Part shown: positions 1 through 64,000 of the stretch, in pieces
Layout: every line of letters begins with the position of its first letter
Numbering within the stretch: position 1 is the first letter of the stretch
Assembly: GCA_963920705.1 (NCBI GenBank)
Contig: CAWUCO010000284.1
Span: forward strand, 1,197,222 to 1,261,221
Length of the DNA: 64,000 bases
DNA from: Odiellus spinosus
Lineage: Eukaryota > Arthropoda > Arachnida > Opiliones > Phalangiidae
Direction: 5' to 3'
Notes under the pieces: generated by a model
The model's database searches: none
What the model was told of the DNA's origin: nothing
The model's input: the letters and a program-made list of their open reading frames with translations, nothing else
Translations under genes and position numbers: made by a program

Positions 1-1685
1 TAAGCCATTGAAGTTCGCCTTCATAAATTTAATTGTCCCCCTAATGTTTTTGATCAATTTGTCCTTTACTTGTGGAATATACCCGACAAAATTGAAAAAC
101 ACAATTATTATACCTATTCACAAGAAAGGGGACGTCGGTACCCCAGGAAACTACGGTCCAATATCGCTCCTCTCCTTTATAGCTAAAATATTTGACAATC
201 TTATCTTTATAGGTTAAAATCCTTTTCTGACAAAAGTAACCTCCTAACAGCTTTCCAGTTCGGGTTCCGTGCGGGGAAAAGCACAATCGATGCAATAACT
301 AATTCGTATAAATTTATAATAGATGCGCTAGACAAAGGAAATACCTGTATTGGGACATTTCTGGATCTTCGCAAAGCGTTCGATAGTGTTTCTCATTCGC
401 TACTTATTGAGAAATTGCATCGTCTGGGGATAAGAGGGAAAGCCGGAGACTGGCTGCAAAGCTACCTGGAAAATAGGCCCTGCCACACTAAGATTAAAAA
501 TAACTTATCGGCAAGTAACTACCTTCAGTCCGGGGTCCCCCAAGGGTCAGTTATCTCCCCATTGCTGTTCAATCTCTATTTTAATGACTTAGTCGACCAA
601 CTTCCCTTGGGTTCCCTCTTCTTGTATGCGGATGATGCGCTGCTATTAAACTCCTCTAAATGTATAAAGGATGCCTATCAAACAACGAATAAGTATCTTA
701 CAAAAATATTCAATTGGCTAACAGCAAGCGGTCTCTCGCTTAACCTCGCCACAACGGAATATATACTATTTGCCAACCACGGAAAGGACGTAGAAAGTCA
801 TAATGATAAACTTATAATAAATAACACTGAAATTAAACGAGTTTATAAATGCAAATATCTTGGTATCTGGTTTGACCCCCAATTATCTTGGAACATCCAC
901 ATAGACTCTATTTGTATACAACTTTCCAGGGTGTGTGGCCAAGTATATCGTTGTAAAAATTGTGTCCCCAGAAAGATACTATTTGAAGTATATTATGCCC
1001 TATTTTACTCAGTCGTATCCTATGGCATAAGTGTGTGGGGAAGTACCTCTGGTTATAATATCAAGAGACTAACAACCCTACAAAAACGAATAGTTAGGTC
1101 CATATATAATTTAGAATATCGAGCGCACACCCGAGATCTGTTTGTGAAAGGGAAGCTGCTTAATGTTACCCAGTTACAAAAATTTATGTCTTTGACATAT
1201 ATTTACTCTGAACTATCTAAAGGCTCAACCCTACTTCCAAAAATTGCTAAATTACGTTATACACGTTCAAATAATGTATTAGCGACTGAGAAGTGTAGAA
1301 CTACTAAAAAACTCTCGTCCTTATTTTATTCTGGCAGCCAACTATTTAATATGCTACCAGCAGAAACACGGAATCTACGACCAGTTCAAAAATTCAAAAA
1401 ACAATTAAAACATTTACTCACGACTAATTTCCTTTAGCTTAGTGTTTTCAAAGGTTGCTGGCTTATATAGAATATAAGTGATGGACTTATGGTGTTTTTG
1501 CTTCATTTTCTTTCACTATTTTTGTAAATTTTTCTTATATTTTTACTAATTGTTATATTTGGACTCGTTATAATTATTAATGTTTTAATTTATACCAAAT
1601 ACGGGGCTTACAAATCGATCGCTGATTTAGCCCCGTTCAAACCCAATGTACCACTTTATTGAATAAACCATTGAATTGAATTGAA
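1..1685 (+). mobile_element. Non-LTR retrotransposon (LINE), 3' part, Jockey/CR1-like group
   Basis: The left part lies outside the window. The visible part holds a reverse transcriptase reading frame to 1437, a 3' UTR of about 230 bp, an AATAAA-like signal near 1661 and a tail of three TTGAA units (1671-1685). A short tandem tail instead of poly(A) is known in several LINE clades. No LTR is seen. The tail runs straight into repeat family A at its internal GACCCAGAAGG, so the LINE inserted into a copy of A. Clade assignment (Jockey, Rex/CR1 or Daphne-like) is inferred from the look of the RT and is not certain. Confidence 0.9.
211..1437 (+). pseudogene. LINE reverse transcriptase (ORF2 C-terminal part), frameshifted
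   Basis: Copies LINE RNA into DNA at the target site. From 211 one frame stays open to the TAG at 1435-1437. Visible RT blocks are FGFRAGKST, the first catalytic block FLDLRKAFDSVSH (364 on), SGVPQGSVISPLLFNLYFNDL (shown here by its key residues G-VPQG-S and NDL) and the second catalytic block YADD at 625-636. The C-terminal region has the KRLTTLQKRIVRSI helix typical of Jockey/CR1-type ends. The preceding RT segment (IIPIHKKGDVGTPGNYGPIS) lies at about 95-190 in another frame that stops at 215, so a frameshift falls near 200-215. The endonuclease lies outside the window, if present. Inactive copy. Confidence 0.88.
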
Positions 1686-2080
1686 AGACCCAGAAGGACA
1701 TGTTATGGCCTTGAATGTCTGAAGTGACAGATACTTAATTTTCATTTAAAACATTAAATTTAAATACAATTAAATTTTCTTTTAAAACATGAAAGTTAAA
1801 TATAATTAGATTTTCTTTTAAAACGAAATTTAAATATAATCACAATCTGGCACGATTTAGAGTTTCAAATTTCAAAACAACTGATTTTATTCACTCAGAA
1901 ATATTTAAGAAAAAACATAACAGACGATTTTCTCCCATTGACACTAAACATTAAATTTCGCTTAATTATTTTTTAGGAATTACGTGTCAAACAAAACGAA
2001 ACTTTTCGTTAGATAGAAAATTGACTTAATTTAGCTTTGGGTTTAGGCATAGACTCAAAGTTCTATGATCTGATCTCATT
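1686..2080 (+). repeat. Repeat family A, copy 1
   Basis: About 395 bp, repeated at 8968, 23177, 24553-25676 (inverted), 57641 and 62411 (inverted). It has a GTCTGAAGTGACAGATA motif, three imperfect copies of a ~35-bp unit built on TTTTCTTTTAAAAC, then conserved blocks such as CAAAACAACTGATTTTATTC and GATCTGATCTCAT. The outer end is missing because the LINE abuts it. No coding potential. Confidence 0.9.
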
Positions 2081-2199
2081 AAAGTACCAGTAAAGTACCA
2101 GATGTTTCATTCATGCACGATGTTGTTTCATATTCTAAAGAAGCTTCTTTAAATTTTATCTACGAAAACTGGAACAAGAGCTCCGTCATTATATTTACC

Positions 2200-3995
2200 G
2201 GTTTAAGCCGCTAGAAGTTCGCCTTTTATTAAGGTGATTGGGGAGTTTCTCTTCAGTCTGTCGGTATGAGCGATACCGAGCCTAGCGGGGACGAAGAGGA
2301 GGCGGATTTAGATTTAACTTTAAATCGGGATCCTAAACGCTTTTACTCAATCGATAAACTATTGGACAAAAAAATCGAGAAAGTACGGCTGTAGACAAAT
2401 CGAAGCTAAAGTTAATTTTAAGAATTTAAACGAAATTAAATTAACTGAATTTCACGACACGTTGGTCATTATAATTAATTCTTTGTTGTACGAGCTTTTG
2501 AATCAACATAGTGATTATAACAGGGTTAGGTTCGTAATTTGATCGGATGAATTAGATAAATGACTTAACGACCGAACTGGTTCTATATTCAATAAGTAGA
2601 ATTGCCCAGAGTAGCAAAAAGTTCAATCTGTACGCCTCTCGTCTTTGATATTATCATTCTCCAATGCGATGTTTAAATTGAAGGGCGTCAAAGATCTTTA
2701 GCGGCCCGAAAAATAGTCGCTTTGGATATGTTTTTAAAATCAAACCCCAATTATATATTCTTGGAGAATGATGATGATCTTTGCTTCGGGAGGGTTTAGC
2801 TATCGGAAGTTTCCTAGCTGATATAAGGCTAGCGAAACGGAAAGATAAACTTTATAAAGTTAGCGAAAAACAAAATCAATATTTTAGACTATTGAAAAAC
2901 GGCTCTAAACCTTTGCAAAAAGAAGAAGCTTTATCATTGTTTTGAAAAGCTAATAGAGAACCCGGTGCCGTAACTATGGCCAGCGTTGAAAAATTCCAAA
3001 ATTATTTAACTGACTATCAGATTATTTTACATAAGTTAGAAAATTTAGAGCCGTATTTCATTGGTCCGTTTCGAGAGAAACAAATATTTTTGGTCTCTTT
3101 GAATCAACACGTCCACGTGCTTAAAGATTTGCATTACCTTAAAGAGGGTAGAGCTTACTGCCCCCTCTGTCTAAAAATATTTACAAGCGCCCGTCAGAAA
3201 CGAGGTCATACGTGCGAGATGCGTTTAATATGACATAGATGTAAGGCTAACGTCTTTCACGAGCTGCCATTAAGTGAAACTAATCCGTTGCAGAAAATGT
3301 AGTAGATACTTTAAAGGGATAGTCTGTTTTAATTTACACGAATCAAATGTTTGTGAAACTTTTAAACGGTGTATTGACTGTGGTTTAGAACGCGGCGAAA
3401 AACACGAGTGTAACAAACCTTGTCGAAATTGCAAAAGGAAACACGAGAAGATCAAATGTTATGTCATGCCTTTGGATACTATTTAAGAGAAAATGAAATA
3501 TTGTTATTACGACTCGGAGACGATTGTTAAGAATAAAGAACACGTCCCGGTACTGCTTGTTTCGGCAATGGAACAAGATGAGGGAAGCTACGATTACAAA
3601 ACATTTCGCGGCTACGATTGTTTTGATCAATTTTTGAACTATTTGTTTTTAACGAAAGAGGACTATATTCAACACGCTACGACACGAGTAAAAATAACGA
3701 TTCTGATTTACTCCAATGTACAATTAGTGGCTCATAATGCCCGCAGCTTCGATGCGTTCTTCGTGTTAAACTCTCTTCTGAGAATGAAAATCATACCCGA
3801 AGTAGTTTTTCAGGGAAGCAAACTTTTGGGAATTTTTCTCAAAAACCAAAAAATTAAATTTATCGACAGTTTTAGCTTTATCTCGCAACCCTTGCGTACT
3901 TTTTCAACGACGTTCTCTCCCGGAGCGTGCCAAAAACAATTATTTCCGTATATATTCAAGAACGAAACGAGTCTTGATTATAATTCGAAAATACC
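2200..3995 (+). pseudogene. Polinton protein-primed DNA polymerase B fragment (fossil)
   Basis: Fragment of the pPolB gene of a Polinton/Maverick. The readable parts are an acidic N-terminus starting near 2266 and a Cys-rich stretch at 2976-3486 with CPLC, CRKC, CIDCG and CRNCKRK pairs. After it comes the start of the exonuclease domain at 3493-3990, with YYDSET, the AHNARSFDAFF block and IKFIDSFSFI. The polymerase palm is not seen. The copy is old and broken, with several breaks, and separate from the Polinton at 35-42 kb. Similarity seems to end near 3995, where an unrelated repeat begins. Confidence 0.78.
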
Positions 3996-4047
3996 CACAA
4001 CAAGTTGGGAAACAATAATATTACCTCTCCTCGGCCCAAGTCTAAAT

Positions 4048-5430
4048 CTAAACAAGAAAACTAATGAAACAAGGTAGACGATGTTAAAAATTGATTTTAT
4101 AATTGGGCTAAAATAAGAAAGAGGGGTGGCACACTTCTTTCTATAGGGTTACTTTTGCCGCTACACGGTTTATACGATGAAACAGTGTGAACTGCTGGTA
4201 GAACGTTTACATAGTATTTATTTACAAAATAAAATTAAATTTAAATATGATATTATGATAGTAGAAGACTAATACTATTTTATTAAGCATATTTGATACG
4301 AAAAAATTGTATTAAAATAACAATGCTAAACAAGAAAACTAATGAAACCAAGTAGACGATGTTAAAAATATATTTTATAATTTTAGGGTTAAAATAAGAA
4401 AGAGGAGTGGCACACTTCTGGCTATAAGGTTACTTTTGCCGCTACACTATTTACACGATGAAACTAGTGTCATCTGCTGGTAGAACGTTTACAGCATATT
4501 TATTTACAAAATAAAATGAAATTTGAATATGATATTATGATAGCAGAAGACTAATGCTATTTTATTAAGCATAAATGATACGAGAAAATCGTATTAAATA
4601 ATTAGTCAAATTCTAATGACATTAAAAATAGGAGCGTCCCGAGAGCGACGTATTCAGTTACATGTTTAGTTTTATTTTCACTCTCTCGAAAGACTCGAAT
4701 ATTCTAAGAGACCCATGCAAGCACGGACGCGCCACACCACTACCTTAATTTTCGAGCCTCTGTTATTTTACAGATACATAATAGTTGAAGTTTATCTTAA
4801 ATTAAAATTATTCTAACCAAAATTAAAACAATAAAACCATAATTAAATTATTTTCAAGGTATAGGACTAAATTAAACGTAATGATGATAGAATCAAATTA
4901 ACTATGATTAAAAAAATTGTATTTGAAATGGATTTTACAAGAATAAACACAACTGAATTTCTAGATTATTTATTATTAATTTAAACCTAAGACTTAATTA
5001 AATAGAATGATGTGATTAAACAAATTATAGAAAATGACTAAATGAGTTTGACCTTCCTTGACTGAAAGGTGTTAAGGTAAGCTTAAAGCCGAGTTCGAGG
5101 GAAACTAGTGTCACCTACATCATAAGCTACTAAATATTCCATGCCTACAGATAAAGGTAATTTACAAAATATAATTAAATTGAAATATGATTTTTTGAGA
5201 GAGGACTAGTACTAATTATTATAGATTTTAATTCAAGCATAATTAGAGTTTTAAAAAAAATCATACGCCTTTATTTCGTATTGTACCTGTAGTCCTACTT
5301 CCTACTAGTCTAGTGTGACCTAGTGACAAAAAGTTAATGGAAAATTCATTTAATAAATATAATTAAATTTAAATATTATATTATGATCGTGGAAGACTAG
5401 TAATATTTTATTTTATAATTTATATTACGA
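4048..5430. repeat. Tandem repeat of about 277 bp, two good and two decayed copies
   Basis: The phrase CTAAACAAGAAAACTAATGA begins at 4048 and again at 4325. The whole unit (GGTGGCACACTTCT, TTTGCCGCTACAC, TAGAACGTTTACA, TATTTACAAAATAAAAT) repeats in order. Shortened, more diverged forms of the ...TATAATTAAATT...GAAGACTAGTA part recur near 5160-5230 and 5340-5415. The DNA is very AT-rich and non-coding. Confidence 0.75.
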
Positions 5431-5603
5431 GTAATGAGCTTTTAAAATTTTTATTTAATTGGATACATATAAAGCATTATACGCGGCGCTACTATAACAC
5501 GGCTTGGCTTCCGTAGTGCACCCCTTCCAGATTTAAGAGGTTTTTATCTAAGATTCCTACAAGTGCTTATGGTAAAGTCGTTAGAGCGTTTGCATGGCTA
5601 TCT

Positions 5604-5660
5604 CTAAAGCGAGCAGCGTCGAGCGCGGACAGTAACTGGGAGGGAGACTACCTGCGAGAT
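5604..5660 (+). repeat. 5S rRNA-like segment (SINE or pseudogene), copy 1
   Basis: AAGCGAGCAGCGTCGAGCGC followed by AGTAACTGGGAGGGAGACTA and CCTG resembles the 3' half of metazoan 5S rRNA (AAGCAGCGTCGGGCGCGG, GGATGGGTGACCGCCTGGGA), the part with the C box of the internal promoter. A similar block is at 27081. The 5' half of 5S is not clear. I infer a 5S-derived SINE or decayed 5S pseudogene; chance similarity is possible. Confidence 0.45.
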
Positions 5661-5775
5661 GTTTTATTTAAATAGGAAATTTCATAATTTGGAGATTTTA
5701 CCGCCACCTATGAGAAGAGTAGTGAACTAAAATAGAATTTTCTTGCGATGACGTAATTGCGAACACCGCGAACGA

Positions 5776-5842
5776 CAGACACACACACACACACACGATC
5801 AGGACAGAACCTCTCCGTGAACTAAAGTTCACTCGGAGAGGT
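5776..5842 (+). repeat. CA microsatellite followed by a GC-rich hairpin
   Basis: A short (CA)n run at about 5780-5797 is followed by a hairpin at about 5808-5840. Its arms are CCTCTCCG-TGAACT and AGTTCACTCGGAGAGG, with two A residues at the tip. The same hairpin plan recurs at 17633-17666. The role is unknown; it could be the structured end of a mobile element. Confidence 0.6.
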
Positions 5843-5859
5843 AATAAGTGACGTGTTGT

Positions 5860-6400
5860 TTCTGATCAAGTGGAAGAATGCAAGCGTTTTATAAAATGAA
5901 ATGTGAAGAACAGGGTATTCATTGATAAGGACGCGACAGAAGAAAAGTTAGAAAAAAAGAAAATCTGGCAGTGAAATCATCAGGCAAATCTTTCTATCCC
6001 CACCTTTGATTCCGTATTAGTTATAAGGCTTCAAATGTTGGATATTTCGAATATAATGTAGAATAGTGTAGGCACCTTACATCCTTTACCACTCGTATTA
6101 TGACCACCCAATTTTCGATCTGTTCTATTGAAGAGGCAATTTCTTTGCAACATAAAAATAATACCTCTTCATTCTGCGTCTCTCACTCTCATTGAAGGTA
6201 TGCTTTCTTTACAACCCAAATGAAAGACAGCGGCAAAGAATTTGGACGAGTTCAGACTTCTGAACTTGTTCGTTAGAAACATCTTTTACCTCTGTGTCAA
6301 ACCTATTTACTGGGTTACTGGGGTGAATGATGACGGTATTGCCTCCATAACAAATCCTTAAAAAGGTAAATACTTTGCAAAAGGGTTTTCACCATAAAAA
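5860..6400. other. Unassigned non-coding DNA
   Basis: No long open frame, RNA gene or repeat that I recognise. Confidence 0.6.
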
Positions 6401-6403
6401 AAT

Positions 6404-6755
6404 GCCTATAGCTCAGTTGGTTAGAGCAAGGGACGGTGTCTAGGACAGGGTTGCCACAGTTTTTTCTTATTCAAATTCCCCGAATTTTTCCAGGTTTTTC
6501 CCTGACTTTTTCCAACGATTTTCCGTGACCATTTCAGCTAATACTACCCAATTTTTAACCTTTTTCTTTTTATATAATTGCGTTCGCCAAACTTTTTGCA
6601 CGCGTATCTTTGTTCTAATCTATAAAACTGACACGGTCAGCTTCAAATCTTTTTCCTGATTTCTTGAAAGATCTTTAAATTCCTGACTTTTCCCTGTTTT
6701 CCCTGACCTGTGGCAACCCTGCAAGAGGTCGGTGGTTCAAACCCACTACGAGGCG
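6404..6755 (+). pseudogene. tRNA-like sequence (SINE head or tRNA pseudogene) split by a MITE
   Basis: The left half (6404-6445) has GCCTATAGCTCAGTTGGTTA followed by GAGC, a clear A box and D arm. The right half (6722-6755) has GGTGG-TTCAAAC-CCACT, a clear T arm and B box (GGTTCAAACCC), then ACGAGGC. The right acceptor strand would pair with GCCTCGT, but this copy has GCCTATA, so the acceptor stem is decayed. No convincing anticodon stem can be drawn. A 276-bp inverted-repeat element separates the two halves. A tRNA-derived SINE is as likely as a true tRNA pseudogene. Confidence 0.65.
6446..6721. mobile_element. hAT-like MITE inside the tRNA-like sequence
   Basis: The 276-bp insert has 14-bp terminal inverted repeats, CAGGGTTGCCACAG at the left and CTGTGGCAACCCTG at the right. 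The interior is rich in TTTTCCCTGACTTTT-type repeats, like the element at 27567. hAT affiliation is inferred from CAGGG ends; a clean 8-bp target duplication is not visible (GTCTAGGA and CAAGAGGT). No coding capacity. Confidence 0.8.
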
Positions 6756-6759
6756 ATGT

Positions 6760-8030
6760 TTTATCTTTTCACCTAGGGGTCCGCCCTTAAGAAGCGACGT
6801 TTAAGGCTCTTCTAGTACAGAAAAGCGACGTTTATACCCTCTTCAGACGATGCTTAATCAGATTTAACCGAAGTTTACATAGACTTCTCAGTCCAATAAA
6901 CTAGCTATCAAATTTCATTTGGTTTTCGATGACAGTATCACTTTAAAAGAAAACCCTATAATATGAGGATAATCGAAATTTTCAGCAAACTAAGCTTGAG
7001 AGATTAAGTTTATGAGAAATGGGAAAACAATTTAATCGGATTTGAGCAAATTGGATTGAAGATATTAAGGACATGCCGTGTAATACGGGCCTCCAATAGA
7101 CTGAAAATCAATATTTTTAATAATGAAATGCGTTTAAACTGCAGTTTGGACGTCTGAGCTTCAGAACAAAACAAATAAAACTTGGTGCAAAATTTCAAGA
7201 AAACGATAAAAGAATATTATAAAACTGTCGACTAAAAAATCGACAAAATACGCTCATCAGAAAGTACTCTAGCTAAGCCTTTTCTGTTTTACCTAAAAAG
7301 AGTTCCGAAAAGTATTACGCAAAATGTATCCGGCTGGCTGGCTGTGTTTTCGTGTTCATGCACGGGAATCGTAACTCACATTCGTATTTTCTTGGTAAAC
7401 ATTTTTTAGTTTACTGGGGCATCTCCTCATCTCTAGCTGCTATTTTAAGAAACATATGCTCCTGACATTTGGGTTAATTATTGGTTGAAGGAATGGCAAG
7501 ATTCTGACAACTCGTTTCGTAGTTTAGTTTGTGAGAAGGTAGTAGTATCTGATCACCTTACGTCTCAAGTCATGGGAAATTTCCCTCCTATCTATCCTGG
7601 TTTGGGAAAATGGAGGACTTTTGTGTAATTGAGGGGATCTTAACACTCTTTTCGATTGTCCATTAACTATGAGAGCTATTTCTTAAATAGGCCCGCTAGG
7701 CATAAGATTCTCGATAATCTTCTTGATGACCCGAAACACCCAAGATGGTTTCGGTGTTAGTACATCTATATGATACCATTTGCCCGACGGACTGAGGTTT
7801 CATTTGGTGATTGGGATCGATGATGATGCCAGCTTGTGTAAATAACAATACCGGGTTAAACAATTAAACTGAGAGTTCACTGAGCATCCCATAGGTGTCG
7901 GAAAGTATTTCTGTTTTGAATCTTTTTATACATTTAGGTTTTTTTATGCCTTCCCCGGACGCTAGTGTTACAGGCGAATACCATGGATACCACAGTAATT
8001 GTTACTTCATGCTAGATAGTTACATTTTTC
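6760..8030. other. Unassigned non-coding DNA
   Basis: Open frames are short and unlike proteins. No strong repeat structure seen. AAGCGACGTTTA is repeated twice (about 6796 and 6825). Confidence 0.55.
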
Positions 8031-8035
8031 TATAG

Positions 8036-8293
8036 TTATGATTAGAAACGTATACCAAAACGGTGTTTTACTCGAAGATTTCGCCACAACCGAGCCTATA
8101 ATCGAAGACCCGTTACCTTCTGGTCTACAGCGTGACCACCCGATTCCGCGAAAGGCGGGATACCGGAGAAAGAGGTAAGAGAGAGTTCAGTAGACTGGGA
8201 AATAAATCATTCCCAAACAATCCTTACCCCCAGAACTGAAAATTAGTGCCATCTCGTGCTTTTTCATCGTACTAAATAACCCTTTACAACCAC
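8036..8293 (+). repeat. Repeat family D, 3' half
   Basis: Shares GGTGTTTTAC, CGAAGAT-TCGCCACAA, CTACAGCGTG and TAGTGCCATCTCGTG with the longer copies at 9890, 13644 and 18118, and ends in the family's TACAACCACCTTAA. The 5' half is absent. Confidence 0.85.
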
Positions 8294-8960
8294 CTTAATT
8301 TTTAGGATGCGTAAGAGATGTTTAGGAATAAGCTAGAACATTAATGTTTTGGAGTCTTCTTTCAAAATCCCTCCTGTCGTTACTCGAATAAATGGACACC
8401 GTTTATGAATATATAGCAAAATGTTTTTTGCAGTGTGAATGAACACAGGAAATCTCCACGACGTGGTACGAAAACGCTCGAAACATCCATCTACGAAACA
8501 TTCCCCTGTCAATCTTCACCTATGTGTTGCCCTTATCTTCGCCACGTAAAAATATGAAGCTCAAGTGCAGTGGGGATGAACGGAACAAATAAAGTATACA
8601 CTTATCTGTCGAATGAATTAAAAGCAACTAGGTACAAGCGATAACTTCATTATACGTGAAACCCTTTGACCTTAGTTTAGAAATATAACTCTATTAGTTA
8701 TAAATCGGTAGATGAACGATGGGAACTTCTATTTCTCGGAGATTCCAGCTCAGATATAAAATGTTTTCTATACTTTCTTTTTTCTCCTTTTTGTTATAGG
8801 TCGGTCGAATACTTGCCCTGTTATCTCGGGGTCTCTTTCTTTTCCGATACAATTTTTTTAAAGTTCTACGATTGTTGTATAAACCTTAGACGATGGATAA
8901 TGACAATATGCCAAGAACCGATTTGTAGCCCGAGAACGTTTGCTTGATATCAGTTTTATG
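8294..8960. other. Unassigned non-coding DNA
   Basis: No gene or repeat that I can support. Confidence 0.55.
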
Positions 8961-8967
8961 TCATGCC

Positions 8968-9215
8968 CTAACAAAAATATCAAAAATGTCCTTGTGAACA
9001 AAGACCCAGAAAGACCTGTTATGATTTCGGATGTCTGAAGTGACAGATATGTTAAATTTTCTTTAAAACGTAAAATTTAATTATAATCGCAATCTGACAG
9101 GATTTAGATTCTAATTTCAAAACAACTGATTTTATTCACTCGCAAATATTTAAGAAAAAACATAACAGACGATTTTCTCCCATTGACCCTTAACATTAAA
9201 TTTGGCTAAATTATT
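8968..9215 (+). repeat. Repeat family A, copy 2, shortened
   Basis: Begins with the outer end ATATCAAAAATGTCC, then AACAAAGACCCAGAA, and runs to TAACATTAAATTTGGC. It has only one of the three ~35-bp subunits and is more diverged than the other copies. It ends at the direct repeat that starts at 9221. Confidence 0.85.
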
Positions 9216-9220
9216 GGCTT

Positions 9221-9543
9221 AATTGTGAAACATAATATCACGTACAAGAGATAGGCTATAAGATCGAAGTAAAAATGTTTTTGGGGTCGTCAAAGTTGTT
9301 CGATAAAGGTACATATATATTGTTGGTGTGGATTTATAGTTTACTTAAAATAAAATGAGAAATAGATTTTTCTAATATTTATAAACTTGAGAAATTTTAT
9401 ATTTAGGGAAGTTTTTATTTTAAAATAATTTTGTTTGCCCTTATATAAATTAACCCGGAAATTGTGAAACATAATATCACGTACAAGAGATAGGCTATAA
9501 GATCGAAGTAAAATTTTTTTGTGGGGTCGTCAAAGTTGTTTAA
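9221..9543 (+). repeat. 83-bp direct repeat spaced 239 bp
   Basis: AATTGTGAAACATAATATCA and the next ~60 bp (TCGTCAAAGTTGTT at the end) occur at 9221-9303 and 9460-9543 and are almost identical. The DNA between is AT-rich with no coding signal. This is either a local duplication or the two direct ends of a very short element. Confidence 0.8.
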
Positions 9544-9549
9544 AAAGCT

Positions 9550-9885
9550 AAAACATGGTTTCCCTTTAAAATATATAAACCAGCACCACGTTCTTGTCTA
9601 ACTGCCTTACATCTCTTCTTCTCAACCCTTAAAATTAAATAAAAGCCTGAAGAAATTATTTTCTAACTTAATATGAGCACTTAAAATTCAATCTAATTAA
9701 CCAAGAATTAAAAAAGAACCATCCTACTTTAGAATTAATTCACGCTCTTGCTTTAATTAAGCCTTTAATTTAAGAGAGCGGGATGCTGTTTTTTCTTCAA
9801 CATGGACGAATTAGGTGGAGAAAAAATACAGCGATTAACACAAGAAAACGTATCTCAATAGTCAATGGGTAACTCACGAAAAAGG
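9550..9885. other. Unassigned AT-rich DNA
   Basis: No coding frame or recognised repeat; TTAATTAAG-type AT-rich words only. Confidence 0.5.
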
Positions 9886-9889
9886 GTCA

Positions 9890-10398
9890 TTTGCCGTACC
9901 TATTATCATGCGAAAAACAAACGCTATCAGTTCGCGGTTTTCACTTAAATTTCAATTGAAATCTTCTTTAGTTTATGATGTAATTTTAATAATTATAACG
10001 CGAGCGATTAACGAATCTTGTTGAAAAATAACTAATCGAAATTTTATCAATTTCGCGTTCTAATATCGCTAGATTCTTCAACTTTACTTCCGACGAACCG
10101 TAAAAGTCGGACGTAATTCGTGGTATAATTTGACAATTTTAAGTTTAATTTTACTATAGTACGATAAGAACGTATATTATAACTGTGTTTTCGCGTAAAT
10201 TCGAAGATGTCGCTACAATAGAGCCTATTATCTGACTTGTGATACCCGAAACTGTCTGACCTACAGCGTGCCTACTGGGGAAAGAGGTAAGAGACTTGTA
10301 AATATATCACTGCCAAACAATCCTTACCCTTACTATGAAATGCAGTGCCATCTCGTGTTTTTTCAGGGTACTAATAACCCTTTACTACCCGCATTTGT
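9890..10398 (+). repeat. Repeat family D, full-length copy
   Basis: About 510 bp, from CATTTGCCGTACCTATTATC to TTTACTACCC. Contains the conserved small hairpin TCCGAC...GTCGGA (near 10088-10115), ATTCGTGGTATAATTTGACA, and the 3' block with TGCCATCTCGTG. Non-coding and non-autonomous; the superfamily is not clear. Five other copies or parts lie in the window. Confidence 0.85.
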
Positions 10399-10399
10399 T

Positions 10400-11635
10400 T
10401 TTTCTTCATTATCACATTCATATTCGAAGGATCTAGTTCAGGATAATTCGTCCATGGTCTTACTTTAGTATCCATATACAGCACCCGGCCCTGTCCCCTT
10501 TTTATAACGCTTTTTTTCAATATTTCATTAAGCTGCTTCTTGAAGCTCATCTTTTCTCAAAGGCAGGCTCTGCTATATGGCAATCTTAAATAAAAATTTC
10601 AGCCGTCCGAGATCAACCAGAACAATGAGCGCTTTTAAAGCTTGCGGTAAAAAAGGGTGGAGTTTAGAGGAAGGGGATAAAAAGAGTCGAATAAAAAAGA
10701 AAGTACCTTAAGACTTAACGTGATCATCGAAGTGTAAATATATCCGATGAAAGGGAACATTAAGTTCAACAAAGTCTAATTTCCCGTTCACATGACTGCA
10801 GTAAAAAAAATTCAAGTGATTTTAATCATCTCAAAGGTCTAGAATAATACACCACTTTGCTCTTCGACTGTGCGCATGCCCGCACTCGAAGCGCTTACTA
10901 GTGGCGAAAAAAAACGTTCACTTGGTGAGGCGCGTAGTACCCCGCGTACTACCCCATGCAGGTTTTTTTCCCTGCCATTTTCACCAAGTGAAAGTTCGCC
11001 CTATGCATTATCCCTTTCAAGGGAAATTAGAAGCTAAAAATGTAACACCTTTTGAATATATTTTTCAGAATCTCCTATTTAATAAAAAATTAATTCATCT
11101 TTAGGAAAAAGCTACACAAATTCCATTTGTTTTTCACGAAATATCGGTGATAGTGTCTCTTAAAAGCTACACTGAGATTGGTTTAACGTTGGTAGAAGCA
11201 CGCGAATACGAGATTTCCAAAGCTTTTTTTTCATCATTTTGTCAGCCGTACCTTCTTCTACCACGAATAGGCGTTCCAATCGAATAAAAATATTCTCAAA
11301 CATACGAAGAGGCATATTTCTAAGAGCGTAACCATATAAGATCTACGGTGAAAAGGCCCATGGCCCCTTGGGGTGTCGTATTTTTTCTACGATGCCTGAG
11401 CTTTTGGAAGGGCTTATTTCTTCCCAGTCCGACTGAAAAACGTTAGGCTAGACTCTGGTTATCTTCTGAAGAGCTACATAATGTTCCATTTCTTATATCT
11501 TGAATAAGTCTTGAATAGTTTTCCAAGTATTTTATTTTCGTAAATGACTTATTTGGTAAAGTTCAGCTTTTGCCTGAATTAATCTAAGTTTCTCACGAAA
11601 TCATTAATTTATTTCTAAATCACTTGTAAGTGTGA
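10400..11635. other. Non-coding DNA with one strong hairpin
   Basis: No gene recognised. At 10917-10992 lies an inverted repeat, TTCACTTGGTGA at the left and TCACCAAGTGAA at the right. Near its left arm is a smaller palindrome, GTAGTAC-CCCGC-GTACTAC (about 10935-10954). Confidence 0.6.
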
Positions 11636-11639
11636 GCTG

Positions 11640-12200
11640 AAACTCATACTAGGCAGATCTGTTTACAACTCAAAATGGGCAGATATGTTTGCAACTCATA
11701 TTGGACAGATCTGTTAACAACTCATAATGGGTATATCTGTTTGCAACTCAAAATGGACAGATCTGTTTACAACTCATAATGAGCAGATATGATTAAATAT
11801 CGATCATGAAGGAAAGATATGATTAATTCTCGATCATAAAGGACAGATATGATTAATTCTCGATCATAAAGGACAGATATGATTAATTCTCGATCATAAA
11901 GGAAAGATATGATTAAATCTCGATCATAAAGATATGATTAATTCTGGATCATAAAGGTCAGATATAATTAAATCTCGATCATAAATGGTTGATATATGAT
12001 TAAATCCCGATCATAAAGGACAGATATGATTATATATCGATCATAAAGATCAGATATGACTAAATATCGATAATAAAGGTCAGATATGATTATAGCTCAA
12101 AACTGAGATAGAGATGATTACGACCAATAAAGGAGAGTTAGGATTGCAACTCATAAATGGGTAGATATGATAACAACTTATAATTGGCAGAAATTATTCT
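11640..12200 (+). repeat. 30- to 34-bp minisatellite
   Basis: The left part repeats GGCAGATATGTTTGCAACTC-like units of about 34 bp. From 11790 the unit becomes 30 bp, GGACAGATATGATTAATTCT followed by CGATCATAAA, nearly exact at 11821, 11851 and 11881, then decaying to about 12200. No protein frame. Confidence 0.9.
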
Positions 12201-12204
12201 ATCT

Positions 12205-12968
12205 CATAATTTTAAGATATTACAGCAATTTTGCCACTTCGCCTGGAAGCGGTTCGAAATGAAGCCACTTAGTATAGTTGGGTTTAAGTCAAAACTCCGC
12301 TAGGTAGCGCTCGATTTGCCAAAGAATTGCCATTTTGTACAGGGCAAGTCTAGAAACCGTTTAGCTTCTGTAGTCCAGGGGTAGCTAGTCTCTGATAATG
12401 TCTGGCAAAAAGGGTATCGTACATTTTTATTTTCTAAACCTATTTAAGCACGTAAAGTCCCGAAGCAATATCATATTTCTGATGAACAAAATATGTTTTC
12501 TGGTAAGTGAAGCTTTTAACCGCACCAATCAGTGAACGGCCTTCAGGATAAATTTAAAAACAAGTGAAAAACACGATTTTTTCTGATATTAAAGGACCAC
12601 CGTCATGATCATGTTTTTGGTCTAGAAACTTATTAAATGTCTTGAGTATGTGCAAAGAAGTTTTGTTGAAAAATGTATTGTGTTTCCAAAACTGGCACCA
12701 GGGGGTGTAATTATTACGAGTTTCTTGGGTCAATACGTTTCAAAAGGTGTGTTTGACGTCAATTTAAAATTTTATGAGCCTAAAAAAATTATTTGAAGTT
12801 AAACGAATTTAAACGGAATTGTTTTACCAAAAACAGTTTTTTTCGAACGTTATTCTTGAAAATGGGTGTCAGTGGCTTGCAAAAACGATTAACTCCCTCG
12901 TGTAGAGACAATTATGAGAAGTAAACGATGTCGCGCTCATCTTGTTTAATTTTCCTGCAACTAAAACA
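12205..12968. other. Unassigned non-coding DNA
   Basis: No supported gene; short frames only. Confidence 0.55.
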
Positions 12969-12971
12969 CCA

Positions 12972-13188
12972 ACTATATGGGAAGAAATCTACTGCACTGA
13001 TAGAAATGAAGGTTTTCCGTCAACATAATTGCATTGTAAGTAGAGCACTTCTACAGGGGCTCATAGAAAATACATTACGAAAACTAAACATTGAAAACGC
13101 CTGTAGAAATGTTTTTCTCACAATACAACTATGCTAACGAAAAGACACCATTTTCTATCAGTGCAGTAGATTTCTACCATGTATACTG
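12972..13188. mobile_element. Foldback MITE with ~88-bp inverted arms
   Basis: The left arm (12972-13060) starts TATATGGGAAGAAATCTACT, then GCACTGATAGAAA. The right arm (about 13098-13186) ends with the reverse complement (TTTCTATCAGTGCAGTAGAT). The arms pair over almost the whole element, about 75-85% by eye. Short frames in it are by-products of the arms. No target duplication identified. Confidence 0.8.
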
Positions 13189-13189
13189 G

Positions 13190-13640
13190 GGGTTTCCCAA
13201 TTTATTTGGGGGCAATTATGAAGATAGGGTTGTCCTAAGTTGTGATACTAATATTTCTGGTCATTGATCAATATTATTAATGTAAAACACACCTTATTCC
13301 ATCTGTCTTATCAATCTTCCATGGTAAACGAACATTTATACACAGTATACATTGAGATTTATACTATCGCCCTTTTCCAATATTCATTAATTATTAAGTT
13401 ACTAGTTTTTATTATCGGTTCACGCGTGAATCTAGGAAAAAATATTTTTTAAGATAAAATTACCGAAGTTCATAGAACAATATTTTTATGTAAGGTGCAT
13501 AAAGTTTCAAATTCCATAGATATCAGTTTTACAAAGGTTCTTTGGCATTTGGCTTCTGTTAAAAAGTGATCTTAGATAATTTTTCCGCTACCCTGCCATG
13601 TTCTTACTAATTTATTTCGCCCTCAATTGTTATCACCAAA
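13190..13640. other. Unassigned non-coding DNA
   Basis: No gene or repeat recognised. Confidence 0.5.
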
Positions 13641-13643
13641 AAA

Positions 13644-14166
13644 GGTTCATTTGCCGTACCTATTATCAAGCGAACCACAAATGCTATCAGTTCGCGGTTT
13701 TGACTTAAATTTGAATTGAAATCTTTAGTTCATGATGTAATTTTGATAATTATAACGCGAGAGATTAACGAATCTTGTTTAAAAATAAATTATAGTAATT
13801 TTATCATTTCCGTACCTATTATCTCACGTTCTAATATCGTTAGATTCTTCAACTTTACTTCCGACGAACCATAAAAGTCGGACGTAGTTCGTGGTATAAT
13901 TTGACAATTTTAAGTTGAATTTCTCTAGTTACGATAAGAAATGTATATTATAACGGTGTTTTACGCGTAAACTTTAAGATGTCACCACAATAGAGGTGTT
14001 TTTACCCGTCACTGTCTGGCCTACAGCATGGCCAACCGTCGCGAGAGGCCAGATTTTGGCGAAAGAGGAATCCTTTTCCCCAGAAAAACTGAGACCCTTA
14101 TTATGAAAATCAGTGCCATCTCTTGTTTTTTCATCGAACTAAATAACCTTTTACTACTCTCAGTTC
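13644..14166 (+). repeat. Repeat family D, full-length copy
   Basis: Matches the 9890 copy from GCCGTACCTATTATCAAGCG to CTTTTACTACT, with the TCCGAC/GTCGGA hairpin retained. Contains a small internal duplication of CCGTACCTATTATC (13651 and 13810). Confidence 0.85.
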
Positions 14167-14169
14167 AAA

Positions 14170-14530
14170 ATATATCTTAAAATAAACCATAAAGAATTTT
14201 TACAAGTCTTTTCCTTTAATAATAGTTTAAATGGGAAGTAAACGTTTTTGATAGGGATTCAATCAAGTTCAATTGTTAACAGGAAACTCCTTCTATATTG
14301 TGAGTTAAGATAAATGCCAGATTGAGAACATATAATGAGGTTGTTCATTTAAAGACCCCTTCCCGCCAATCCTCCTCCATTCCTTTTCGGAAACCCATAA
14401 AGCTGGCACGCTATTGTCTTGGCGCCTCTCATCGTTCCTAGAATATATATCTTGATATGTATGCATAGCTATTAAACTTCAACGAAGTTTTATTTTTATA
14501 TTTCTTTTAAAGAGGCTGTACAATGATTTT
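14170..14530. other. Unassigned non-coding DNA
   Basis: No gene or recognised repeat. Confidence 0.5.
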
Positions 14531-14532
14531 AA

Positions 14533-15089
14533 GGCGGTAGTAAACAGGAACGGAAATAAGCACAAGTCACTGGTCATAGTCCGATAAATTTTTAAAATTT
14601 CCGATAACTATTATTTTTAAGAGGGGGTCACTGGACAAATGTCCGATAAAAAAGTACTTTTTAATACAGGAAATGTAGCATTGTCCGGTAATTTTGTTAA
14701 ATGTCCGATAACTTTTGAATTTTTAAGGGGGGGGGGGTTACTGGACAATTGTCCAATAAGAAAATTTTCTTATTTCCGTCCCTGGTAGTAAAGAATTATT
14801 TAGTACAATGAAAAAACACAAGACGGCACTGATTTTCATAATAGGGGTCTCAGTTTTTATGGGGGGTAAGCATATTGTTTGGGAAAGATTTATTTCCCAG
14901 TCTACTGAACCCTCTCTCTTACCCCAGTATCCCGCCTCTCGCGGAAGTGGGTGGGCACATTGTAGGCCAGACGATGTCTATTATGGCGACATCTTTGAGT
15001 TCACACGTATAACACCGTTATAATATACATTTGTTATCGTAGCTAAATAATAATCTTAAAATTGTCAAATTACACCACGAATTACGTCA
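14533..15089 (-). repeat. Repeat family D, inverted, interrupted by a hAT MITE
   Basis: Reverse orientation: GGCGGTAGTAAA at 14533 is the family's 3' end. After the insert at 14545-14784 the copy continues with GAATTATTTAGTAC and runs to the CACGAATTACGTC block. It stops before the 5' third of the family. Confidence 0.85.
14545..14784. mobile_element. 240-bp hAT MITE with perfect 8-bp target duplication
   Basis: The ends are CAGGAACGGAAATAAG and CTTATTTCCGTCCCTG, 16-bp inverted repeats with one mismatch. The flanks are GTAGTAAA at 14537-14544 and GTAGTAAA at 14785-14792, the 8-bp duplication expected of hAT transposition. The interior has repeated TGTCCGATAA / TGTCCGGTAA words and a run of ten G. 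No coding frame; mobilised in trans, if at all. Confidence 0.92.
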
Positions 15090-15412
15090 AACTAACTAAA
15101 AAATAGAGTGAAAGCTAATATGTGCTTAAGATTTTTTTGGGAACGGGTTTAGTAGAGCTCAAGCTGGGGTATCTCGTAGCTTTCCTATTGACGCCGAGTG
15201 ACCAAGCAGGAACTGAGCAGTAGATAAAAATTATAAAGACTTTCGATGAACGAAAAATATAACACGCCCTATTGCGTGACACTGAACTTCGGTAGTTGAA
15301 TATTGGAAGTTTCTATTCCTTTTACCATAAGTCTCTGGTTATCTCTAAGTAGCCAATTAAGCCCTCTCGATTAGGCATCTATATCTATGATATATATCTT
15401 CAGGACCCATCG
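15090..15412. other. Unassigned non-coding DNA
   Basis: No gene or repeat that I can support. Confidence 0.5.
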
Positions 15413-15415
15413 TGA

Positions 15416-15873
15416 ATGTCAATCAGATATTATCCGTTCACGAATACATTTAAATTTGTTAACGAATCTGTAAGGCAAATTTTTTTATTCGTACTCATTG
15501 CTATATGAAATTATACGAGTTATTCATTCGCCGATAAGAAACATTTGAAAACTTTCGAGTTTCTTCGCGGATTTCAACCCAAATTGAGATCTCGAAGCTA
15601 GAATGTAGTAATTTAGTCGCTGTTCCTTTCAATTTAGATTAAAATCTAAATATTATATTTCATTCTACACGGATTTCGAGAAACGTCGTATTTTTATCTT
15701 CGCATTATCCGTTTGAATAAACGCGTAATTTGTTTATTAATCAAGCTTAAAATTTTATCTCCGGGTCTAATTCGTATCCTCATTTGATTCGCGTCTGTTT
15801 ATATATTTTGTGGTGTTTATATTAACAAACAATTTATCCGAGATTAAATTATCTAAAAACAAGTTGGGAAACC
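15416..15873 (+). repeat. Repeat family C, copy 1
   Basis: Begins AATGTCAATCAGAT and ends ACAATTTATCCGAGATTAAA. The reverse complement lies at about 30330-30795 (CCGCGAAGAAACTCG, TCGAGATCTCAATTTGGG, ACGACGTTTCTCGAAATCC). The last ~40 bp are shared with family B, so B and C are related. AT-rich, non-coding. Confidence 0.85.
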
Positions 15874-16605
15874 AAAATAATACCTCCCCGACAACCACGT
15901 GATGTTAACTAACCTAACCTTACCTAAAATATTAAAATTTATGGCATTTGTGGAAGACGAAGATTGAAAGCAAAAAGAAATAATATCTCAATTAAACACT
16001 AAATATATTAAACCAATAATTCAGATCAAAAACATACTTCTTATCAAGATAAATTTGAATGCAAAAGAATCAAACTTAATTCAAAATAAAATTTTGAGAA
16101 CCAGAGTCGGAAAAAAATTTGCTGAATAATGAATTAATTTTAATATAAATGCGTATCGAGTAAAATAAGCAAGGTCAAGGTTCTTCTTTTAAAACCATAT
16201 AATAATTTTGAAGGCTCTAGAGTATTTGCAGACCAAGTAACGCCAATAGGCAAAATATTATATAACATTGAACCTATATGCATTTCTTCAGTATACCAAC
16301 ACAACCCTATATAATTCTCTACTCAAAACCAAACCTAACTAGAGAAAAAAAAGGAAAATAAATAAGATATAACCACATAGATTTCAAGATAAATAATCCA
16401 GTCCATAATTCAGTATTAAAACAAAAAAATCAGAATTAAGCAACCAAGAGCCGTTGCCGAATCAACTAGGCAACACCGCTAGCGTGAAAGCCTAACGTGA
16501 ACCTCTCCTCGCCCTACACAAGGTTATCATTGAGTGGGAAAAATTATAATCTCGCTTATTTATACCCCGAGAAGCGATGTTTATACAAAGTTTAAAAAAA
16601 TCTAT
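15874..16605. other. Non-coding DNA; start shared with the region after the polymerase fossil
   Basis: AACAAGTTGGGAAACCAAAA with the following TAATACCTCC (15860-15890) resembles AACAAGTTGGGAAACAATAA with ATTACCTCTCC at 4003-4033, pointing to a common unidentified repeat end. The rest is AT-rich without gene signals. Confidence 0.5.
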
Positions 16606-16609
16606 CTAG

Positions 16610-16880
16610 TCTACTTTTTCTTCAATCCACCCCGAGTTTGCAGAAAGCCAAAACCTATACTGACCGTTATACCTCTGCTTTTTTTACTAAATTATATATA
16701 AAATAGCTTAGCGCGTGCTGTCAACTCAAGCTGGTATTAGTATAGAAATTGGCTTAGATTTTTCAATCCACCCCGAGTTTGCAGCAAGCCTAAGCCTATA
16801 CGGCCCTTTATACCTTTGCTATTTTAACTAAATGATATATGGAAAATAGCTTAGCGCGTGCTGTCAACCCAAGCTTCTAT
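16610..16880 (+). repeat. Tandem duplication of about 137 bp
   Basis: CAATCCACCCCGAGTTTGCA at 16625 and 16763, with TAGCTTAGCGCGTGCTGTCA at 16704 and 16848. Two copies, about 85-90% identical by eye. Confidence 0.85.
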
Positions 16881-17081
16881 TAAACGGTCAAATATTTGGA
16901 GAATTTCTTAAATATCTTCAAAACTATCGCCAATTTAAAATTTAATTTTCAGCTACATTATTAATAAGATTAAGAGAAATAATTACAATATTTTGAATTA
17001 TATTTTAAATTAATATTATGTTTCAATTCACTAAAAGATATCACGCCATAATGCTACATTGTACTATACTTCCAAAAGGTG

Positions 17082-17091
17082 ACTATATAAG
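17082..17091 (+). promoter_or_regulatory. TATA-box-like motif upstream of the hairpin row
   Basis: ACTATATAAGC lies about 140 bp upstream of the first hairpin of the next entry. In AT-rich DNA such a motif is weak evidence alone. Confidence 0.25.
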
Positions 17092-17219
17092 CGGATCGAA
17101 TACCTTTGTATAGTATCTGACTGTGAAAAGATCTTATCGATAATCAGACGTTTATCGTAACCCTGAGTGCTCACGTGTCGGCCAATTTACCCTTGGGGGG
17201 CGATGTTTGGAGAGTGGAA

Positions 17220-17448
17220 GTTCGATGTGGACCATATTAGTGAGGGACGCCTCGCTGGTATGGTCCGCTGACATCCGACACTAGTGGTTGGACCTTGGTG
17301 CGTGATGGTCGGAGGTGATTATAACAGTGGGAGACGTCCCATTGGCTATAATCGCCTTCAACTGTCCAGCATCGAAGTTCGACCATAATGTGGATGGTGG
17401 AAGGCGATAATATGTAATGGGAGACGTCCCGTTGCATGTGATTGCACG
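17220..17448 (+). ncRNA. Three successive RNA-like hairpins with GACG tips
   Basis: Hairpin 1 (17229-17266): GGACCATATTAGTGAGG, tip GACG, CCTCGCTGGTATGGTCC. Hairpin 2 (17311-17359): arms GGAGGTGATTATA...GTGGGA and TCCCAT...TATAATCGCCTTC, tip GACG. Hairpin 3 (17404-17445): GCGATAATATGTAATGGGA, tip GACG, TCCCGTTGCATGTGATTGC. Nearly all arm differences are C-to-T type and leave G-U pairs in RNA; I count one A-G mismatch in hairpin 3 and a small internal bulge in hairpin 2. Tip and upper stem are similar in all three. The segment is more GC-rich than its surroundings. It could be a structured transcript, a small-RNA precursor, or three copies of a decaying palindrome. No known RNA family recognised. 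Confidence 0.45.
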
Positions 17449-17589
17449 ACACTTGAAGCAAATCAATGTGGCAGCCACGCTTAAAGGAGGTAATTCCGTT
17501 GTACGGGATTGAACGTTAAGCTGGCATGTAATGTCTCTAGACTTTTTGCTCTACGAGCTAGGTCACGTGATAGCCGCGTACACAGGATA

Positions 17590-17675
17590 TCCGGTTACAC
17601 AGGAAGTGACACACACAGAAACGACCAGTGTAAAACCTCCCCTTGAACTAAAGTTCAGTCGGGGAGGTAAAAAGA
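17590..17675 (+). repeat. Second copy of the GC-rich hairpin block
   Basis: GTGACACACACAGAAACGAC and then a hairpin with arms CCTCCCC-TTGAACT and AGTTCA-GTCGGGGAGG (about 17636-17666). This is the same plan as at 5808-5840, also after a CA-rich stretch. The two arms differ between loci but keep pairing. Confidence 0.65.
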
Positions 17676-17679
17676 TATG

Positions 17680-18115
17680 TATTTACCGATTAAGAGCTCT
17701 AGCATTGTCAGCTGGCAAGATAATAATAGATTTATGCTTTTACTATATTTTCCATGATAGCTCACGCGAGCTTGTCAGCGACTCCACGCTTTCAAATCAA
17801 GCTCAAGATAAGAATAAACATAACGAAAACCTCCCATTCTGTTATATTTGGCATGCCACAAAACCTATGGGGTAAAATTTGCCAAATATGAAAATGATAT
17901 TGGCCAAAACAAGACGTAATTTTGTTTATCCGTGAAGTATTCCGTTAATGTCGTGGAGTTGAAATTAGGATGGGCTATGAAAGTTAATAAACATTTCCCA
18001 GGGGTTCTTTCGTTACGGTATGGGTCAAGATTAACCGGCTTACTGTCTACTACTACTACTACTCCTATTTAGCTCTTGACGACAAATAATAATTTGAATG
18101 ATTAAACAAAACTTT
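17680..18115. other. Unassigned non-coding DNA
   Basis: A 114-codon open frame at 17531-17875 covers the hairpin block and shows no family feature. A short CTA trinucleotide run is at about 18048-18063. Confidence 0.45.
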
Positions 18116-18117
18116 GC

Positions 18118-18628
18118 CGTATGAAGCGAACCACAAATGCTATCAGTTCGCCGTTGTCACTTAAATTTTAATTGAAATCTTCTTTAGTTCATGATGTAAT
18201 TTTGATAATTGTAATGCGAGAGATTAGCGAATCTTGTTTAAAAATAAATAATAGAAATTTTATCATTTCCGTACCAATTATTTCACTTTCTAATATCGCT
18301 AGATTCTTCAACTTTACTTCCGACGAACCATAAAAGTCAGACGTAGTTCGTGGTATAATTTGTCAATTTTAAGTTAAATTTAGTTACGATAAGAAATAAT
18401 ATTATAACGGTGTTTTACGCGAAAACTCGAAGATGTCGCCACAATATAGCCTATCATCCGATACCGTCTGGCCTACAGCATGCCCACCCTCTTCCGTGGG
18501 GAAAGAGGACTCTGGGAAATAAATAATTCCTAACAATCCTTACCCCCAGAAAAACTGAGAACCCTATTATAAAAATCAGTCCCATCTGGTGTTTTTCATC
18601 GTACAAAATAACCCTTCACTACCACCTT
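18118..18628 (+). repeat. Repeat family D, full-length copy, hAT inserted at its 3' end
   Basis: Runs from CCGTATGAAGCGAACCACAA through the TCCGAC/GTCAGA hairpin to CACTACCACCTT, then is interrupted by the element at 18629-20039 and resumes with ACCGCCTTAA. Confidence 0.85.
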
Positions 18629-20039
18629 CAGTGTTGGGTAGTATACTTTTAAATAAAAGTATTTAGTATTTTATTTTAAATACATTTTTTCTTGTATTTT
18701 AAACAAGATACTGAATATTATTAGCGAAATACTTTATCTATCAAAAACTCTCGGCACAACTAAATTGTGCGGAAGAAACACGCTTGAAAAATACCGGTTA
18801 TCGCCGGTAGAGTAGGGTCGCCTATCTCTGAACGCTTTTTAAGAAATCCGAGATCTCGATTGCTCTGGAATTGTTAGCGACGAAATTAAGAATCTAATAT
18901 TAAGTTTTAATAGTCGCGCACCCATGGCGCTAGTTTTGATCATTCCACGAAGAGTACTTTTGACGCGGATGCGGTTTTAAAACGGCAATAGCGGCTTCTA
19001 CTTCTGAACGAACGATTCGAATTCTGAACACCCACAGCTTCTAAATCTATCTTATAGCCTATATAAAAAATCCCAGATTTGTAAAAGGAACCACTTGCGC
19101 ACCTCGAATCGAGAAATGAGTGTCACAAATGGATTTCTTGGCTGAATTTACCAAGGGAGAGGCGGAATTAGCGAACTCGAGCCAGCATTTGCGAAGTTAT
19201 TGGCGATTTAAAAATTAGGCATTGCTTGTGCATAGGAACCATAAAGGAATCCTTATTTCAAAGGAAATCGTCGATAGCTTCGCAAAAACTGGCTCGAGCT
19301 CGCTAATTCCGCCTTTCCTCGGTAAATTCGGCCAAGAAATCCATTGGTGACACTCATTTCTCGTTTCGATATGGTTCCTTTATCAAATTTTGCAGATTCT
19401 CAAATATATTAATGCGTGTTCCCAAGTTTGATTTCGAACAGTTCTGAATTTGAAATTCTTCGATATATTTTAAAATTTGAGAAGTTTTGTTTCGTAGCGA
19501 GAAACTCAAATTTTACGAGAAAATCTAGCGCGCTGGCCCACGATTTTTTCCGAAATTCATAAAACCTTATTTCCTGGGCCGTATAGGGAAACATTCCCTT
19601 GAAAACGGTCTAATTAATTAGGCTAATTATCGCGGTTGGCTAATTAGTGTCGTATCTTCTTCGGGTCTTTTTCTAGAGTGTTGAAGTTGTATTCCGCGAA
19701 TAGCCCCATTCTTAATCTACAAAATGAGCTCTTCCATCTTTAAACAGACCCAACCAAATTTAAGTTATACATTTTTAAATGAAAGTGTTCAGAAATAGAA
19801 ACGTTCAGATTTAGGAGGACTGACCATAATGGCATTGAAGTAGCAATAAGAATTCCAGTGCTACGAGGATGAAGAGTCGGTCTGGGACCATGCCTTTCGC
19901 TGGACCTTAACATTGCAGTATTTTAAGTATTTAGTATTTTAAAATACTTTATTTAAGTATTTTATTTTAAATACTTTATCGTCGGAGTATTTAGTATTTT
20001 ATTTTATATACCGAAAGTGCAGTATTTTACCCAACACTG
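18629..20039. mobile_element. 1.4-kb non-autonomous hAT element
   Basis: The ends are CAGTGTTGGGTAGTATAC and the reverse complement of CAGTGTTGGGTAAAATAC, a near-perfect inverted repeat. The flanks are ACCACCTT (18621-18628) and ACCGCCTT (20040-20047), an 8-bp duplication with one difference. Subterminal DNA is made of TATTTAGTATTTTATTTTAA repeats. No transposase frame is visible. A large inner inverted repeat is listed separately. Confidence 0.88.
19105..19370. repeat. Inverted repeat (~100-bp arms) inside the hAT element
   Basis: The left arm contains GAGAAATGAGTGTCACAAAT and GGCGGAATTAGCGA. The right arm contains TCGCTAATTCCGCC and TGGTGACACTCATTTCTCG. About 60 bp separates the arms. It is either a second foldback element nested in the hAT element or part of the hAT itself. 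Confidence 0.85.
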
Positions 20040-20047
20040 ACCGCCTT

Positions 20048-20440
20048 AATTAGTGGCAACGCGATATTCAATAGATATACTTATTACATTAGGGATTTTG
20101 AAAGGCTTACTATGATTGGGGAAAGAGACTCAATGGAAGCTCATTACACTCCCTTCTCTAAGTTCAAATAAACTAATATAGAGATCAAAATGATGTTACG
20201 CCCATAAACTACCTTTTGCAGTAACTATAGATATTAGAGCCCAGTGCTACGAAAAGCTATATATTTAACAATAACAGTTGATAAATATAATCAATTCCCC
20301 TTTGAATTGACACAGGACGCAAACATAGGCTATACTTTAAAATAACTCTGCGACCTATGACGACTAACACAGAACTTAATCACAATAAGGAGAGAAAAAC
20401 AAAATAAAAATTGAAGAACGTAAGTATAGTAGTTAAGTTT
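20048..20440. other. Unassigned non-coding DNA
   Basis: After the last ~10 bp of repeat D, nothing recognised. Confidence 0.5.
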
Positions 20441-20445
20441 ATTAG

Positions 20446-20935
20446 TAGAGCTCGGAATTCGTATAATTTTTAATAATTGGATAAAATGTACTAAATTCTG
20501 ATGTATATTATTTGTTCGAGTTAACTTATTCGAAGATAAAGTAAAAAATCATAATCCATATCCGTTTTTATCCGAAAATGGACTTATCTTAGAATATTAT
20601 CCGTGTTATACGTTCGGATAAAAAAAATTCAAAATTTATTTTCGTGAAAAATAACGAATAAAAGATGAGTTAAAATATTAGTTTCGTCGTTTTATTTACA
20701 TTCTTCAAATTAAAAGTCAATTTGAAATATTTTTCTTATATTTTAGACTAATTCTGGAAACAAAAATTTTCTTATCCATCGTTATATGTTTGAATACGAG
20801 TAATTTGTTCGTAGATAAAGCGCCAAACGCTTATCTTCGGGTTAACCTTATACCTTTAAGAATTATACGAATACACAAATTTCATTTTTAAGTTACAAAC
20901 AATTTATCTGAAGATATACGAATTCGGAGAACCCG
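20446..20935 (+). repeat. Repeat family B, copy 1, with terminal inverted repeats
   Basis: Starts GAGCTCGGAATTCGTATA and ends TATACGAATTCGG, so the ends are inverted copies. The interior (GATAAAGTAAA, CCATATCCGTTTTTATCCG, CGTTATA..GTTTGAATACGAG) is found in reverse at 32975-33345. Non-coding MITE-like family related to C. Confidence 0.85.
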
Positions 20936-20939
20936 GTAG

Positions 20940-21250
20940 TGTTCTATGTTATGGGCTGATCATCATCTGTAATGCGATTTTGATTTCCTTAAAAAATTGG
21001 ACCTTTTGCCAATCAGAACGCTCAATTTCCCCATTGAAATAACATTAAAATCGACTCTTTCGAGGACATGTCCCGTGCATCGCAGAACTAAAAGAGGAAT
21101 TATTTGTTACGGTTAAAATCAATTTTAAGTGGTAGAGCAAGGTTCGAATGTTGAACCTTTCAAGTTTCATTTAAAAATATTAAGTCTAAATATTTTAAAA
21201 TTAATTCTAAAGTTGACCCTTTTTTTGGTACTTAGCTGGTTTCGCGCATG
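20940..21250. other. Unassigned non-coding DNA
   Basis: Nothing supported. Confidence 0.5.
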
Positions 21251-21256
21251 GCCAAA

Positions 21257-21755
21257 TTCGTAATGTTATTCTATGGGATTTGGTTTTTTGAAAGTGGCTT
21301 ACCTTTCAGGTTTATTTTCTAATACATCCGGATATTTTTAAATCTTGGATTTTCCGTGTGGTATGAATTAAGTTTCAAGCTTTATTTTAAGACTAATTTC
21401 ATAATTTTACACCAATTAGTTGGCCCACAATCTATTTATGAAAAAGGACGAAAAATTAAAGCGGATAAATTGAGTGGGCAAAAACCTAAGCCTTATTTGA
21501 CAAATTAGGCTTAGGTTTTCTATGCTTTTTAAATTCACGTGCAGGAGCGTGCTTGGGTATTGAGCGCTAATGACTTAATTTCTCCTCCTTCATATTTTTG
21601 CAGTTTTTATAAATAGACTGTGGCCAAACTAATCGGTGTAAAATTATGAAATTAGTCTTAAAATAAAGCCCGAAAAATATCTGGAATCATTAGAAAATAA
21701 ATCTGAAAGGTAAGTCTCGTACAAAAAATCTAAATCCCATAGAATAATATTAATT
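21257..21755. mobile_element. Foldback MITE with arms of roughly 150-185 bp
   Basis: The left arm runs from ATTCTATGGGATTTGG to CCCACAATCTATTTAT. The right arm is its reverse, ATAAATAGACTGTGGCC to AAATCCCATAGAAT. A smaller palindrome, AAAACCTAAGCC / GGCTTAGGTTTT, sits in the middle. If the end is CTATGGG, flanks AATGTTATT and AATAATATT match at 7 of 9 bases, hinting at a Mutator-like 9-bp duplication. Confidence 0.85.
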
Positions 21756-21844
21756 TTCAATTTCTCCGCCTTAAAACTTAAAAGTACTCTCCTTTTTAAA
21801 AATGTGAAAGTCCGAACGACTTGGCATTTCGAACGGCAATAAGG

Positions 21845-23130
21845 AAGGTATAAACATCCAAAATAATGAAAAAAATAATTTAAATTTAGTTTAAAGGGTA
21901 ATGGGAAAAATATGAAGATTTCGCTGTGGCTGTCGGAGGTATTAACATCAAAAATGATGAAAAAATTATTTTAAATTAGGTTTAAGGGCAATGGGGAAAA
22001 TATAAAGATTTCGCTGCGGTTGACGGAGGTATTAACATCAAAAATGATGAAAAAATAAATTTTAATTGGGATTAAAGGGCACTGGTAAAAATGTAGAGAT
22101 TTGACTGGAATCAAGTGCGGCTGCCGGAGGTATTAACATCAAAAATTATGAAAAAATTAATTTTAATTGGGTTTAAAGGGCACTGGTAAAAATGTAGAGA
22201 TTTGACTGGAATCAAGTGCGGCTGCCACAGCTATTAACATCAAAAATTATGAAAAAATTAATTTTAATTGGGATTAAAGGGCACTGGTAAAAATGTAGAG
22301 ATTTAACTGAATCAAGTGCGGCTGCCCCAGCTATTAAGATCAAAAATAATGAAAAAATTAATTTTAATTGGGATTAAAGGGCAATGGTAAAAATGTAGAG
22401 ATTTGACTGAATCAAGTGCGGCTGCCCCAGCTATTAACATCAAAAATAGTGTAAAAATTAATTTTAATTGGGATTAAAGGGATATGGTAAAAATGTAGAG
22501 ATTTGACTGAATCAAGTGCGGCTGCCATAGCTATTAACATCAAAAATTATGAAAAAATTAATTTTAATTGGGATTAAAGGGCACTGGTAAAAATGTAGAG
22601 ATTTGACTGGAATCAAGTGCGGCTGCCACAGCTATTAACATCAATAATATGAAAAAATTAATTTTAATTGGGATTATAGGGCACTGGTAAAAATGTAGAG
22701 ATTTAACTGAATCAAGTGCGGCTGCCATAGCTATTAACATCAAAAATAATGAAAAAATTCATTTTAATTGGGATTAAAGGGCACTGGTAAAAATGTAGAG
22801 ATTTGACTGGAATCAAGTGTGGCTGTCGGAGGTATTAACATCTAAAATTATGAAAAAATTAATTTTAATTGGGATTAAAGGGCACTGGTAAAAATGTAGA
22901 GATTTGACTGAATCAAGTGCGGCTGCCATAGCTATTAACATCAAAAATAATGTAAAAATTAATTTTAATTGGGATTAAAGGGCAATGGTAAAAATGTAGA
23001 GATTTGACTGAATCAAGTGAGGCTGCCCGAGCTATTAACATCAAAAATTGTGAAAAAAAATACATTTTAATTGGGTTTAAAGGGCAATGGTAAAAATGTA
23101 GAGATTTGACTGAATCACTTTTTAAAGGGC
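21845..23130 (-). repeat. 100-bp satellite, array 1
   Basis: About a dozen monomers of 100 bp (GCTGCC at 22221, 22321, 22421 and so on), each with GTAGAGATTTGACTG, AATCAAGTGCGGCTGCC and TTAATTTTAATTGGG. Same satellite as at 58090 and 62945, but reversed and more diverged between monomers. The first monomers (21845-22060) are the most diverged. Confidence 0.95.
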
Positions 23131-23176
23131 TAGTCTTTTAATATAGAAGTTAACACTTTCGTGTTAGACTGAAGTG

Positions 23177-23592
23177 ACAGATATTATATCAAAAATGTCT
23201 TTGCGAACAAAGACCCAGAAGGACATGTTATGGCCTTGAATGTCTGAAGTGACAGATATTTAATTTTCTTTTAAAACATTAAATTTAAATACAATTAAAT
23301 TTTCTTTTAAAACATGAAATTTAATATAATAAGTTTTTCTTTTAAAATGAAATTTAAATATAATCGCAATCTGGGACGATTTAGAGTTTCAAATTTCAAA
23401 ACAACTGATTTTATTCACTCGGAAATATTTAAAAAAAAACATAACAGATGATTTTCTCCCATTGACGCTTAACATTAAATTTCGCTTAATTACGTGTCAA
23501 ACAAAACGAAACTTTTCGTTCGATAGAAAAATATACTTAATTTAGCTTTGGCTTTAGGCATAGACTCAAAGTTCTATGATCTGATCTCATAC
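23177..23592 (+). repeat. Repeat family A, copy 3, full length
   Basis: Outer end TTATATCAAAAATGTCTTTG, inner end CTGATCTCATACCTTAATTG. It lies between the 100-bp and 148-bp satellites, the same neighbours as at 57.6 and 62.4 kb in mirror order. Confidence 0.92.
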
Positions 23593-23600
23593 CTTAATTG

Positions 23601-24080
23601 GATAATGTTTTCTATGGATAATGCTTTATTATAACTCCTCGACTTTAGTCGAGGCAATACGTTCATGTTAGCTTATGAAAGCTTATACAAGGAATTTAAA
23701 GGGAAAAAAAATTCCCCATATTTTAATTTTTAATCTAGGTTGCAAACGAACAAACCTAATCCATGGATAATGTTTTATTACAACTGCTCGACTTTAGTCG
23801 AGGCAATTCGTTCATGTTAGCTTATGAATGCTTATCAAGGAATTTAAAGGGAAAAAAATTCCCCATATTTTAATTTTTAATCTAGGTTGCAAACGAACAA
23901 ACCTAATCCATGGATAATGTTTTATTACAACTGCTCGACTTTAGTCGAGGCAATTCGTTCATGTTAGCTTATGAATGCTTACACAAGGAATTTAAAGGGA
24001 ATAAAAATTCCCCATATTTTAATTTTTAATTTAGGTTGCAAACGAACAAACCTAATCCATGGATAATGTTTTATTATAAC
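23601..24080 (-). repeat. 148-bp satellite, array 1
   Basis: Three to four monomers, each with CTCGACTTTAGTCGAGG, TTCGTTCATGTTAGCTTATG, AATTTAAAGGG and CAAACCTAATCCATGGATAA. Reverse of the arrays at 56.9 and 61.6 kb. Confidence 0.95.
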
Positions 24081-24552
24081 TCCTAATAACTAATTAGTGG
24101 TCCCTTATGGAAATCATCATTTTAATTGTACGGTTTTAAGGAAAAGAAAAATGAAAGTATTACAATTTATTTAAAAACCTTATCCGCTCTAAAATTCGTC
24201 GCTTTGAAATTCTCTTCCCTTGCGCGCACAATATAGCTTTGAAAGTACAAATTGTTATGGTTTGCGTCGTCTGCTAAGTTAGAAAAGAAGGTTCACGAAG
24301 TATCCGACTCGTTTATTTTTAAATTTTTAGATATTATAAAACCGTGGACATTATGAATATTAAACTAAAGGATTAGAAAAGAATGTGACTTTAAACGGGC
24401 TTTAAAAAACACATTTCCCTTTATCATATACCCATTCCAATAAACCGGCGAGTATTTTTAACGATCCGTTCAATTGCGAGTCGTGGAAATTCGGGTTAAA
24501 TTAAGAAAACAAAAAGTGGACTCGCGTTATACTGAGAAATAACAGTTCAATA

Positions 24553-25676
24553 CACGTTTTCCCTGAAAAATAATTAAGCCAAATTTAATGTTAAGCGTCA
24601 ATGGGAGAAAATCGTCTGTTATGTTTTTTCTTAAAGGTACAGACCAGGATAAAAAAAGTGTGTCTTAAATTATAGAGCCTATATTAAAACGACTAATATC
24701 ATATCGCAAAAAATTTAATAGTAGATATTAAGATATTTACGTTTATTATAAGCAAAAAGTGATCTCTAGTGAACGCCATTTTAGTTTTTTCATACCCTTT
24801 CGATGCCTGCTGAGGATCGGCTTCGCCGATTGGTTTATTTCTCACCTAAAGTCACTTGACTCTAGCTGAAAATAGATGCGGGTATAAGCGCGCTCAATTT
24901 CTTTAGAGTCAAATAAGATATGCCGGGCCGAAACATAGGCTACTTCCGAAGGATCCCGCGCGCGAACACTAACCCGAAGGTCGGTCGGCCAGCTGAGCTA
25001 GTAGTAGTCAGTACTAGGTATTAACCGAGTCTTAAGTTGATTTGAAGAATTAGAAGGTAAGAACTAAACTGCATTCATTAATTACGCAATTAGGCATGTT
25101 TTCGTAGAAAGTTAGAAATCACAAAATTACGGGTCTTCTTACGAAGTTACGAACAGACGATCCGACTGCAGCCGACTCGAATGGCCTTCGTTTCGCGAAT
25201 CTTTATTGGGTGACTTAAAGGCCAATCATTGAAGCGGATCCTTATTTTTAAAACTCGAAATGCCGGGAAGCAAATATGGCGTTCTTCTAGGAACGTCAAT
25301 TTCGGTTTTAAAATGATATTTATAAATTAACCAAGACTTAAATCACTATAATGTGTTTTGATTTGTAGGTTTTTAAGCATGCTCTTTCCAATGGAAGTAC
25401 TTTTAAAGTTGGGTTGCCTTTTCCTTTAAATATTTCCAAGTGAATAAAATCAGTTGTTTTGAAATTTGAAACTCTAAATCGTGCCAGATTGTGATTATAT
25501 TTAAATTTCGTTTTAAAAGAAAATATAATTATATTTAAATTTCATGTTTTAAAAGAAAATTTAATTGTATTTAAATTTAATGTTTTAAAAGAAAATTAAA
25601 TATCTGTCACTTCAGACATTCAAGGCCATAACATGTCCTTCTCGGTCTTTGTTCGCAAAGACATTTTTGATATAAT
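24553..25676 (-). repeat. Repeat family A, copy 4, inverted and interrupted
   Basis: Parts at 24553-24630 and 25436-25676 together cover the family in reverse, with outer end CATTTTTGATATAATA. It faces copy 3 (23177-23592), so the pair could be long terminal inverted repeats of a ~2.5-kb element. The middle is an insertion (24635-25435). Confidence 0.88.
24635..25435. mobile_element. 801-bp insertion flanked by TTAA
   Basis: Repeat A is interrupted exactly between TTAA at 24631-24634 and TTAA at 25436-25439. The insert begins AGGTACAGACCAGG and ends GGCAACCC's complement region GGGTTGCCTTTTCCT, so the ends are at best weakly inverted (AGG...). TTAA duplications are known for piggyBac and Kolobok. 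No coding frame. Confidence 0.65.
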
Positions 25677-25679
25677 AAT

Positions 25680-26555
25680 AGAAGAGCTCTATGTGTGAAC
25701 GGGGCTCATAGGTGTCACTATCCCTTTTAAGCACAATCAATAACGAGACAAATAATTCGTTGAAAGAATATTTTCCCCTCGTTCGCGAAAGATCTTTAAC
25801 GGCTCATTTTTGTTCGCGTGCCTTGCCCTAAAGGTACCAAAGGGACTCGTCAAGTACACGTACAGTCATTACATAACACTACCCAATATAATAGAGATAG
25901 GCCTTGTTGATAGCTTCCTCCACTTTGGGACTTATTTGACAAGATATTCGACTTTTTATATAATATCCATTTATACGAGGCGCTAGTACACAATGGAGTC
26001 TAAACAAATCACTTTATCGAATGATTGATTTTTTTCGCTGCTAGAATTGATACGAGGGGGAAAAAACTACGAGAGTACGTGTTGGCATTTTAAACTGTCG
26101 ATAAAACTACTTTCAAAACGTATATAGGGAGACAGCAAAGAGTCAAGGGGGAAAGAAATCCTGACGTCACGGAACCCCCTTACTGGGGGAGCGCTTGTAA
26201 GGGCGAATACTATAATTCCCTCACTAAGGGGGATGACAAAGAGGTGAGAGATAGAAACCTCTGACGTATCAATGCCTCTCTTCCTGACTCCTTATAGAAC
26301 TAAAGAAAATAAACAAGATGGTCAAGCCCATAGGAATAGCTAGACCCCTGACATTGTAAAAGAGGCTGAAAGGAATGATTCTATAGCAGGGGTGTGTTAT
26401 GCACGCATAAACGCTCTTTAAACAATTTGAATGGCGTTTCGAGATTCCTTTAAACACGAAGTTGCGGAAATTTCTCGAGCCGAATATATGACCGTGAGCG
26501 TTTTTATGCGATATATTGAAAAAGACGAATATCCCCGCAGTCATTTTATTCAAAT
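25680..26555. other. Unassigned non-coding DNA
   Basis: Open frames here (for example 26269-26553, minus) have no family features. Nothing else recognised. Confidence 0.45.
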
Positions 26556-26559
26556 AATG

Positions 26560-26950
26560 TTTTTCAAATCATGATTTTCAAATCATGTTTTTCAAAACAT
26601 GTTTTTCAAAGTCGTCGCGTAATAAAAAACATGTTTTTCAAAACATGTTTTTTATTACTGACAGACTAGAACTCAACACGCATAAGCTCCCTTCGCGACG
26701 ACTTGTTTATTGTTTTCGAGTTTTCATTACTGACAGACTAACACTCAACACGCATACGCCCCTTATTATCTCGTTCGCGACGACTTTTTTATTGTTTTCG
26801 AGTGTTCATTACTGACAGACTAGAACTCAAGAAGCATAAGCTCCCTTACTATCTCGTTCGCGACTACTTGTTCGTTGTTTTCGAGTTTTTATTACTGACA
26901 GACTAGAACCGAAACATTCATAAGCTACCTTTTAATCTCGTTCGCGACAA
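26560..26950 (+). repeat. Palindromic ACATG block followed by ~83-bp tandem repeats
   Basis: 26560-26660 repeats CATGTTTTTCAAA. GTAATAAAAAACATG and CATGTTTTTTATTAC form arms of a palindrome. Then ATTACTGACAGACTAGAACT recurs at 26655, 26726, 26808 and 26891, each followed by CATAAGCTCCCTT- and TTCGCGAC-like words. Confidence 0.88.
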
Positions 26951-27080
26951 CCCCTTAATAACGACGGTTTGTTTTCAGTATCGATTGGTTTTCTGTATCG
27001 TATACCTCTGAAGATATAAGGGATTTTTCTCTCGTAATATAGTATGTGCCCATGGTAACGGGGATGAGTGTCCGACACTC

Positions 27081-27141
27081 TATCGTAAAGCTATCAGCGT
27101 CGAGCGCTATGAGATCGTGGGAAGGAGACCACCTAAAAGTC
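27081..27141 (+). repeat. 5S rRNA-like segment, copy 2
   Basis: CTATCAGCGTCGAGCGCTAT, then GTGGGAAGGAGACCACCT, parallel to the copy at 5604-5660 and to the 3' half of 5S rRNA. Somewhat more diverged. Same caution applies. Confidence 0.4.
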
Positions 27142-27179
27142 ATATATATTAAATACATGTTTATTTTTATATATTGATT

Positions 27180-27565
27180 GGGACATCACGTCGTGACGTC
27201 TGGTGGAGAAGAAACGAATGTTTTTTCGATACGATGACGTTTTTCCTTTTTCGTCATTTCTGGGACACCGACTTCAGACTTCTGACTTCAGACTACCAGC
27301 ACGACTCAAAACACTAGCTAGAACCTATACAAGTATAGGTTCTAGCTAAAAATCTGGCCAGCTAATAGACGAATTCGAAATTGAAGAGGAACTTGCAGAA
27401 GCAGCGCGCCACTGGGATACACTCTTTACGCGCCGTCTGTTAAGACTTAAGAGATGTCGCTATCGTAGTTCCATTCTGATCCTATTGTGATTGGCTAAGC
27501 TATGACGAGAGAGACAAACTAGGCGGTAAACCCTTCCCTTGCGCTTCGAGACTCAACGCGTTTCC
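27180..27565. other. Unassigned non-coding DNA with a small palindrome
   Basis: TAGCTAGAACCTATAC and GTATAGGTTCTAGCTA form a 16-bp perfect palindrome at about 27313-27347. Nothing else recognised. Confidence 0.55.
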
Positions 27566-27566
27566 A

Positions 27567-28000
27567 CAGGGTTCGTACAAAATTTTGGAAGTTAATTTCC
27601 CTGACTTTTCCAGGTTTTCCCTGACCATTTCTAAATATTTTCCCTGACCAATTTTAATACTTTTTTCATGAATATATTCTTACGAGCGAGCTGCTGGTAA
27701 TTTCCGCACTTTATTTGACATCGGGGTAAGGATAGTTTACTCAGAATATGAGAAACAATTTGAATCTTTAGGCAAATATTTTCAGTTTATAATAATTACG
27801 TTACAACTGATTGCTAAACCAATCATAAACAGTTCCTTGACACATACCAAAATATGTATTTTCTTTGACCATTTGGGCTATTTTCAAATTCCCTGACCTT
27901 TGGGGCCACTTTCCAAATTCCCTGACTTTTCCCTGACTTTTTGGGCCAATTTCCAAATTCCATGACTTTTCCAGGTTTTCCAGGTCGTGTACGAACCCTG
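27567..28000. mobile_element. 434-bp hAT-like MITE
   Basis: Inverted ends CAGGGTTCGTACA and GTACGAACCCTG. The interior is made of TTCCCTGACTTTTCCAGG-type repeats, shared in style with 6446-6721. It lies at the left edge of a repeat-D fragment. No clean 8-bp duplication seen (GTTTCCA.. against TCCCATAA). Confidence 0.82.
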
Positions 28001-28001
28001 T

Positions 28002-28143
28002 CCCATAAGGGAAAGAGGTAACTTCAATAGACTGGGAAATTAATCCTTACCCCCAGAAAAACTGAGACCCCTTTTATGAAAATCAGTGCCATCTCGTGTT
28101 TTTTCATCGTACTAGATAACTCTTTACTACCGCCTTAGTCGCA
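28002..28143 (+). repeat. Repeat family D, 3' end only
   Basis: GGGAAAGAGGTAA, TAGACTGGGAAAT, TCAGTGCCATCTCGTG and CTTTACTACCGCC match the last ~140 bp of the family. Confidence 0.85.
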
Positions 28144-28144
28144 A

Positions 28145-28540
28145 ACTTGTATACTTCAAAAGATCTTTCATTAATTTCTGCTTTAGATGATTCTCCTTTA
28201 AAACGATTTTATCCCTCGGGAGTATTTTCTCCTAAAATAAAGCACACGCCTCAAGTCCTCTATTATATGACTCTACCGTTATTCTATATTAAAAGTATTA
28301 TTAGAAGATGGGTCTTAAAATAAGGTTTAACCCCCAAAATATCGTCACCCCATTTAAATTGCTTAACTCATATGGGAATTTATTATCCCGAAGGGAGTCT
28401 GGCACGTTGGCAATAAAAACTGGCGAGACTTAGTGAAATTTTTCCGATAAGGACAATAAACCAATCTATATAGTGGAATAAAAAGCAAAACACACTTCAG
28501 ACTTTCCAAAATAGATTAAATTAAATCATTTTATAAGAAA
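28145..28540. other. Unassigned non-coding DNA
   Basis: Nothing recognised. Confidence 0.5.
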
Positions 28541-28544
28541 TTTG

Positions 28545-29291
28545 AAGAGAGAATGCAACCCAATAACGAGTGCTTTATGGTTTAAATAGGCCTAATCCAC
28601 CAATAAAAAGTTTACAAAACAAATATTGTACTAGAAATAAACTTAAAACTTACCCGGGAAAATAGGCTTAGCGGGATTCATGAAGATCCTGAATTGCCTT
28701 CGCGTAATTTCTAGCGACCAATAAGCGAAAGCTAGTCGTTCACGCGAGATCTCCACGAGACTTACAATCGCGTTCGATTGGTCGCTAGACCTTATACGGA
28801 AGGAAATCAGGATCTCCATGAATCCAGCTAAGCCTATTTTCAGGGTAAGTTTTAAATTTATTTCTAGTTTAATATTTGTTTGTAATTTTTATTACTGGTG
28901 GCAGAAGCCGATGAAATCCTCCTTTGAAGTCTATTACTCCCTGGTCTTGTCTACCCCTCTCCGTATGGGTTGGTTTCAAGAATTGCGATTAGTACGCCTC
29001 CTAACGGTAGATATTTTCAGAGGGGGAGTTCGTCGAGCGAATATCTCTAGCAGCCTTGGAGTTCGTTAAAAAAACGTCGTCGTTTGTGGAGAGAGAATTT
29101 CCAATTTTCCGTAGACAGGGGGATATGAAATAGGACCCTTCCGATCTCGTAAAATTGGGAATTTTACCCATACAGAGAGGAGCGCTATATGGAACATTAG
29201 ATTAGTAGACTTCAAAGGAGGGTTTCATCTACTTCTGCTGGTGGATTAGGCCTATTTTAACAATAAATTATTAGGTAGCATTCTCCCTTTA
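28545..29291. mobile_element. Foldback family F, full element, carrying a nested MITE
   Basis: The left arm (about 28549-28715) has GAGAATGCAACC, AAATAGGCCTAATCCACC, AAAATAGGCTTAGC and GGATTCATGAAGATCCTGAA. The right arm (about 28790-28901 and 29238-29291) is its reverse and ends GTAGCATTCTCCC. The centre is also self-complementary (TAGCGACCAATAAGCG / CGATTGGTCGCTA). Right arms of other copies lie at 31140-31300 and 33700-33795. Non-coding. Confidence 0.88.
28902..29237 (+). mobile_element. 336-bp MITE inserted in the right arm of F
   Basis: About 31-bp inverted ends, CAGAAGCCGATGAAATCCTC at the left and GAGGGTTTCATCTACTTCTG at the right. Flanked by CTGGTGG at 28895-28901 and 29238-29244. 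The F arm at 31235-31241 has CTGGTGG only once and no insert, so it is an empty site. hAT-like by its CAG ends and 7-8 bp duplication. A reversed copy is at 33359. Confidence 0.93.
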
Positions 29292-30280
29292 CGTTTAGAT
29301 ACAGAATGGTCTGGAGGCGTGTGACACCATCCACAACCAAGATTGATCTTCTTATCATTTCCATTTGAAATATTGCGAACTAATTAGTAAATATTGTTTT
29401 CAACCTTTATCTCGTTTCAACGCCCGTTTCCCTTAATTCACTTTTAAAACCTCCCGAGAGAAACATATACTAGAGAATTATTGGCTTGTTCTTCCCGCCG
29501 CGTTTGCAATTCTTAATATTTCGTTTGTTAAGACGCTAAAATTTAATGATTCGTTAATCGATGAGCTCAGCGCGAAGTCCAAAGCGTCCAAAAATGTAGC
29601 AAACATATATTACGTATCACAAGTAAGTCATCCTTCAAGTTTATAAGACGACATACTGCGGGTGAAGATGAAGTGTGTCCAATTTTCTCAGTTCATGGTT
29701 TCACCCCTAAATATTCCGAAATTTGTACAGAAAGCAGCCAGGTCCAGTATATACTTTCTAGAGTAAATCAGACTCGAAATCGCGACGGCCGGGCGAGACA
29801 CGCTCCTTCGTTTCGCCGGAGATTTGTATTCTGTCGAAACAATTTCACCCCCGTAAACGTCTAGAAAGTTAGGTGCGATATTATCCCCGCCTACTTAGTT
29901 CCAATCTCAACCGCTAGAAGGGCCATTTCGAATTCCGTATCTCGACCGTTTAGAGTTTTTGTAATTTGTCCTGTCTTCTCGGGCGAAAGCTCTGACGACA
30001 AAATTTTCAGAACCAGATATACCAATTATATATGCCTTGTTGTTAAGTTGAAGCATGATTTACCTGGGATGTATGCAATATTTTGCCGTCTTCGATGCAA
30101 CATAAAAAAAAAGTCGGACTTTTGAAAAAATCTTTCTCCATTGTATAAAGATTCTTTGTTGGTGAATCTAGGTTGCAAATTATTATAGGTACGTCTACTC
30201 GCGTGTTAAAAAATTAAAGGAAACTTCTAATATAAAATGGATCTATTTGTTGAAGTAACTCTGTTACTGATTCTTACGCA
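29292..30280. other. Unassigned non-coding DNA
   Basis: No gene or repeat recognised. Confidence 0.5.
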
Positions 30281-30284
30281 TTTA

Positions 30285-30795
30285 AATCGAATTTTAGTAG
30301 AGTTTGGAATCGGATAATGAATGACTTTGGATATCCATTGATAATTAGACTTTTTTCAGATATTTTAATCTCGGATAATAGTTTGTTAATATAAACACCA
30401 CAAAGTATATAAAACAAACGCGCATTAAATGGATACGAATTATCAGGAGCTTGATTAATAAACATATTATGCGTTTATTCAAACGTTTAATGCGAAGATA
30501 AAAATACGACGTTTCTCGAAATCCTTGTAGAATGAAATATAATAATTGTATTTTAATCTAAATTGAAAGGAACAGAGACTAAATTACTACATTCTAGCTT
30601 CGAGATCTCAATTTGGGTTAAAATCCGCGAAGAAACTCGATATTTTAATGTTTCTTATCGACGAATGAATAACTCTTATAACGTAATCAATTTCCTTTAA
30701 CAATGAATACGAATACAAAGTTTGCCGTTACATTCAGATACATTCGAATAAGAAATGGATATTTTTTCGCAATAAAATCTGATTGACATTCAATT
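30285..30795 (-). repeat. Repeat family C, copy 2, inverted
   Basis: Reverse of 15416-15873. The left flank starts GTAGAGTTTGGAATCGGATA (30297), similar to the GTAGAGCTCGGAAT start of family B and of the 32.2-kb foldback. Confidence 0.85.
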
Positions 30796-30837
30796 AACAA
30801 AAATTATTCGAATTTTGAGCATTGAAGAGTCGGTAAG

Positions 30838-31030
30838 GTTCCAATTGCGCAGTTCCCACTAGCGCATTTCCTTTTGCGCAGTTTTCTCATTTCTTGTTTT
30901 ATTATTAGTTACGTTATGTTAGTTAAAAACTCAAACTAGCCTGTCCCTCTTGTGGACAGCTCGAATGGCAAACTGCGCAAATGAGAACCGCGCAAATGGA
31001 AAACTGCGCAAATGGGTACTGCACAAATGA
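30838..31030. repeat. Small foldback with GCGCAAATG minisatellite arms
   Basis: The left arm has TTGCGCAGTTCCCACTAGCG and TTTGCGCAGTTTTC. The right arm has CAAACTGCGCAAATGAGAAC, CGCGCAAATGGAAAACTGCG and CAAATGGGTACTGC. The unit is about 15-17 bp and inverted about a unique centre. Same architecture as the larger element at 32.2 kb. Confidence 0.75.
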
Positions 31031-31139
31031 AAATGAGCAAGCGGACGCAAACCGAAGAGTCATCAACCAATGAGCAAAGGCTCAATGTTAAGGCAAGATC
31101 TCATTGAGACTTCCATTGGTTGCTAACCCTTCAATGCAA

Positions 31140-31300
31140 ATAAATTCTGGATCTCCATGAATCCAGCTAAGCCTATTTTCGGGGTAAGTTTTAAATTTAT
31201 TTCAAGTTTAATATTAGTTTGTAATTTTTATTTACTGGTGGATTAGGCCTATTTAAACATTAAGAAATGCATAAAAAAATCACGTGTTGTTAGGTTGCAT
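31140..31300 (+). repeat. Foldback family F, right arm, with empty target site
   Basis: GGATCTCCATGAATCCAGCT, AGCCTATTTTCGGGGTAAG, TTTACTGGTGGATTAGGCCT and TTAGGTTGCAT match the F right arm without the MITE. A degenerate centre (GATCTCATTGAGACTTCC) precedes it. Confidence 0.85.
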
Positions 31301-31429
31301 AACTAGCTTTAAGGACAGTTCAACTTATATGTAGCTAAAAATAAATTTACATAAGATGCCATTCAATATCAAGTCCAACATCTCCTGCGTGGAGATTTTT
31401 ATACCATATTTCTTCCAATGTAGAACCCT

Positions 31430-31772
31430 ATAAGTTTGAACAAGAATCAATTCAGGTTCCATAAGAATATGGGAGCATAGCTTTAGTCTCTGGTACCATC
31501 CTCCCAAACTTTGTAACAAAAGTTCGTCCGCAATTTTCGCAACATTTTTACGCTTAGCTCTTTTTTCGGTCGGCTCCATTTTTATTACCCAAAATATTAT
31601 GTCAAGGTCGTTAGTGGCGCGGGTTAAAAATATATGTCAGGAGCGATTTACTTGAAAAATCGATTCGAAGCAGACGAACTTTTGCTATAAAGTTTGGGAG
31701 GATGGTTATTGAATCTCGGCCCTCCCATATTCTTATGGAACCTGAATGAATTCTTGGTTTGAAGCAATATCC
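31430..31772 (-). mobile_element. MITE family G, copy 1
   Basis: Long inverted ends (CAAGAATCAATTCAGGTTCC and GAACCTGAATGAATTCTTG) followed by CATAAGAATATGGGAG and CCATCCTCCCAAACTTTGTA on both sides. The reverse copy is at 35040-35388. It carries, on the minus strand from 31579, an ATG frame beginning MEPTEKRAKRKNVAKIADEL that continues past the left end to 31325. That frame is basic at its start and conserved in copy 2. Confidence 0.82.
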
Positions 31773-31774
31773 TG

Positions 31775-32200
31775 TACTAGCATTTCATTCTTTACTTGTC
31801 CAAATACTTGTCCAGGATATGGGTGATATTTTCGTAGGTCGTCCATCACATCTGACAAATGCAATTCTTGTTTTTTTTTACACTTATAATATTCCTATGA
31901 AATTGCCTTAATGTTTTAACCCTGGGCGGATTTATACAAAAGGTTAAATCTCATAGAGCTGAAAATAGTCTGTCCCAATTAGACTGGAATCAAAGTAAAG
32001 ATATTTTCATTTTTCAATTCCATTTATCATTTTATTTTTTCAAATAAAAATCTACCGATCTGCTTTTGTCAGAATTGTGATAAATTTCAATAACATTTTT
32101 AATGATTTTGATAAGAAAACAGTAAAAAATTTAGTTTTAATTTTAAGGGAAAGTTGGAGCTAAAAATCTAACAGATTTTGAATTTATTTTCGGAATCACC
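31775..32200. other. Unassigned non-coding DNA
   Basis: Nothing recognised. Confidence 0.5.
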
Positions 32201-32204
32201 ATGT

Positions 32205-32975
32205 CAAGAGTAGAGCTCGGAATCGGATATCCATTATCTTCCGTTATTCGTATAGACCACCCAGATGGTATGTACCCATTTCGCCCAAAATATTTCGCCC
32301 AAAATGATCTATTCCCATTTCGCCCAAGGCATTTTTTGCCCAAAATTATCTATTCCCATTTCGCCCAATCCTACTTTGCCCAATCGCTTTATCATTTGGC
32401 CCTAAATTATCTCTTCCCATTTTGCCCAAACTAAAAATTCCTTTTCTCAATTCGCCCAATCCCAATTTGCCCAATCGTTTTATCAGTTAGCCTAGAATTA
32501 TCTATTCCCATTTCGCCCAAACCAAAAATTTCTCTTCCCTTTTCGCCTAAAACGATTAAAGCTTAAACCTTTTAAAATTTAAAGTCTTAGTAGGCCAAAA
32601 AAGTGACTTTTATTTAATTTAGGTTAGGTTAGGTTAGGTTAGGTTGGGGGAAAAAAGTGGAAAAATGTGACTTGGGCAAAATGAGATTGGTCCAAATCAA
32701 AATTGGGCGAAACGAGATTGGGCGAGAAGACATTAGGCCAAATGGGAATTGGGCCAAATGGGAATTGGGCCAACGGGAATTGGGCGAAAAGAAATTGGGC
32801 CAAATGGGGTTGGGCGAAATGGGATTTGGGCGAAAAGGGATTTGGGCGAAAAGAAATTGGGCGAAATGGGAATTGGGCGAAATGGGAATTGGGCGAAATG
32901 AAATTGTGCGAAATGGGAATTGGGCGAAATGAAATTGGGCGAAAATAAATTGGGCGAAATGGGGGTAGACCTTTC
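32205..32975. mobile_element. Foldback element with minisatellite arms around a TTAGG run
   Basis: The left arm (32260-32545) repeats CCCATTTCGCCCAA-type units of ~18-30 bp. The right arm (32690-32970) repeats the complement, TTGGGCGAAATGGGAA. Between them at 32619-32643 are five TTAGG units, the insect telomere sequence. The left border GTAGAGCTCGGAATCGGATA resembles the end of family B, and family B in reverse follows on the right. The open frames in the arms are just repeat translations. Confidence 0.88.
32619..32643 (+). repeat. Interstitial (TTAGG)5
   Basis: Five perfect units. TTAGG is the telomere repeat of many insects. Here it is inside a mobile element, so it does not mark a chromosome end. 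Confidence 0.9.
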
Positions 32976-33345
32976 AGATATTTTAATTTCGGATAAATTG
33001 TTTGTAACTAAAAAATGAAATCTCTATATTCGTATAATTGTTAAAAGGTTTACCCGAAGATAATCGTTTGGCGCTTTATCTACGAACAAATTACTCGTAT
33101 TCAAACGTATAACGATGGATAAGAAAATTCTCGTTTCCAGAATTAGTCTAAAATATAAGAAAAATATTTCTAACTGACTTCTAATTTGAAGAATATAAAT
33201 AAAACGACGAAACTAAGATTTTAAATCATCTTTTTATTCGTTATTTTTCACGAAAATAAATTTTTAATTTTTTTATCCGAACGTATAACGCGGATAATAT
33301 TCTAAGATAAGGCCATTTTTGGATAAAAACGGATATGGATATGTT
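32975..33345 (-). repeat. Repeat family B, copy 2, inverted
   Basis: TCGGATAAATTGTTTGTAAC, ATCGTTTGGCGCTTTATCTA and GGATAAAAACGGATATGGAT are the reverse of 20935-20540. It is cut at its right side by the MITE at 33359. Confidence 0.88.
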
Positions 33346-33358
33346 CTTTTAATTACAT

Positions 33359-33695
33359 CAGAAGCCGATGAAACCCTCCTTTGAAGTCTACTACTCTAAT
33401 GTTCGATATAGCGCTCCTCTCTGTATGGGTAAAATTCACGATTTTACGAGATCGGAGGGGTCCTACTTCATGCCCCCTGTCTACGGAAAATTGGAAATTC
33501 TCTCTCTCCACAAACAACGACGGTTTTTTGACGAACTCCAAGGCTGCTAGAGATATTCGCTCGACGAACTTCCGCTCCGAAAATATCTACCGCTAGGAGG
33601 CGTACCAATCGCGCTTTTTGAAACTAACCCATACAGAGAGGGGTAGACAAGACCCGGAAGTAGTAGACTTCAGAGGAGGGTTTCATCGGCTTCTG
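33359..33695 (-). mobile_element. Second copy of the CAGAAGCC MITE, inverted
   Basis: CAGAAGCCGATGAAACCCTC to GGGTTTCATCGGCTTCTG. The interior matches 28902-29237 reversed (GGAGGCGTAC, TATCTACCGCTAGG). The right flank is an F arm, the left flank is repeat B, so the original left flank has been lost or rearranged. Confidence 0.9.
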
Positions 33696-33699
33696 ATAT

Positions 33700-33795
33700 T
33701 AGTCTGTAAATTTGATTAAAGGTGGATTAGGCCTATTTAAACGATAAGGAATCTTTAAGAAAATCACTTATTTTTAGGTTGCATTCTCCCTTGAA
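33700..33795 (+). repeat. Foldback family F, end of a right arm
   Basis: TTAGTCTGTAAATTT, AGGTGGATTAGGCCTATTTA and GGTTGCATTCTCCCTT match the outer part of F. Confidence 0.8.
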
Positions 33796-33799
33796 AACC

Positions 33800-34390
33800 A
33801 ACGCAACATTTATATTCAGGAGAGGTTCCAGTTCAGAATCATTGAAAATTGACTTCAAAATAATCTCATTTTGCTTTTGAATATATTAGTAAAATATTCG
33901 GGAATAAATTTAGAAAAATGCATCTTTCACGATCATCAAACCGTACCTTTTTCGAAAAGTAATAAGATTCAATTTTGAAATATTAAACTTTGTAGGAGAA
34001 TGTCAGTTACGACTCGAATCGAAAAAAAAAGCAAGATGTTTAGAACGAGACTGGTTTTGAAAAAATTTATAAAAGCTACGGTTACACCATGGAACCTCAC
34101 ATGGATAATTCAATCTGGTAAAATGATTGTTCGAATCACACCCTGGTGACAAAAATTGTCTACACCAGAAGTTTCTAGCTACCGATGCATGAGGTGAAAT
34201 ATTGATGGGGAAAAACTCTAAAGCAGACGATGCTCTCATGGATTACTTCCGGATTTGTATAGGTAAGGGGGTAAAATTGAAGGGTCGGATAAAATGTCTG
34301 GCAGCCCTGTTTGAAACAAACATCTTCAACTACTACAAATTGGGGCTAAAAATGGAATACCTTTTGAATTGGCGGAAATAATATGATTTG
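33800..34390. other. Unassigned non-coding DNA
   Basis: A 78-codon minus frame at 34003-34239 shows no family features. Nothing else recognised. Confidence 0.45.
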
Positions 34391-34391
34391 C

Positions 34392-34862
34392 CCAGATGCA
34401 AGTAAACATCTCCCACCTGCCACCTGCAAGTAAACATCTCCCACCTGCCACCTGTAAGTAAACATCTCCCACTGGAAAGTAAACATCTCCCACTGGAAAG
34501 TAAACATCTCCCACTGGAAAGTAAACATCTCCCACTGGAAAGTAAACATCTCCCACTGGAAAGTAAACATCTCCCACTGGAAAGTAAACATCTCCCACTG
34601 GAAAGTAAACATCTCCCACTGGAAAGTAAACATCTCCCACTGGAAAGTAAACATCTCCCACTGGAAAGTAAACATCTCCCACTGGAAAGTAAACATCTCC
34701 CACTGGCAAGTAAACATCTCCCACTGGCAAGTAAACCGCCCTATCTGCAAGTAAGCCTCCCCATTCTGCAAGTAAACCGCCCCAGCTGCAAGTAAACTGC
34801 CCCAACAGCAATTACGCCATCCCAGCTGCAAGTAAACCACCACCACCACCTGCAAGTAAACC
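34392..34862 (-). repeat. 21-bp minisatellite
   Basis: Unit AGTAAACATCTCCCACTGGAA. About a dozen nearly exact units at 34450-34720, with variant units (CACCTGCA, AAACCGCCCC) on both sides. Because 21 is a multiple of three, two minus frames read through it as GDVYFPV or FTFQWEM heptads. I regard these as passive. Confidence 0.95.
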
Positions 34863-35039
34863 GCCTTATAAAAGTCACACCTCTTACTGTTGTAAAGGTC
34901 GAAAGTGAAGGATGTTTACTTATAGTCACTTTCTAAGAATAAGCAGACACTAACGTGATTTTGTAAGTCACCATTCACCGCTAGATAACGCTTATATTGT
35001 TGCTTCGCTCTCCCAATTGAGGCTAAACAATGAGCATTA

Positions 35040-35388
35040 CCATTTGTACTTAAAGCAAGAATTCATTCAGGTATCCATAAGAATATGGGAGGGCCGCGAT
35101 TCAATAACCATCCTCCCAAACTTTGTAGCAAAAGTTCGTCCGCTTCGAATCGATTTTTCAAGTAAATAGCTCCTGAAATCTATTATTAACCCGCGCCACT
35201 AACGACCTTGACATAATATTTTGGGTAATAAAAATGGAGCCGACCGAAAAAAGATCTAAGCGTACAAATGTTGCGAAAATTGCAGACGAACTTTTGTTAC
35301 ATAGTTTGGGAGGATGGTACCAGAGGCTAAAGCTATGCTCCCATATTCTTATGAGCCTGAATGGATTCTTGCTTAAAGTAACAAATGG
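35040..35388 (+). mobile_element. MITE family G, copy 2
   Basis: Ends CCATTTGTACTTAAAGCAAG and CTTGCTTAAAGTAACAAATGG. Reverse orientation to copy 1, with the same inner blocks. It directly abuts the Polinton fossil on its right. Confidence 0.85.
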
Positions 35389-35410
35389 GCTTCTTTTTAT
35401 AGAAATATAG
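35234..35410 (+). CDS. Small basic-start frame carried by MITE G
   Basis: 58 codons starting MEPTEKRSKRTNVAKIADEL, with LGGWYQRLKLCSHIL later, ending TAG just outside the element. The first 45 codons agree with the frame of copy 1 (31579 down, minus) with few changes, and RSKR/RAKRK could be a nuclear localisation signal. It may be the left-over N-terminus of the parent transposon's protein. It matches no family that I can name; conservation may only reflect recent common origin. Confidence 0.3.
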   Translation: MEPTEKRSKRTNVAKIADELLLHSLGGWYQRLKLCSHILMSLNGFLLKVTNGLLFIEI

Positions 35411-36090
35411 TGCATATCATTTTGAGTCTTCAGCCCGTTCAACGCTATGACCTTGATCTCCACGATTTCTTCGTTCGCGCAATGAAACGAATGATTTTGG
35501 TTCCGGAAACGACAATCTTGTCCGATCCCGAGGAAGAAACTAATCAACTTGACCTAGAAATGTCAAAAATATTACGGGATAAAACTTTCTCCAGCGAACA
35601 AAAATTACGTTTATATTCGGATGTTTTCCAAAAATACATCAATATGAAAAGCCTGATCGAACCCCCCTTCGTTAACGTGAAAAATCTACCAACGCCGACC
35701 ACGCCAGCTAGTATCCCTACGCCACCCCCAACGTTACAATCAATGCCTTGGTTAACTCCTAACAATGCTACCATGTTTACTCCGACGCAGCATTCGACAC
35801 CGGTGGCGCTGGCATCCGCTCCCTCGATACCTTCTCAAACTCCTAAACGTTCGACGCAGCAGTCAGTCCAAACTAAGCCGGCGTCTCTTAGCCAACTCGC
35901 GCCTCTCGCGCAAGCATTGAGTACTCTTATAGCCACGCAACCGAAAGCCACCCCGCCGAGGCAAAGTACGCCCGAAAGATTGAAGGAAAAACAGCGCAGA
36001 TACGCCCGGGAAACTCTCGATAAATCGAACGAAGAAAATCAAGAGCATATCAAATTAAGAAAGAAACCTGGAAGAAGATGGGACTTGTGA
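35410..36090 (+). pseudogene. Polinton conserved Pro-rich protein (fossil)
   Basis: Begins around a KRMILVPETTI motif, followed by a helical stretch (LEMSKILRDKTFSSEQKLRL), then a long Pro/Thr/Gln-rich segment and a basic C-terminus. Proteins with an LVPE-like start and this layout occur in Polintons and adintoviruses. The role is unknown; it is probably virion-associated. Overlaps the next frame by a few bases. Confidence 0.6.
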
Positions 36091-36503
36091 AGATAAAGGC
36101 CATCGGTCGCTTTCTTATCTCCATTGGCATTATATTAGGACTTCCGTTATTATTTCATTTGACAGTTTGCGTGTTAATCGCGCTAATACCTGTTTTGATT
36201 ATATGTTTAATATATTCCAAGATTAAACACCGGAAATCCGTCGAGTGCGAATGTTCCTTATTTATATGTCTATATTTTCAAGATAACCCGATTCATAGGT
36301 GCTTTTATTTTATTTTTGCAATTTATTATCTGTTTATAGTAAATACATATTTAATTTTAATAAATATATTTAGTTTAAGTATCTTCGAAGCACTCGGCAG
36401 TTTCTTTCTCACGTTCGCTTTCGCGTTTCACGGCGCTTTCAATTCGCCCGAACACTTATATTGTTATTTTGTAAAAAACATGTTAAGATGTTTAATTCTG
36501 TAA
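36078..36503 (+). pseudogene. Small hydrophobic protein of the Polinton
   Basis: 141 codons, with hydrophobic segments at about residues 12-45 and again at 75-125. This suggests three to four membrane spans. It directly follows and slightly overlaps the Pro-rich frame. No family name can be given. Treated as part of the fossil. Confidence 0.5.
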
Positions 36504-36990
36504 AAACTCTAATAAAATTATTCGATACAAGAACCGTTTTCGTGATTCATTAAATGCACACACATATTTAACATTATAATACGTTTTATCTCTCAAGTTA
36601 TACATTTCATTTAGGATATTTTTGAAAGACAGACCGGCGCATAAACCGGTTAAACAAAAATCACGTGACCTCCACAGGTGAACGACGCTTTTGGCTGTAA
36701 CGACGTAGCGTTGTATTTCCACTTGGTGGTATATCTAGATAAATCCAATCCGTAATAACTCGGTTCTTTTCCGAAAGAGCAAAAGAAATGGCCGACATTT
36801 CGATCCACAAAAACGCCTACCCAATGTAGGCCGCTTTCGGAGGCAGGTTCCGAATTAATCACGAAACAATGGGTTTAAAGTCGGGTTTCTCGGGTAAGAT
36901 ATCTTGGGGAAACACTCCGACAAAAAAGGGTCGCGTTCGGGTATTGCATTGTAGAAAAGACGTTAATTCTTCGGTATTCATACTTTTTGA
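36500..36990 (-). pseudogene. Polinton cysteine protease (adenain/Ulp1-like) fossil
   Basis: The SGLHWVGVFVD and CSFGKEPSYYGL stretches, and the SFTCGGHVIFV stretch further on, fit the His and Cys regions of adenovirus-type maturation proteases encoded by Polintons. It lies next to the integrase, as in the family. Broken. Confidence 0.7.
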
Positions 36991-37103
36991 TCTTCGGGCT
37001 CGTAGAACGCACCTCTTATAACCTCACCAGTTCCATCCTCAATGACGTAAGCGGGTGGATTGCGATAGAGGACTTTCCTTATAACGAAGATCTCGTCCGT
37101 CCA

Positions 37104-37904
37104 TTAACCCGTATATCCTTTCCCAAAAATGCCTTTATCCGCCGAAATTCGAACTCGATCTCCCGGACGTAATTTGGGCTTCTTAATTTTCTTTTTCTTT
37201 TTCATGTATAACCGTTTCCAGACTAAATGCTCGTTATCAATATTCACATCTTTCGGCGCCATTTTAATCGTCGAATGTTTCGCTTTATTGTACCCTTCCA
37301 CCACTTTTTGCAAATGTTTCACGTAATTCGAATCGTTATTTTTAGTCATTAATCTAAATATTCGATTTTTTAAAGTTCTATTAAAGCGTTCGACCATACT
37401 ACATTTCAAAGTGCCGTAGCTAGGGTACCAGTGAATACCTTTTCTTTTTAAGTACGCCTGAACCGGTTTATTAATAAACTCCCTACCTTCGTCCGTATTA
37501 AAACGCGAAGGGGTCCGTTGTTTAAAATTGGATTCCAGGGCTCTAATCATTTCAGACCCGTTTTTGGTTTTTAACGGTCGGGCCCAGGCGTATCTCGATA
37601 ACAAATCGATGACCGTTAAAACGTATCGATATTTATTATTCCGCTTAACTAGTTTAGGTAGGTCAATTAAATCTCCTTGGAATACTTCATCCATCTGCGT
37701 GACGTAAATTTGATTCCTAGGGAAGTTTTTACGTCTGTTTCTATGTTTCGTATAGGCGGGTTGCGTTACTAACCAGTCTTGCACATCTCGTTTCGAGACT
37801 TTCGGGTTCGCCTCTCCTAGTTTTTTCGGGGAACCTAGACTAGCGGCGTGTTGGGGATCGTAATACACTCGGCTTAATTTTTGAGCTACGAGTTTCCCCA
37901 CCAT
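37104..37904 (-). pseudogene. Polinton integrase (fossil)
   Basis: Retroviral-type integrase. It has an N-terminal region, then the catalytic core with QGDLIDLPKL, YVLTVIDLLSRYAWARPL, FNTDEGREF and the GTLKCSMVERFNRTLKNRIF block, and a basic C-terminus (KPKLRPGDRVRI). In Polintons it inserts the element into host DNA. Part of the decayed element. Confidence 0.92.
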
Positions 37905-37941
37905 CGTAATAAGAATAACAATTATTTCAAAAAGTTTTTAT

Positions 37942-38658
37942 TTAAATATCGTACATAATTTCGTATTTCAAGTCGGTCGTATCTTTAGTGATGTCCAAGA
38001 ACAATCGCTCGAAATCCTCCTCGGTGTCGTCGTGCGTGATTTGAAAATTGGTTACGATAGATTCCATATTTAACATCTGAATAGCGCTAGCGATATTTTT
38101 TTCCATTCTTTCATCAAATTCCAGCGCGGTGTTTGTCGGGCAAGAACTATCGTGGGTTAATTTCTCGTTACAGGCTTGATTAAAGCATCCCTCGGTGATA
38201 TTATACATCTTCTCAATCACTTCTCGAAGAATCAGGTTTTTGAAGAGTTTTTTAATCGTAATTTTGGTTCGCGAGACTTCATCCAAGCTGGTTTTCAACT
38301 GTTTCAGGCGTTTCCAAGTCGATTTCTTGAAGGAGAAGCCGTTCGAGGTCGAGAACCAAGTCTGGTAAAAGGGAGAATATTTTGAGGAATCTCGATTATA
38401 GCGCCAAATGTCTATAAATTTGACACCATCCGGTGACACTATTCCTTCAATTTGATATTTATCCGGTAACCAGCATTGAAAACGATGTAGCGCGTCTTCG
38501 AAAAAGGCTTCAATGTCGTTTTCCCATAACCAGATGCTATCCCAAACGTTTTGATTAATCGTTACGCTACTCTTAGTATCGTTCGGCCGAATAAAAAGAC
38601 CCGAGTCGTTTATCCCGATAGTTTGTTTTTCGGAGAGGCAATATTCGTGCTCCTGCAT
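37942..38658 (-). pseudogene. Polinton protein of unknown function
   Basis: About 238 codons between integrase and major capsid. Trp-rich N-terminal half (VWDSIWLWENDIEAFFEDAL), Lys-rich middle, acidic C-terminus. Similar-position proteins exist in Polintons, but I cannot name it. Confidence 0.55.
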
Positions 38659-38850
38659 GGTGTACGGTTAGGATGATTTTGATACGGTTTTCCCGCTTTC
38701 TTTCCCTCTTATATCTCGTTTAAAGATTTTCTCAGCGCGTCAAAGTTCCATCGAGACGAAACGAAGGCTACGGTTCTAACATTATCGCGGTCTGTTATAA
38801 CCAAATTCAAATCTTTCTGGCGCGCGAGGTAAATATAGTCGTCCATCCTA

Positions 38851-40150
38851 TTACTCCAGCTTGTAAAGAATGTTTCGATCTTTCATGATTAATATTTGGT
38901 TCTCGAATTCGACTTGGATTAGACACGTCACTGATAAGGTTAATGGAGTTTTATATTTAATGGTTAAGCGTACGCTACTGCTCTGCGACAAAGAAATATG
39001 TTCACTCCCGGCTTTTTCCTCCACAGTAGTATCCACCAAAAAGAAAGTATTGCCTTTAGCGTAATCTTCGTACGTAATATCATTTCCTTTATTTTTTCCG
39101 TAAGTGTCCGTGGCCGTAAATAAACTCATGTATTCGCGCGTCCATTGTTTGTTATAGAACTTGGGTTGAAAGGCTTGGTCGGGGTAGTTTTTATTCCCTA
39201 CCGATAATTATAATTGCGAAATACACAAATGCTTAAAATCAAAGGGGTTCTCGTTTAAGGCGCCGTTGAAACCTGTTGTTTTTACGAACGATATTGTAAC
39301 TCTATTCGGGACACGCCCCAAGAATAAATTTTCTTTTACCGTGTCGCTATTTCCGCTTTCGATATTAAAGTATTTTACTACCGTTTGATTGATGGGATAG
39401 AGGCAGTTGGCTTTTTCCAAAACCATGGTGTGCGCTAACATAATATCGGGATTAATTTTAACTTTCCGAACATAGAGAGAAGCGTCGGTAATTATAAATT
39501 TATAATTAACAATAGCCGGCGCAGCCGCACCTTGCGCCGCAGCTGCTGGTATAGAGACAATCGGGAAACTATTCGAAGAGCGGATAAATTTATATTTCAC
39601 GTCAACGTTATTAATCAAAAATTTATTCATTTTACAGACGTCAAAGGGGGGCACCCCAATCATTACGATTGTTCGCGAATTATCGGTTCTATACTTTCTA
39701 TGCTTCATACCCGTATTATCGTCGTGAAATATATCATCGCTTGTCACGAATTTATCTTTGTAATACATTTGTAGCCGCAATTGGGTTTTTTTTCGCGTCT
39801 TCTCCGTAACTTAAATGCGCCGTCGTATAAGCCGAGTAAGGGAAAACAGTGTTCAAGGACTGAACGGGGGTATCATTAAACGAGACTTCCCCTTGAGAAA
39901 AGAGGGCCCATTGCGTTAGATTAACGGGGCCTACTTTGGGGGTGGCCGCCGTAATATCCACCCACGAGCCGTTGGCGTTTTGCTGTACCATTTTAGCTTC
40001 AATTTTAAATTTGGTTTTTGTTAAATCAGTGTAGTTTCCGTCATTACCCGGTATAAAAAACTCCAGCGGACCTCCATCAGTGATCGTATTAATCGTTTTA
40101 AACTCTACATCGTTACTTCATACGATATTGTAATTACTAAGGGGTTCGGA
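38851..40150 (-). pseudogene. Polinton major capsid protein (double jelly-roll) fossil
   Basis: Recognised from several segments: an N-terminal part with WALFSQGEVSFNDTPVQSLN, a central part with YVRKVKINPDIMLAHTMVLE and NPFDFKHLCI, and a C-terminal part with DITYEDYAKGNTFFLVD and QVEFENQILI. These match the order of the Polinton/adintovirus hexon. Builds the capsid shell in intact relatives. Broken into a few pieces. Confidence 0.85.
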
Positions 40151-40170
40151 AAACAAATCTAATTCCGACA

Positions 40171-40536
40171 TCATTCCTTCCATCGTGAAGACCAACTGGA
40201 AGCTAAATCAACTAACGCTCTTCTTTTAATCTTCTTCTTCCGACCGATTCTCTTTCGTTTACCGCTGCCATACTGCGCTACTTTATCACCCCCTTTGTGT
40301 AATAAATTAGAGCCGGCGAGTCTCAGATTTCTCTGGAATGAAGTTTTAGGATCCTGACCCGCTTGTATATCCCCGAACATACGGGTGCCTATACCCAACG
40401 CTTCTTTCCCTACCGCTTTAACAGCCGGTTTAAAAATCGATCCTATTCCGCGCCCCCGGTTGAAGACGGGACCTTGAAAACCGCCGCCGGCTTGTTGGGC
40501 GTAGTAGGAATAGTACGGATTTTTCCCCCCTGACAT
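40171..40536 (-). pseudogene. Small Gly- and Lys/Arg-rich Polinton virion-type protein (fossil)
   Basis: Starts MSGGKNPYYSYYAQQAGGGF, followed by IFKPAVKAVGKEALGIG and a strongly basic end (GKRKRIGRKKKIKRR). The layout resembles the adenovirus pX/pVI-like minor proteins seen in adintoviruses. Located between the two capsid genes. Confidence 0.65.
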
Positions 40537-40539
40537 TAT

Positions 40540-42226
40540 CTTTTTTTTTCGAAAATGTAAAATAACAACCGTTTTTCCCAGATTTAATGGTATTTTCGCT
40601 TCGGAATCTGTAGTGATATTAATATCAATCACGTTAAAATTAGAGACGCGTAGCGGGTAGTAATTGATCGGATTACAAATTATATTATGAGGTATATTAT
40701 CCTTATTGTTTTCTGGTCGACTAATTATTCGAATTAAACCGCCCCAAGCGTCACCTATAGACTGCTGATAGATGAGGTTAGTATGAATAAATAAACTCAT
40801 GATCCCCCTATTTATATCAGCCACGAATTGACCATCTGTATTATTAACCAGATACGTATCAATGAGATTATCGTCGAAACCTAACATCTTTCCTAACCCG
40901 GGGTTGTCTTTTCTAATTTTAACGGAAAAAATAACCAAATATTCTCGTTGTTCTAACGTTAATTCAGCATCCGGGCTGTTATTGAGTCCTACACCGCATT
41001 TAAGCTTCACGGTTCCGTTTTTATTATGTTTAAACGCAAAGTAAGGACGAATTCGACTCGTCTAAAACCGCTTCTACACTCTCGTACGAACCGCGCGTTA
41101 AAAAATACGTGTCAGTTTCAATTATAATCGTATCTTTATTCGTATCTATTTTAGGCACCGCATCATACAATTTCTCTTTATATCTAATATTGATAGGAGG
41201 AATCATTCTTAGATCTATTTCTGTAGCTTTGCGATCTACGGCTCTAAATGTATAGACTCGTCTATCAGTCAACCACCCATTAGTCTGCTCAGGTGGTATG
41301 CCTAATATATTGGCATACTGGGGCGGGAATTTGGCAAGGTTTCCGATAACCGACCCCCACCATCTAACGATGGTTTTGAGCTAATTAGGACCTGGGGAGT
41401 TCAGAAAAAATACTTAAAAAAATCTTCAACCATCGGAAGTTTGAGAAAATCGCATTTCAAAATTTGAAGTTTGCATGTTAAATCCCATAGATTCTAACCC
41501 AACCCAACCTAAAATATACCCAATCTAACCTAACCCAACCCAACCTAACCAAACCCAACCTAACCTAACCCAACCTATGGCGCATTCTATGGGATTTTAG
41601 CATGGGAATTTCAAATTTTCAAATACGTTTTTCTCGAATTTCCGGTGGTCAGAGATTTTTTTAATTATTTTTTCTGAACTCCCCAGCTCCAAAATAGTCT
41701 ATAACCATCGTTATTTAGTTGGGGGGTCGGTTAACGAAAATCTCCCCGGGAATTTAATAGCTACACCACTGTCACTCGTTTTAATAGTAAATTGTTTACC
41801 CTGGCCTGTGGATATTAAAAAAAATTTTACTTTGTCTTGCGAACCACTTTTTTCTTCACCCTTAATTAAAATATCTAACAATCGATAGTAGATATACATA
41901 TCATAATTTTTCTCACGCTTAAGCAAACCCCCTTTCTTCACATCCATTAAAGCGTATTTATGTTCGTAATGCGGGTCAGCGTACCTAACCGTAAATTCAT
42001 TATACCGATCCGTAATGTTATCCCATTTCGACGGCATAGTTATTTCCGATACACCCGCCTCCCATTTACCAACTTCTAAATCTAATGTCGCTGCTAATTG
42101 AGTTTTATAACTAGTTTTTGTATTATCAGGATAAATATGCATAAACGCGTTACTTGGTAACGTAATATAAAAATTATCCTCGCTCGGTGATAACATGGAC
42201 ATGATTAATCGTAGAATGGTTTGCAA
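40540..42226 (-). pseudogene. Polinton minor capsid (penton) protein fossil
   Basis: The N-terminal part (41756-42226) has the family pattern FYITLPSNAFMHIYPDNTKT and LDLEVGKWEAGVSEI. The C-terminal part (40540-41030) has NYYPLRVSNFNVIDINI and ending residues LGKTVVILHFRK. A 414-bp MITE lies within the gene (41333-41746). Decayed. Confidence 0.8.
41333..41746. mobile_element. 414-bp MITE with a 9-bp target duplication
   Basis: Flanked by CGGGAATTT at 41324-41332 and 41747-41755. The ends are long inverted repeats (~150 bp): the left has CGATAACCGACCCCC, CTAACGATGGTT, GGGGAGTTCAGAAAAAATA; the right has the reverse. The centre holds CCTAACC/CCCAACC repeats, like degenerate telomere-type DNA. 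A 9-bp duplication is the mark of Mutator-like transposons. Inserted in the Polinton, so younger than it. Confidence 0.9.
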
Positions 42227-42400
42227 TGATAAGCGGGGGCTTCATATATAGGTGGTGGGGATTCTCTATCGAGGTCACGGGTGCTTTTAACCTTTACCCT
42301 TTGACTTTTTTGACATTTCACCTTTCACCTTTAACCTTTAACATAACCCTTTGGTGTCTTAATGGCTCTGTAAAAACAGGTTTTTTCTCCTGAAGGGGGC

Positions 42401-43050
42401 TTATTTACTACTCATGTTTGTCTCAGTGGTACAAACCTCTTCACTGATGACGTCTTCACTATTCTTTTCTTCACTCGTGGAAATAAGGGCCACATTTGTA
42501 TCAAGAGCGTTGCTCTGAGGAGTGACCTCGGTCTTCTTTCTCGGTGGTCGTCCATCAGCATTCCACTTTTTACAAGTAGTAACCCAGTGCCCTTTCTTTT
42601 TACAATAATTACATGTATCTTCTTTCCTCGATCTCTGTGTACTGTGTAAAGACGACTTTCCTGACTTTGCCACTAATGCCTCTTCATCAAGCTTCTTAAA
42701 ATTCCTCTCATGCATTCACAACTGAGTTGTCAACTATCGAAAGTTTTCTCGTCCTCTTGTGATAATAACATCCAACTTGATTGAAAATATTCAAATTCAC
42801 TTGGCAGAATTTGTAATGTTTTGCATACGAGAATTAGATCGGGAAGTGAGTTTTGATTTTTGGCGCTTAGCCCATTGTTCAATTCGTTCCACAGAGTCTT
42901 TAACTTTGCAACATGGGTACTAACGTCATCGTCGCGCATCCAACTGAAGGCGAAGAACTCTACGCAGATCCTGAATAGCTGATCCTTTGACGTGGCTTCA
43001 AAATACTGTTTAAAAGCATCCAATGCTTCTGTTGCAGACTCTTTATCCAT
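42401..43050 (-). pseudogene. Copia-type gag fossil
   Basis: The right part (42730-43050) has the helical gag core (LWNELNNGLSAKNQNSLPDL, ILPSEFEYF). The left part has a zinc knuckle, CNYCKKKGHWVTTCKKW, typical of Copia gag-pol. No Copia integrase or RT is seen, nor LTRs. Broken remnant. Confidence 0.8.
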
Positions 43051-43099
43051 GATTTTTTGATATACTGCATCTGTTACCGAGCTAGAAACTAAACTAACT

Positions 43100-43690
43100 A
43101 AAACTAAGCTGGCGACTTATCGTTAAAGGCTATGGTTGAATCGTGGCTAAATTCTTAAAGAGAACCGTCTAAGCTACAAAATCAGCCCTGTGCAAATTCT
43201 AAGCACCATCAAAAAGAGCGAAAAAATTGATTTAAAGGGAAACTAAAGAGCCTAGCGCGCCTTACCAAAAAATTTGTTTTTTCATTTGGAACTAAAACGG
43301 AGCTGACGACTTATCGTTAGAGGCTAGGGTTGAATCGTGGCTAAATTCTTAAAGAGTACCGTCTAGGCTACAAAAACAGCATGGTGCAAATTCTAAGCAC
43401 CATCAAATCGAGTGAAAAAAAATTATTTAAAGGGAAGCCATACAGCCTAGTGTGCCTTGTCAAAAAATAAATTTCTTCATTTGGAAATAAAACTGAGCGG
43501 GCGACTTAACGTTAAAGGCTAGGATTGAATCGTGGCTAAATTCTTAAAGAGAACCATCTAAGCTACAAAATGAGCCTGGTGCAAATTCTAAGCACCGTCA
43601 AAAAGAGCGAAAAAAAAAATGATTTAAAAGGGGAACTAAAGAGCCTATCGCGCCTTACCAAAAAATGAATTTTTTCGATTGGAACTAAAA
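43100..43690 (-). repeat. Three tandem copies of a ~195-bp unit
   Basis: GACTTATCGTTAAAGGCTA at 43112, again at 43306 and 43502 (with small changes), each followed by TGAATCGTGGCTAAATTCTT, AATTCTAAGCACC and AAGAGCCTA-like words. It lies just upstream of the Copia gag remnant and may have been its 5' leader or LTR-related DNA. Confidence 0.9.
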
Positions 43691-43699
43691 CTGTGCCCG

Positions 43700-44085
43700 C
43701 ATTCTGCAAAGTTTCCTTCCCCCAAGTGAGGCCCAACCTCCTCTCCTAAGCTCTCTGATTCATTTGCCAGCAATTGCGTCACATTGTCATAGGGTTTTTA
43801 ATTGGTTATGACGTAATTGACATAAGGATTTTGATACGCCAAAGTTTCCCGCGCAATTTCAGTTTAGTTTTAAGACAGTTAACCGAAAATGTACCGTTTT
43901 AACCATGGTTTAAAACCGGGGCAACCGTATTTTAACATTAATGTATTAAAACATTGATAAACGATATTATAATACTTTTTAATGTTTTATGTAGTTCGGT
44001 ATTTAATCTTTGACGAGATTAATCTATTTACTTGTAATGGTTTCTGTGGAACATTAAATTTTTAATTCACGTTGGACGGTTGGAT
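43700..44085. other. Unassigned non-coding DNA
   Basis: Nothing recognised. Confidence 0.5.
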
Positions 44086-44270
44086 ACATTAGCACTATTC
44101 TACCCCGTATGTTCGCATGAGAATTAAATGTATATTTAGTGTAGTAAAATTACGTTTTAAAAGCATGATTTCTTATTTTCCTATTTTTATAGCACTATTC
44201 TACCCCGTATGTTCGCATGACAATTAAATGTATATTTAGTGTAGTAAAATTACGTTTTAAAAGCACGACT
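44085..44270 (+). repeat. Tandem duplication of ~102 bp
   Basis: TAGCACTATTCTACCCCGTA at about 44089 and 44191, with the next 70 bp nearly identical (GTAGTAAAATTACGTTTTAA at the end). Confidence 0.9.
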
Positions 44271-44435
44271 TTTTAATTTTAACATATTCACCTTTATGCA
44301 AATGTATATTTTGAGAATTAAAATGACGTTGTAAAACACGACTCGATACTTTTTAACGTATTTTATTTCGGTACATAATAAAATAGACGCCATTGAAGAA
44401 AAAAAGGGAACGGCATTGAAACCATAGTTAACAAA

Positions 44436-44775
44436 ATGGTCCACATTGAAAGTAAAGTAAATGACATTGAAACATCTATTCAGTTTTGTTCAGATAAACT
44501 TGATGACTTTAATATTGGCCTTGGAAATATGTCTAGTGATATTAACTTAATTAAGAAAGAATATGATGATTTGAAATTAAAAAATACAGACTTAACAAAT
44601 AAAGTGCACAATCAAGAATTACTTAAACGAAATCAAGCAAGAAAATTTAATCTTTAACTTAGAATTTACGGGTATCGAAGCCACTAAAAATGAACAAATG
44701 GAAGAAATTGTCAAATCTATAGCTCAAACAATTGGAATTAATTATGTAAGTAATGACATAGTAAATTTATACGGC
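44436..44775 (+). pseudogene. LINE ORF1 fragment (coiled coil plus RNA-binding part)
   Basis: Residues 1-65 (44436-44640) form a heptad-rich coiled coil (VNDIETSIQFCSDKLDDFN). After a one-base frame change near 44650 the sequence reads NLEFTGIEATKNEQMEEIVK and AQTIGINY. This fits the RRM-like part of LINE ORF1 proteins of the Jockey/CR1/L1 type, which bind element RNA. Cut off by the Gypsy remnant at its 3' side. Confidence 0.65.
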
Positions 44776-44799
44776 CTACCTAGTCGTTTGTCACTTGCT

Positions 44800-45175
44800 G
44801 GTAGGCTTTTCATTACCATCCGAATGTGAGCAGCAACTTCATCTTGCAATTCTGTATCGGCAGAATTGGGAGCCTCCATTGGACTTCGAGATAGTGTGTC
44901 GGCAGCTACTAGATCCTTTCCTGGCGTATAGTGTCCAGTGTAATTGTACCGCATCATTCTAATCCGCAATCTCTGTAGTCGAGGAGATAGATCATCAAGG
45001 AGTTTCGTTTGTAGAATTTGGACTAATGGCTTGTGGTCTGTTTCAAGCTTGATCTTGATTCCTGTGATATAATTTGAAAATCTTTGGCATCCCCATGCTA
45101 GAGCTAACGCTTCCTTCTCTATTTGAGCGTATCTTCTTTCCGCTTCAGACATAGTAGTCGAGGCGTATGCTACGA
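44800..45175 (-). pseudogene. Gypsy RNase H (fossil)
   Basis: MSEAERRYAQIEKEALALAW, LETDHKPLV and DLVAADTLSRSP are the standard RNase H blocks of Gypsy pol. In intact relatives it removes the RNA template strand. Confidence 0.9.
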
Positions 45176-45544
45176 CTCTTAAGAGGCCCGTTTATAAAGG
45201 CGCGAGAAACCGAAAAAGTCGAAGCTGAAAGCGCAGAGATGAAGCGTATTTTTTTTTTCGGTTTTTTCGGCGGGATGTTTATAAACGCGCGATATTTGAA
45301 AAGTTTCGCGTTTTGCGCATATATGAAGCTGATTTTCAGAATAAGCTTCAGATCTGCCGTGGTTGATTTTCTCGCTCAAGTTTAGATCAAGCGAAGTGTC
45401 ACGTGGTCTTGCTAGCCAATCATTTTCCAATTTCGACTTTTCAGCAGTTTTAAAATTGGCATTCGTTTTGTTTTCGGTTAAAAACTGGCGCAATTTTATT
45501 AAAACGATTTAAATTACGGTTGTTCGTAAGTAGTCTACGGAAAA

Positions 45545-46626
45545 ATGTCATTGAAAGAAAAAAAAGAAAAGGAAAAAGTGTTAAAGGCGTCTATAAGACA
45601 AAAAGATATTGAGAGAAAGGAAAATTTGATCACATGGGATAAATCCCACGCCGATTATCGTGATAGAAACTTGCAAAATGTGAAGTGGGGTGAAGTTGCC
45701 GACGCCCTGAAAATGCCTGGTAAGCGGAAAAACTTTGGTTTTAAAAGCCTCAAATAATAAATATTTTTTAGTTAAAGATGTAAAATCAACGTGGAAGTAC
45801 CTGAAGGACCAGTTTAGGGTCAATTTCCACCAAAAAATCAGGACAAGAATATGTTGAACAAAATGATGCAGAACTCGTTAAATGGCCTTTTTTTAAGTAA
45901 TTAATGTTCTTAAAGGATGTAGTGACAAGAAGAGAGTATTTCAATGATTATTCTTATTTTAGATACGAAGTAATATAATAAATTTGATTAAATTAGTACA
46001 GCCTCCAACATTGAAATTCCTTCAAATGTCCAAAATAATGAGACCTCGAACGAGGCAGATAGGGTAACTGCCATTGGTAATATGTTATTAGTAATTAATG
46101 ATTAATTAAGTAAACCTTTAAAACTAGCTGTTTGCTGAAATTGGAAAAGAAGTCGAAGGCGTAGCTGAAGAAGATACCACTTTGAATGAAGATGAGATTG
46201 AATCTGACGATGGAGAGAGGCCTACGACCTCAAATAAACAAACAAGGTCATCAACTGCACAGTTGAAAAAGAAAAGACGTCGTTCTAGCCATCCATCAGA
46301 AATTGTTGATAATTGAAGATAATATTCAAAAGGAAATAGACAAGGTTGATAGGTATGTGAAAAAAGTATAAATTGTTAATTATGGTTAATTTTATATTTA
46401 TCTCTAACAACTATTTTAATAACAACTAGTTTAATTACAGCTTTATCGCTGCAAGTCTTTCTCATAAATGTGAGAAAAACATTGAAGGCCGACCAGAAAG
46501 GTTTTGTAAATATTTAGCAGATCTCTTGAAGCTTGTTGGCGTTTATCTGCAAAGAAGTTGTAAAATCGAAATGGCAGAAGTGGTAGATAAATATATTGAC
46601 CTAACTAAACAGCAGACAAAGAAATA
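45545..46626 (+). pseudogene. Harbinger MADF/Myb-like companion protein, several exons
   Basis: Exon 1 (45545-45718) encodes ENLITWDKSHADYRDRNLQN and WGEVADALKMP. It joins in phase, by a GTAAGC...TTTTTTAG intron, to VKDVKSTWKYLKDQFRVN. Together these form a MADF domain. Later exons near 46003-46062 and 46130-46360 are acidic, then have KKKRRRSSHPSE. The last (from 46441) is FIAASLSHKCEKNIEGRPER to the TAA at 46626. Frame changes near 45830 and 46310 suggest decay. In PIF/Harbinger such proteins bind transposon ends and help bring the transposase into the nucleus. Confidence 0.65.
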
Positions 46627-46998
46627 AATGAAATTGTAATTAAAATTATTTAATTTTTTATACTGTAAAGCATTAAAATTGCACAAAAGTTATTCTACAA
46701 ACAAATTTATCTTTTAATTAAATTTTTTTTAAAATTTCCCCATGTGAATTTTCTTCTATACGTGTAAATAATTACATGTATTAATATTAGGTTCTTATAT
46801 AATTTTTTTAACCATTAATTATAGAAATACGCGACTACTAGAGTCATCTACCATTACCAAAGCTAAAAAATAACTCTAGGAAGACTCGCAAAGCAGTATA
46901 AATACCAGATGAATCCAAAATGAAACAATTAAGTTTTGTTAAAAAAACACTTCTCTCTTTAAATGTTTTTTCCATTTACATATTCGAAAGACTCATTT

Positions 46999-48020
46999 TT
47001 AACGATTTACACCTGGCATATCCCATTGCCATGGAACTGCGCCTTCCTCTGACCAAAAATAATCCATGTAGATTTTTCTGCGTTTTTTGGCTGCTTCGGT
47101 GGAATTTCTCGCTCTTGATCCTCTCAGATTTAATAGAGCATTATCGCGCTCATCATTCCAAGCTCCATATTGGAAGTTCCCAAGGCTATCCGTGAAATCC
47201 GCAAATCCAGGGGGGCAATATACCTTTTCAGACTTTCTTAGGTGTTTTTCTTTAGAAATTAGGTAGTTGTGCAGCACAACTGTTGCTTTTACTATTCGAT
47301 CTACATTATCTGGTGCAAGGTTTATTGTTCGGTGGTATATCCTCCACCTTGCCCCCAATTTTCCAAAGCCATTTTCACTACAACGCCTAGATTAAATGTA
47401 TAAATATATATATCAGTCATTAAAGACATGATCTTCATCAATTTCATTGGTTAAATATTTAGAACCAATCTCTTCATTACGTAAATATCAGACACTTCTA
47501 CTCTCTACCAAATATTTACCTGGCTCTACTTAAACGATAATTAAAAATTCGAGATTTAGAATTTAATTCTTTTGACGAATAAGGCCTCAAGAAATTTTCT
47601 TGAAGCTGGAAAGCTTCATCCCCGACAAATAAATACGGCGCATAGATCTCACCCCTGGGTAATTTTGATGGGGGAGGCAAACCCAAAGTTTTGTTTTCTA
47701 GTGCAAAACCGATTGAAGAGCTTTTAAAAATTCCACCATCAGAATTGGAGCCAAAACCTCCTATGTCAACAGCTAGGAATTGTACTCGGCATCCACGACT
47801 GCCATAAGTACAACCGAGTTTGTACCCTATCAAAACCGTTTGTTAATATATTAGGTACCTACGGTTATATGAAAATATTTACCTTGTAGTTGTAATACAT
47901 TGAACCACTGTTTGCAGGCTGTTGGATTACCACGTGCTTACCATCAACAGCACCGCAACAGTTTGGGTACTGCCATACCCGTCCATATTCATAGGCGGCA
48001 TCTTTCTAAATTTTTTCAGT
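46999..48020 (-). CDS. PIF/Harbinger DDE transposase, 5' end truncated
   Basis: Three exons by eye: about 48015-47883 (QYPNCCGAVDGKHVVIQQPA, first Asp), 47833-47516 (FLAVDIGGFGSNSDGG, then FVGDEAFQL, second Asp), and about 47395-46999 (RCSENGFGKLGARWRIYHRT, Glu, then the C-terminus to NR stop). Introns have GTAAAT donors and TAG acceptors. All three catalytic acidic residues are present. The N-terminal part upstream of the QYPNC block is short, as Gypsy RT sequence begins next to it. Cuts and pastes the element in intact relatives. Confidence 0.85.
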
Positions 48021-48024
48021 TGGT

Positions 48025-49066
48025 GCCTGTAATTAGTAGGAGGAGCCATTCGTATTATAGCTGCAACCTTGTCTGGGTCAGGTTTGATTCCTTGGTTGTC
48101 GATGACATGTCCTATGAATTTGATTTTAGTTTGCGAGAATTGACACTTTGCGATATTAAGTGTGATGCCTTCTTCTGATAGTCTCTTGAGGACTCGTCGT
48201 AGAGAACGATCATGGTCTTCTTGAGTTGTTCCCCAGATAAGAATGTCGTCTTGCAGGCTGACAGTGCTCTCAATTCCCTCTATGATGTTATTTATTCTTC
48301 GCTGAAAGTATTCTGATGCTGAACTGAGACCAAATGGCAATCTGTGGAAATAATACCTTCCGAAGGGAGTGATAAAGGTTGTAAATTTCGCCGTTTCTTC
48401 TTCGAGAGGGATTTGGCAGTATCCGCTATTTGCGTCCAATTTTGAAAATACTTTTGCTCCTGCTAGTTGACTAAAAATGTGATCTACTGCTGGCAGTTGA
48501 TAACGTTCTCTCTTAATATATTTGTTGAGATGAGTTAAGTCAACGCATATTCTCAGTGATTTATCCGGAATCGCTTTGCTCTTCTCGTCGGTTGACCTTT
48601 CACCCTTTTTGACCAATACCATTGGAGAACACCAATCAGTCGGTTCGTCAATTGGAGATATGACGCCATTTTTAACCATGCGATCTAATTCAGTCTTCGT
48701 GGCTTTCATTAGGGGTATTGGGACTTGTCTTGCATGAGCCAATGAATAAGGTTCCGCATCCGGTTTCAGTTGTAGGCGATATGGCTGTTGAACTCTTCCA
48801 AGACCGTTGAATAGTGATGGAAACTCGTCTTGCGGATTGACCGCTGTAATGATTCCGTCGATACAGGAAATGATTCCAAGGCTCTCGCTGGCATCCAATC
48901 CTGGTAACTCCAGGTCACGTACTATGTAGAGATTTTCTTGAATTATTTTATTCCTGTACTTTAGCTTCGATCTGATCATTCCAAGGCAATTAAGTCTGTT
49001 TTTAGCTGGACCGTAAAGTCTTCTATATCTTCTCAGGTAGTGCACATATGTCCGCTCCCGTGTCAA
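48025..49066 (-). pseudogene. Gypsy reverse transcriptase (fossil)
   Basis: Recognised by RICVDLTHLNKYIKRERYQL, FSKLDANSGYCQIPL, FHRLPFGLSSASEYFQR and the DDILIWG block, then the GHVIDNQGIKPDPDKVAAI end. It directs copying of element RNA in intact relatives. Part of a broken element. Confidence 0.92.
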
Positions 49067-49745
49067 TCTTAAAATTGATAGGTTTGTCGTTGGCTTTAAT
49101 TTGCAGAACCCATTTTTGTCTCCGTGATGTCGCTACCGTGCCGATGAAAGCGTCATGTTGCTTTGGAGCGCTAACGATTGATCCCATGAAAGCTTCTTCA
49201 CTGTCGACTGATTTGACTGAGGATTTGAGAGACACTTTAGCGTAGTGACCTCTCTTTTGGCAATTTCGACAAGTGGCGTCCCGCGCTGGACAACGTTCAC
49301 GTGGATGATATTCTTGATCGCCGCATCTCATACATCCTTTACGATTCGAAGTCTTCAATTGGGCCGTACCATGACTGTGGTTCGGTTTCGTCCATAGACT
49401 TGTTTTTACTTCTTTGTGTGACTTTGGGCGATAGTTGTGGGCGGTGATGCGTTCGACGGTACTTGAACTGGCTACTGTCTGCAAGTCTATCTATTGTCTC
49501 CTTATTTCTTCGCATTGACGAGCCGTGGCCTCTGCTTTTTCTAGTGTTAGCTCAGCGTCAAACTGAAGTCGTTCAGATAATGTTTTGTCTTGAATTCCAA
49601 TTACGAATCTGTCATGAATTAGTTCTTCAGTCAGCTCATTATCCCGATATCCGCATTTGGCTCCTAATTAGTACCGTGATATATGCTTCGATTGTTTCAC
49701 CAGCTTCTTGATTACGGAGATTGAACTTCGCTCTCTCGAGGGGCT
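49023..49745 (-). pseudogene. Gypsy gag zinc knuckles and protease start (fossil)
   Basis: Two CCHC knuckles (CMRCGDQEYHPRERCPA and CRNCQKRGHYAK) follow a gag core with IHDRFVIGIQDKTLSERLQF near 49560-49640. The protease signature is FKIDTGADICAL. Broken. Confidence 0.88.
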
Positions 49746-49749
49746 AATC

Positions 49750-50970
49750 ACTCTCGGAATCCCTGTACAGCGATTACGGATTACGCGTAATCATTTTAGC
49801 ACTATCAAAGGCAGTGATTTTAAAGAATACGGGTAATCACTTTAGAACAGCCAAAGGTACAGCCTTTACACCGATTATGCTGAGTGACTATCCTCTCGCG
49901 CAATACAACTTTTAGGTTATTACAATAATTCGACCCGTCATGCTTCAAAAAGCTCTTATGGTTTTCCAAGAACTTTGCTAAACAAATTAAAGTTCTTACC
50001 AAACTAACAAATTAAACAAATACATTTTTCATTCGAGGCTTAAAATAACAGCGATTCCACGACAATGTCTCTTATAATCGACATAAACAAACAGTTCGGT
50101 CCAATTTGATTGGTTCTCAATTATCACGCGACTCGACTGATACACGAGTATTTCTCTCGCTTCAAAGGCGAAAAACCAGCGATAAGACTTTGCCAAGGCT
50201 CGCAAAATCGGAAACCCGCGTTTTTGTGATCAAATACCATGGTAAAAATAAGATTAGGCTTAGAAAGTCGGCTTTCAGCTTCAGCTTTTCAACATTTCAT
50301 GCACATGTGGAAGCCACCTTAATGATATAAACGGTCGTTAAATGAATTTTAAAAATTTGCGTTGATTCCCAATATTGCAAATTATAAATAGTTCGTTTCG
50401 TAAGTCGAGGACGATTCCCGAGGCAGGGTTTGCAAACACGTGCAACATCGGTTGTGCTTTTCATTTCAATAGGCTCCCATAGAATAACAAAAGAAATCGC
50501 CTTACTCAACGAGTACAAATCTTCTAATTTAGTTAAATATGGTCTTTATTGCTAAATTCAAACAAGCAATTTAAATTTTGGTACACTTCAGGTTAAATTC
50601 TGGTTATAACATTTGTTCTATTTGGTCGATCTCTTTTGAAATTTTAATCATTTTTGACCGAATACTCGAATTTTTTCGTGATCGGGAAAGGTGATTTATT
50701 TGGTTATTCTATGGTAGCTCGCTAATATGAAAAGTAAAACTTACGTCACGGGTATGTAATTTCTCGTGATTAAATTGGCGAGTTTGGCGACAGATAAATT
50801 AGACAAGCTCCCCGAATCGAGTCAGCGAATGGTTGTCTACTTTATTGCATCGACTAAAAATTGAGTTTCAGAAGTTGAGGATAATTTGGCTTGGAAAAAC
50901 CGGTTTACAAAAGACTTTCTTTCTACCGAAATCACCAGAGTTTTTAGGAAAACTCCATAATTTAAGGGAT
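49750..50970. other. Unassigned DNA after the Gypsy gag
   Basis: Could include the decayed 5' end of the Gypsy element, but no LTR can be shown. A loose ~57-bp repetition (GTAATCATTTTAG / GTAATCACTTTAG) is at 49788-49860. Confidence 0.45.
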
Positions 50971-50972
50971 CA

Positions 50973-52102
50973 GGGGTTCGATTCTACAACTGTCCTTACG
51001 AGGTGTATGGATAATTTTTTATCCTTAAAACACGGATTAGTCCTTAGACCTCAATGTCGGTATTCTAGGAGCGTCCTTAGCAAAAATTATCCTGACTAAG
51101 GACAAAATAAAGTCCTTATGATAAGGTGAGGGTTAGACCTCACCTTAGAGGTCTAAGGACCGAAAATCATCCTTATTTTTTAAACATTTTAAAGATGGCC
51201 GCCATCGTAGCTCAGTGGAAATTTTTCGTTTAGCCGCTTAAGCCGACGGAGAAGAATTAGACGAGATTTAAGTCGTCAAAGAGTCGTAAGGGATCGATTA
51301 CGAGCTTCTGAATTAAATAATTATCAATTTAAGCAATAATTTAGGGCTAAAAATGATAGCGCGTACCTATTATGGGATAGGTTAGCCGATCGCCTATCAC
51401 GCTCTAGCTATTCCCGTAGACATTGAAGTAGGTTTGTTGCATGGTTTGTTAATATATTTTTACTAATTTTGCGTGCTTATTTATTTTTTGATAGCCTTAA
51501 GATTTAGGTTTTGTTTCTTTCGATTTCCAGCTAGTCCAATTCTAAGAACTAAGTTGTCTATCATGTCAATGCCTGCGTAACAATAACATAGGCATAGATC
51601 ATGTACTTAATTGTTTGGTGAAAGTGGCCGTATAAAGCGTCCACTTACCAATTTCGATTGCATTTCTAAAAAAATCTAGTACTTTTTTCCATTTTTCTGT
51701 TGGAAACGTTTCCTAATCTTTTGGCCATAATTATAGTTAAAATCTCTATAAACTGCTTTTCAAAAACAGTCAAAAACTTGTATCGATAACCCCCGAACGA
51801 CTAACCCTAAGCCTCGGCCTAACAAATTATTACACGAAACTCGGTGCTCCTCGCTCGAGAGGCGAATTTTATTCCTCAAAGTTTCATTGGGTAAGATGTC
51901 CGGAAATACGTCACTAGAGAAAATAAGGAGAATTTTTTTCTCTGTCCTTAAATGTAAGGAGTTTTCGTACGGATAGGTGGTGTAGAATACCGTTATTTTT
52001 GAAAAACTGAATTTGTCCTTAGACAATCCTTAGGCGGGAAATACGGATTTATCCTTATTGTTTAAATCCTTATATTTAAGGACAGTTGTAGAATCGAACC
52101 CC
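50973..52102. mobile_element. 1.13-kb inverted-repeat DNA element, family unknown
   Basis: Ends GGGGTTCGATTCTACAACTG followed by TCCTTA, and the exact reverse, TAAGGACAGTTGTAGAATCG followed by AACCCC, about 25 bp perfect. Subterminal regions repeat TCCTTA/TAAGGA words. No transposase frame; flanks give no clear target duplication beyond one or two bases. Confidence 0.88.
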
Positions 52103-52104
52103 AG

Positions 52105-53440
52105 GTTATACTTTTTCATGATCCCATTATTCTAGGAATTGCTCAGGCTATAACGAAGTTCCTGGTGGAAATTGAGGTGAACCTCATAAAAGGGTAATGT
52201 AAATATACCCTTTAACATTTAAAGATAGTGTTGAACTTTAAGAACACAAATGATCTTGATAGGAAAAACATTTCCTATCAATTTTTAAATTCACCTAGTG
52301 TTTGAAAAAAATATACCAATTACATTGTAATTCGTATTTTGGGACTTCGAAAGAAGTATTTTAGTGAAAGTTTTTGGGCTTATCGTGACAATATGAAATT
52401 CACCATAACATGGATTGAAAACGTAAATTGAGGATGACACGTTTTTTTTTTCAGGAAAAGTATCGTTCTTTCTAGCCCTTGAACGTAAGTTCTCCTTAAA
52501 CGTCAAGATATTATATTGCTACCAAATCACATTGAATAAAGTCAAAAGTAAGTGGTTTAACTGCCTCGCTTATTGCTCAAGGAGAAAAATGAATTTAAGG
52601 CTCTTTCAATAAGCGCCTGTATATAATAATGGGGCGAAGCCAGTTCACCTAGAAAAATCAGTGAACTCCCATTTGCACGTGTTAAACCCACGTTAATTTA
52701 CTAAACGGTTTTAAATTAAAAACATAGTTACTTAAACTCTTCTAGAAATGAGAATGTTTCTCGTATTATCAACCTTTTGGGTGAGACTTATGGTTAACAA
52801 AAACGACATTTAAATGAGACCCGTCAGCATCTTAGCCATACTGTGCCTGCACCGCGGCCGGGTACTGCAAATATCAACGCGAGTTAATTTGTCAGCTGAC
52901 AGTCGTGTTTATTATAAAATATATTTTGAAATGTTTTCAAAATATTGACTTTAATCAGTTGAAGTTTGTCAAAACTAATCAGCTAAAAGTTTTCCTCACA
53001 ACTTTGTTTCGCAAAGAAACGTCTAATAAACGAGATGACTGATCTAATCGAACTCAATTTTTTTGGTACTAATTAAAATAGACACGCTAAATTGATCTTA
53101 ATCCAAGCTCGCTAATTAATAATATTCAGAAATTTTAATATATTCGCGAGTTAGTTTTTGCATACGGTGAAGTCGGTTTTTCTTTCGATATCAATGTTCT
53201 CACGTTGAATAAAGGAACAAATCGGCTTTCACAGTGTGGAAAAATCAATTTTGGTGAAAAATGGTTGAAATTGGAAATTTTCAAATAATTCTTCCAAATA
53301 GACCAATGGGAAAAACTGAATTCTAACAAAATGGACCAAAGACATTCATTTTGGTTCACTTTTGTGGAATTCAAATAGATTGAGATCGAAATGGAATGGT
53401 AGGCCGAAACTGTCACTTCAATGATAAAAAAGGCCCAACG
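52105..53440. other. Unassigned DNA
   Basis: The 121-codon minus frame at 53135-53500 has no family features and overlaps a better plus-strand candidate. Nothing else recognised. Confidence 0.45.
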
Positions 53441-53446
53441 CCAGTA

Positions 53447-53924
53447 AATCCACATATCCTCATCTCTGAAAAGAGGCAACACAAGCAATTCCGTTATCAC
53501 AGCGATTGAGCGACACGTTTTCTGTCAACTTGAGGCAAACAAAAATGGGACTAAATGTTATTCTAGTGTACTGATCATTGAAACTGCAAATGATATGATA
53601 CCAGTGCCACAAGTAAGAAGTAATATTCTTTAAATGTTCATTATTGCTATTAATCAATATGCGCTTCAAAGCTATGTGATGGTTTCTTTTAAAACTTACT
53701 TTCAGAATAATACTAAGATTGAAATCGCACCACCTACTAGTACAGAATCCCATCGGAATGTATTATATTCAACCAATGTTTCTAAAATCTCGGAAGAATC
53801 TCAATTAATGGATAAAGCGGAAATTCTGGACCCAAGTGAAAGTATATCCAGTTTCATGGATCAGGTATCTCATGGTTCTGATTTGACCCCCGAAGAAAGC
53901 AAAAGAAATGCAAGAGGCTATTGA
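53447..53924 (+). CDS. Possible two-exon gene fragment, function unknown
   Basis: An open plus frame at 53447-53614 reads GNTSNSVITAIERHVFCQLE and later VLIIETANDMIPVPQ. It is followed by GTAAGAAG, a good donor. An acceptor ACTTACTTTCAG ends at about 53707 and the next exon continues in the same phase with NNTKIEIAPPTSTES, then DKAEILDPSESISSFMDQVS and LTPEESKRNARGY stop (53924). The in-phase joining and codon composition favour real coding DNA, perhaps a C-terminal fragment of a host gene or unknown transposon protein. I recognise no domain. The upstream end is undefined. Confidence 0.35.
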
Positions 53925-55140
53925 AACAATCCCTTTTGAAAATCCTGGAAAATCTCAATGATTATTTTTGCTAGTACAACAACTGAGTTTTTCCAATTCC
54001 AAGAGCAAGAGACCTAAAAAATGGCACTTCTGTATATCAAGAGCAGATATGCCAGCCACATCACATGATTGTAAGGCTTATTCATTATTCCAAATGCTTT
54101 ACTGGCAATTACAACCTTTTTGACTATAGCTTCATTGAACAATCTTCTAGTAAAGCACTGGGAAAACTGGTATTTCTCATTTTCATCTAATAACATGAAA
54201 TACTATTCATTATAAAATTAAATACTGAAATATTGAGAGTTTCTAATATTAACTTAATGTTAACCCAAAAAAATGACGTTTCTAACGACTAATTTTGTTA
54301 TTGCAGATCCAAATGTCTCTAGGTCATAAACCTTCTAGTTTTAAGACTTAAAAAATAAACAGTTCTTCCGAAAAACATACTTTTTCAGGATTTCCAATAA
54401 TTTCGTGATACTAGCCTAAAAAGTACATGAGCTTAAGCAAAATATGAGTATTTTTTAACAATGAAAAACTTACTCTCATATTTTCAATAAGGTATGTAGT
54501 ATCAATACTCTCCATTTGTTCCGCAGCACTTTTAATGTTTTAAAAAAATACATCATTTTGACTAGATTTACTAGAACCTAGATTAGAGGAAGTTTCTTTG
54601 TACTTTGTGATTCTTTTGATAATTACAATTTAGTTACGGTGATAACGTGTTTGTAGCTGCAAAAGCTTAATGAACGCTACCAATATTTAGTAAGAAAATA
54701 AACAAATTACAGTATTCTACCAGGAGCTTAAGTTATTGAACAATACATAATATCACTTACACCTTTAGAAATATTTTCTGGGTCTCAGAAAGTAGGCATT
54801 AATTGATTCCTTAAAAATATATTTTTTAACCTGTTTTTAGCCAATATCGTTCCCTCCTCTTAGAGAAGATTTAATAGAAAGGGGGAAGTTCGCAACTATC
54901 AGAAATATTTTTAAAGGAGATGGCACACTTTCTATGTGTTTTGGCTTTCTACGGATTTCCTTTAAATTGAGATATATTGTTAAGCTTAGTAAAAGGAGCA
55001 AAATTGTCCATGGGCACTTTTCCCTAGCTCCAACGGATTGACCAGCATCGATGATTAAAATTTGGACACTCGTAGTTGGGTCTGGGATTTTCCTTACCAT
55101 TTTTTGGTCATGAAGCTAAAATGTTAATTAAGCTTATTTG
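53925..55140. other. Mostly unassigned; weak exon-like stretches
   Basis: 54837-55039 is open on both strands. The plus frame starts after a CTGTTTTTTAG acceptor-like site and reads PISFPPLREDLIERGKFATI; the minus frame reads MVRKIPDPTTSVQILIIDAG. 54014-54196 (minus) reads DENEKYQFSQCFTRRLFNEA. These could be decayed exons; strand and function are undecided. Confidence 0.3.
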
Positions 55141-55150
55141 CTCATAGAGG

Positions 55151-55235
55151 AAGTTGGCTAGTTGGCAACGCACTAGCCTGGTGATTGCAGAGACCCGGGT
55201 TCGATTCCCCAAAACAGCTTTTTTTTTATTTATTT
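55151..55235 (+). repeat. tRNA-derived SINE-like head
   Basis: AAGTTGGCTAGTTGGCAACG (A-box type) with CACTAGCCTGGTGATTGCAG and then CCCGGGTTCGATTCCCC (B box). It runs into T-rich DNA. The typical two-box spacing of a pol III promoter is kept. No full tRNA fold, so SINE rather than tRNA gene. Confidence 0.6.
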
Positions 55236-55363
55236 TATAGTATTAATTACTAAATGATTTGTGTCATATTGAAACATTTGAAATAATAATAATACAAATA
55301 AGCATATTAACTATAAAAGCATGTACAGCCAATATGGGTATAAGCTTGCCCAAATAAAACAAA

Positions 55364-55587
55364 TATTTAATTAAAAAAATTTTCACAGGAGTCACTGCAG
55401 TTTTATTTATCAATAGTTTTATTGACTAAGACAACGTTTCGGAGCTATTACTCCATCATCAGGTCCACTACTTGATAGTGGTGGACCTGATGATGGAGTA
55501 ATAGCTCCGAAACATTGTCTTAGTCAATAAAATTATTGATAAATAAAACTGCATTGACTCCTTGCGAATTTTTTTTTAATTAAATGT
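55364..55587. repeat. Near-perfect palindrome, ~110-bp arms
   Basis: The left arm has GGAGTCACTGCAGTTTTATT, ACAACGTTTCGGAGCTATTA and CTCCATCATCAGGTCCACTA; the right arm is the reverse complement with only a few differences, and the tip is about six bases (TTGATA). The arms extend outwards through TTTAATTAAAAAAA. The CTGATGATGGAG...CTCCGAAAC phrase is widespread in arthropod repeats and recalls Penelope-like termini. Confidence 0.9.
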
Positions 55588-55589
55588 AT

Positions 55590-55970
55590 AATAGCTGCAA
55601 AAGAAATGATTGGTTAAAACAAATATTTACTGGTTGTTCCGTATAAGGGAAAAAAGAAAAACTGATAGGTTGCACCTCTTAGTTTAAAGCTTCATGGAAA
55701 TCTCTGTTTTTCTACACTATTCCTAAACGGATTCGTTTGAATAAACCGTTTAAGCTGTTAAATACGTTCATTTTTAACTATTTGCACTACCAAAGCTAAA
55801 CTTGGTGAAAAAAGGTTTAGAGTTAAGGACATGAGAGGTCGATGTTGAAATTCACTACTAACTGATAGAGTAAATCTCCATGATTTAGAATAATATAAGA
55901 TATTATTCCTAAAAAATCTATAAAAAAAACCTTCGTTTCGGAGTAAACTCTGAGAATTATTTCTGCACTT
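55590..55970. other. Unassigned non-coding DNA
   Basis: Nothing recognised. Confidence 0.5.
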
Positions 55971-55974
55971 TCAA

Positions 55975-56190
55975 GGGAGTTGAGTTGTCCGTTTAGACGG
56001 TACAAAAGGGGGTAGGCAACCATATTCATCACACATGTTAAGTGGGTTGACACATCGCCGACACATCGCCACCACAGCGCATGAGCTCACGCGTAGAGAC
56101 GGCGATGTATCAACCCCGTTTACGTGTGTAATACAGATGGTTGTCTACGCCCTATCCTACCGTCGCAATGGTCAATTAACGGTCTCCTAC
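55975..56190. repeat. Diverged inverted repeat (~80-bp arms)
   Basis: Left GTAGGCAACCATATTCATCA, CACATGT, GGGTTGACACATCGCC; right GGCGATGTATCAACCCCGTT, ACGTGTG, CAGATGGTTGTCTACGCC. About 75% paired by eye. A 75-codon frame across it is incidental. Confidence 0.75.
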
Positions 56191-56274
56191 CGACGTCACA
56201 CGGCGCGCACTGTTGCCCGCCAACTAGACACGGTACGCCGCAACCCCCGCCCCCTTTTCTGAAAGCGTTGATTA

Positions 56275-56545
56275 ACTAAAAGACTTTATTCGAGCCAAAA
56301 TATTTTATAGATTCACGCAAGCCGTCAAGCGCAGTATCTATATCTCATATTTTGAAAACGTGCAACCGTGGCTTAGAGAAGACGACCTACAAGGACTCCA
56401 AGTGGAGCCGATTGTTGGTAATTATTGCACTTGCAAAGCTGGTGCACGAACCCTTAGGGTATGTGAACACGTTGCAAGTGTTCTATGGTACTTTGCCTAT
56501 GCTCGTCTCCAAGTAGACGTTCATTACCCACCAGGAAATATTTAA
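56275..56545 (+). CDS. SWIM zinc-finger protein, C-terminal exon
   Basis: Open frame of about 90 codons ending in TAA at 56543-56545. It reads DFIRAKIFYRFTQAVKRSIS, VQPWLREDDLQGLQVEPIVG, then NYCTCKAGARTLRVCEHVAS, with CxC-x(n)-CxH spacing, a SWIM finger, followed by VLWYFAYARLQ. SWIM fingers bind DNA or protein and are found at the C-terminus of Mutator-like and some other transposases, and in some host proteins. A stop lies just upstream of the frame, so this is a last exon or a remnant; the rest of the gene was not found. The last 177 bp are duplicated at 61003. Probably transposon-derived (inference). Confidence 0.65.
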
Positions 56546-56549
56546 GGTC

Positions 56550-56940
56550 AGTGTTAGATTCGGCAAACCGAGATGACCACGGTGGCCCAGTGGTCGTACC
56601 AATCTAATATTAATATCATCATTCCCATTTTGTCGTTTTAAAATTTTGTCCGTCAATAGTTCTTGACATGAATTGTTTACACAGAGAATCTTCTCATGTT
56701 AAGAGGGATATTTGGTGTTTGCAACACCTTCCCCTTTGAAGAAACGATCCTATCTCATTATGAATAACTTTAGTCCAGTCAATTATCAACAGCTATTAAA
56801 CAACAAAACACTGTTTCCATCTTCCATTATCATTTGGCTAATAAATTATTATTTTTATTTTTGTTTCATATTATGCTTTGTGGGAATATTTTATGCTGTT
56901 TGAATTTACTGATTTTAAATACATCTGAATGTATCACTGA
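56550..56940 (+). other. Spacer after the SWIM exon
   Basis: Probably 3' UTR or subterminal DNA, repeated at 61184-61570. A 63-codon frame (56712-56903) starting MVFATPSPLKKRSYL is kept in unit 2 apart from two lost codons and a Val-to-Ile change, but it looks incidental. Confidence 0.5.
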
Positions 56941-56943
56941 ATA

Positions 56944-57635
56944 TGGGGAATTTTTATTCCCTTTAAATTCCTTGTATAAGCATTCATAAGCTAACATGAA
57001 CGAATTGCCTCGACTAAAGTCGAGGAGTTGTAATAAAACATTATCCATGGATTAGGTTTGTTCGTTTGCAACCTAGATTAAAAATTAAAATATGGGGAAT
57101 TTTTTTCCCTTTAAATTCCTTGTATAAGCATTCATAAGCTAACATGAACGAATTGCCTCGACTAAAGTCGAGGAGTTGTAATAAAACATTATCCATGGAT
57201 TAGGTTTGTTCGTTTGCAACCTAGATTAAAAATTAAAATATGGGGAATTTTTTTCCCTTTAAATTTCTTGTATAAGCATTCATAAGTCAACATGAACGAA
57301 TTGCCTCGACTAAAGTCGAGGAGTTATAAAAAAACATTATCCATGGATTAGGTTTGTTCGTTTTCAACCTAAATTAAAAATTAAAATATGGGGATTTTTT
57401 ATTATCTTTAAATTCCTTGTATAAGCATTCATAAGCTAACAAGAAACGAATTGCCTCGACTAAAGTCGAGGAGTTGTAATAAAACATTATCCATGGATTA
57501 GGTTTTTTCGTTTGCAACCTAAATTAAAATATGGGGAATTTTTATTACCTTTAAATATCTTGTATAAGCATTCATAAGCTAACATGAACGAATTGCCTCG
57601 ACTAAAGTCGAGGAGTTATAAGAAAACATTATCCA
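56944..57635 (+). repeat. 148-bp satellite, array 2 (five monomers)
   Basis: CGAATTGCCTCGACTAAAGT begins at 57001, 57149, 57297, 57447 and 57589. Each monomer has an 8-bp-stem hairpin CCTCGACT-AA-AGTCGAGG and CCATGGATTAGG. Confidence 0.96.
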
Positions 57636-57640
57636 ATTAA

Positions 57641-58029
57641 GGTATAAGATCAGATTATAGAACATTGATTCTATGCCTAAAGGCAAAGCTAAATTAAGTA
57701 TATTTTTCTAGCGAACGAAAAGTTTCATTTTGTTTGACACGTAATCCCTGAAAAATAACTAAGCGAAATTTAATGTTAAGCGTCAATGGAAGAAAATCGT
57801 CTGTTATGTTTTTTCTTAAATATTTCTGAGTGAATAAAATCAGTTGTTTTGAAATTTGAAACTCTAAATCGTGCCAGATTGTGATTATATTTAAATTTCG
57901 TTTTAAAAGAAAATCTAATTATATTTAAATTTTATGTTTTAAAAGAAAATTAAATATCTGTCACTTTAGACATTCAAGGCCATAACATGTCCTTCTGGGT
58001 CTTTGTTCGCAGAGACATTTTTGATATAA
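57641..58029 (-). repeat. Repeat family A, copy 5, inverted
   Basis: From the inner end CAATTAAGGTATAAGATCAG to the outer end ACATTTTTGATATAAT. Sits between the 148-bp and 100-bp satellites. Confidence 0.95.
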
Positions 58030-58089
58030 TATCTGTCACTTCAGTCTAACACTAAAGTGTTAACTTCTATATTAAAAGACTAGCCCTTT

Positions 58090-60995
58090 AAAAAGTGATT
58101 CAGTCAAATCTCTACATTTTTACCATTGCCCTTTAAACCCAATTAAAATTAATTTTTTCACAATTTTTTCACAATTTTTGATGTTAATAGCTGCGGCAGC
58201 CGCACTTGATTCAGTCGGATCTCTACATTTTTACCATTGCCCTTTAAACCCAATTAAAATAAATTTTTCCACAGTATTTGATTTTAATAGCTGGGGCAGC
58301 CTCACTTGATTCAGTCAGATCTCTACATTTTTACCAGTGCCCTTTAAACCCAATTAAAATAAAAAATTTCATAATTTTTTATGTTAATAGCTGGGGCAGC
58401 CTCACTTGATTCAGTCAGATCTCTTCATTTTTATCATTGCCCTTTAAACCCAATTAAAATTAATTTTTTCACAATTTTTGATGTTAATAGCTGCGGCAGC
58501 CGCACTTGATTCAGTCGGATCTCTACATTTTTACCATTGCCCTTTAAACCCAATTAAAATAAATTTTTTCACAATATTTGATTTTAATAGCTGGGGCAGC
58601 CTCACTTGATTCAGTCAGATCTCAACATTTTTACCAGTGCCCTTTAAACCCAATTAAAATAAAAAATTTCATAATTTTTTATGTTAATAGCTGGGGCAGC
58701 CTCACTTGATTCAGTCAGATCTCTTCATTTTTATCATTGCCCTTTAAACCCAATTAAAATTAATTTTTTCACAATTTTTGATGTTAATAGCTGCGGCAGC
58801 CGCACTTGATTCAGTCGGATCTCTACATTTTTACCATTGCCCTTTAAACCCAATTAAAATAAATTTTTTCACAATATTTGATTTTAATAGCTGGGGCAGC
58901 CTCACTTGATTCAGTCAGATCTCAACATTTTTACCATTGCCCTTTAAACCCAATTAAAATAAAAATTTTCATAATTTTTTATGTTAATAGCTGGGGCAGC
59001 CTCACTTGATTCAGTCAGATCTCTACATTTTTATCATTGCCCTTTAAACCCAATTAAAATAAAAAATTTCATATTTTTTTATGTTAATAGCTGGGGCAGC
59101 CTCACTTGATTCAGTCAGATCTCTACATTTTTATCATTGCCCTTTAAACCCAATTAAAATAAAAAATTTCATAATTTTTTATGTTAATAGCTGGGGCAGC
59201 CTCACTTGATTCAGTCAGATCTCTTCATTTTTATCATTGCCCTTTAAACCCAATTAAAATTAATTTTTTCATAATTTTTGATGTTAATAGCTGCGGCAGC
59301 CGCACTTGATTCAGTCGGATCTCTACATTTTTACCATTGCCCTTTAAACCCAATTAAAATAAATTTTTTCACAATATTTGATTTTAATAGCTGGGGCAGC
59401 CTCACTTGATTCAGTCAGATCTCTACATTTTTACCATTGCCCTTTAAACCCAATTAAAATTAATTTTTTCATAATTTTTGATGTTAATAGCTGGGGCAGC
59501 CTCACTTGATTCAGTCAGATCTCAACATTTTTACCATTGCCCTTTAAACCCAATTAAAATAAAAAATTTCATAATTTTTTATGTTAATAGCTGGGGCAGC
59601 CTCACTTGATTCAGTCAGATCTCTTCATTTTTATCATTGCCCTTTAAACCCAATTAAAATTAATTTTTTCACAATTTTTGATGTTAATAGCTGCGGCAGC
59701 CGCACTTGATTCAGTCGGATCTCTACATTTTTACCATTGCCCTTTAAACCCAATTAAAATAAATTTTTTCACAATATTTGATTTTAATAGCTGGGGCAGC
59801 CTAACTTGATTCAGTCAGATCTCAACATTTTTACCATTGCCCTTTAAACCCAATTAAAATAAAAATTTTCATAATTTTTTATGTTAATAGCTGGGGCAGC
59901 CTCACTTGATTCAGTCAGATCTCTACATTTTTATCATTGCCCTTTAAACCCAATTAAAATAAAAATTTTCATAATTTTTTATGTTAATAGCTGGGGCAGC
60001 CTCACTTGATTCAGTCAGATCTATACATTTTTATCATTGCCCTTTAAACCCAATTAAAATTAATTTTTTCACAATTTTTGATGTTAATAGCTGTGGCAGC
60101 CGCACTTGATTCAGTCGGATCTCTACATTTTTACCATTGGCCTTTAAACCCAATTAAAATAAATTTTTTCACAATATTTGATTTTAATAGCTGGGGCAGC
60201 CTCACTTGATTCAGTCAGATCTCTACATTTTTACCATTGCCCTTTAAACCCAATTAAAATTAATTTTTTCATAATTTTTGATGTTAATAACTGCGGCAGC
60301 CGCACTTGATTCAGTCAGATCTCAACATTTTTACCATTGCACTTTAAACCCAATTAAAATAAAAATTTTCATAATTTTTTATGTTAATAGCTGGGGCAGC
60401 CTCACTTGATTCAGTCAGATCTCTACATTTTTATCATTGCCCTTTAAACCCAATTAAAATAAAAATTTTCATAATTTTTTATGTTAATAGCTGGGGCAGC
60501 CTCACTTGATTCAGTCAGATCTATACATTTTTATCATTGCCCTTTAAACCCAATTAAAATTTATTTTTTCACAATTTTTGATGTTAATAGCTGTGGCAGC
60601 CGCACTTGATTCAGTCTGATCTCTACATTTTTACCATTGGCCTTTAAACCCAATTAAAATAAATTTTTTCACAATATTTGATTTTAATAGCTGGGGCAGC
60701 CTCACTTGATTCAGTCAGACCTCTACATTTTTACCATTGCCCTTTAAACCCAATTAAAATTAATTTTTTCATCATTTTTGATGTTAATAACTGCGGCAGC
60801 CGCACTTGATTCTGTCAGATCTGTACATTGTTACCATTGCCCTTTAAATCCAATTAAAATTAATTTCTTCATTTTTGATGTTAATAGCTACGGCAGCCGC
60901 ACTTGATTCAGTCAAATCTCTACATTTTTACCATTCCCCTTTAAACCCAATTAAAATAAATTTTTTCATCATTTTTGATGTTAATACCTCCGACA
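58090..60995 (+). repeat. 100-bp satellite, array 2, with 300-bp higher-order period
   Basis: About 29 monomers of almost exactly 100 bp (CCTTTAAACCCAATTAAAAT at 58441, 58541, 58641 ...). Three monomer types alternate (CTGCGGCAGCCGC, CTGGGGCAGCCTC after AATATTTGATTTT, and AAAAAATTTCATAATTTTTT). Blocks at 58441-58740 and 58741-59040 are nearly identical, giving a 300-bp higher-order repeat that becomes irregular after about 59000. Non-coding. Confidence 0.97.
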
Positions 60996-61002
60996 GCCGC
61001 AG

Positions 61003-61179
61003 TGGCTTAGAGAAGACGACCTACAAGGACTCCAAGTGGAGCCGATTGTTGGTAATTATTGCACTTGCAAAGCTGGTGCACGAACCCTTAGGGTATGTGA
61101 ACACGTTGCAAGTGTTCTATGGTACTTTGCCTATGCTCGTCTCCAAGTAGACGTTCATTACCCACCAGGAAATATTTAA
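61003..61179 (+). pseudogene. Second copy of the SWIM exon end
   Basis: Same sequence as 56369-56545, so it keeps the full CTCKAGARTLRVCEH finger and stop, but joins directly to satellite DNA upstream (GACAGCCGCAG at 60992-61002). It lacks the first ~30 codons of unit 1's exon. Not expected to be a working gene. Confidence 0.8.
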
Positions 61180-61575
61180 GGTCAGTGTTAGATTCGGCAA
61201 ACCGAGATGACCACGGTGGCCCAGTGGTCGTACCAATCTAATATTAATATCATCATTCCCATTTTGTCGTTTTAAAATTTTGTCCGTCAATAGTTCTTGA
61301 CATGAAGTGTTTACACAGAGAATCTTCTCATGTTAAGAGGGATATTTGGTGTTTGCAACACCTTCCCCTTTGAAGAAACGATCCTATCTCATTATGAATA
61401 ACTTTAGTCCAATCAATTATCAACAGCTATTAAACAACAAAACACTGTTTCCATCTTCCATTATCATTTGGCTAATAAATTATTATTTTTATTTCATATT
61501 ATGCTTTGTGGGAATATTTTATGCTGTTTGAATTTACTGATTTTAAATACATCTGAATGTATCACTGAATATGGG
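61180..61575 (+). other. Spacer after the second SWIM copy
   Basis: Copy of 56546-56940, with six bases fewer in an ATTTTTATTT stretch near 61490. Confidence 0.8.
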
Positions 61576-61578
61576 GAA

Positions 61579-62405
61579 TTTTTATTCCCTTTAAATTCCT
61601 TGTATAAGCATTCATAAGCTAACATGAACGAATTGCCTCGACTAAAGTCGAGGAGTTGTAATAAAACATTATCCATGGATTAGGTTTGTTCGTTTGCAAC
61701 CTAGATTAAAAATTAAAATATGGGGAATTTTTTTCCCTTTAAATTCCTTGTATAAGCATTCATAAGCTAACATGAACGAATTGCCTCGACTAAAGTCGAG
61801 GAGTTGTAATAAAACATTATCCATGGATTAGGTTTGTTCGTTTGCAACCTAGATTAAAAATTAAAATATGGGGAATTTTTTTCCCTTTAAATTTCTTGTA
61901 TAAGCATTCATAAGTCAACATGAACGAATTGCCTCGACTAAAGTCGAGGAGTTATAAAAAAACATAATCCATGGATTAGGTTTGTTCGTTTTCAACCTAA
62001 ATTAAAAATTAAAATATGGGGATTTTTTATTATCTTTAAATTCCTTGTATAAGCATTCATAAGCTAACAAGAAACGAATTGCCTCGACTAAAGTCGAGGA
62101 GTTGTAATAAAACATTATCCATGGATTAGGTTTATTCGTTTTCAACCTAAATTAAAGTTAAAATATGGGGATTTTTTATTATCTTTAAATTCCTTGTATA
62201 AGCATTCATAAGCTAACAAGAAACGAATTGCCTCGACTAAAGTCGAGGAGTTGTAATAAAACATTATCCATGGATTAGGTTTTTTCGTTTGCAACCTAAA
62301 TTAAAATATGGGGAATTTTTATTACCTTTAAATATCTTGTATAAGCATTCATAAGCTAACATGAACGAATTGCCTCGACTAAAGTCGAGGAGTTATAAGA
62401 AAACA
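61579..62405 (+). repeat. 148-bp satellite, array 3 (six monomers)
   Basis: CGAATTGCCT at 61629, 61777, 61925, 62075, 62224 and 62366. One monomer more than array 2; the extra one resembles its neighbour, as expected of unequal exchange. Confidence 0.96.
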
Positions 62406-62410
62406 TTATC

Positions 62411-62880
62411 CAATTAAGGTATAAGATCAGATTATAGAACATTGATTCTATGCCTAAAGGCAAAGCTAAATTAAGTATATTTTTCTAGCGAACGAAAAGT
62501 TTCATTTTGTTTGACACGTAATCCCTGAAAAATAACTAAGCGAAATTTAATGTTAAGCGTCAATGGAAGAAAATCGTCTGTTATGTTTTTTCTTAAATAT
62601 TTCTGAGTGAATAAAATCAGTTGTTTTGAAATTTGAAACTCTAAATCGTGCCAGATTGTGATTATATTTAAATTTCGTTTTAAAAGAAAATCTAATTATA
62701 TTTAAATTTTATGTTTTAAAAGAAAATTAAATATCTGTCACTTTAGACATTCAAGGCCATAACATGTCCTTCTGGGTCTTTGTTCGCAGAGACATTTTTG
62801 ATATAATATCTGTCACTTCAGACATTCAAGGCCATAACATGTCCTTCCGGGTCTTTGTTCGAAAAGACATTTTTGATTAA
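62411..62880 (-). repeat. Repeat family A, copy 6, inverted, with duplicated outer end
   Basis: Copy of 57641-58029 plus an extra ~63-bp repetition of the CTGTCACTTCAGACATTCAA ... ACATTTTTGAT outer segment. Confidence 0.95.
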
Positions 62881-62944
62881 TATCTGTCACTTCAGTCTAA
62901 CACTAAAGTGTTAACTTCTATATTAAAAGACTAGCCCTTTAAAA

Positions 62945-64000
62945 AGTGATTCAGTCAAATCTCTACATTTTTACCATTGCCCTTTAAACCCAATTAAAAT
63001 TAATTTTTTCACAATTTTTTCACAATTTTTGATGTTAATAGCTGCGGCAGCCGCACTTGATTCAGTCGGATCTCTACATTTTTACCATTGCCCTTTAAAC
63101 CCAATTAAAATAAATTTTTCCACAGTATTTGATTTTAATAGCTGGGGCAGCCTCACTTGATTCAGTCAGATCTCTACATTTTTACCAGTGCCCTTTAAAC
63201 CCAATTAAAATAAAAAATTTCATAATTTTTTATGTTAATAGCTGGGGCAGCCTCACTTGATTCAGTCAGATCTCTTCATTTTTATCATTGCCCTTTAAAC
63301 CCAATTAAAATTAATTTTTTCACAATTTTTGATGTTAATAGCTGCGGCAGCCGCACTTGATTCAGTCGGATCTCTACATTTTTACCATTGCCCTTTAAAC
63401 CCAATTAAAATAAATTTTTTCACAATATTTGATTTTAATAGCTGGGGCAGCCTCACTTGATTCAGTCAGATCTCAACATTTTTACCATTGCCCTTTAAAC
63501 CCAATTAAAATAAAAATTTTCATAATTTTTTATGTTAATAGCTGGGGCAGCCTCACTTGATTCAGTCAGATCTCTACATTTTTATCATTGCCCTTTAAAC
63601 CCAATTAAAATAAAAAATTTCATATTTTTTTATGTTAATAGCTGGGGCAGCCTCACTTGATTCAGTCAGATCTCTACATTTTTATCATTAACCTTTAAAC
63701 CCAATTAAAATAAAAATTTTCATAATTTTTTATGTTAATAGCTGGGGCAGCCTCACTTGATTCAGTCAGATCTATACATTTTTATCATTGCCCTTTAAAC
63801 CCAATTAAAATTAATTTTTTCACAATTTTTGATGTTAATAGCTGTGGCAGCCGCACTTGATTCAGTCGGATCTCTACATTTTTACCATTGGCCTTTAAAC
63901 CCAATTAAAATAAATTTTTTCACAATATTTGATTTTAATAGCTGGGGCAGCCTCACTTGATTCAGTCAGATCAATACATTTTTACCATTGCCCTTTAAAC
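62945..64000 (+). repeat. 100-bp satellite, array 3, runs off the window
   Basis: Same start as array 2 (AAAAAGTGATTCAGTCAAAT, then two TTTTTTCACAA copies) and the same monomer types, but the order of types diverges from array 2 after about six monomers. Confidence 0.96.

Follow-up and report, generated by a model that had tools for sequence, protein, structure and literature searches.

Satellites that derive from Helitron-type elements, and elements of this type that carry satellites, are well described (PMC7492417, PMC4067079, PMC12628747, PMC9659126, PMC8268682). As reported there, canonical Helitrons insert between A and T without target-site duplication (PMC4067079), and the HINEs of oysters are non-autonomous Helentrons with satellite-like central repeats, of which each element has one kind and exceptionally two (PMC7492417). 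Tandem arrays of truncated Helitrons are reported from plants (Xiong et al. 2016, as cited in PMC12628747 and PMC8268682).

Here, we describe a tandem array in the harvestman Odiellus spinosus whose unit spans two unrelated transposons. Like the plant arrays, as those two papers summarize them, it consists of several truncated units with a single 3' end, but its units contain no 5' end of the element and cross a fusion with a DDE transposon. Truncation, tandemization and nesting are also ascribed to "shuffled" Helitron/satellite loci of the Pacific oyster (PMC12628747). Both parents of the Odiellus junction can still be read at the edges of the array. A search by title and opening of the abstract found no description of the array or of its element, which is not proof of absence. 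As transposon-derived satellites are known, the array is a clear new case and not a new kind. What stands out is that the unit spans two unrelated transposons and keeps both junction parents at its edges, and that sister arrays with other breakpoints exist.

RESULTS

The assembly comprises 443 Mb in 286 contigs. The window, the whole stretch of 64,000 nucleotides that was analyzed, is C275:1197222-1261221. TTAGG repeats were present at two of the three contig ends read; such ends are common to many arthropods, and from them the genome is that of an animal with insect-type telomeres. An Rfam scan of the whole window returned no matches. The features of the window, in its own coordinates, are as follows (S, SWIM-bearing segment; sat148 and sat100, satellites of 148 and 100 bp; A, repeat A).

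20921-25677, minus strand: dispersed Helitron-like copy, separate from the array
54902-56932, plus strand: what is left of a SWIM-bearing DDE transposon, whose left terminal repeat lies near 54902 (by blastn against two copies, L032 on C5 and L016/L017 on C275)
56276-56545, plus strand: open frame of 89 amino acids with a SWIM-like CxC...CxH motif (Pfam PF04434, 16.8 bits; cut-off, 19.6)
56367-56368, no strand: left breakpoint of the tandem duplication, CAACC/GTGGCTTAG; unit 1 runs leftward into the transposon, and S of units 2, 3, 5 and 6 begins here
56368-56939, plus strand: S of unit 1, with the 7-bp filler ATCACTG (56933-56939) at the fusion
56940-57635, plus strand: sat148 of unit 1, 4.7 copies (TRF, segment map)
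57636-58150, plus strand: A of unit 1, holding an inverted copy of the left end of the dispersed element
58096-61001, plus strand: sat100 of unit 1, 28-30 copies (TRF, segment map)
61001-61002, no strand: sat100/S junction from the duplication, the same in units 2, 3, 5 and 6
61002-61567, plus strand: S of unit 2, with two substitutions and one gap relative to unit 1
61568-62412, plus strand: sat148 of unit 2 (TRF, segment map)
62413-62896, plus strand: A of unit 2, with a 75-bp internal duplication (TRF 62730-62895, segment map)
62947-64000, plus strand: sat100 of unit 2, extending to C275:1261773 (TRF, segment map)

Six units stand head to tail over about 41 kb (C275:1253589-1294996) in a four-module map of C275:1250001-1340000, and the 90 kb read there contain no N. 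Each unit has the order S (572 bp), sat148, A and sat100. The units, whose number is given as read in the assembly, begin on C275 at 1253589, 1258223, 1261774, 1265994, 1279330 and 1292555, in steps of 4634, 3551, 4220, 13336 and 13225 bp; no seventh was mapped up to C275:1340000. The window covers unit 1 and part of unit 2, and units 3 to 6 lie outside it. The steps differ mostly by satellite copy number. From unit 1 to unit 6, sat148 gave 5, 6, 9, 11, 20 and 2 matches, and sat100 gave 30, 17, 19, 111, 93 and 19.

The earlier note on this DNA had described a head-to-tail unit repeated with an offset of 4634 bp, and that offset is exactly the S-to-S distance between units 1 and 2. It had also let the repeat begin at position 56275 and called the units nearly identical. 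The array is real, but the repeated part begins at 56368, and within the array the first 93 bp (from 56275) occur in unit 1 only. Near identity holds for S, which diverges by less than 1% in overlapping segments, but not for satellite copy number, which varies several-fold.

Chance does not account for the array, as the S segments of units 1 and 3 agree at all 572 bp. Whole S copies differ from one another by 0-5 substitutions over 566-572 bp. S is reduced to 379-572 in unit 4 and to 1-322 in unit 6, and these partial copies carry 0-2 substitutions where they overlap others; the comparison of unit 4 with unit 6 (46/143 differences) was left out, as it sets two S pieces without overlap against each other. 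Copies of A differ by 0-8 positions over 409 bp. The array would be either young or kept uniform, and the low divergence fits both alike. Moreover, A contains a 75-bp internal duplication in units 2 to 6 that is absent from unit 1 (TRF and segment map). Descent of units 2 to 6 from one early copy was considered on the strength of this common duplication and dropped. The duplication was not used for unit order because, among the matches listed, C11:1.716 Mb and C2:29.601 Mb, both dispersed places, show the same overlap pattern; the duplication may predate the array and have been lost from unit 1.

The satellites and A are parts of a dispersed element that measures 4.2-5.4 kb end to end. The plan common to 14 fetched loci and the second copy in the window is left end, about 374 bp, sat148, A, sat100 and a right part of about 1 kb, and the left end is itself an inverted partial copy of A. 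Individual copies vary: the left end is altered in L018, a stretch within sat100 is inverted in L024, a second A and sat100 set faces the first in L028, and the window copy at 20921-25677 carries an additional 0.78 kb. For L026 and L029, the stretches examined do not reach the right end. A first look gave 1321 right-end candidates; of the 40 that were scored, 39 aligned over 1089 or more of the 1090 bases with an identity of 95-100%. Left-end candidates numbered 1992, and with 40 of them scored, at least 41 places aligned over 699 or more of the 702 bases with an identity of 98-100%. Over a thousand further candidate places are unscored. Both ends are paired in the same orientation at 12 places or more, as judged by eye from the two match lists, and 4 of the 12 fall within a single duplicated region of C1.

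By its relatives in the genome, S is an internal piece of a DDE_Tnp_4-related transposon unlike the satellite element. Window positions 55500-56939 have at least 61 matches (40 of 145 candidates scored), and the S family is a separate repeat family; 5 of the 61 reach the fusion, all of them in the array. Likewise, among the matches listed, S was seen next to sat148 only in the array, as the five that reach into S are all on C275 (38 of 1857 candidates scored). In the C5 copy L032, the terminal inverted repeats measure about 160 bp (83%), and the right part of the transposon, about 285 bp, is missing from the window copy. A diverged S-family copy (85%) lies at C275:1329156 on the strand opposite to the array. 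DDE_Tnp_4 (cut-off, 24.8 bits) scores a weak 17.5 bits in the S-family copy at C275:1330126 and 47.3 bits in L047, a 49%-identical relative on C5, which assigns the domain to the family and not to the window fragment; the fragment holds the SWIM part only and no DDE_Tnp_4 part.

The segment had been called a SWIM zinc-finger exon. The motif recurs in the window and in the C275:1329 kb and C5 relatives, and it is C-terminal in the 49%-identical relative on C5, but the PF04434 scores at these three places (16.8, 15.9 and 14.9 bits, respectively) all fall below 19.6. Genome-wide, the five listed places above that cut-off include none of the S family, and a PDB search with the frame gave a single match (E 0.28).

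In the window, transposon sequence runs to 56932 and is followed by the 7 bp of filler, matched only by array copies, and then by sat148. At the other end of the unit, units 2, 3, 5 and 6 have the sat100/S junction in common. Unit 4 departs from this through a deletion that joins sat100 to S position 379, with GATC common to both sides; the S deletions of units 4 and 6 are separate, and that of unit 6 is private. When the last 300 bp of sat100 ahead of this junction are compared with the last 300 bp ahead of the right edge of the array at C275:1294996, units 2, 3, 5 and 6 show 4, 4, 2 and 4 mismatches, respectively. Beyond the matched sat100, the right edge continues as satellite (GTGAAATC) and the units as S (GTGGCTTAG), whereas S of unit 1 is preceded by transposon at the left edge. 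To the right of the array, the dispersed element runs on to its own 3' end at C275:1296975. The two edges of the array thus retain both junction parents, as a tandem duplication in situ would leave them, and we take the duplication to have most likely occurred there.

The duplication breakpoints have only 3 bp (GTG) in common, and when 200,000 breakpoints were placed at random in these sequences, 7.35% of them shared 3 bp or more. The GTG is compatible with microhomology joining and also with chance, and it was rejected as proof of a joining mechanism. We also rejected the idea that the satellite element had simply inserted itself into the SWIM transposon, as the right end of the transposon was not found past the 3' end of the element, up to C275:1312000.

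The satellite element is probably a non-autonomous element of the rolling-circle (Helitron-like) type, as judged from its empty sites and ends. Joined flanks were searched for 11 of 15 copies, leaving aside L018, L026, L028 and L029, where an end was altered, an end lay outside the stretch or another copy stood beside. Matches across the join were found for L020, L021, L023, L024, L027 and L031 (6 of 11); for L019, L022, L025, L030 and the window copy there was none among those listed (40 of 2437 candidates scored in all). Seven empty places were read, two of them for L027, and the place for L024 is close to the L024 copy itself. With constant ends TTATATC...CTAAGAA, none of the six copies has a target-site duplication at its empty site, and insertion is at A^T for five of them and at A^C for the sixth, although for L021 this reading needs a 1-bp difference. 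Flank and empty site overlap by three bases in four copies, four in one and two in one. Absence of target-site duplication is most simply read from these sites; a duplication of 3 bp (AAT or ATT) could also be read but is not preferred, since the element ends would then have to differ between copies.

Insertion at A^T is that of a canonical Helitron, but the 5' TC and 3' CTRR ends are missing. Most copies begin TTATATC and end CTAAGAA, with exceptions in L018 (right end CATAGAA), L021 (TATATC), L023 (TTACATC) and the window copy (CTCCGAA). Hairpins are predicted near both ends. The 3' hairpin (AGAACCC-tacc-GGGTTCT; last 45 nt, -11.6 kcal/mol with RNA parameters) would lie about 4 nt from the end, in contrast to about 11 bp in canonical Helitrons. 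HINEs have at least two T on each flank. Here, the left neighbor is A, and the right neighbor is T in 11 of the 12 copies with a readable right end and TT in 6 of the 12. The only inverted sharing between the ends is ATGTTATGG (9 bp, against 12-15 bp in HINEs), and 101 of 2000 shuffles did as well or better. We use the name Helitron-like because insertion fits a rolling circle but the TC/CTRR ends and the T flanks of Helentrons are missing. Frames with PF14214, among which an autonomous Rep/helicase partner might lie, are common in the genome, with at least 150 over the cut-off (150 of 184 candidates scored).

DISCUSSION

The Odiellus element resembles oyster HINEs, as far as these are described in PMC7492417, in being dispersed and non-coding, with internal satellite arrays, no target-site duplication and a tie to satellite DNA. 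It differs in the inverted copy of its left end that it holds inside, in a tandem unit that includes another transposon and, at 5 of 6 empty sites, in insertion at A^T instead of TT. With DINE-1 and the mite HINEs, in the account of PMC4067079, it has in common hairpins near the ends, a lack of target-site duplication and possibly a subterminal inverted repeat, but it lacks T on both flanks and has other terminal sequences. Its 5' TT and A^T insertion recall the proto-Helentron of the same account, the 3' end of which is CTAG.

How the array arose can be read in some detail. We consider it highly probable that a 5'-truncated Helitron-like element was fused to an unrelated DDE transposon and that the stretch across the fusion was duplicated in place and then amplified. 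The fusion, the junction common to four units, the two junction parents at the edges, the six units and the low divergence outside the satellites are there to be seen, and from them we infer a single local duplication, a route of joining and a later gain of units. The dispersed element, minus its 5' part, would have come to stand against a fragment of the SWIM-bearing transposon with the 7-bp filler between them. One local tandem duplication, by end-joining or template switching, would then have joined sat100 to S. The resulting long direct repeats would permit unequal exchange or replication slippage, by which units may be added and satellite copy number changed. No protein function would be required, and the units after unit 1 carry only part of the SWIM-bearing frame.

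Faulty rolling-circle transposition, in which a circle without its 3' terminator serves as the template for truncated head-to-tail units that are then inserted together as a block, might also explain an array of this kind. The element is Helitron-like, and several truncated units followed by one 3' end are a pattern known in Helitrons, as outlined in PMC12628747 and PMC8268682. The 5' end of the element, where replication is expected to start, is in no unit, however, and the unit begins inside the SWIM segment. Moreover, the left edge runs into a resident transposon as far as the terminal repeat at about 54902, and both junction parents are still in place. We regard this origin as improbable. 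A somewhat smaller chance attaches to mis-assembly: long near-identical repeats are prone to it, and one unit could have been multiplied artificially. Against such an artefact, the units differ from one another in satellite copy number and in substitutions, the steps range from 3551 to 13336 bp, two units have private deletions, and the 90 kb read contain no N.

The earlier note had proposed that the unit is the end of a single SWIM-carrying DNA transposon turning into a satellite, and in the array the SWIM-like frame does adjoin the satellites. S, however, was not found at any of the 14 fetched loci that carry the satellite element or in the second copy in the window, and the C5 copy of the S family (L032) passes the breakpoint by about 285 bp without satellite. 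The satellites and A belong to the Helitron-like element, S is internal to the other, DDE transposon, and a single transposon is the least credible origin. That S adjoins A nowhere else had been named as a ground for giving up the array; it is no such ground because the array holds six copies of the joined unit. What survives of the proposed birth of a satellite from a mobile element is that a transposon-containing composite was amplified and has the look of an early satellite; that it is the end of one transposon is not supported.

We return to duplication in place of a fused element and transposon. The origins of new satellites are usually guessed from old, homogenized arrays. Here, the edges, the first junction, the later deletions and the changes in copy number are all still legible, and the array is an example of how a large new satellite can begin. 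Perhaps the element family is a repeated seed of satellites, its two unstable arrays leading to recurrent local tandem duplication with new breakpoints and sometimes taking in neighbors. We offer this tentatively, at less than even chance. If true, several stages of satellite birth would be legible within one genome. With sister arrays that have other breakpoints, one can ask whether tandem duplication is more frequent where satellites are embedded.

Three further types of tandem unit, also derived from this element family, occur elsewhere, with junctions unlike that of the array, and their differing junctions suggest independent events. Only places with tandem matches among those listed were read, so no rate can be derived from them. 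An A/sat148 junction at C1:13.75 Mb defines a unit of 1241 bp, with three copies of A in the 4.2 kb read, and the same junction was found at three places read at C1:13.53 Mb. A sat100/sat148 junction with a 5-bp filler occurs at two places on C15 (2.887 and 2.889 Mb), and sat100 is joined to sat148 at another breakpoint at two places on C1 (8.163 and 8.165 Mb).

The window contains a dispersed copy of the Helitron-like element and A-type end-repeat fragments of it.

20921-25677, minus strand: dispersed copy of the Helitron-like element
1684-2079: A-type end-repeat fragment of the element
8977-9215: A-type end-repeat fragment of the element

The left part of the minus-strand copy holds about 0.78 kb of additional sequence inside. 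Short internal arrays of TTAGG and AACCTAACCC-type repeats, which are telomere-repeat-like, lie in the window at 32619-32645 and 41494-41577.

Among the matches listed in a genome search, at least eight element right ends fall within C1:5113212-5283541 (C, contig of the assembly), all in the same orientation and 13.8 to 27.9 kb apart, with five of the seven steps at about 25 to 26 kb. This pattern suggests a large tandem segmental duplication. At locus L028 (C2:28833001-28843000), repeat A and the 100-bp satellite are present as two mutually facing sets, and the arrangement is a large inverted composite.

Three Helitron Rep frames, among the matches listed, lie on one strand of C107 (1909802, 1920977 and 1932150) at an interval of 11.17 kb. 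They may be autonomous Helitrons arrayed in tandem.

Among the matches listed, a satellite whose monomers are about 120 to 140 bp long lies at most about 30 kb from the following contig ends.

C1 and C2: both ends
C3, C4, C5 and C7: high ends
C10, C13 and C14: low ends

On C18, an array of this satellite hosts the element copy of locus L021.
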